From IMG/VR virus record IMGVR_UViG_3300050342_000044, positions 1 to 29,162 of that record: DNA of 29,162 bases. One strand, written 5' to 3'. The first letter of the stretch is position 1. The number at the start of each line of letters is the position of its first letter. The notes under the pieces were generated by a model. It worked only from the letters and a program-made list of their open reading frames with translations, did no database searches and was not told where the DNA came from. Source of the DNA: a virus. The position numbers and the translations under genes are program-made. Positions 1 through 29,162 of the stretch are shown here, piece after piece.

Positions 1-1
1 T

Positions 2-49
2 GATGCTGTTCTTCACATGGTTGCGATGAGGGAGCAGGCTAGACTCTGA
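2..49 (+). CDS. C-terminal end of an unidentified gene (cut by window edge)
   Basis: An open frame runs from the window edge to a TGA at 47-49 and would encode a 15-residue tail ending MREQARL. I do not recognise the protein. The next gene starts more than 100 bases on and carries its own TATA-like sequence, so this is probably the end of a separate upstream transcription unit. With only 15 codons visible the call is weak. Confidence 0.35.
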   Translation, partial: DAVLHMVAMREQARL

Positions 50-110
50 TTTGATGATTGGAAATCCGGGTTCGGAGCAACCATTTCAAAATGTTCGTTT
101 AAAGTAATGA

Positions 111-117
111 TTTATAC
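111..117 (+). promoter_or_regulatory. TATA-like box upstream of the surface protein gene
   Basis: TTTATAC lies about 41 bases before the ATG at 158 in an AT-rich gap. Archaeal TATA boxes sit about 25-30 bases before the transcription start, which would give a leader of roughly 15 bases. No clear Shine-Dalgarno sequence precedes the ATG. Confidence 0.35.
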
Positions 118-157
118 TTCACAAGGACAATAAATAGGCAGTACAGTTTTTCAACGT

Positions 158-1282
158 ATGAAGCGAAGAAGCTCGACAACTTTTATGATAGTTTTCATCG
201 CTATCGTATACAGCATTTCACCATGCTTTCCTTCAAGCTCTTATTCTGTCTCCTACTTTCTCCTTAAGAACTTCAGTAGTTCAGAAAAATATCGGCTTAA
301 CGTCGTTATACCCGAATCGCTTTACGAATATTACCGTGAGAAGTCCCATAGACAAGCCTCTATTCAAGACTTTTCAAAATTTATAACCCCCTATCCTCTT
401 CAACCCGTGGCGGATAGGCTTTGGGAGATATATAATAACCCCGAGGATTTTGCGAACGGGGTCCTGATGTTAGTGCATCAGATACCGTACAATGCAACAT
501 TGCCCGCTAAGTATCCCGTCGAGACAATGGTTGAAAATGTTGGAGATTGCGACTTATTCAGTTACATTGCGGCCTCAATAATGAAGGCGGGTGGACTTGA
601 CGTTGTTCTTTTATACTATGAAGACGAAGCTCACATGAATGTCGGTGTGCGTCTTCCAACCACGCCTCAAAACGCAAGAACATCAGTCTCTTTTGTTACA
701 TACAATAACATTCGCTACTACATAGCTGAATGCACCGGAAACAACTGGGCGACAGGCTGGAGAGTGGGTGAATGTCCAGAAAGTTTGAGGCAAGCTTCAT
801 GTAAAGTAATTCCACTTGAAGAATGTGAAGAATGGGCTCCTGGCCAAGTGTCTGCAAGCTACAGTGTCTTACAACCCTCAGCAATCTCCTTAACAGCGTC
901 TTCGAACTTCATCATAGAAGGAAGCACCATCACATTGTATGGACAACTTTCACCAGGGATGATGGACAAGTCAATAACAATTTATTTCAAAACGGGAGGC
1001 TCTCCATGGGATGTTTTGGCTGTCGTAAAGACAGATTTAAACGGGAAGTTTTCTTACAGCTGGAGTGCAAGGGGAACTGGAGTTTTCTATTTCCGGGCAA
1101 GCTGGTCTGGTGATAACGGATACGCGGGGGCAGACAGCCAGATAGTGGTATTAACCGTAATGTCTGGATTCTTTGTAGCTATTATCATAGCGGCAGTAGC
1201 CATAACCTTTTTGGGTGTAGTCCTTTTGGCATTGTCTCGTGAGTTTAATGTGGCTGGTGAGCTAGAACTTCCCAAAGTTTAA
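158..1282 (+). CDS. Secreted, membrane-anchored transglutaminase-like protein with Ig-like domain
   Basis: This 374-residue protein has an N-terminal hydrophobic signal/anchor (about residues 8-25) and a transglutaminase-like fold. Cys131 sits in VGDCDLFSYI, a typical setting for the catalytic Cys, and His159 (AHMNVGV) follows after a short strand. Residues about 243-333 form a beta-rich Ig-like domain of the kind that follows enzymatic domains in archaeal surface proteins, and residues about 337-360 form one membrane helix with a short cytoplasmic tail. This predicts a cell-surface protein facing outward. Proteins of this family can be peptidases or cross-linking enzymes; activity cannot be told from sequence. 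It belongs to the chromosomal flank, not to the virus. Confidence 0.75.
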   Translation: MKRRSSTTFMIVFIAIVYSISPCFPSSSYSVSYFLLKNFSSSEKYRLNVVIPESLYEYYREKSHRQASIQDFSKFITPYPLQPVADRLWEIYNNPEDFANGVLMLVHQIPYNATLPAKYPVETMVENVGDCDLFSYIAASIMKAGGLDVVLLYYEDEAHMNVGVRLPTTPQNARTSVSFVTYNNIRYYIAECTGNNWATGWRVGECPESLRQASCKVIPLEECEEWAPGQVSASYSVLQPSAISLTASSNFIIEGSTITLYGQLSPGMMDKSITIYFKTGGSPWDVLAVVKTDLNGKFSYSWSARGTGVFYFRASWSGDNGYAGADSQIVVLTVMSGFFVAIIIAAVAITFLGVVLLALSREFNVAGELELPKV

Positions 1283-1353
1283 GTTAAAGGAAAAGCTTTT
1301 ACATTCGGTTACTGCAGTCTATACATCAAATTTGTCGTGTTGAGTGGTAAATA

Positions 1354-2115
1354 ATGTTTATTGTGTTTATCATAGGAACAGCCGGATCTGGAAAATCAAC
1401 GCTCACTGCAGCTTTCAGCGAATGGCTAAGAATGTCTAAGCAAGATGTTTCGATAGTAAACTTGGATCCGGGCGCTTTAAACCTACCTTACACTCCAGAT
1501 GTCGACGCTAGAGATTATGTGGACGTAGAAAGCATTATGGAAAAATATGGGCTGGGGCCGAATGGTGCTCTGATAATGGCTGCTGATTTGCTGGCGGAGG
1601 AGGTTGAGGCCATTTCGAAAGAAATTGAAGATTTAAAGTCTGACATAGTTTTAGTGGATACTCCTGGGCAGATGGAGCTTTTCGCCTTCAGAGCCAGCGG
1701 CCCCTACATTGCAAGCGAGCTTACAAAGGAGCCAAAAGCCATAGTTTACCTCTTTGACGCTGTTTTCTCGTTAAACCCACTAAACTATGTTTCAAACCTC
1801 TTTCTTTCCGCAGCAGTTTACAGCCGCTTTTTCCTACCGCAGGTGCACGTGCTCTCTAAATGCGACCTACTCTCCGAGAACGATGTTAACAAAATTGTAG
1901 ACTGGTCTGCAAATCCCAAGACTTTGGAACACGCAATTGAACAAAAACTTGAAGGAACAAAACGTTTGTTAAGCAGAAACATGATGAAAGCCGTTTACCA
2001 GCTTGGCCTGCGTTTTCTCTTAATACCCGTATCAGCTAGAACAAATGAAGGGATGGTAAACTTTAACATGGCCTTGGAGCGAATACTAGCAGGTGGAGAT
2101 AAATACACATACTAA
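1354..2115 (+). CDS. GPN-loop GTPase, archaeal
   Basis: This 253-residue P-loop GTPase has a Walker A at residues 8-16 (GTAGSGKST), the Gly-Pro-Asn insert that names the family at 68-70, the G3 motif DTPGQ at 102-106 and the G4-like SKCD at 168-171. GPN-loop GTPases are dimeric and conserved across archaea and eukaryotes, where the eukaryotic members help assemble RNA polymerase; the archaeal role is less clear. The length is normal for the archaeal form and the gene looks intact. It ends 8 bases from the end of the convergent regulator gene. It is one of the best signs that the flank is archaeal. Confidence 0.92.
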   Translation: MFIVFIIGTAGSGKSTLTAAFSEWLRMSKQDVSIVNLDPGALNLPYTPDVDARDYVDVESIMEKYGLGPNGALIMAADLLAEEVEAISKEIEDLKSDIVLVDTPGQMELFAFRASGPYIASELTKEPKAIVYLFDAVFSLNPLNYVSNLFLSAAVYSRFFLPQVHVLSKCDLLSENDVNKIVDWSANPKTLEHAIEQKLEGTKRLLSRNMMKAVYQLGLRFLLIPVSARTNEGMVNFNMALERILAGGDKYTY

Positions 2116-2123
2116 CGGCATTT

Positions 2124-2750
2124 TTAACAGTCATCGAAAAGGGTCCACGCTGCAGCGGTAGCTCCATACTCAGCTAGATCTATTGAATCTGCGCCGCTGA
2201 CGATTATAACATCGTTTTCTTCGGGCTGGAAGACTTTAATGATACACTCAGCGGTTTTCGGAAAATCGCCAGCGAAATCCATATCCACCGATGGCACCGT
2301 AAGCCGGCCATCTTTGTAGACGAGCGTCACCGCCCCCCTTGCTCCGACTTTTACAGCGGAATCACGTTGCTCCATCCCTGACCTAATCTTATGCCCGCAG
2401 TTTTTTGCTAAAACCGCAAAATTGTATTTGGCATCTATGAGTTTGAAGTCCTTTACTTCCGCTTTTTTCAAAAAAGTTTTCTTGTACTCCTCCCAAATTT
2501 TACGCCCCTTCTCCGTCAGGGTGCAACCAATTCTTGACGTTGAAATCAAACCCGTGGCCTTCAGACGGTTAATTATTGTCCGTGTGGCACCTTGCCCTAT
2601 CCTAAGCTCCTCGGCAAGCTTTGTACGGCCTATAGATCTCTCAGCGATGAGTTCAAGGGATTTCAATACATGTAAAACAGAAAATGTTGGAGCTGGACCT
2701 GGAGCCTTCTCCTTTGAAATTCTTTCTAAGAGTTTCTTAATGCGCGGCAT
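2124..2750 (-). CDS. DUF4443-type winged-helix regulator
   Basis: The 208-residue product starts with a basic stretch and a winged helix-turn-helix (about residues 25-90, with SIGRTKLAEELRIGQGATRT as the helix pair and a wing near LISTSRIGCTLTEKG). The C-terminal half (about 115-208) is a separate alpha/beta domain ending in a Cys. This arrangement matches archaeal DUF4443 proteins, assumed to be DNA-binding regulators that may sense a small molecule; no ligand or target is known to me. It is transcribed towards the GPN GTPase gene and has a good TATA box about 30 bases upstream. Confidence 0.75.
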   Translation of the reverse strand: MPRIKKLLERISKEKAPGPAPTFSVLHVLKSLELIAERSIGRTKLAEELRIGQGATRTIINRLKATGLISTSRIGCTLTEKGRKIWEEYKKTFLKKAEVKDFKLIDAKYNFAVLAKNCGHKIRSGMEQRDSAVKVGARGAVTLVYKDGRLTVPSVDMDFAGDFPKTAECIIKVFQPEENDVIIVSGADSIDLAEYGATAAAWTLFDDC

Positions 2751-2777
2751 AAGTTCACAACTAATATCCAGCTAGCT

Positions 2778-2790
2778 CATAAATTATAAG
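2778..2790 (-). promoter_or_regulatory. TATA box of the DUF4443 regulator gene
   Basis: On the minus strand CTTATAATTTATG lies about 28-40 bases before the ATG at 2750. That spacing puts the transcription start almost at the start codon, giving a leaderless or nearly leaderless message, which is common in archaea. Confidence 0.5.
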
Positions 2791-2806
2791 AATTACCCAG
2801 AATTGA

Positions 2807-3169
2807 TCACTTTCTCGTGTAATACTCCCTTACGACACCTGCTGTCAATGTGATAAGCCCTACTGCCAGCAAATATATTAGTGGATAGATGAAAACTGAA
2901 AGCATAGACTCATAAGTTATTGTGGACGGCAGCATAGGTGAGAAGAACACTGTAATCCATGTGATTACAAAGGCTGCAATACAACCTATGCCCAATCCAA
3001 CCGACAACCCGTGAATAAAGCTGCTCCTATCTTCTTCATGGCGCGTTTTGTTCCCTTTTTGTTTTTCCTCAGTCTCTTTGATTTCTTCCTCCCTTTCTGT
3101 CTTCTCTGATTCTTTAACAGCTTGCTCGTTAAATGCTGATTCCTTAACTTCTATTTGCTCGCTTTCCAC
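2807..3169 (-). CDS. Small membrane protein with charged N-terminus
   Basis: The 120-residue product begins at a GTG. Residues 1-50 are very rich in Glu and Lys and probably disordered. Two hydrophobic helices follow, about residues 57-78 and 90-112, and the protein ends in a basic RKYYTR-like tail. I recognise no family. It is the last leftward gene before the block of rightward virus genes, so it could be the last host gene or a provirus-end gene expressed in the lysogen. An AT-rich promoter-like stretch (about 3200-3216) lies upstream on the minus strand. Confidence 0.6.
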   Translation of the reverse strand: MESEQIEVKESAFNEQAVKESEKTEREEEIKETEEKQKGNKTRHEEDRSSFIHGLSVGLGIGCIAAFVITWITVFFSPMLPSTITYESMLSVFIYPLIYLLAVGLITLTAGVVREYYTRK

Positions 3170-3236
3170 GGTTAACGCCCTTTTCGTGATTTGCTATTGG
3201 TGAATTAATAAAACTATTCGTCTTTGGATTATTATT

Positions 3237-4193
3237 TTGAATAAGGATTGCAAATCTAGATTTCACTTTAATCCAACTCTCTCCACAGGTCGGGGCGTCC
3301 AATCAGTCGCCTTGCTTAAATGGAGGGCCCGCGCCAAGGTAACTTTCACCTTGACGAACGGCGGGCGAAAATACTGTTGGCAGGCTGACGCCATCATTAT
3401 TCGCCGAGCGGACGTTCTAAAAGTTCACGACTACGCCCGGCAGCACTGTTGCCTCCGCGACTACCTGCTTATCCGACTTCCAATGAAAATCGGCTTGAGA
3501 ACAGGGGAAATATGCAGCCTCCGCGTTGAAGACATAAACTTTCAAGAGAGAACTTTCCAGGTTTTGGACAGCAAAAAGAAAAGATTGTATCCGCTGCCCC
3601 TTGACGCTGTAACGCTTCAGCTTATCCAGGACCTTGTTGGATCCCGCCGCGAAGGCTACGTTTTCACGCGGGACGTTTACAGCAGAAGCTGGAGCCATGT
3701 TAAAGCCGGTTTGCCTCTGAGGGTTGGAACAGTTGAGGTTCGAGTGAAAAGGATCGCTGAGGCTGCGGGCGTTAAAGGCTTCACTCCAAGGCTTCTAAGG
3801 CACTTTTTCGCGGCTGAGTGGCATAGGCGGGGCGGAAGCCTTGAACTTTTAAGGCGAATACTCCGCCATAAAAGCCTCGCCTACACCCAGTTCTACTTAA
3901 GCCGCCTCGTCTATTTTGAAGATTTGCAGGGCGAATATCAGAAGCTTCAAAGCGGGCCAATATTGGACGAGGCTTATACACCGAAGCAGCCCCCGCAAAC
4001 CCAGGTGACGCAGCCAACCCTTCCAGAAGTTTGCCGAACATGCGGCAACCTTCCAATCTGCAGGCTTGTGGATCAAATGCCCGTCTGGGCCACCGGCTGC
4101 CGATACTATAAAAGGGAGGTGGTTTCAGTTGAAAAAAACCGTTTTAGCCCACCATCGGCAGCCGGACGGGGCCCTATGCACATTCAACCCTAA
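3237..4193 (+). CDS. int: Tyrosine recombinase (provirus integrase) with Cys-rich tail
   Basis: The catalytic domain of a tyrosine recombinase is clear: Arg88 (GLRTGE), box II with Arg188-His189 (RLLRHFFA), His211 (LRHKS) and the nucleophile Tyr220 (TQFYL), nine residues after His211 as usual. The box II His is replaced by Arg185. The usual N-terminal core-binding domain is missing; the first 55 residues after the TTG start have an unusual composition, so the true start is uncertain. After the catalytic domain, about residues 262-290, four Cys (CRTC, then two more) suggest a zinc-binding tail. It would catalyse site-specific integration and excision. Its position beside host genes marks the left provirus end. 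Confidence 0.85.
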   Translation: MNKDCKSRFHFNPTLSTGRGVQSVALLKWRARAKVTFTLTNGGRKYCWQADAIIIRRADVLKVHDYARQHCCLRDYLLIRLPMKIGLRTGEICSLRVEDINFQERTFQVLDSKKKRLYPLPLDAVTLQLIQDLVGSRREGYVFTRDVYSRSWSHVKAGLPLRVGTVEVRVKRIAEAAGVKGFTPRLLRHFFAAEWHRRGGSLELLRRILRHKSLAYTQFYLSRLVYFEDLQGEYQKLQSGPILDEAYTPKQPPQTQVTQPTLPEVCRTCGNLPICRLVDQMPVWATGCRYYKREVVSVEKNRFSPPSAAGRGPMHIQP

Positions 4194-4314
4194 GTCCGGC
4201 GTTTACGACCAGCCCGTTGAAAAATGGATGAGGCGGGCGCATTTAGACTGGAAGAAAAGGCTGGAAAAACTGGAAAGGAGGGTTCTCGATGCAGCGGGGA
4301 AAAGTGTTGAATGA
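4129..4314 (+). CDS. Small basic helical protein, virus early region
   Basis: The start is a TTG at 4129, chosen because GGGAGGTGG at 4114-4122 is an excellent ribosome binding site six bases upstream; the frame overlaps the end of the integrase gene. The 61-residue product has a Trp- and Arg-rich middle (EKWMRRAHLDWKKRLEKLERR) that should form one amphipathic helix. I do not recognise it. Tight coupling to the integrase suggests co-translation. Confidence 0.6.
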   Translation: MKKTVLAHHRQPDGALCTFNPKSGVYDQPVEKWMRRAHLDWKKRLEKLERRVLDAAGKSVE

Positions 4315-4585
4315 AGCTCAGCTGTTGGCTGAAAGGATCAGCGACGCCTACGCTGAGGTTGGCTTGAAACAAATTCCCACAGACGGAGTTAACTTTGTTT
4401 TCGTTTTGATGAGAAGAGACGTTGACCAATTTCACTACGTTATGGTTGGGTTGGCCAATCCGCTTGATATTATCAACGATATTTTCAACACTTTAGTTGA
4501 CGCGGGGATAATGAGCCGAAGGCTTGCACGTGAAACTGTGCTGAAATGGGTTCTTGAACAGCTTGAAAAGGAGAGTTCCAAATGA
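4289..4585 (+). CDS. Hypothetical protein, virus early region
   Basis: This 98-residue protein starts at an ATG nine bases after a GGAGGG ribosome binding site and overlaps the preceding gene. It is mostly helical and acidic at its end (VLEQLEKESSK), with a hydrophobic strand NFVFVLMRR. No family was recognised. Its stop overlaps the next small gene, consistent with one polycistronic message. Confidence 0.6.
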   Translation: MQRGKVLNEAQLLAERISDAYAEVGLKQIPTDGVNFVFVLMRRDVDQFHYVMVGLANPLDIINDIFNTLVDAGIMSRRLARETVLKWVLEQLEKESSK

Positions 4586-4683
4586 AAGCCCGCAAACTCA
4601 TTGAAGACCTCATAAACACAAGGGAGTTTCAAAAGTTCTGCGACAGCTTTTGCCCACATAGGCGTGAAGGATCGCCGGCATGA
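4582..4683 (+). CDS. Very small protein (33 aa)
   Basis: ATG at 4582 overlaps the previous stop codon and is preceded by AAGGAGAG. The 33-residue product has a short amphipathic helix (MKARKLIEDLINTREFQKF) and two Cys. Support is the ribosome binding site and the overlapping layout; nothing is known about function. Confidence 0.4.
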   Translation: MKARKLIEDLINTREFQKFCDSFCPHRREGSPA

Positions 4684-4721
4684 TTGCCAGTTTTTCTGGT
4701 TCCGAGACTGGGTGACCGTGA

Positions 4722-4928
4722 ATGGTTGAGGCGCAGAAAGCTGTGATAAGTGTTGAGTGTTACTGCCCAGCTATTGATGACATGGTTATTATGATCGTTG
4801 AAGGCTCCGTTTACGGCAACGTTGTCCAAGGCACTGTGCTGGACTGCAGCCTCAACCACAAAAACTGCCACGCCCGGAAGTCACCGTATTGTAAGCTCGG
4901 AAAACCCACAATGATGAGCGTGAGGTAA
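4722..4928 (+). CDS. Small Cys-rich hypothetical protein
   Basis: The 68-residue product has an N-terminal beta-like half (VISVECYCPAIDDMVIMIVE) and a C-terminal half with Cys and His (DCSLNHKNCH, then PYC), suggesting a small metal-binding fold. No family recognised. It lies in the string of short rightward genes after the integrase and ends just before the next ATG. Confidence 0.5.
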   Translation: MVEAQKAVISVECYCPAIDDMVIMIVEGSVYGNVVQGTVLDCSLNHKNCHARKSPYCKLGKPTMMSVR

Positions 4929-4929
4929 C

Positions 4930-5097
4930 ATGCCCCGCTGTGTTGACTGTGCCAACTACCGGAAAAAGGACGGCTTCTGCAGCTGGTGCAACGCATACGT
5001 CACGCGAAAAAGCGCTGAGAAATCGTTGCGGTGCGACGGTTTCGCCCGCAGGAAATCTTCCCGAGGAAAGTTGGAGAAAGTTTTGGAGGTGAAATAA
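4930..5097 (+). CDS. Small zinc-finger-like protein
   Basis: The 55-residue product MPRCVDCANYRK carries CxxC at residues 4-7, a second CxxC at 16-19 (CSWC) and a further Cys near residue 34, followed by a basic tail. The two CxxC pairs spaced nine residues apart look like a small zinc ribbon or knuckle. It starts right after the previous stop and ends one base before the next gene's ATG. Confidence 0.6.
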   Translation: MPRCVDCANYRKKDGFCSWCNAYVTRKSAEKSLRCDGFARRKSSRGKLEKVLEVK

Positions 5098-5098
5098 G

Positions 5099-5428
5099 AT
5101 GCCGTTAACTGAAGAAGAATTTGAAAAACTTTACAAAGAACTTTACGAATATATTGCCCTAAAAAACAAAGACGAAGTTTCCAACATTATCCAAAAATAT
5201 GTTATCCTTGGTCCTGTGACTATTGAAACGGTTTCAAACAAGATACCTGAAGACTTGCGTAAAATGCTTGTGTTTGAAGACAAAGGCGATTATATCAAGA
5301 TAACTAAAGCTAGGTATCTCGATACGGAAAACTTCAAGCGAGTAGCCGAAATTGTCCGTAAAATCGGCGGAGACTACGTTAGCGCGGGCAAAGAAAGCCA
5401 CTTCCGCATACCCAAAAAGAAGGCGTAA
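5099..5428 (+). CDS. Hypothetical protein with possible winged-helix fold
   Basis: The ATG follows GGAGGTGAAATAAG, one of the strongest ribosome binding sites here. The 109-residue product is charged, with several helices and a strand-turn-strand near EDKGDYIKITK that could be the wing of a winged helix; DLRKMLVFEDKGDYIKITKA is reminiscent of the end of an HTH domain. A DNA-binding role is possible but not shown. I recognise no family. Confidence 0.6.
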   Translation: MPLTEEEFEKLYKELYEYIALKNKDEVSNIIQKYVILGPVTIETVSNKIPEDLRKMLVFEDKGDYIKITKARYLDTENFKRVAEIVRKIGGDYVSAGKESHFRIPKKKA

Positions 5429-5430
5429 CA

Positions 5431-5664
5431 ATGACCTGCGTCTGTAAAGGCTTATGCAAAACTTTTCCGTCGCCGCCAAGAGGACGCGGACTTTACAAAA
5501 CTCACTATTACTGTGGCAGGTGTGGTCATCCAATTCCAAAAAACGCAGCGATTAGATCACCCCTCGGCCCCGTCTGCCCCTGCTGCCATTCCCGTTTAAG
5601 GCGGAAGGCGAAAGCGCACAACCGGGCTAAGCCAATTATTGAACCTTTATTTTGGCCGGAATAG
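5431..5664 (+). CDS. Zinc-ribbon protein
   Basis: The 77-residue product has CVCKGLC at the start and two CxxC pairs, YYCGRCG and VCPCCH, about 20 residues apart, followed by a basic segment (RLRRKAKAHNRAK). This is the pattern of a treble-clef or zinc-ribbon nucleic acid binding protein. It starts three bases after the preceding stop and ends just ahead of the ATPase gene. Confidence 0.65.
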   Translation: MTCVCKGLCKTFPSPPRGRGLYKTHYYCGRCGHPIPKNAAIRSPLGPVCPCCHSRLRRKAKAHNRAKPIIEPLFWPE

Positions 5665-5699
5665 CTTGTCTCCCCCATCCGCCCAATGAAGGTGAAAAC

Positions 5700-7394
5700 A
5701 TGTTGCAACAGCCCCTCGAAGACCTAATCGAGGTTTTAGACAAGCAAATTGTTGGAGACTACAAAACCAAAGTTAGCGTTTTGTTGACGGGCGTAAGCGC
5801 TTACACTCCATGCCCGCTAAACCTCTATTTGAGGGGGACACCCGGCAGCGGTAAAAGCTACAACGCCACTCGTGTTTTGCGGATTTTCCCGAAAGAAGAC
5901 GTTTGGAAGATTGGAAAGCTTAGCCCAACAGCGCTTGTCCACCAGAGGGGCGAATTATACAGCGAGGACGGCTGCAAACTTGAGATGCCGAAACGCGAGG
6001 AATACGGCGACTTAAACGAGTATAGGAAGGCGCGACGCGAATACGAGGAGAAAGCTAGAAGCGGACATTACCGCGTCTTCATGCATGGGAAAATCCTGCT
6101 GTTTCTTGATGCACCTCACCCAGAAACCTTCCACATGTTGTATCCGATTCTAAGCCATGACGAGTGGGAAATCGACTACCGCATAACCGAGAAAACCAAG
6201 TGGGGAGGCCTTCAAACCAAACATGTGAAAATCGTCGGCTGGCCCGCAACGGTTTTCATAAGGGGCCGAGAGGAAACCGTTCCGGAAGAGTTTCGCCGCC
6301 GCTGCCTCATAGTTTGCCCCGAAGAGGGGAAGGAAAAGGTTGAAAAGGTTAACGCTTTAACGCATAAATTGAACGCTTACCCGTGGACTAAACGGGAAAT
6401 CGAGCTTGACTACGACCGGGCCAGAGTTTGGCTTTCAAACTTGAAAGCGAACCTTCTGAAGCTAGCGGACATCTGCATACCCTTCGAGGACATTGACAAG
6501 TTTTACCCGGCTGAAGTAACCGCGGACATGACTGAATTCAGCTTTCTCGAAAACTTCATCAAAACCATCGCAGCCCTCAACTATTACCAGAGGCCCCGCC
6601 TGAAAACCGACATGGGCGAAATCCTGCTAGCGTCGGAAAGCGACGTGAAAGACGGCTGGGCAATATTCCTAAACCTTTTCGAAACAAGCAGAACAGGCCT
6701 AAGCCAGCACCTTTTAGACTTCTACTACAAGTGCCTAGTGCCGCTTGGAAGCTTCCACACCAGCGAGGCTGTCGAAAAATACAATGAAACCTTCAAGCCT
6801 CGGCGCAGCAAGCGGACCATTGAAAACTACCTCAAAATCCTGGAGGAAACCAGCTACCTGACCAGCGACGAAGACCCCAACGACAAACGTAAACTGATCT
6901 ACAGGGCGATCCAAACACAGAAATTCGCGCAAAACCACGCAAATTCCGATTTTGCGCGAATTTTAACCTCCGATTTGCAAGAAAACTTTGAAAAATGGCG
7001 CAAAAATTTGCGAAACAATTTCCCTATTAATATAATAAATAAAGAGGATGGAACAGAAAAACCCGTCACGGTTGACCAGCTTCACACATATATAATATAT
7101 AATAAGACGTGTTTGCGCAAATTTTACAGCGTCTTTTACAGCCCTATTTTGGAAAAGAAACCTGAAATTCACGCAAAAATCGATTTTGCGCAAATTTACG
7201 CGAATTTGAAGCGTTTGGACAGAGTCGATAGGAAGATTCTTCCAACGGAGAAGTGTTGCCTCTGCGGTAAACATCCAGTAGACTATCAGGTTACATGGCT
7301 AGACGGCTCTTGGGACTTACTATGCGAAGAATGTGGAAGACAACTCGAAAAAATACACCAAGAGGGCAAACTAAATGGTGAAACCGAAAACTGA
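5700..7394 (+). CDS. AAA+ ATPase with winged-helix and zinc domains; probable viral replication protein
   Basis: I chose ATG 5700 because AAGGTGAAAAC precedes it. The 564-residue product has a Walker A at residues 46-53 (GTPGSGKS), a Walker B-like strand KILLFLDAPH, and RRRCLIV in the place of a sensor or arginine finger. A winged-helix-like segment follows (KPRRSKRTIENYLKILEETS), then a low-complexity linker coded by DNA with repeated GCGCAAATTT-like motifs, then CCLCG and LCEECG, a zinc ribbon. Such a layout fits a replicative helicase, helicase loader or initiator. It is the only ATPase seen in the early region. A protein acting on packaging or transposition is less likely. Confidence 0.65.
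   Translation: MLQQPLEDLIEVLDKQIVGDYKTKVSVLLTGVSAYTPCPLNLYLRGTPGSGKSYNATRVLRIFPKEDVWKIGKLSPTALVHQRGELYSEDGCKLEMPKREEYGDLNEYRKARREYEEKARSGHYRVFMHGKILLFLDAPHPETFHMLYPILSHDEWEIDYRITEKTKWGGLQTKHVKIVGWPATVFIRGREETVPEEFRRRCLIVCPEEGKEKVEKVNALTHKLNAYPWTKREIELDYDRARVWLSNLKANLLKLADICIPFEDIDKFYPAEVTADMTEFSFLENFIKTIAALNYYQRPRLKTDMGEILLASESDVKDGWAIFLNLFETSRTGLSQHLLDFYYKCLVPLGSFHTSEAVEKYNETFKPRRSKRTIENYLKILEETSYLTSDEDPNDKRKLIYRAIQTQKFAQNHANSDFARILTSDLQENFEKWRKNLRNNFPINIINKEDGTEKPVTVDQLHTYIIYNKTCLRKFYSVFYSPILEKKPEIHAKIDFAQIYANLKRLDRVDRKILPTEKCCLCGKHPVDYQVTWLDGSWDLLCEECGRQLEKIHQEGKLNGETEN
6921..7206. repeat. Iteron-like repeats and AT-rich tracts inside the ATPase gene (possible replication origin)
   Basis: Copies of a motif close to TTTTGCGCAAATTT occur at 6921-6934 (inverted), 6950-6963, 6998-7012 (partial palindrome), 7112-7126 and 7184-7198. 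The first two are perfect 14-base inverted copies with a 15-base gap. Between them lie two AT-only stretches, near 7025-7042 and 7086-7104. Initiator-binding iterons beside an AT-rich unwinding element, inside or next to the initiator gene, are a standard origin layout in plasmids and phages. Here the role is inferred. Confidence 0.5.
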
Positions 7395-7812
7395 TGAGGA
7401 ATTAATCCGTATCGCGGAAATTTTGCTTGACAGTTCTACTCAGAAGGCGCTTAGAGGCTTAGCATACCTGAGAGTTCTAAGGGATAGAATGAACAAGCGG
7501 GTGGGAAGCGCACAGTTCACTTTAACACATGTTAACACGCCAGAGTTTGGGACAAGCAAAAAGAAAAAGTGGCATCTGATTCCGCCCAAAGATGAACATA
7601 GTAATCCTGAACATCATATTATCGCTAAATGTTTCCATTGCGGTGAAATCTTCGAGAAGACAAACGAGTGTAAAAAGTGCCATCTCTACATTTGCCCTAA
7701 ATGCGGAAAATGCGGTTGCCAGCTAAGCGAAGAAGCGAGAAACGCGGTTTATTGCGTGCTTGAAAGCGTGTTTGGATACGTTCAGCTTGGTAAAAGCTAT
7801 TGGAGAGGTTGA
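7375..7812 (+). CDS. Zinc-ribbon protein following the ATPase
   Basis: The 145-residue protein overlaps the end of the ATPase gene by 20 bases. Its first half is helical (EELIRIAEILLDSSTQKALR). From about residue 84 it has a dense series of Cys pairs: CFHCG, CKKCH, CPKCGKCGC, enough for two zinc sites. The fold resembles rubredoxin-like or zinc-ribbon domains that bind nucleic acid or partner proteins. Overlap with the ATPase suggests they act together, perhaps in replication. Confidence 0.6.
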   Translation: MVKPKTDEELIRIAEILLDSSTQKALRGLAYLRVLRDRMNKRVGSAQFTLTHVNTPEFGTSKKKKWHLIPPKDEHSNPEHHIIAKCFHCGEIFEKTNECKKCHLYICPKCGKCGCQLSEEARNAVYCVLESVFGYVQLGKSYWRG

Positions 7813-7818
7813 TGTTGA

Positions 7819-8049
7819 ATGTGTAGCCGCGAGTTTGAACGTTTAAGGCGGATGCAAGAGGAAGCCGAAAAGCTTCCCAGGAAAGTTGCCATAGTCTGTA
7901 ATTACCACGTGTGGTGTAACGGCGTCGGCGACTGTGAGAAATGCCCGTTTCTGTTGGAGTTGAAAATTGTGGATTTGGACAAGGTTGACAAGGTTTTTGG
8001 GGAGTGTGGGGAAACAAGTGGCGTGCAAACTTGTCCATGTGAAGGCTGA
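7819..8049 (+). CDS. Small Cys-rich protein
   Basis: The 76-residue protein starts with a charged helix (EFERLRRMQEEAEKLPRK) and continues with Cys in CNYHVWCNG, CEKCPF and a final CPCEG. The spacing suggests one or two metal sites. No family recognised. It overlaps the next gene in another frame. Confidence 0.5.
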   Translation: MCSREFERLRRMQEEAEKLPRKVAIVCNYHVWCNGVGDCEKCPFLLELKIVDLDKVDKVFGECGETSGVQTCPCEG

Positions 8050-8263
8050 CAGAATCTGCAGAATCTGCGGCTCAGTAATATTGAAGGGGGAGAAAGCCTA
8101 CCAGATCAAAAGGTCCAGCGGATACCGCTACGAATGCGTGAAATGCCATCGAAACTGTGAAAACTCAAACTTGGTTTACAGCCCCTTCTTCAAAGCTTGG
8201 TGGAAGCGGATCGATTTGCCTGAGGGCCCCGCCATACTGTTCAAAAAGCGAAACGTCTATTAG
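8018..8263 (+). CDS. Small zinc-finger protein
   Basis: CRICG and CVKCHRNC, 27 residues apart, form a two-CxxC zinc site; the middle GEKAYQIKRSSGYRYEC is a beta hairpin as in treble-clef zinc fingers, and the tail is basic and aromatic (KAWWKRIDLP). The start is uncertain: GTG at 8018 or GTG at 8039 are both possible, with a GGGGAG stretch about 15 bases before the first. I recognise no named family. Confidence 0.5.
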   Translation: MACKLVHVKADRICRICGSVILKGEKAYQIKRSSGYRYECVKCHRNCENSNLVYSPFFKAWWKRIDLPEGPAILFKKRNVY

Positions 8264-8294
8264 ATGATTCCTTCCCGTTTTCTTTCGGGCTTCA

Positions 8295-9092
8295 ATGACG
8301 CATTTTGACAAAGCGCTTGTAATTGGCGACATGCATGTTGGAAGCAAATATGCTCTGATGCCTCGATTTTTCCGCAACTATCGGGCCAACAGCGTGCAAC
8401 GATATATTCTCCGAAAATGGTTAGAAATGAAGGAAAACGTTGGAAAAATACCACTACTAATCCATCTCGGGGACCCCATTGAAGGCCTCGGAGAAAAAGA
8501 AAAGGGCAAATATGTTTGGACCACAGATTTAGACATGCAAGTTGAATGCGCAGCTGAGCTTGTCAAAATGCTGGACTATGACGCAGCTGTGTCCGTCAGC
8601 AGTAGCCAATACCATTCAAACGTTAACCCCGACACTGACAAATATTTCGCGGACATGATAGGTGCAAAACTTGATTTTGAACACTTCTTGGATCCTTGGG
8701 GAAATGGGTGGAGAATACATGTTCAACATTACATTCCCGTAAGTTCAAGTGGAGCATGGCAATACCGCACCACGCAACTAGCTACGGAACTTGTCGCCGC
8801 CTTGTTAAACCAACAAGAAATTGGGAAGATAAGAATTTTGATAAGAGGACACGCGCACTACTTTGTCTACGCGGGCTACAGCAGCAATCTCGCGTATGTT
8901 AATCCATGCTGGAAAGCGAGGGACCCCTACCTAGCGCGTAAAGGGTTAAGGTTCATTCCGAAAATGGGCTATACAATCTTATACTTCAACGACGACGGAA
9001 GCTTCGACTGGGACATTAAACCCTTCAACATTTTGAAGCCGGCAACCACAAAAATCGAAGTGAAAAACCATGCGAATCAGTATAAAAAGTGA
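8295..9092 (+). CDS. Calcineurin-like metallophosphoesterase
   Basis: The 265-residue protein has the family's metal-binding motifs: GDMHVG at 11-16, GD at 59-60 (HLGDPIEG) and GHAH at 185-188, with further His at 142 and 145. The usual GNHD/E motif appears as SSSQYH at about 102-107, a departure at the position that normally contributes an Asn and His. Viral members of this superfamily are often called Mre11-like or phage phosphoesterases and may process DNA or nucleotides; substrate is unknown. It sits among early genes, consistent with DNA metabolism. Confidence 0.8.
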   Translation: MTHFDKALVIGDMHVGSKYALMPRFFRNYRANSVQRYILRKWLEMKENVGKIPLLIHLGDPIEGLGEKEKGKYVWTTDLDMQVECAAELVKMLDYDAAVSVSSSQYHSNVNPDTDKYFADMIGAKLDFEHFLDPWGNGWRIHVQHYIPVSSSGAWQYRTTQLATELVAALLNQQEIGKIRILIRGHAHYFVYAGYSSNLAYVNPCWKARDPYLARKGLRFIPKMGYTILYFNDDGSFDWDIKPFNILKPATTKIEVKNHANQYKK

Positions 9093-9216
9093 AAGAATCG
9101 TCACGAAAGCTTCAGACTGGAACTTTGAAATGGAAACCTACACGTCTAGAGAGACTCTACCTTCGTTTGACATTCAAACAGTCTTAAAGTATTGGAAGCA
9201 CAAGGGGGAACTGTAA
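9070..9216 (+). CDS. Small hypothetical protein (48 aa)
   Basis: ATG at 9070 lies within the end of the phosphoesterase gene in another frame and reads 48 codons to TAA. The product has a basic N-terminus (MRISIKSERIV) and a Lys/Trp-containing end. No family recognised. Its stop comes 11 bases before the first GGANN array. Confidence 0.4.
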   Translation: MRISIKSERIVTKASDWNFEMETYTSRETLPSFDIQTVLKYWKHKGEL

Positions 9217-9227
9217 CTAAGATGGTT

Positions 9228-9302
9228 GGAGCGGAATGGAATGGATGGGAGGGGAAAGGACTTGAGAGGAAAGGACTGGAAAGGAGCGGAGGCGATTGGT
9301 TG
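9228..9302 (+). repeat. GGANN pentamer array A (15 units)
   Basis: Fifteen consecutive 5-base units in perfect register, mostly GGA followed by two variable bases (ggagc, ggaat, ggaat, ggatg, ggagg, ggaaa, ggact and so on), with three imperfect units. All GGA triplets are on the plus strand. The 26-base spacer to array B, partly AT-rich (cattaattattgtag), is the only break. Confidence 0.85.
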
Positions 9303-9328
9303 CATTAATTATTGTAGTAGAATAGAAA

Positions 9329-9418
9329 GGACTGGACCGGATTGGAGTGGTCCGGATTGGAGAGGAGGGGAAAGGAATGGTCCGGACTGGAGTGGAGAGG
9401 AGAGGAATGGAAAGGAGG
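9329..9418 (+). repeat. GGANN pentamer array B (18 units), supplies a ribosome binding site
   Basis: Eighteen units in perfect 5-base register, 16 with GGA and two with GGT. The block ggaat-ggtcc is followed by ggact-ggagt-ggaga, and variants of that order recur. The last units (GGAAAGGAGGG) form a consensus ribosome binding site ahead of the GTG start at 9432, so the array end is part of the gene's translation signal. Confidence 0.85.
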
Positions 9419-9431
9419 GATTGTTGTCAAC

Positions 9432-9950
9432 GTGAACGTTAAAAAGTGGGTTGTCTCGATTCGAGGTAAAAAACTCTTACAGAACAATCCTGAAAGCGGA
9501 AGATTAAAAGGTCCGGAAAAGGAGACTCCGCCTGAGCTTCTGCTTTACAGAGACGAGAATGGAAACATTTGCCAGCCGGCGATCCACATTAAAAAAGCGA
9601 TAGAACATGCTGCTGGCACGATAAATCGGAAATATATTCCGCTTATAAGGGCATATCTTCAAATTGAACCCGAAATGATCCCGCATAAAAATCAGAAGTG
9701 GAAGCCTTTCGGCGCGTGGACTGTGGTTAAAGCAGCGAAAAACGCCAGGGTTTGGAAGACGCGTCCAATGATTGAAAACTGGGAGTTAACCTTCACAGTT
9801 ATCTCGCTTAACCCGAAGGAATTAAACGGCGAGTTGATTAAAACCGCGTTGGAGAAGGCTGGCGCTCTCTACGGGATCGGCGACTGGCGTCCTCAGAAAG
9901 GCGGAAGCTTCGGATTATTTGAACTAGTTCAATTTGAAGAGGTAAACTAA
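9432..9950 (+). CDS. Conserved phage protein of unknown function (RxRP...GIGDWRP type)
   Basis: I take GTG 9432 as start, 13 bases after GGAGGG; longer readings into the GGANN array are low-complexity and unlikely. The 172-residue product has features I recall from a phage protein family without known function: a PAIHIKKAIEHAAG helix, a KTRPMIENWELTFTV strand block and a glycine-rich end AGALYGIGDWRPQKGGSFGLF. The G-rich end and beta strands suggest a compact alpha/beta fold. It is flanked on both sides by GGANN arrays, and a diverged copy of its last 21 codons lies downstream. Confidence 0.6.
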   Translation: MNVKKWVVSIRGKKLLQNNPESGRLKGPEKETPPELLLYRDENGNICQPAIHIKKAIEHAAGTINRKYIPLIRAYLQIEPEMIPHKNQKWKPFGAWTVVKAAKNARVWKTRPMIENWELTFTVISLNPKELNGELIKTALEKAGALYGIGDWRPQKGGSFGLFELVQFEEVN

Positions 9951-9952
9951 CC

Positions 9953-10012
9953 GGAGAGGAAGGGAGTGGAAAGGAGAGGAGTGGAATGGAGAGGAAGGGA
10001 GCAGAGTGGGGT
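9953..10012 (+). repeat. GGANN pentamer array C (12 units)
   Basis: Starts two bases after the stop codon of the preceding gene and holds 12 units in register, ten of them GGA. It runs directly into the gene-tail remnant at 10011-10076. Confidence 0.85.
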
Positions 10013-10076
10013 GAAAGACGCTGACGGCGGAAGCTTCGGGCTGTTTGAGGTAGCTAAATTTAGAGAAGTTAATTAG
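10011..10076 (+). pseudogene. Diverged 3' remnant duplicating the end of the preceding gene
   Basis: Twenty-one codons from GTG 10011 to TAG 10076 encode a peptide that ends GGSFGLFEVAKFREVN. The intact gene ends GGSFGLFELVQFEEVN. The two DNA stretches share the first 14 bases of this block and then differ at many sites, mostly synonymous or conservative, so this is the tail of a separate relative rather than a fresh tandem copy. It lies between GGANN arrays C and D. It is probably too short to be a working gene. Confidence 0.8.
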
Positions 10077-10080
10077 TATT

Positions 10081-10250
10081 GGAATGGACTGGATTGGAAA
10101 GGAGCGGAGTGGATTGGAGAGGAATGGATAGGAAGGGAGAGGAATGGGAAAGGAGCGGTCGGGCCGGGTAGGAGCGGAACGTATAGGAATGGAGTGGATT
10201 GGAGTGGAACGGACTGGAAGGGAGTGGACCGGAGTGGAAAGGAGTGAGTG
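10081..10250 (+). repeat. GGANN pentamer array D (about 34 units)
   Basis: The longest array. Units keep a 5-base register from 10081 to 10145, slip by one base near 10146 and again near 10170, then resume register to 10250. Most units are GGA plus two variable bases; a few carry GGT, GGC or GTA. It ends just before the zinc-ribbon gene at 10275. The 324-base gap 9951-10274 between genes is filled by arrays C and D and the gene-tail remnant. Confidence 0.85.
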
Positions 10251-10274
10251 AAAAATGGTTAAGGATGAAAAAGC

Positions 10275-10505
10275 ATGTCGCCGAAATACGACGGCAACTA
10301 TTATTGCCCCAGATGCGGCAAATGGTATCCCGTAGAGGAGATTCTTTGGTATGAAACACGGTTCGTTGATTACGAAGGAAACACGGTTTTGGTTTACCGG
10401 CGTTTTCCAATATGCCCAGTGCACCACATCCATCTTCGCACCACCGCCCACTACAGCATGAGCCAGAAGCAGCGTCGAGCGTTAAAAAGCGCGTTTAAAC
10501 CATAA
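10275..10505 (+). CDS. Zinc-ribbon protein
   Basis: The 76-residue product starts MSPKYDGNYYCPRCGKWY, with CPRC at 11-14, and a second site CPVHH about 40 residues later, giving a CxxC...CxxH(H) zinc pattern. The start follows GGATG with suitable spacing. The tail is basic (KQRRALKSAFKP). It could bind nucleic acid. It is the last gene before a U-rich terminator. Confidence 0.6.
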   Translation: MSPKYDGNYYCPRCGKWYPVEEILWYETRFVDYEGNTVLVYRRFPICPVHHIHLRTTAHYSMSQKQRRALKSAFKP

Positions 10506-10511
10506 AATATC

Positions 10512-10543
10512 GGATTTTTTAAATTTTAAGTTCTGCGTTTTTT
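10512..10543 (+). terminator. U-rich archaeal-type terminator
   Basis: Two T-runs (six T at 10515-10520 and six at 10538-10543) separated by AT-rich DNA follow the stop at 10505. Archaeal RNA polymerase stops at U-tracts without needing a hairpin. This would close the early operon. Confidence 0.5.
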
Positions 10544-10547
10544 AATC

Positions 10548-10555
10548 CTTATATT
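10548..10555 (+). promoter_or_regulatory. TATA box of the second (late) operon
   Basis: CTTATATT lies directly after the T-runs. A transcription start about 25 bases on, near 10577, would begin just before the GC-rich structured leader. No other gene-free stretch between here and 16 kb looks like a promoter, so this may drive the packaging and head genes. Confidence 0.45.
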
Positions 10556-10585
10556 TGCTGGATTTACCTTTTTGGTTCATGGTTT

Positions 10586-10662
10586 CCGGTGAACCGGCCG
10601 GGGACCCATTAGCTGTAGTTTGATTAAAAGGCGACTGTGCGGGTCCCCGGCGAAAACCGGGG
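10586..10662 (+). ncRNA. Structured leader with two mutually exclusive hairpins
   Basis: CCGG-TGAA-CCGG (10586-10597) forms a small tetraloop hairpin. CCGGGGACCC (10598-10607) pairs perfectly over 10 bases with GGGTCCCCGG (10641-10650). The segment CCCCGG (10645-10650) can instead pair with CCGGGG at 10657-10662 across a CGAAAA loop. Two complementary partners for one strand is the signature of an attenuator or riboswitch-like switch. No known riboswitch class was recognised. It lies in the 197-base gap between genes, upstream of the gene at 10703. Confidence 0.5.
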
Positions 10663-10702
10663 TGAGCCGCCGCCTTAGAGTGGCGTTCAGAGGACTTTAT
10701 CG

Positions 10703-10960
10703 ATGCCTGGCAAAAGAAGCCCTGTGAATCTTGTGCGGAGAATGGCTGTTAGGCTTGTCTTCGAGCATGCGTTTTTAGATAAGAAAAAAGGGGAAATCGT
10801 TTCCACGTTGGACCGCGCTGATATTGTTAAACTGTTAAGCCTAGGCGAGTTCAGGGTTTCAGATGTTCCAGACGTTGAGAGGGGCGAAGTGCTTGTTGAT
10901 AGTCGGGGTGAGGGAAGCCTTCAGCGGAGGGGTCAGCCTAAATGCCCGTTGAAACGTTGA
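10703..10960 (+). CDS. Small basic hypothetical protein
   Basis: ATG follows AGAGGA with eight-base spacing. The 85-residue product is basic at both ends, with a central helix-turn-like segment (STLDRADIVKLLSLGEF). No family was recognised. It is the first gene after the structured leader and so the one most likely affected by it. Confidence 0.55.
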   Translation: MPGKRSPVNLVRRMAVRLVFEHAFLDKKKGEIVSTLDRADIVKLLSLGEFRVSDVPDVERGEVLVDSRGEGSLQRRGQPKCPLKR

Positions 10961-11085
10961 CTAAGCATCTTTTTTCGCGGAACACTTGTCCGGCTAAAAA
11001 CTGTTTCATGCGTCAAAACCGCTGCGACGAGAAATGCACCTGGTGGACTTACGAGAAAGCTGCCCGCTTTCAAGGTGACATTTAA
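10942..11085 (+). CDS. Small Cys-rich protein (47 aa)
   Basis: Starts inside the end of the preceding gene and its TAA overlaps the next ATG (TAATG). The product has Cys in CPAKNC, CDEKC and an aromatic CTWW end, a likely single zinc site. The overlap at both ends supports translation although it is short. Confidence 0.5.
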   Translation: MPVETLTKHLFSRNTCPAKNCFMRQNRCDEKCTWWTYEKAARFQGDI

Positions 11086-11294
11086 TGGGCAGGTTTTACG
11101 CGCGTCTCGTCAGGAAAAAGCGTTTTCTAGGCTTGTATGCGAAGAGAAGCTTGAAAAAGGCTTTGGCACATGCTTTTGTAGGGTTTGTTTCAGGCTATAC
11201 GGTTGGTTTGCAGGCGACTCAAGCCTTGAACGTGGCTGTTTTAAGCGGGCTGATTTCCGCAGCCGCCTACTTCATGTATGAGATTTTAAAGTGA
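11085..11294 (+). CDS. Small membrane protein
   Basis: The 69-residue product has a strongly basic N-terminus (RKKRFLGLYAKRSLKK) and two adjacent hydrophobic segments, about residues 29-45 and 50-66. The size and shape would allow a holin-like role, but similar small membrane proteins are common in archaeal viruses and no motif decides. It overlaps the previous stop and is followed by a seven-base gap. Confidence 0.55.
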   Translation: MGRFYARLVRKKRFLGLYAKRSLKKALAHAFVGFVSGYTVGLQATQALNVAVLSGLISAAAYFMYEILK

Positions 11295-11300
11295 GCTTTC

Positions 11301-11777
11301 ATGGTGTGGTTTCATTTGAAACGTTGGCATATTCGCCAAATAGACGACCAAGACTACATTTTCATAGACGCGAAAATAGCCAACCCAATGGATCCCAAAA
11401 AATCGGAAAAGGTTGAGTTTCTCGTCGACACGGGGGCCACAGGCTGCGCTATAAGCAGCGAGTTGGCTGAAAAGCTTGACCTGGAAGCCAGCGGAGTGGT
11501 TGACGTTGGGTTGGCTGACGGCAGCTCGAAACGCGTGAAGGCTGCATATATATTGATAGAGGTTGGCGGACGCAAACTTTACACGTGGACCATTTACGAC
11601 AAAGGTTTCACGCCGATTTTAGGCTTAGACGTTATGCGCGTGTTAGGTATCCACGTGGATGTGCCTGAAAAGAAAGTGTTGTTTCCCTGCAAAGGCTTGA
11701 AGTTGAAGCGGGTGAGCCTTTACATGGGTTTGCCAGCGGCAACATACACTTTCACACTTCAATATGGAAGAGTGTAG
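11301..11777 (+). CDS. Retropepsin-like aspartic protease
   Basis: The 158-residue protein carries the single-chain half of a pepsin fold: catalytic DTGA at residues 43-46 within FLVDTGATGCAIS, a flap region near LADGSS (71-76) and the hydrophobic-hydrophobic-Gly motif ILGLD at 106-110. Members act as homodimers with one Asp each. Such clan AA proteases occur in retroviruses and as stand-alone proteins in bacteria and archaea. Here it lies in the virus operon upstream of the terminase; it could trim a virion protein or be a defence/counter-defence factor. A separate prohead protease exists downstream. Confidence 0.75.
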   Translation: MVWFHLKRWHIRQIDDQDYIFIDAKIANPMDPKKSEKVEFLVDTGATGCAISSELAEKLDLEASGVVDVGLADGSSKRVKAAYILIEVGGRKLYTWTIYDKGFTPILGLDVMRVLGIHVDVPEKKVLFPCKGLKLKRVSLYMGLPAATYTFTLQYGRV

Positions 11778-11783
11778 TTAAAA

Positions 11784-12581
11784 ATGGCTCCAGTCAAATT
11801 TTACGGCATATTCTTCCCATATTTGGGCGGAAAACATTTCCTACTCAAGGAATTGCTTAAAAGGATTCCGCCACACGACGTTTATGTGGAAGTTTTCGGT
11901 GGAAGCGCCGAACTACTATTCCATAAGCCTCCGAGCAAAATTGAAGTTTACAACGATATTGACGGGGATTTGGTTAACCTTTTCGAGGTTGTGAGAAACA
12001 ATTTTGACGAGTTCCATGAAAAAGCAAAATGGCTTCTTTACAGTCGACAATTAAATGACGAATGGAAAAAACAACCCATGCCAAACGATAAAATTGAAAG
12101 GGCCGTGAGGACATGGTATATTTACGAAACAAGCTTTGCTGGAAAAAAATTTGGCAGTTGGGGTTTTGGGCGTTCCCCAAGATGTATGCCCAAATCATTC
12201 TCTAACAAAATTGAAAAAGGCTTAAGCAAAATTCATGAACGATTAAAAAACGTTTACGTTGACCATTTAGACTTTCGCAAATGTATCAAAAATTGGGATT
12301 CGCCTTCAACATTCTTTTACATGGATCCGCCATATTACCAAGTGGAACAAGCTAATAAAATAAGCCTTAAAGAAAAAGACTATCAAGACTTAGCTGAGTT
12401 ATGTGCTAACGTAAAAGGCAAATTTCTGATAACATTGAATGATGCACCATTTATCCGTGAAACATTTAAAGATTTTAAAATTGAAACCGTTGAATCTCTG
12501 TTCACGGGTCGTGCAATAACAAGCGCTTCAAAGCGAAAAACAAGGGGCTATTACACTCATTTGTTGATTTCGAATTATTAA
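11784..12581 (+). CDS. D12-class DNA adenine methyltransferase
   Basis: The 265-residue enzyme has the N-terminal PYLGGKHFLL motif (residues 12-21) and VYVEVFGGSAELLF (33-46) for S-adenosylmethionine binding, and the catalytic DPPY at 181-184, in the order of the Dam-like D12 class. It methylates adenine N6 at a short site not readable from the sequence. There is no restriction enzyme gene beside it, so it is an orphan methylase, probably protecting viral DNA or marking it for packaging. Start at ATG 11784 follows TTAAAA with little ribosome binding site. Confidence 0.85.
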   Translation: MAPVKFYGIFFPYLGGKHFLLKELLKRIPPHDVYVEVFGGSAELLFHKPPSKIEVYNDIDGDLVNLFEVVRNNFDEFHEKAKWLLYSRQLNDEWKKQPMPNDKIERAVRTWYIYETSFAGKKFGSWGFGRSPRCMPKSFSNKIEKGLSKIHERLKNVYVDHLDFRKCIKNWDSPSTFFYMDPPYYQVEQANKISLKEKDYQDLAELCANVKGKFLITLNDAPFIRETFKDFKIETVESLFTGRAITSASKRKTRGYYTHLLISNY

Positions 12582-12594
12582 GAAGGGTTAAAGT

Positions 12595-12822
12595 GTGAGC
12601 GGAGAAAATCAAGATGTGCGCATACAATTAATCAATGATTTGAAAATCCTCTTTGACATAGCTTTGAAAACAAGTATAAAATTCCGAAAACGTGAAGAAT
12701 TAATGTTAAGTAAAGAATGGATGTCATTATGCTGCAACATCGCTAACACTATTAACGCTTTAACATTAAACGTTTGGAAGGAACAACTTGAAACTGCCAA
12801 AGTTAGGCTGGGAAGGGTGTAG
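12595..12822 (+). CDS. Small helical protein, paralogue of the next gene
   Basis: GTG start, 75 residues, all helical. It shares an order of motifs with the next product: (V)RxxLIxDLxxLF followed by IAxTINxL about 35 residues on and a charged helix of similar spacing. The two genes therefore look like a tandem duplication. Small paired helical proteins directly upstream of the large terminase are candidate small-terminase or accessory DNA-binding proteins, but no motif proves it. Confidence 0.55.
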   Translation: MSGENQDVRIQLINDLKILFDIALKTSIKFRKREELMLSKEWMSLCCNIANTINALTLNVWKEQLETAKVRLGRV

Positions 12823-12838
12823 AGGGGGTATCGTCTGA

Positions 12839-13162
12839 ATGGCTCGTAAAAAACGTTTAATTTACGCTGAAGAACTTGTTAAAAAAATCCAGAAATTCTA
12901 CGAATTGAAAACTCAAGATTTACGCGTCAAACTTATCTCTGATCTGGAAAGGCTTTTCCAAATAGCTAAACAGATGGCTGAAACTGCTGAAAACTCTGAA
13001 GACTGGATTCGCATAGCTGCGTTTATAGCGCAAACCATCAACAGCTTGGCTAAAAGCTACGATGAAACAAGGTTTAACGAGCAGATGAAGGAGCTGGAGA
13101 GGCTTATTGAGCAGGCGAAAAAGCGAGCTGGAAAGGCTCAAACGGGAACTCCAGTCGCTTGA
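12839..13162 (+). CDS. Helical protein upstream of large terminase (small terminase candidate)
   Basis: The 107-residue product is predicted to be a helical bundle with a coiled-coil C-terminal part (FNEQMKELERLIEQAKKR). It repeats the motif order of the preceding gene: LRVKLISDLERLFQIA and FIAQTINSLAKS. It ends inside the large terminase gene. Small terminase subunits are small, helical, oligomeric and lie at this position; sequence alone does not show an HTH. Confidence 0.5.
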   Translation: MARKKRLIYAEELVKKIQKFYELKTQDLRVKLISDLERLFQIAKQMAETAENSEDWIRIAAFIAQTINSLAKSYDETRFNEQMKELERLIEQAKKRAGKAQTGTPVA

Positions 13163-14501
13163 AGAAGGTGAGGCAGCTGAGGAAAGGCTTGAAGTATCCG
13201 ACGATCCTGTTGAGTTTTGCCGGAAATGGTTCAACCTCACGCCCACAGAATACCAGGCGAGGCTTCTCCGCGACAAAAGCAAGCGAATTGTTGTCCGATG
13301 GTGCCGGCAAGCAGGCAAAACAACAACCCTCGCCTTGAGGGCAATATGGTTTGCCCTCAGACACCCGAAAACATTGACGCTTATAGTGGCTCCAAGCCTT
13401 CGCCAAAGCATGATTTTGGCGGACAAACTTCAAGACTTCCTAACAAGCCTGCCATCGAGTTCACGGAAAGCGATCATTGATAAACTTCAGCGAACGGTTA
13501 TCCGCTTCAAAAACGCTTCAAGGATCGTGGCTCTTCCAAACAGCCCAAACCTTTTGAGGGGTTACACCGCCCACCAAGTTATATGCGACGAGGCTGCCTT
13601 CTTCCGAGACGACGAGCTTGTGTTTTACAACGTGCTCATGCCTATGCTAAGCACGACGGACGGGACGCTTATTGTTTCAAGCACGCCTTGGAGCACCGAC
13701 AGCGTCTTTTACAAAATGTGCATGAACCCCGAATACAGCCAGCATGTCGTCACATGGGAGGACGTTGTCAAAGCCGGCTTAGTCAAGCGCGAGTTCATCG
13801 AGGAAATGCGCCTAAGCATCCCCGAAGAGCGCTTCCAAAGAGAATTTGAAAGCAAGTTTGTCGAGGACATTGACGCTTGGCTGCCCCAAAGCCTGATAAC
13901 TTCATGCATTGACGCCGAGCTTCAGCCCTACGACTTCCACGACCAGCCTCAAGGAGACTTCTACATCGGCGTTGACTTCGGCAAACAACAAGACTACTCG
14001 GTTGTCGTGGTTGTCGAAAGGTTTCCAAACAACATTTTGAAGCTTGTCCACGTCCACCGCTTTCCATTGAACACGGAATATGCAAGCGTGATAGGCTATG
14101 TTAAAAGTCTCCAGGATCGTTGGAAAACTGTTCGCGCCGTTTACGCCGACATTACAGGCGTCGGCAACTATATTGTTGAGGACATGGTGCACAGCGGAAT
14201 CCAAAACGTGCAGGGCGTAACCTTCACGGTTCAAACCAAAGAGGATATGGCGACGGTTCTAAGGGAGAAAATGAGGCAAAAAGAGTTTCTAATTCCCTAT
14301 GAGCCTGTTCGGAGACGCCAAGACATTGACTTGTGCGCCGAGCTTAACGTTGAAAAATATGAGCTTATGAAAACCGGCCACATACGGTTCAGCCACCCGG
14401 AGGGAAGCCACGATGACGTGTTCTGGGCGACGGCTCTAGCCGTTTACGCAGCCGTCCAGTCACCTCTCCCCGGTAAAGGCGCCGTTTTATTGCCCCATTA
14501 A
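13107..14501 (+). CDS. Large terminase subunit
   Basis: TTG start at 13107 with GGAGAGG four bases upstream. The 464-residue protein has the packaging ATPase motifs: Walker A CRQAGKTT at 66-73, Walker B VICDE ending D161-E162, and coupling motif SSTPW at 191-195. The nuclease domain follows with VDFGKQQDYS (D290), YADITG (D348) and HDD at 435-437. It pumps viral DNA into the prohead and cuts it at the end. It is complete. The type of end it makes (pac or cos) cannot be told. Confidence 0.95.
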   Translation: MSRRKSELERLKRELQSLEEGEAAEERLEVSDDPVEFCRKWFNLTPTEYQARLLRDKSKRIVVRWCRQAGKTTTLALRAIWFALRHPKTLTLIVAPSLRQSMILADKLQDFLTSLPSSSRKAIIDKLQRTVIRFKNASRIVALPNSPNLLRGYTAHQVICDEAAFFRDDELVFYNVLMPMLSTTDGTLIVSSTPWSTDSVFYKMCMNPEYSQHVVTWEDVVKAGLVKREFIEEMRLSIPEERFQREFESKFVEDIDAWLPQSLITSCIDAELQPYDFHDQPQGDFYIGVDFGKQQDYSVVVVVERFPNNILKLVHVHRFPLNTEYASVIGYVKSLQDRWKTVRAVYADITGVGNYIVEDMVHSGIQNVQGVTFTVQTKEDMATVLREKMRQKEFLIPYEPVRRRQDIDLCAELNVEKYELMKTGHIRFSHPEGSHDDVFWATALAVYAAVQSPLPGKGAVLLPH

Positions 14502-14512
14502 GGTGATCTTGC

Positions 14513-15862
14513 ATGAGTTTTGTCGCGGACCGAATTCGCAAGGGCTTGAAAGCCGTTGTGGAAGCGGTTAAAAAGCCCTTTGCAGCTCAGAGGCTTTACC
14601 CGCCCGAAATAAGCAGGCGCCAGATTGAGGAAGAGGTGCCTGTAAGCTGGAAAGCCGACAACGTCCTATGGGGCTACGTGACAAAATACATGTTGAAGGG
14701 CAGCGGCGCCGGCTTCGTAACCCCGCCCTACACAGCCTACTGGGAAAGGCTCTGGGGAACAGTTCCAATCGAGGATTTGCCCAAATACAAAGACCTTTAC
14801 ACTTTCACGCCCTACATCAAAGCCTCAATCGATGTAACCGTTAACTTGGCGATTTCAAACGGCTTCGAGCTTGAAGGCGGAGAAGACCAAGTTCGAGAAT
14901 GGCTTTCAAACTGGCTTGACGAACAGAACATTCTGGAGACGCTCCGCATAGTCGCGACGGACATGCTTGTTTTCGGCAACGCTTACCTTGAAATGTGCAG
15001 GAACGAGGACACGGGTAAAATCGAGTGGCTTAAACCTCTCGATCCAGTCCACATGCGTGTCCGCCGAGACGCTTACGGGCAAGTGCTCGGCTACATTCAA
15101 CTGTTGACTTTCCCGCCTGTCGTCTTCGCAAGCGATGAAATATGCCACTTCAAATGGGGTGCAAAGAGCTGGTGGTTTGAAAGTTGTTACGGGACAAGCC
15201 TTCTCCGTCCGCTCTTGAAAATCCAGGCTTTAATCGACCAGCTTGAAGACGACATGGCTGTAATAGTGCACACTTACGCCAAACCCATGCTCGTGGTTAA
15301 GGCTGGAACGCCCGAGAGACCCTGGACGGATGCGCAACTCCAGCAGCTTGTTGAAGCCTTCCGTGACCGAAAGCCGGCCACAGATGTTTTCGTGCGTGGA
15401 GACGTGGAAGTTGACGTTGTTCCAAGCCTAACCAAAGATGTCAACGTAACATTTTGGCTTGACTATTTGCTACGGCAACGTGAAGCCGTTTTAGGCGTTC
15501 CAAAGATATTTCTGGGTTATTCAGAGGGAACCAACAGGGCTACAGCGGAAATTATAATGCAGGAGTATGTGACAAGGCTTCGCATGATGCAGGAGATTAT
15601 TGGTGACACGCTTGAAACAGTCTTGTTCAAGCAGCTCATCAGGGACGAGTTCGGCGAGGGTGTTGAAATCCCGAAGGTTAAGTGGAAACCTCTGTGGGAG
15701 CCTCCGTTAGCGGATAAAGCGAAATACCTCTGCGACCTTGTTGACAAAGGCATAATATTGCCCAAAGAAGCCCGAACACAGCTTGGCTTCCCAGAAGAGT
15801 ATCCGATAACCACGCCTGAAGAACTTCAAGCCATTTTGAAACGGAACGGCGTCAAGCCCTGA
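14513..15862 (+). CDS. Portal protein
   Basis: The 449-residue protein follows the terminase after 11 bases, with AGGTGATC as ribosome binding site. Its features match HK97/SPP1-like portals: an N-terminal PPYTAYWERLW segment, the stretch YIKASIDVTVNLAISNGFELEG, a FGNAYLEM strand, IEWLKPLDPVHMRVRRD, and a C-terminal helical region rich in acidic residues. It forms the ring at the capsid vertex where DNA enters and the tail attaches. The gene is intact. Confidence 0.9.
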   Translation: MSFVADRIRKGLKAVVEAVKKPFAAQRLYPPEISRRQIEEEVPVSWKADNVLWGYVTKYMLKGSGAGFVTPPYTAYWERLWGTVPIEDLPKYKDLYTFTPYIKASIDVTVNLAISNGFELEGGEDQVREWLSNWLDEQNILETLRIVATDMLVFGNAYLEMCRNEDTGKIEWLKPLDPVHMRVRRDAYGQVLGYIQLLTFPPVVFASDEICHFKWGAKSWWFESCYGTSLLRPLLKIQALIDQLEDDMAVIVHTYAKPMLVVKAGTPERPWTDAQLQQLVEAFRDRKPATDVFVRGDVEVDVVPSLTKDVNVTFWLDYLLRQREAVLGVPKIFLGYSEGTNRATAEIIMQEYVTRLRMMQEIIGDTLETVLFKQLIRDEFGEGVEIPKVKWKPLWEPPLADKAKYLCDLVDKGIILPKEARTQLGFPEEYPITTPEELQAILKRNGVKP

Positions 15863-15912
15863 TACGGGGTATTTTTCGCTTGAAAAAGCAGGTATAAGGC
15901 TTGGAAGTTAAG

Positions 15913-16065
15913 ATGGATTTGAATGACCTAATTATAATAATTGACATTTTCGCAGCAGCCGCTATGATCATAACAGTCTGCTGGAGCATATCACAAGAGG
16001 TGAAGAGATTACGGAAAAAGATCGAGGAATACATGGAAAAAGCAGGCATAAGGTCCGAGACTTGA
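15913..16065 (+). CDS. Small single-helix membrane protein (50 aa)
   Basis: ATG 15913 to TGA 16065 encodes an N-terminal membrane helix (DLIIIIDIFAAAAMIITVCW) and a charged amphipathic helix (EVKRLRKKIEEYMEKAGIR). The 18 bases coding its EKAGIR end also occur, with one change, 154 bases upstream at 15882-15899. It lies between portal and head-morphogenesis genes and has no recognised family. Confidence 0.5.
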   Translation: MDLNDLIIIIDIFAAAAMIITVCWSISQEVKRLRKKIEEYMEKAGIRSET

Positions 16066-16101
16066 TATGGCATTGAATGCACAACGCTTGCTCAACGCCC
16101 T

Positions 16102-16126
16102 TTTTATATGCTCAATGTTATTGAGC
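16102..16126 (+). promoter_or_regulatory. TATA box with overlapping palindrome (possible operator)
   Basis: TTTTATAT at 16102-16109 lies about 30 bases before the ATG at 16135, the right distance for a leaderless transcript. GCTCAA-TGTTA-TTGAGC (16110-16126), a perfect six-base inverted repeat, sits between TATA box and start, where a repressor could block transcription initiation. This would be an internal promoter for the head genes. Confidence 0.4.
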
Positions 16127-16134
16127 GTGGCATA

Positions 16135-16389
16135 ATGGCGTTTTTCGGCTTTCCAAAACGTGGCGAGCAACGGGTTTACGCTTATCGGACCATGCGGGAC
16201 GAGAAGGTTTGCGATGAGTGTTCCGCCTTGGACGGGCATGAGTTTGTCTGCGAGGCGGATGAAAACCCAACCCGCTATTTCGAGTATGCCGAGCAGTGGG
16301 ATGAGGAGATAGACTCTTGGAAGGTTAACTTGCATCCGTATTGTCGCTGCTGGCTTGAGCTTGTCGACGTTAACCGTGAAGAGGAATGA
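16135..16389 (+). CDS. Minimal MuF/SPP1 gp7-like head morphogenesis domain
   Basis: The 84-residue product holds only the C-terminal Cys/His module seen in Mu F-like minor head proteins: CDECSALDGHEF near the start and HPYCRCW at the end. In many phages this module is the tail of a larger protein fused to or following the portal; here it stands alone. I chose ATG 16135 over upstream GTG/ATG codons because it fits the TATA box spacing and starts the conserved part. It lies in the expected place after the portal. Confidence 0.65.
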   Translation: MAFFGFPKRGEQRVYAYRTMRDEKVCDECSALDGHEFVCEADENPTRYFEYAEQWDEEIDSWKVNLHPYCRCWLELVDVNREEE

Positions 16390-16571
16390 AAATGATAGCT
16401 CCGAATTTTGACTTATTCCTGAAGATTATGTTGTTAGTTTTGATAATCAACTCTATTTGCAGAATAATTTTAGGTGCAATAGGAGTGGAAAAACCCCAAA
16501 AATATGGCAAATTGGACATTTTAGATGGAATATTTTGGCTCATTGTTGTATTTGTTGTTTTATTGCTCTGA
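16386..16571 (+). CDS. Small two-helix membrane protein
   Basis: The 61-residue product overlaps the preceding stop. It has two hydrophobic helices (about residues 10-30 and 44-61) joined by a short polar loop (GVEKPQKYGKLD). Nothing identifies it. Similar small membrane proteins appear at several points in this virus. Confidence 0.55.
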   Translation: MKMIAPNFDLFLKIMLLVLIINSICRIILGAIGVEKPQKYGKLDILDGIFWLIVVFVVLLL

Positions 16572-16584
16572 AGGGGCGAAAAAT

Positions 16585-16896
16585 TTGCCAGGAATCGACG
16601 AAACAGAGAACACTTTCCGTTACCGGGTTCAGGATCCAGAAAAGTTTGACAAGTTCCGGGTTAAGCCCATCACTCAAGGCGTGAAGATTACGTTGGGAAG
16701 GGTTAAAGGAACAAACCGCTGGGAGATTCAAAGCTACATTTTTGACAAGACGCGGTTCAAGGACAAGGAAAGCGTTAAAAATTGGCTTGAAAAGCATTTG
16801 AAAAGCGAGCTGCAGCTTCTTTTGGACTTTAAAGCTTGGAACGAGCTTCGCATGCGGTTTTTGAAAGCTTACCTGGACATTTCCCGCCTCGAATAA
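16585..16896 (+). CDS. Conserved phage head-region protein
   Basis: A TTG at 16585, ten bases after GGGGCG, is the likely start of this 103-residue protein; longer readings run through the preceding membrane protein. It has FRYRVQDPEKFDKFRV, GVKITLGRVKGTNRWEIQSYIF and a KWL-like helix, a combination I recall from a small protein or domain found next to prohead proteases in thermophilic phages. Its role is not known to me; a capsid assembly role is inferred from context. Confidence 0.6.
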   Translation: MPGIDETENTFRYRVQDPEKFDKFRVKPITQGVKITLGRVKGTNRWEIQSYIFDKTRFKDKESVKNWLEKHLKSELQLLLDFKAWNELRMRFLKAYLDISRLE

Positions 16897-16932
16897 GTCT
16901 CACGGGTATCAAATAATCCGAGGTGTAAAAGA

Positions 16933-17304
16933 ATGAGTTTTGAAGCTGCAAAGTGGACAACCAAATACATCAACGACCTTCCAGATTCGACGCCTTTGCC
17001 CTAATCGAGCCTGGCGGCGAAAAGGACGAGGAGGGCAAAACTGTTCCGAGGACTCTGCGCCATCTACCGCACCATAAGCCCGACGGAAGCATTGACCTGC
17101 CCCACTTGCGCAACGCTATGGCCCGTGTAACCCATATCAAGCCTAAAAACATGCCCAAGAAAGAGGCTGTCGAAAAGGCCCATGCACACCATCTTGCGCC
17201 ACTACAAGGAGCTGAAGATTCCACATCAGCCCTGCGAGGTCAACAGGCTTGGCATTAAATGCGAAGGGCTACACCCCGCAAGAGGAGAAGAAAAGCATGC
17301 TTGA
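16933..17304 (+). CDS. Conserved phage protein (KYINDLPDSxFALIEPGG type), two frameshifts
   Basis: The start ATG 16933 follows AGGTG. The frame breaks near 16988, continues one frame back through DAFALIEPGGEKDEEG and LPHLRNAMARV, and breaks again near 17193 before RHYKELKIPHQPCEV and a stop at 17304, back in the first frame. Joined, the three pieces give one product of about 123 residues matching a protein family I recall from phage prohead-protease regions. Losing one base near 16988 and two bases of a T-run near 17193 explain it. Either sequence error or real decay. Confidence 0.55.
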
Positions 17305-17434
17305 AGACTGGCAGGCGTTCGCTGCTTGGCGTGAAGCCTACTTGAGGCGGAAGTATCCAAACGCATGTTTCCAGCGATTGTGGAGTGAAACATGGGCAGA
17401 AACCAGAAGAAAAGGCGGAAGCTTCGCCGTTTAA
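17297..17434 (+). CDS. Small protein (45 aa) before the prohead protease
   Basis: ATG 17297 overlaps the end of the previous gene. The product is helical with several Trp (DWQAFAAWREAYLRRKY and a TWAETRRK segment). It has no recognised family and could be a by-product of the frameshifted region, so confidence is modest. Confidence 0.35.
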   Translation: MLEDWQAFAAWREAYLRRKYPNACFQRLWSETWAETRRKGGSFAV

Positions 17435-17467
17435 AGATTCTCGGCTTGATTTAGAGGTGTGAAAAGC

Positions 17468-18664
17468 ATGCAGCTCAGATATTATGTGCCTTTTAAGGCA
17501 GTTCAGAGCGCCGACCAGAAGGAAGCTCAGTTTCCAATAAAGAGCAGCTTGTGGTTATCGAAGGCGTAGCCATAGACACAAGCGTCAACAAAAACAAGTG
17601 GCAGGTGCCAAAAGAAGACCTTGAATATATCGTTGAAACCTTGAAAGGCGCCCAGCTCCGCGTTGACCACGCTGAAAGCGCTTATGGTCGTTGGGAAAGT
17701 TGTGGATGCAAGCCTTGACGGAGACCGCGTGCTTTTCAGAGCTGAGGTTGGAGACGAAAGGCTCATTGACAAGATCATAAGGGGCTACGTTACGCATGTT
17801 AGTATTCAAGTTGACAGCGACGAGGTTGAATGTTCAAAGTGTAAGCGTCCAACACGCAAAGAGGGAAGGCTTGTCCACCTCTGCCCGGGCGCTTGGGAAG
17901 TTGTCCGAAAGCCAAAAGTGCGCGAATTAAGCATTGTCGCAAGCCCAGCCTACGAGAACACAAGCTTTCAGCCTTTAGGCTTCTATGCAGCTATGAACGA
18001 GGCTCAATGGGGCGCAATAATTGAGTCTTTAACCAAATCGGGTGTTTTGGAGCCTTCTCCTTCACAGTCATCCGTTTCACCGGATGATAATGTGGGTTCT
18101 AAGCCCGCTGGGCTGCAAGAACCCGAAACAAAAACTGTTCAAAAAGCGGGTGAGGTGAAGCCTATGTCCGTTAACGCGGAGCAGAAGGCTTCACCGCAAG
18201 TGGCTCAGGCAACAGTTAACGTTGCACCCGGAGAAACTTCACCGAAGCAAGTGGAATACGAGGACTTCATGAAGCAGCTTGAAAAGCTTATGGAGCAGAT
18301 TAAGGGTGAAACAAGCGAGGAAGCAATTGAGGCTTTGGAGGCTAAGGTCCGCGCCCTTGAGGCCGAGCTTGCCAAGCGTGTTAAGAAGGCAACCCTCAGC
18401 AAGAAGCTGAGCGAGTTGTCTAAACGTTTGGCTGAGCTTGAAGCCAAAAAGGGCGAAGAGGCTGAAGAAGCAGAGGAAGCTGAGGAAGAAGAGGAAGAGG
18501 CTGAAGAAGCTAAAGCGCCGACCCCTGTCAGCGAGGCTAAAAAGAAAGGCTCTGCTGGCAAGGGCATTGTGGCCGTTGACGTCCTCGAAAAGGATGTTTT
18601 GGCAAACTACGACTGGTTTAAGGACTTGCTGAAGGCTCACCGCAAGCTTGTAGGCTTCCAGTAG
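17468..18664 (+). CDS. Prohead protease fused to scaffold, two apparent frameshifts
   Basis: Three pieces join into one protein: MQLRYYVPFKAV (from 17468), then EQLVVIEGVAIDTS and QLRVDHAES (frame shifted near 17538), then VVGKVVDAS onward (shifted back near 17683). The catalytic His is in LRVDHAES and the Ser in ELSIVASPAY, as in HK97/herpesvirus-type prohead proteases. The region after residue about 190 is a Pro/Ala linker, a coiled coil and a Glu-rich stretch, a scaffold-like tail. It would cleave capsid proteins after assembly. Adding back one A near 17537 and removing one T (or adding two T) near 17683 restores the frame. Confidence 0.7.
18164..18664 (+). CDS. Possible nested scaffold protein from an internal start
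   Basis: Within the protease-scaffold gene, GTGAGGTGAAG (18150-18160) is followed by an in-frame ATG at 18164, the same spacing as the start sites of neighbouring genes. The 166-residue product would be the scaffold part alone: a Gln/Ala linker, a coiled coil (MKQLEKLMEQIK to LEAELAKRVKK) and a run of Glu/Ala. In lambda, the scaffold Nu3 is made the same way from inside the protease gene. Inference from layout. Confidence 0.45.
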   Translation: MSVNAEQKASPQVAQATVNVAPGETSPKQVEYEDFMKQLEKLMEQIKGETSEEAIEALEAKVRALEAELAKRVKKATLSKKLSELSKRLAELEAKKGEEAEEAEEAEEEEEEAEEAKAPTPVSEAKKKGSAGKGIVAVDVLEKDVLANYDWFKDLLKAHRKLVGFQ

Positions 18665-18678
18665 AGGGGTGATTTGCC

Positions 18679-19071
18679 ATGTCTTTTGAAGCTCGTGTCG
18701 CTGGAAACATTTTCAGCCTACCCGGAGACATAGTGACCTTCACTGCAAGCGCAGCCGTAACGAAAGGCCAGTTGGTTAAAGTGACGGGTTCAATGACTGT
18801 CGGCCCAGCTGCTGGTGCAACGGACGCAGTTATAGGCGTTGCTGTCGGAAGCGCCTCTGCAGGCTCAAAGGTTCCCGTCATCATGGGCTGCCCAATAGTT
18901 TACGTGACCGCCGGCGGAGCAGTCTCAGCCGGCGCCGTAGTCGGCTCAGACGCTTCGGCAAGGGCTGTGGCGGTCACTACGGCCGGAAACAGGGCTTTAG
19001 GATATGCCTTGGAAGCCGCATCAGCGGCCGGCGACGTGATACTGGTGGCTGTTAACCCGCACGTGTATTAG
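18679..19071 (+). CDS. DUF2190-type capsid decoration protein
   Basis: The 130-residue product follows a GGGGTGAT ribosome binding site. Its low-complexity, Ala/Gly/Val-rich beta pattern (VTKGQLVKVTG, VIGVAVGSASAGSKVPVIM, NRALGYALEAASAAGDVILVAV) matches the DUF2190 family, found directly before the major capsid protein in many phages and thought to decorate or stabilise the capsid. It is intact and in its normal place. Confidence 0.75.
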   Translation: MSFEARVAGNIFSLPGDIVTFTASAAVTKGQLVKVTGSMTVGPAAGATDAVIGVAVGSASAGSKVPVIMGCPIVYVTAGGAVSAGAVVGSDASARAVAVTTAGNRALGYALEAASAAGDVILVAVNPHVY

Positions 19072-19086
19072 AAGGGGTGATTGAGT

Positions 19087-19980
19087 ATGGCTATGTTCCG
19101 TGACGCTTTCACCTGGGTTGACACTGGCGCAATAGCCTATCCAGCCCTGCACAAGAAGATTATTGAGCTAACCATGCCCGCCCTAGTGGTTAAACGCTTG
19201 TTCCCAGAGTTTCCGCTTGTAGCGGGCAAAACAGCAACCTTTGTTAAACAACAAGGCTCAAGGGCTGCGGCGATCACCGAGGTCGCCGAGGGCAGCGAAT
19301 TCCCAATGGACTACACGCCATACACATACATAACAGTCACGCCATATAAGAAAGGCTTACGGGAAAGGATAACCCGAGAAGCAATCGAAGACCTATACAT
19401 ACCCGTCATCGAGGACCAGCTAAGGCGACTTGCAAGGCGTATGGCCTACACAATCGATAAGGACTGCCAAACAGTCATAGACACAGCTGCAGCCACTACG
19501 ATAACGGCTACAGGCAAAAGCCTCTCGGCAACGGGCACAGAGTTCACGATAACAGGCGGGCTTGGAACAAAAGACATTCTAGCAGCCAAAGCCACAATTG
19601 AAAGCTACGGCCTGATACCCGACACGATATTGCTGAACCCGATAAACGCTAGAGACGTCTATTACCTGCCACAGTTCTCGCTATACGCCTACTACGGCGA
19701 GGAAGTCATCCAAACCGGCGCTGTCGGCACAATCTACGGCATGAACGTCTACGTAAGCCCAGTTATACCGGCTGGAACAGCCTACATCCTAAGCACTGGA
19801 CAAAACGCTTCAGCAGCCTATGCCCCGCTTGGGTTTTTCGTAATCAAGCGACCCTTGACAACTGACGTGGAAATCAAGAAGGAGTTTGACGCTGTTGAAG
19901 TGGTGCTTTCAACAAGGTATGCGCCTGTAGTCACTTACGGTGAAGCAATCGTAAAGGTTACAGGCTTGGCGACAAGCTAA
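19087..19980 (+). CDS. Major capsid protein (HK97 fold)
   Basis: ATG 19087 fits the GAAGGGGTGA site better than the TTG six bases earlier. The product of 297 residues has the HK97-family pattern: a helical N-terminal arm, FPLVAGKTATFVKQQGSRAA, FPMDYTPYTYITVTPYKKG with LRERITREAIED (the E-loop/backbone region), a spine helix LRRLARRMAYTIDKD, and LLNPINARDVYYLP in the A-domain. It forms the icosahedral shell. It stands after the decoration gene as expected and is undamaged, although genes on both sides show frame breaks. Confidence 0.85.
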   Translation: MAMFRDAFTWVDTGAIAYPALHKKIIELTMPALVVKRLFPEFPLVAGKTATFVKQQGSRAAAITEVAEGSEFPMDYTPYTYITVTPYKKGLRERITREAIEDLYIPVIEDQLRRLARRMAYTIDKDCQTVIDTAAATTITATGKSLSATGTEFTITGGLGTKDILAAKATIESYGLIPDTILLNPINARDVYYLPQFSLYAYYGEEVIQTGAVGTIYGMNVYVSPVIPAGTAYILSTGQNASAAYAPLGFFVIKRPLTTDVEIKKEFDAVEVVLSTRYAPVVTYGEAIVKVTGLATS

Positions 19981-20010
19981 ACAGCCTAACAATTTCCCGC
20001 CTTTTCCAGT

Positions 20011-20067
20011 TCCCCTTTTTGTTTTTCTGTTCCAGAGCCAGCTCACGTCTGCGGGGCTGGCGGAACA
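20011..20067 (+). terminator. T-tract and two-part hairpin after the capsid gene
   Basis: CCCCTTTTTGTTTTTC (20013-20027) follows the stop of the major capsid gene, then TGTTCC-AGA-GCCAGC (20028-20042) pairs with GCTGGC-GGAACA (20056-20067) over two six-base stems around a 13-base loop. It could stop most transcripts after the abundant capsid message or protect its 3' end. A GAGGTGAG ribosome binding site for the next gene follows directly. Confidence 0.5.
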
Positions 20068-20085
20068 AAAGAGGTGAGTTAAAAA

Positions 20086-20322
20086 ATGTCTGAAAACAAC
20101 AAGAAGCCTAAGCGCGTGCTGTTCCGCCTGATGAAGGGGCTAATCTACGGAAGCGTCATAGGCATGGTTTTCGGCTCAGCGCTTTATCTGTTGGCTTCAG
20201 CCGTAAACCAGATAGCCCCGTTGCCCTTCGCCCCAGCAATTTGGGCAGCTTTGATTTTCGGCGCTTCCGTGGTAGCCGGGACAGCGGTCGAATACAGCGA
20301 CTGGCTTGAAAGCCATGAGTAA
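20086..20322 (+). CDS. Small two-helix membrane protein, first of three
   Basis: The ATG follows GAGGTGAG. The 78-residue product has a basic N-terminus (NKKPKRVLFRLMK), a first hydrophobic helix (about 18-38) and a second (about 47-65), then an acidic end. No family recognised. It lies between the major capsid gene and the head-tail connector, an unusual place for membrane proteins. Confidence 0.6.
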   Translation: MSENNKKPKRVLFRLMKGLIYGSVIGMVFGSALYLLASAVNQIAPLPFAPAIWAALIFGASVVAGTAVEYSDWLESHE

Positions 20323-20536
20323 ACTTTCCATCCTCTGCCACGTTTTACACGGCTTGGCAGCGGGCTTCCTAGCCCCTAAAGGATGGCTCGGCTTAGCAAC
20401 CTCCCTTTTTCTCTACGCCCAGTTTTTCCTTTACGAGTTTGTTGAAGAGTCAAAAATCCGCGATGAAATGTTTCACGAGCTTCGCGAATGGAGTTTCGGC
20501 TTCATAATCGGCTTGGTGCTGGGCCTATGCGTTTAA
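20315..20536 (+). CDS. Small membrane protein, second of three
   Basis: ATG 20315 overlaps the end of the preceding gene. The 73-residue product has hydrophobic segments near residues 5-36 and a C-terminal helix (FGFIIGLVLGLCV), with a charged middle (EESKIRDEMFHELREW). The paired overlaps suggest coupled translation with its neighbours. Confidence 0.6.
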   Translation: MSKLSILCHVLHGLAAGFLAPKGWLGLATSLFLYAQFFLYEFVEESKIRDEMFHELREWSFGFIIGLVLGLCV

Positions 20537-20772
20537 GACGCCTTAAACATTTGAAAAACGTTTGCAGTATCGCCTTCAGCGTTTTCATGCTTGTCGCGGG
20601 GCTTTGGCAGCTTGAAATCGTGGAGTTTCGGCTCTCGTTGGGGTTTAAAACGTTTGACTGGCCCTTCTACATGCTTCCAAGCGTCGGCATTTGGCTTGCC
20701 CGCGACATAATGTATGGCGTGATAGTCCTCGCGTTTATAATCCAATTTTTGAGCCTGTGGTTCTGGGATTAA
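20527..20772 (+). CDS. Small membrane protein, third of three
   Basis: ATG 20527 lies inside the previous gene. The 81-residue product has a basic N-terminus (MRLRRLKHLKN), a hydrophobic helix (about 12-30), an aromatic-rich middle and a second helix ending LSLWFWD. Unidentified. It ends one base before the connector gene. Confidence 0.6.
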   Translation: MRLRRLKHLKNVCSIAFSVFMLVAGLWQLEIVEFRLSLGFKTFDWPFYMLPSVGIWLARDIMYGVIVLAFIIQFLSLWFWD

Positions 20773-20773
20773 C

Positions 20774-21225
20774 ATGACCGTGCAATATGTATCCGCGTCT
20801 GATGTTCAAGCAGCCCTAAACATGACATACGACAGCGTAAACCATGTTTACACGGTTTACGGCTTAACAATCGCCGAGGCGAGTGTAAACGCTCATGTGG
20901 ACTTCGCAAACACCTACATAAACGCGCTTCTCGGAAGAGACCTAACCGCGGACGACCCGAAATACCCGGTTGCAAGGATGGCGGCTTTAGATTTGGCTTG
21001 CATGCGTGTCCTCGTCGTCTCAAGCGGCGGAGCCATGATAGGCGCCTTCGACTACTTTCTCGGCGATTTACGTGTGCAAGAGCCGGTCCATACGCAGAAG
21101 CCATTGAACGCACAATCAAAGGCTTCCAGGAGGATTTCGTCCGCCAGCTGGTTAACTTGACAACGCCGGTTAAGGCTGCAGAGGCCGCGGCTGCTGAAGA
21201 GGTTCCAAATATCGGGGAGGGCTGA
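20774..21225 (+). CDS. Head-tail connector (adaptor) protein, one frameshift
   Basis: The first frame reads MTVQYVSASDVQAAL through a helical region to GDLRV; near 21076 the frame drops back by one and continues ARAGPYAEAIERTIKGFQ to a stop at 21225, giving about 150 residues. Small all-helical adaptors of this type join the portal to the tail (HK97 gp6-like). Restoring a second G in GTG(G)CA at 21076 would make one open frame. Functional assignment is by fold-like pattern and position. Confidence 0.6.
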
Positions 21226-21232
21226 TCAATCC

Positions 21233-21349
21233 ATGACGTTCAAAAACTATGTGAAGTTGAAGCTTAACGGGCGCGTCACAATTTTGGATCCGGGCGTGGA
21301 CATTGAGAAGCTCGCCGAAATTTACGAGGTGGAGCCGTGTAGTAGCTGA
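21233..21349 (+). CDS. Very small protein (38 aa) in connector region
   Basis: ATG 21233, eight bases after GGGAGGGC, to TGA 21347-21349, which overlaps the next ATG. The 38-residue product is basic then acidic, with a strand-helix look (VKLKLNGRVTILDPGVDIEKLAEIY limited to its middle). Unidentified, supported by its ribosome binding site and the ATGA overlap. Confidence 0.5.
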   Translation: MTFKNYVKLKLNGRVTILDPGVDIEKLAEIYEVEPCSS

Positions 21350-21771
21350 TGGCGGACGCAGCTGAAGTTTTATGCCAGCACCTTCAGGACAACTGGAGCC
21401 TTTCAAGCCCCTCTAAGGCGGACATTTATTGGGCTAAAAGCAAGGTTGAAGCAATAGACTTCGCGAAGATGGCGAAAAACTATGTTGTAGCCTGTTACGC
21501 GCCCATGACTGCTGCAAACATTCGCAATATAGCCAAAGACGTGGACCTTGTCGAACAAAACGTTATGGTTGACGTCCTCGTCAAAGTTGTAACGTCTGTA
21601 AATGATGCTGTTAACGCGCGGGAAAACATGCGGGGCGAGGTTTACCGCATTTTGAAGGCGTCTGTTCCAAGCGGTTTCCAGGACGCATACATAACACGTG
21701 AGTTCAATAAGGTTGAAAGCCCAGACTTGGCTCGTTTAAGTCTTCAAGTCGTGATGGTGAGTTTTGCTTGA
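21349..21771 (+). CDS. Tail completion/minor tail protein candidate
   Basis: The 140-residue protein lies between connector and HK97 gp10-like genes. It is alpha/beta with WSLSSPSKADIYWAKSK at the start and a C-terminal strand LSLQVVMVSF. Position and length fit a tail completion protein of the gp9/gpU kind; I cannot name a family from sequence. It overlaps the next gene by four bases. Confidence 0.5.
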   Translation: MADAAEVLCQHLQDNWSLSSPSKADIYWAKSKVEAIDFAKMAKNYVVACYAPMTAANIRNIAKDVDLVEQNVMVDVLVKVVTSVNDAVNARENMRGEVYRILKASVPSGFQDAYITREFNKVESPDLARLSLQVVMVSFA

Positions 21772-22133
21772 CCGTTAAGATAGAAGTTGACGTTTCAGAA
21801 GTTGAAGCCTTCGCCGAAGCCTTGAGGCAGATGCCTGAACAATTGCGGGAAAGGTTTGCGGGTGTTTTGGGCGAAATCGGCCAGCAGATTGTCGTCCGCG
21901 CGAGGGCCTATGCGCCTGTCCGCACCGGCGCCCTTCGAGCAAGCATATACCAAACAGTCACACGAGACTTGGTTCTCCGCGTGGGCGCTTACGTTTACTA
22001 CGCAATATTCCAGGAATTTGGAACCCGCTATATTGCGCCTCGATATTTCTTGACGCGTGCAATTCAGGAGAATTTGCCCCTCTTGGCTTTCGCCATGCAA
22101 GAGGCGATAAGCCAAACTTGGGAAAGCTTGTAG
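21768..22133 (+). CDS. HK97 gp10-like head-tail/tail component
   Basis: TTG start overlapping the previous stop. The 121-residue product has the family pattern: a helix FAEALRQMPEQLRERF, then ARAYAPVRTGALRASI, and VYYAIFQEFGTRYIAPRYFL, the APxxTGxLxxSI and FGTxxxxPxxFL motifs of HK97 gp10. These proteins complete the head-tail joint. The gene is intact. Confidence 0.75.
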   Translation: MTVKIEVDVSEVEAFAEALRQMPEQLRERFAGVLGEIGQQIVVRARAYAPVRTGALRASIYQTVTRDLVLRVGAYVYYAIFQEFGTRYIAPRYFLTRAIQENLPLLAFAMQEAISQTWESL

Positions 22134-22195
22134 AGGGCTGCCACAGGCGGGTGGCCCGCAAGCAAAAACTCGTATGAAAGAGGTGAGCGTGTAAA

Positions 22196-22597
22196 ATGTC
22201 AACTCCCATAATTGGCACGACAGCCGTGATAAAGATGGGAGCAACTGCGATTGGATACTGCAAAAGCGTAAGCGTCAGCATAGACGTCGACCTCATCAAG
22301 GAATATTTCATTGGCGGAACAAACCCGGACAGGCCGGCGGTGATAGCCAGCGGAAACAAAAGCTTCAAAGTCAACATTAAAAAAGCATACATTGACAGCA
22401 CATACGCCAACAACGTCCTAAACGGGGCAGCGGTAACCATAAGCGTGCTTCCACAGGGAACAGGCACAGGCAAGCCGCAAATAGACATAACCAACGTTGT
22501 CTTCACAAGCTGGGAGCTAACCGTCGAACAGCACGGCGTCATCATGGAGTCCGTTAAAGGCGAAGGAAACGGCATAACGTTCACAACACAATCATAG
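22196..22597 (+). CDS. Major tail tube protein
   Basis: Preceded by a strong GAGGTGAG site. The 133-residue protein is beta-rich with GYCKSVSVSIDVDLIKEYFI, SGNKSFKVNIKKAYIDS and TFTTQS at its end, the pattern of tail tube proteins that pack into the tube lumen. It lies after the gp10-like gene and before the chaperone and tape measure genes, the normal order in siphoviruses. Confidence 0.7.
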   Translation: MSTPIIGTTAVIKMGATAIGYCKSVSVSIDVDLIKEYFIGGTNPDRPAVIASGNKSFKVNIKKAYIDSTYANNVLNGAAVTISVLPQGTGTGKPQIDITNVVFTSWELTVEQHGVIMESVKGEGNGITFTTQS

Positions 22598-22627
22598 CCC
22601 TTTTCCACTTTTCTGGAGGCTTTTAAA

Positions 22628-22861
22628 ATGGAAACTCTGGAACGAAACAAAGACGTGATACTAAACTTTGGACTCATAGCCGTCGGACCACTGAGGGAAA
22701 TTGAGAAGCTTCAGCAAATGGTTATCCGCGACTGCAAAGGCCTAAAAATCGTTTACCAAACTGTTTCTGCCAAAAGGCTGAAGCTGGTCAAAGTCCCACC
22801 GGGTTCTGAACCCGGTTCTGTTTTTGGCATTAAAACCACGTTTAGGGGAGACTCTAAATGA
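22628..22861 (+). CDS. Hypothetical protein between tail tube and chaperone
   Basis: The 77-residue product has a helix (NKDVILNFGL) and a basic middle (SAKRLKLVKVPPG). It is not a known tail protein to me. Its 3' part contains a strong hairpin followed by five T, which may limit readthrough into the chaperone or simply be coding sequence. It overlaps the next short frame by four bases. Confidence 0.5.
   Translation: METLERNKDVILNFGLIAVGPLREIEKLQQMVIRDCKGLKIVYQTVSAKRLKLVKVPPGSEPGSVFGIKTTFRGDSK
22798..22825 (+). terminator. Hairpin with T-run inside a coding gene
   Basis: ACCGGGTT-CTG-AACCCGGT (22798-22816) is a perfect eight-base inverted repeat with a three-base loop, followed by TCTGTTTTT ending at 22825. 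It lies within the 3' third of the 22628 gene, so it may be an attenuator lowering expression of the genes beyond the abundant tail tube. Confidence 0.35.
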
Positions 22862-22935
22862 GGCCGGGGAAAAGCAAGCTTGAACGAATTAGGCGGAAGC
22901 TTGCCGAAAGAAAAGTTACCGGAGAAGGGAGGTGA
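22858..22935 (+). CDS. Short frame (25 aa) before the chaperone
   Basis: ATG 22858 overlaps the previous stop and reads 25 codons of a basic peptide (SKLERIRRKLAERK), ending inside the GGAGGTGA site of the chaperone gene. It may be a real mini-gene coupling translation or a chance frame. Confidence 0.25.
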   Translation: MRPGKSKLERIRRKLAERKVTGEGR

Positions 22936-22943
22936 TTTCCGCC

Positions 22944-23339
22944 ATGAGCGGGAAAGTGGAGGAATACGCCAGAAAACTCGAGGAATACGAGCAGAAAAAG
23001 GCTGAAAAAGCCGCCAAATTAGACGTCAAAGCCCTAGTTCAAAGCAGCAGGGAAATCCGCAGGGTTGAAGTTGAAGGGCTTGGAGTTGTCGAATACGGAG
23101 TTCTCACGCTTGCCGACAGCCTTGAGCTCGGCAAGTGTAAGACGCCTGAAGAGCGGGGTGTGATGACGCTTTGGCTGATGCTTCAGAAGGCGGACAAGGA
23201 TTTAACCCTCGAGGAAGTCAAAGCTCTGCCATTGGACGTTGCAGCCAAACTTATGACAGCCCTAACGAAAGACATGGGTTTTTTAGCTGGGAAACCCTTG
23301 ACGATTGGCTCCGAGCCAACGAAGACGCCCAGCACATAG
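22944..23339 (+). CDS. Tail assembly chaperone, short form
   Basis: ATG 22944 follows GGAGGTGA with nine-base spacing. This 131-residue form is helical and charged, like lambda gpG and its relatives, which coat the tape measure protein during tail assembly. It lies directly upstream of the tape measure gene, as such chaperones do. The last 18 residues differ from the longer frameshift form. Confidence 0.65.
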   Translation: MSGKVEEYARKLEEYEQKKAEKAAKLDVKALVQSSREIRRVEVEGLGVVEYGVLTLADSLELGKCKTPEERGVMTLWLMLQKADKDLTLEEVKALPLDVAAKLMTALTKDMGFLAGKPLTIGSEPTKTPST

Positions 23340-23458
23340 GCCTAATAGCCCACGAGTTCGGCTACCCGCTTGAATATATCGGCCGTTTAAGCCTTTTCCA
23401 GTTTCGCTTCCTCGTTTCATGGCTGAACTGGTTTTATAGCCGGGGCAAAAGCGAATGA
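22944..23458 (+). CDS. Tail assembly chaperone, -1 frameshift fusion form
   Basis: A shift of one base back at 23279-23285 joins the first 114 codons to a second frame (SWETLDDWLRANEDAQHIG onward) ending at 23458, giving about 171 residues. The second part has a conserved-looking aromatic end (LSWLNWFYSRG-like). Fusion forms of this kind (lambda gpGT) bind both tail tube and tape measure in most siphoviruses. The stop overlaps the tape measure ATG. Confidence 0.6.
23279..23285 (+). promoter_or_regulatory. -1 programmed frameshift site T TTT TTA
   Basis: The heptamer reads T TTT TTA in the chaperone frame, a perfect XXXYYYZ slippery pattern. Both tRNAs can re-pair after slipping back one base. 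The following GGGAAACCC (23290-23298) may form a weak hairpin. The site lies near the end of the first frame, where chaperone frameshifts are known in tailed phages. Confidence 0.65.
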
Positions 23459-25071
23459 GCCAAGAGCTTGAAATGCGCATCCTCGCCAAGGTCGATGAGG
23501 CCTTGGCGGAAATTCGTAGGTTAAGTGAGCAGGCAACGGAAGCTCTCGAAGAAATCAAGAATGCAAATGAGCAAGTAGCCGAGGCAGAAGAGGAGACAAC
23601 GGCTTCGGCTAGAGAACTGGCTTTGGGCTTCAGCGGGCTTGTAGGCTCGGGCGTAAGCCTTTACGTGGGCTTAACCAACCTTGAAAGGGCAAACTATCAA
23701 GTGGAAAGAGCCCACTACCTTGTCAAAAAGGCTGCTGAAGATGTTGAGGTTGCCCAACGCAAGTATAATGAGGCTGTGGCCAAATATGGGCCTGAAAGCG
23801 AAAAGGCGCAGGCTGCGGCTAAAGAGCTTCAAATGGCTCAGGAAAGGTATCAGCTGGCCGTTGAAAGGGTTCAAATGTCACAGGACCATGCGAACGCGAC
23901 GCTGGCGCATTTCGCAGCCTCCATTGTTCCAACAGTGATTTCAATGGTCAACAGCGGGATAACAGTCTTCCAAAACTTCCAGTCGGCGGTTCAGCTTGTA
24001 AGCGGAGCCATGAGCTTCCTCGCAGCCAACCCGATTATACTTGCCATAGCCGGAATAGGCGCCTTAATAGCGATTCTGGTCGTCGCCTACGAGAAATGTG
24101 AGCCTTTCAGAAACGCAATAAACGCTATTGGAAGCGCAATTTACAACTTCTTCAAGCCGGCTGTTGACAAGATAACAGGCGCTTTAGACTGGCTTTGGAA
24201 TCATATTGTTTCGCCTTTCATCGACACGCTTAAAAAGTTATGGGACACGATAACAAACAACCCGATTCTCGCAGCCCTTTTCGGCCCCATAACAATAATC
24301 GCCTACCTGATCAAACATTGGGATGACGTTACAAAGGCGCTCCGCGACGGTTTAGACTGGCTTTGGAACAGGATTTTGAAGCCTTTAGGCGATTTTCTCA
24401 TCGGCGTTTTCAAGAAGAACGTAGAACTTGTCGGAGGCGCAGTTAAGTGGCTTTGGGACCACTGCTTTAAGCCTTTGCAGGACGGCTTGCAGTGGCTTTG
24501 GGACCATGTGCTCAGGCCCCTGGCGGACTGGCTTTCACGCACGTTTAAGCCTGTTGTTGATTCAATAGGCAGCGCCGTCAACACCATTAAAGGCGCCGTG
24601 GACACTGTTGGCGGAGCCTTGAAAGGCTTCACGGACGCCGTCGGCGGGGCCATGAAAGGGGCCGGAGACGCTATCGGCAAATTCATCAGCAGCATATGTT
24701 TCGCCCACGCCATACACAACGCGGTTGAGTCCAGCGTTAAAGACCTTGACATGTGGGTTGGAAAGGTTGAGGAAAGCATGAGCAAGGGGACTGAAAGCAT
24801 CAAAGGCTTCGTTTCGGAAATCGGGAAGCCGGCTTTAACCGTTGGCGTAGGCGCAGCCGGAGCGCCAGCCTATCCTTATCCCGCTTTTGCGCCCACCGCC
24901 CATGCTGGCCCCGTTAACGTGAACATAACCGTTCAAGGGGTGAATGAGGAGATAGCTGATTATGTTCGGACGCGTTTGGTGAAGGAGTTGAAGGACACGC
25001 TTATAGAGGCCACATCTTCCGCTGCTCCGGTAAGCAAGAAGATCATTTTGCCCAAAACATTTGTGAGGTGA
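23455..25071 (+). CDS. Tape measure protein
   Basis: The 538-residue protein has an N-terminal coiled coil (about 1-150), a hydrophobic stretch (about 150-210) with likely membrane-active helices, and four related segments WLWNHIVSPF, WLWNRILKPL, WLWDHCFKPL and WLWDHVLRPL. Tape measure proteins set tail length at about 1.5 angstrom per residue, which would give roughly 80 nm. It is short for the family. It ends in a beta-like domain. Intact. Confidence 0.8.
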   Translation: MSQELEMRILAKVDEALAEIRRLSEQATEALEEIKNANEQVAEAEEETTASARELALGFSGLVGSGVSLYVGLTNLERANYQVERAHYLVKKAAEDVEVAQRKYNEAVAKYGPESEKAQAAAKELQMAQERYQLAVERVQMSQDHANATLAHFAASIVPTVISMVNSGITVFQNFQSAVQLVSGAMSFLAANPIILAIAGIGALIAILVVAYEKCEPFRNAINAIGSAIYNFFKPAVDKITGALDWLWNHIVSPFIDTLKKLWDTITNNPILAALFGPITIIAYLIKHWDDVTKALRDGLDWLWNRILKPLGDFLIGVFKKNVELVGGAVKWLWDHCFKPLQDGLQWLWDHVLRPLADWLSRTFKPVVDSIGSAVNTIKGAVDTVGGALKGFTDAVGGAMKGAGDAIGKFISSICFAHAIHNAVESSVKDLDMWVGKVEESMSKGTESIKGFVSEIGKPALTVGVGAAGAPAYPYPAFAPTAHAGPVNVNITVQGVNEEIADYVRTRLVKELKDTLIEATSSAAPVSKKIILPKTFVR

Positions 25072-25078
25072 AAAATGG

Positions 25079-26211
25079 ATGCCTTTTGTCGTTGAAGTTT
25101 TAAAAAGCCATGACATGCAGCCCTACACGCTTCCATCGGGCGTCAAGGCTAACCCTTCTGCGAACAGCACCTGGCAGAACATCCTAAACGCTGCGGGCGT
25201 CTTGAAGCTTGTCAAAACAAGCCTCGTGACAATAAGGGCGCAGATAACAGCGTCGCATAGCCAACACACAAACGTGTGTTGCCAAAACAGTTGTGTTAGG
25301 CTTTCCTTTGTTGACTCTGCTGGGACACGTTACAGTGTTGGGGGCTACGGGTGGCGCACATACAACACGACCGCAACATACACCTACGACTTCTACGGTT
25401 TCGCTGTTCTCCCGCCTGAAACATACAATGTTGTCATAGACATAAGCGCATACGACTATTCATATGTGACAAACGTCGGAGTCAACCTCCTTTACATAGG
25501 CGTCGTTGACATCGCCGACCTTTGGAAGGTTGCAAACTGGAGCCAAACCGTCACGGCGGCTGCCCGTTCACGCGTGGAGTTCGGCGCCCAAACAATATCG
25601 CCCCTCGCCAGGACAACAGTTATAGGTCCCTTGAAGGCAGCCATGCTTTTCGTCTTCATCGGCATAGATGGCATAAATTGGTATGGTGATGGGGCTTCAA
25701 GCAACTGGGCAGGCTTCCAGATGGCTGTTGACGGAGTCTGGATCGATACGCCCTCAGCCAAGTTTGACGGACTAGTTGAGGACACTGCGGGCTTCCATTG
25801 GGCGCAATACTGGTGCCTAATCGACCCGAACATAAGCCACCAGTCAAGTTTAGGCTTTCAAACGGCACGTCAAGCTCTGTCACACGCACATTCCATTGCG
25901 GCGTAATAGCCTGCCCATGGATTTTCCCGTCGGACAGCTACTATGATTTGATCGATATCGAGGTTCCAGTCGGCTCAACAATCTACGGGGCTGTTGAAGA
26001 CTTCTTTAAGGCTGCTCAGGCAAAGTATGCAGCCATCAGAAGCGTGAACGTCCAGAACGGCGTGCAAAACGTTCACAGAGTTCAGCGCCGCTGCATCCGC
26101 AAGCCCGCTGAGCTTCAACTACACGCCTGAATGGTATGAAACAGCGATCACGCTTGCGGTTAAGGGCTGGGGAAACTGCCTAAGCAGGCTTGCATGCGAC
26201 TTGAGGGGATA
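25079..26211 (+). CDS. Distal tail protein, two frameshifts
   Basis: The first frame reads from ATG 25079 (after GAGGTGAAAAATGG) through a beta-rich protein to about 25843; the next segment, one frame back, carries VKFRLSNGTSSSV to SVNVQNG, and a third, back in the first frame, FTEFSAAASASPLS to the stop near 26211. Together about 376 residues. A second G at 25843 and two T near 26072 would restore the frame. No family was recognised; the place after the tape measure fits a distal tail or tail-tip protein. Confidence 0.6.
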
Positions 26212-26215
26212 AAAG

Positions 26216-26602
26216 ATGAGCGTTACACCGCCAACAGCCGAGGAGAAGCTGAAAATCGCCAAGTGGGTTATGGAAAACTTCGACGTTGACACGCAAAACA
26301 AGACAGTTAGGATTCCGACAAGCGTTCAAGGCGAGGCTGTTGTCATCCCGCTTCAAAAGCTTTTAGCAGCCGTTGAAAACGCCGTTTTAACCGCCATAAG
26401 GAACAATGAAGACCCATGGATTTATTTGGCTAACGTGAAGATGACGCCTCCGCCGACGGATGGGCTTATGCCATGCGTTGAATGTGGCGGAATCCTGCGG
26501 ACATTAAGCCCGGAAGAGCATTTCAACCAATATGTTAGGCGGAAGGCTGCTGAAAAGCTGAAGATTCCGTTTTTGGATGAGGTGATGGGATGGCTAACAT
26601 AG
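26216..26602 (+). CDS. Hypothetical tail-region protein with CxxC
   Basis: The 128-residue protein starts four bases after the previous stop. It has a helical N-terminal half, PTSVQGEAVVIPLQKLL, and one CVECGG pair near residue 86 with a nearby basic helix. Unidentified. Its 3' end overlaps the next gene by 13 bases. Confidence 0.5.
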   Translation: MSVTPPTAEEKLKIAKWVMENFDVDTQNKTVRIPTSVQGEAVVIPLQKLLAAVENAVLTAIRNNEDPWIYLANVKMTPPPTDGLMPCVECGGILRTLSPEEHFNQYVRRKAAEKLKIPFLDEVMGWLT

Positions 26603-27385
26603 GCGGAATAACGCTTGACATCTCAAGCATATCTGAAGAGTCAAACGTTAAACTCAGCGCCCACGAGTTGGCTGTATACCCGCACACCTTCGGAGAGCTT
26701 TACAGGGCTTACGCGACAAGCCAACGGAAATGGCAGCTTACAACGGCTGAAACCTCTGCGAACGCCGGCCTATATCGGAAGCTTGAAACGTTGATGAAAA
26801 TCGGCAAAAGCGTTAAAGTAGATTTGCCCGAAATCGACATTTACAGCGTCGGCTTCATAACAAGCGTGAAGCTCTCCAAAACCCAGAGCGCAATAAAACA
26901 CATAAACATAACCATTGAAGAAGGCCTCCGCAACTACATCCACGGATGCGACGACATAACGGATTGGGCTTCAAACGGCACGCTTCGCCGTCGACACCTC
27001 CGACTACAAAGAGGGAACTGGAAGCGTCAAATGCAGCGGAAGCCCAGCAGCCGGCACAGCCTTATACGCAAAGGCGCCAATAACCATTCCCCCGAGATTT
27101 TTGAGCTGCGACTGGGTCGCCTTCTGGTTTAAGACGGACAACATAACGAACCTTTCAAGCGTGGTTGTCAAGTTGATCATCGACGCAAACAACTACGCAA
27201 GCATAAATGTAACGTCGCAAGTTACGGCTGTAAACACGTGGACCCTGATACGTTTCAGAAGGGCGGACATGACTTTGACGGGTTCAATAGATTGGAACAG
27301 CATAAACGCCCTGCAGCTTGAAAAAACGCACAGCTCGGCCCAGACATACAGCTTCTGGATGGACGAGATATGCGCATATCAGTAA
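26590..27385 (+). CDS. Tail-tip protein with carbohydrate-binding-like C-terminal domain, one frameshift
   Basis: The N-terminal frame (MANIGGITLDISSI to SNGTL) is broken near 26984; the second frame continues FAVDTSDYKEGTGSVKCSG, a strand pattern typical of jelly-roll carbohydrate-binding modules (DxxxYKEGxxS), and SFWMDEICAYQ at the end. Two T bases lost from a TTTT run at 26983 would explain it. The product would be about 265 residues. Such modules at the tail tip often bind surface sugars of the host. Confidence 0.6.
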
Positions 27386-27400
27386 TGGGAGGTTTAAGTC

Positions 27401-27616
27401 ATGAGTGTTTGGGGCGGTGAATCAATACATAACGCGATTTTAAGCAATTTGACAAGCGCGCCAACAGGTAAAAAAATCTGCAAACTTGAATTTACATGGA
27501 ACCCGGACGGAACAATTGCGGCAATCAAGTTTTTCGGCGAAAACAACGAGTTACTTTTCACGTTGTCTTTTGTTTGGAACCCTGATGGAACGTTGCAAAG
27601 CGTGGCCCGAACATAG
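27401..27616 (+). CDS. Small protein with repeated FTWNPDGTI motif
   Basis: The 71-residue product has two related segments, LEFTWNPDGTIAAIKF and LSFVWNPDGTLQSV, 27 residues apart, each likely a beta-hairpin. I recognise no family. It lies between the tail-tip gene and the next conserved virion protein. Confidence 0.55.
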   Translation: MSVWGGESIHNAILSNLTSAPTGKKICKLEFTWNPDGTIAAIKFFGENNELLFTLSFVWNPDGTLQSVART

Positions 27617-27654
27617 GCCCTTTTTTGCGAGCCTATGCGGGAAACCCGCTTTTT
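27612..27654 (+). terminator. Two hairpins with T-run
   Basis: CATAGGC (27612-27618) pairs with GCCTATG (27631-27637), and GCGGG-AAA-CCCGC (27637-27649) is followed by five T (27650-27654). The second is shaped like an intrinsic terminator. It lies between the stop at 27616 and the next ATG. Confidence 0.5.
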
Positions 27655-27687
27655 AAAAGGCGGGGGTAAAAGCGAGGTGAGTTGAAA

Positions 27688-28230
27688 ATGCAAAACATAA
27701 ATGAGAAGGTTAGCTGGAAAACAGTGTGGAGCATAAGCAAGTTCAAGGATCCAGACGGCACCATAGCGTCTATGCTTCAGCAGGGCGCAAAAATCGAAGA
27801 CGTTGCCCGCCAGTTTCCAAAAGCTTTTTTGGGAGAGGAGCAGTTTGAAGGCAACATAGCCTTAAACGAAGGGCTACAGTTGCTGATTGACTTGATTGCC
27901 GGCACTGGGACTGGAACACCTTGGAACGCAGCCAACGCCTACCTTGGTGTTGGAGATGGCACAACAGCAGAAAGCGCAGATCAAACTGGACTGCAAGGCA
28001 CGAACAAGCAGTATAAGCCTATGGACAGCGGCTATCCTCAAAGAACTAACCAGACATGCGAGTGGCGCGCAACTTTCGGCGGGACAGACGCAAACTTCGC
28101 ATGGAACGAGTTCACGGTTGCAAACGGAAACAGCGACGCGGCAGTAAACCTTAACCGCAAAGTTGTAAGCAAAGGAACAAAAAGCAGCGGTGAAACTTGG
28201 ACGCTTAGTTTGCAGATAACGTTCAGCTAA
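27688..28230 (+). CDS. Conserved phage tail protein (NEGLQLLIDLI...GVGDGTT type)
   Basis: The ATG follows GAGGTGAG. The 180-residue product contains NEGLQLLIDLIAGT, AANAYLGVGDGTTAES, GLQGTNKQYKPMDSGYPQ, RATFGGTDANFAWNEFTV and NLNRKV near its end, a set I recall from tail proteins of thermophilic phages and archaeal viruses. The role is not known to me; a virion adhesion or tail-tip part is likely. Intact. Confidence 0.65.
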   Translation: MQNINEKVSWKTVWSISKFKDPDGTIASMLQQGAKIEDVARQFPKAFLGEEQFEGNIALNEGLQLLIDLIAGTGTGTPWNAANAYLGVGDGTTAESADQTGLQGTNKQYKPMDSGYPQRTNQTCEWRATFGGTDANFAWNEFTVANGNSDAAVNLNRKVVSKGTKSSGETWTLSLQITFS

Positions 28231-28264
28231 ACTTCCAAACTTCTTTTCTCATCCGGTGAAGTCT

Positions 28265-28585
28265 ATGGAGCAGCAAGTAGTGTTGAAAATCGTAAGGGTT
28301 GGCGACTGTAAACAATGCGGTTTCTGCTGTGGCTTTGTTGATGGTAAAATTACTGAGGGGGCATGTAGCCATCTAACTTCAGACGGGAAATGTAGCATTC
28401 ACGATAGGCTTAATGAGTTCTGTCCAGAACATGGAAGGACACATGAAAACTGCATTAGTTATCCCACTTTACCGTTGAGGAAACAGAATCCAAAATGCGG
28501 ATACAGATTCTACATTGAAGGCTCAAACGCTGAAGTAATAAACATCGAGTTGGCTGACTGGGAGTTTCTGAGCCGACATGGATAA
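28265..28585 (+). CDS. YkgJ-like Cys-cluster protein
   Basis: The start is ATG 28265 or the in-frame GTG at 28256. The product of about 106 residues has CKQCGFCCGF, then CSHL, CSIHDR, CPEHG, C and CGYRFY, the CxxCxxCC cluster of the YkgJ family (a metal-cluster family, putative Zn or Fe-S). Most members are cellular. Its place between two virion protein genes is odd; it may be a cargo gene or may modify the virion proteins. It overlaps the next gene. Confidence 0.7.
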   Translation: MEQQVVLKIVRVGDCKQCGFCCGFVDGKITEGACSHLTSDGKCSIHDRLNEFCPEHGRTHENCISYPTLPLRKQNPKCGYRFYIEGSNAEVINIELADWEFLSRHG

Positions 28586-29162
28586 ACCAATTGCCAAGCT
28601 GAAACTGCTTACAACAAAAGGCGAAGTTGTAGATGCTATTCTCTATTGCCATCAAGAAACCACAACAATAGCTGGAACAACATACTACCTTCTAAAGCTG
28701 AACACGCCAGCAGACGCTTCTGGAACAACTCTTTCCGCTTCAACAGCAAGCGTTGCACGTGTAGTCTGGGGCAAATTTGTTTACCCGCTTACTGGCATAG
28801 CCAAGATTCTAGCCTCAACAATCTACGCAACTTATAGGGCTTACACTGGCGGAGGCACAGTTAACGCTGAAATAGACATTCTAATACGCCAAGCTGACGG
28901 AACAGTTAGAACTACAATAGCTACTGGAGTCAGCCCGTCCGCAAACCTTGGAACAGCTTGGGCAACATATACCGGAGCCGATTACAGTTTCGCAGATTAC
29001 ACGGTTGTAGACCAGACGGACTACCTTGAAATAGACTACGTAGCAAACGTAACAGCCAAAAAAGCCACGCAATACGCTTACCTAAGAATAGACGACAACA
29101 CATTAGCCCTAGCCGACCAGACAAGAAGCCAAGACTGGAGTTTTCAAGCTGCTGGTGTGACA
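28578..29162 (+). CDS. Thr/Ala-rich fibre-like protein, cut by window edge
   Basis: ATG 28578 overlaps the previous gene and the frame stays open to the window edge, 195 codons. The product is rich in Thr, Ala and Tyr and strongly beta (LILYC-like strands, GGGTVNAEIDILIRQADGT, ADYTVVDQTDYLEIDY). This kind of repeating beta pattern is typical of adhesins and tail fibres. The rest of the gene and the right provirus end lie outside the window. Confidence 0.6.
   Translation, partial: MDKPIAKLKLLTTKGEVVDAILYCHQETTTIAGTTYYLLKLNTPADASGTTLSASTASVARVVWGKFVYPLTGIAKILASTIYATYRAYTGGGTVNAEIDILIRQADGTVRTTIATGVSPSANLGTAWATYTGADYSFADYTVVDQTDYLEIDYVANVTAKKATQYAYLRIDDNTLALADQTRSQDWSFQAAGVT

Follow-up and report, generated by a model that had tools for sequence, protein, structure and literature searches.

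The stretch of DNA analysed here (the window; 29,162 nucleotides, IMGVR_UViG_3300050342_000044) is an IMG/VR contig. At its left end lies a gene for a GPN-loop GTPase with 91% identity to Candidatus Bathyarchaeota genomes; an integrase gene follows, and terminase, capsid, portal and tape-measure genes lie further to the right. This gene content points to a tailed provirus of a Bathyarchaeia host, in agreement with the archaeal virus assumed in the original prediction. In the interval 9228-10245, the provirus harbors about 73-79 pentamers of the form GGA-NN, the count varying with imperfect units, which are arranged in four blocks with a five-base register. All are on the plus strand; read in register, the minus strand of the window contains no GGANN array. 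Array A (9228-9292), a candidate vrRNA guide, has 13 pentamers, one of which is TGAGA. Array B (9329-9418) comprises 18 pentamers, 16 with GGA and two with GGT (GGTCC), and its 3' end, GGAGG, directly precedes the start of an open reading frame on the same strand (9432-9950), referred to here as vipr. Array C (9953-10012) begins 2 nt past the vipr stop and includes 12 pentamers, ten GGANN units together with AGAGT and GGGGT. Array D (10081-10245) consists of two regular blocks of 14 (D1, 10081-10150) and 12 pentamers (D2, 10186-10245), separated by a one-base shift and by irregular, register-shifted units (10151-10185). Between arrays C and D lies a short plus-strand segment (10026-10076; GGSFGLFEVAKFREVN followed by a stop) that sequence and alignment identify as the remaining 3' end of another vipr allele, which has diverged. 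The initial observation that arrays extend as far as an open frame and a gene remnant is supported, the remnant corresponding to the terminal part of the 9432-9950 gene in diverged form.

The pattern (GGANN)x4 occurs 39 times in the window and in none of 100 dinucleotide shuffles, which confirms the one-strand arrays, their register and the retention of GGA. The two following bases, initially described as almost free, are however constrained, the first being mostly G or A and the second mostly T or A. Arrays are present in three near-identical records, namely the window and the viruses L128 and L129, these last two from two different metagenomes, and an assembly artefact is therefore unlikely; array A is missing in L128 and L129. 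No run of seven GGANN units was found in 257 Bathyarchaeia genomes. GGANN repeats seldom make stop codons and frames stay open across them (e.g. 9226-9435), as would be the case for a protein-coding low-complexity repeat; yet the number of units changes by single pentamers, which shifts any frame, and the register itself shifts by one base in array D. Neither this explanation nor a simple satellite expansion accounts for the high entropy of the NN pairs, unlike that of simple-repeat loci, or for the constant association with vipr, and the satellite reading was rejected given the AGC arrays found in the same slot of sister viruses (see below); we give these two possibilities practically no weight. 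Neither direct repeats with spacers nor cas genes were observed. The original distinction from CRISPRs, satellites and coding repeats holds. The pentamer arrays are real, non-coding and, by association, functional.

The open reading frame between arrays B and C was overlooked in the original prediction; its product belongs to the RAMP proteins and accompanies arrays of this kind in other loci as well. Assuming a GTG start, the product is a RAMP/Cas7-like protein of 172 amino acids; in L128 an in-frame ATG for vipr falls inside array B. The frame has no match in Pfam or PADLOC. Since the AlphaFold prediction from the single sequence was poor, an alignment of 25 homologues (A1, built without the Escherichia phage SUSP1) was used instead, which resulted in a model with a pLDDT of 91.2 and a pTM of 0.87. 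Foldseek comparison with the PDB retrieved as best matches the backbone subunits of type VII and type III-A/B CRISPR systems (E down to 1.9e-8, TM 0.6-0.7), and the BFVD matches include a phage 'Cas system-associated RAMP superfamily protein'. Seven residues are invariant in A1 (G12, R111, W117, G144, G148, R153 and G161), and the conserved core R-x5-W ... GIGDWRPQKGGxxGxF contains the glycine-rich loop (GIGDWRPQKGG in Vipr), with invariant Gly and Arg in this loop. All 25 Vipr proteins examined match PHROG 4652, a family of unknown function. No Vipr was found in the 20 nearest host MAGs, and two were found among 257 Bathyarchaeia genomes.

Upstream of the arrays, a plus-strand gene (8295-9092) displays metallophosphoesterase-like motifs by eye (GDMH..GD..GHAH) with no Pfam match, while other vipr-bearing sister viruses have a different, Pfam-supported calcineurin-like phosphoesterase in this position; the gene is an unproven candidate member of the system. 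Downstream of array D, a zinc-ribbon-like frame of 76 amino acids with CxxC/CxxH motifs (10275-10505, plus strand) is kept in five of five vipr-bearing sister viruses and is possibly an accessory (vap) or a plain neighbor. A phosphoesterase-like gene and the zinc-ribbon frame flank vipr in all five of these viruses, the vipr-free records not covering this region. A retropepsin-like aspartyl protease (11301-11777; Pfam gag-asp_proteas) is encoded between the locus and the genes for adenine methylase and terminase.

The association between arrays and gene extends well beyond this virus. Searching IMG/VR proteins with the 9432-9950 frame retrieved two 98% identical viruses (L128 and L129) and thirteen distant ones, and every one of them has runs of GGNNN pentamers beside the gene. 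As a converse test, IMG/VR was scanned for a (GGANN)8 run alone, a search of other viruses already suggested in the original prediction. Among the 119 viral loci obtained, 20 are long degenerate arrays, with high NN entropy, and 99 are simple or short repeats; a homologue of the frame occurs in 17 of the former versus none of the latter (Fisher p=7e-18). In the three exceptions (L118, L032 and L067), the gene may sit outside the fetched stretch or, for L067, the array may be a weak one. In the wider family the third base of the fixed triplet also varies, although the sampling is biased since many loci were fetched by GGA.

These features correspond to the Viral Interference Programmable Repeat (VIPR), described in a preprint of April 2026 (PMC13142463). 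VIPR is the first RNA-guided system known whose code is non-contiguous, and it has been put forward as ancestral to CRISPR. In VIPR, Vipr is a small RAMP protein working with guide RNAs made of GGY/NN pentamers; the NN bases pair with DNA, one target base is skipped per unit, and the skipped bases fall on codon wobble positions in the targets (PMC13142463). The type system is that of Escherichia phage SUSP1, a type II VIPR of an E. coli phage, and the experiments concerned bacterial phages and prophages with GGY guides (PMC13142463). The A1 profile, from which SUSP1 had been left out, matches the SUSP1 gene at 28477-29079 (E=6.6e-35), which has GGT/C-NN arrays on both sides, in agreement with the published SUSP1 VIPR. 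The match to this Vipr and its flanking arrays identifies the window as a VIPR locus in which GGA replaces GGY, and the small (~20 kDa) RAMP protein with an RRM core and glycine-rich loop that marks VIPR is present (172 aa, pLDDT 91, Cas7-like matches). We therefore assign 9228-10245 with high confidence to VIPR, as a locus carried by a Bathyarchaeia provirus; our confidence that each array is an active guide is lower. In both systems a small homologous RAMP protein is flanked by pentamers combining a fixed triplet with NN, on a virus, and the guides are of similar length (9-16 units in published guides, 12-18 here). Unlike SUSP1, however, the window has the triplet GGA, a Bathyarchaeia host, an array B that abuts or overlaps the vipr start, and no recognizable conserved 3' tail or pseudoknot. 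The preprint gives the fixed triplet as GGY 'or a related consensus', the latter in its supplementary fig. S17 (PMC13142463). VIPR is thus an already published kind of system, of which the window is an archaeal member whose swapped triplet may be new; given the wording 'a related consensus' in the preprint, we do not claim novelty for the triplets GGA or AGC themselves.

The likeness to the Cas7-type backbone of class 1 CRISPR-Cas systems (type III Csm/Cmr, type VII) lies in the RAMP fold, the glycine-rich loop and the best structural matches in the PDB. The window differs from these systems by the five-base unit inside the guide and by the lack of a palindromic repeat/spacer array and of adjacent cas genes; the direct repeats, unique spacers and cas genes typical of CRISPR-Cas are absent, and PADLOC returned nothing for the neighbors scanned.

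Two sister viruses, L225 and L253, are 88-99% identical to the window in the DNA flanking both sides of the locus. Between these flanks they carry another phosphoesterase, a divergent Vipr (profile match E 7e-16) and AGC-NN arrays: in L225 (7332-8205) the divergent Vipr is followed by about 68 AGC-NN pentamers, and in L253 (6132-6905) by about 46. The AGC-type Vipr proteins form a very long branch of the tree and their placement is not fixed. In addition, a Bathyarchaeia genome (G120, L441:1549-2700) has a Vipr homologue with short AGT-NN runs, identified by eye. The fixed triplet therefore differs between Vipr alleles, GG not being essential. This bears directly on rival functions for the arrays, namely nucleic acid structure in the form of two-layer G-quadruplexes, or Shine-Dalgarno-like or GGA-protein-binding sites acting as a sponge or as a translational leader of neighboring genes; quadruplexes and the Shine-Dalgarno resemblance had been raised in the original prediction. 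A GG every five bases does satisfy the quadruplex formula in its loose form, the last bases of array B before vipr are GGAGG, and the vipr ATG of L128 lies inside the array; but neither quadruplex nor Shine-Dalgarno-like function is supported, as the GG is missing from the AGC-NN arrays that occupy this slot in the sister viruses next to a homologue of Vipr. Such functions also leave unexplained the association with a RAMP protein and the codon-position bias of the NN pairs (see below), and we regard them as very improbable. Sponge RNAs of the CsrB/RsmZ type have many GGA motifs, exposed in hairpin loops for bacterial CsrA. The resemblance is limited to the many GGA motifs in one RNA, whereas the window has GGA in a strict five-base register in an archaeal virus, with AGC in its sisters.

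At one and the same locus, GGA-NN cassettes are thus found in the window, L128 and L129 and AGC-NN cassettes in L225 and L253. We tentatively propose that the fixed triplet is an exchangeable code specific to each Vipr allele, and that near-identical viruses, some from the same metagenomes, swap vipr-array cassettes at this locus; the result would be orthogonal, non-cross-reacting systems, perhaps used against each other, a scenario we hold to be plausible but somewhat short of an even chance. The window bears scars of cassette exchange, namely the vipr remnant (10026-10076) and a short frame (9070-9216). The end of the latter matches the C-terminus of the L128/L129 phosphoesterase.

The three GGA-bearing viruses also document how guides change. 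As anticipated for related viruses, variable bases differ while GGA is kept: the NN pairs of array B in L128 and L129 are wholly different from those of the window beside a 98% identical Vipr. Compared with the window, array C of L128 has one inserted unit and one changed pair, and two pairs of D1 differ among the window and its relatives. In L129, array C is fused to D and the vipr remnant is lost, while array B of L128 has a seven-unit block in common with its own D1. The changes observed are thus replacement, unit insertion and array fusion. Such plasticity could also be that of decayed VIPR-type arrays, or of arrays serving mainly as recombination substrates, their guides being relics of which one or none functions; the shifted register and aberrant units of D, the TGAGA unit of A, AGAGT and GGGGT at the end of C, the vipr remnant between C and D, the fusion in L129 and the lack of a detected target would fit this explanation. 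Nevertheless, most units of every array retain GGA in three related viruses, which also share an identical D2, vipr is intact, with 98% conservation, and array B has been renewed, so that decay seems unlikely.

The composition of the NN pairs is consistent with VIPR guides. In the sense orientation, they agree with positions 1+2 of the codons used by this virus (+18.5 bits versus -2.4 +/- 4.1 for permuted pairs; 0 of 20,000 permutations as high), the reversed pairs score -22, and the phase 1+2 score is positive for each array taken separately. Such a fit is expected of guides directed at coding sequences with a one-base skip; since the signal lies in base composition per position and not in pairing, it is supporting rather than decisive evidence. 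Phase 1+2, sense or antisense, also ranks first in 24 of 27 other VIPR loci, a ranking that may partly be the default of weakly biased pairs. By analogy with the published system (PMC13142463), the arrays would be transcribed as guide RNAs on which copies of Vipr polymerize, each gripping one fixed GGA; the NN pairs would then be presented for base-pairing with DNA, one base per unit, corresponding to the codon wobble position, being skipped. Binding of this ribonucleoprotein would presumably keep genes of competing viruses or proviruses in the same host from being transcribed.

Searches for such targets returned chance-level matches only. Full guides and nine-unit windows, with skips of 0-3, were compared with Bathyarchaeia and related viral loci totalling 2.0-2.3 Mb, and no target emerged from local alignment of the guides, with shuffled controls, against related Bathyarchaeia viruses and genome stretches, from guide D2 in 44 whole virus records, or from exact IMG/VR scans for A, B, D2, D1 and C, in which extensions stop at the seed or drop to chance. 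Guide C gave three matches in 257 Bathyarchaeia genomes versus one for the control, again chance level. A skip-1 excess for guides A, B and D2 was discarded because it came from loci fetched with that same pattern, as was a skip-1 match of guide C originating from its own search pattern in the 257 genomes; the isolated match that scored best, between guide D1 of L128 and L236 (17/18 across nine units with nothing beyond), is attributed to chance. As rival viruses from the same samples are poorly covered, the absence of a target neither confirms nor refutes the proposed mechanism. Separately, an open reading frame of L226, a sister virus from the same metagenome as L225, contains an 18/18 contiguous match (3047-3064) to the concatenated NN bases of an L225 AGC guide; the AGC type might on this basis read NN without a skipped base, the single match being about chance level after multiple-testing correction.

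No invariable 3' tail shared by arrays A-D was recognized by eye, Rfam has no match in the window, and Rfam and tRNA scans of the window and its relatives revealed no common tail. Other loci show tRNA-related features next to their arrays. The AGT-NN runs of L441 are interleaved with tRNA-like stems (GGTTCGATTCC), and its guides may be processed at such tRNA-like tails. In L125 (6837-7180), segments resembling a tRNA T-arm come immediately after the pentamer arrays, and in L039 (6887-6956) a tRNA gene called by both Rfam and ARAGORN takes this position. In L034 (2768-3400, reverse complement), a constant GGAAAGGAACGGCTGTAAT-like sequence alternates with about a dozen arrays, so that the layout recalls the repeats and spacers of a CRISPR, with pentamers as spacers.

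The interest of this locus lies in its archaeal host, its altered triplet and the cassettes of its sisters, through which the relation between Vipr and triplet becomes testable. A well-supported archaeal VIPR member with a different triplet, together with the AGC cassettes of its sisters, constitutes a natural experiment on guide recognition by Vipr, in which differences in the protein can be related to differences in the triplet. The comparison of arrays shows guide change by replacement, unit insertion and inter-array fusion without spacer-acquisition machinery, and PHROG 4652 could now receive a name.
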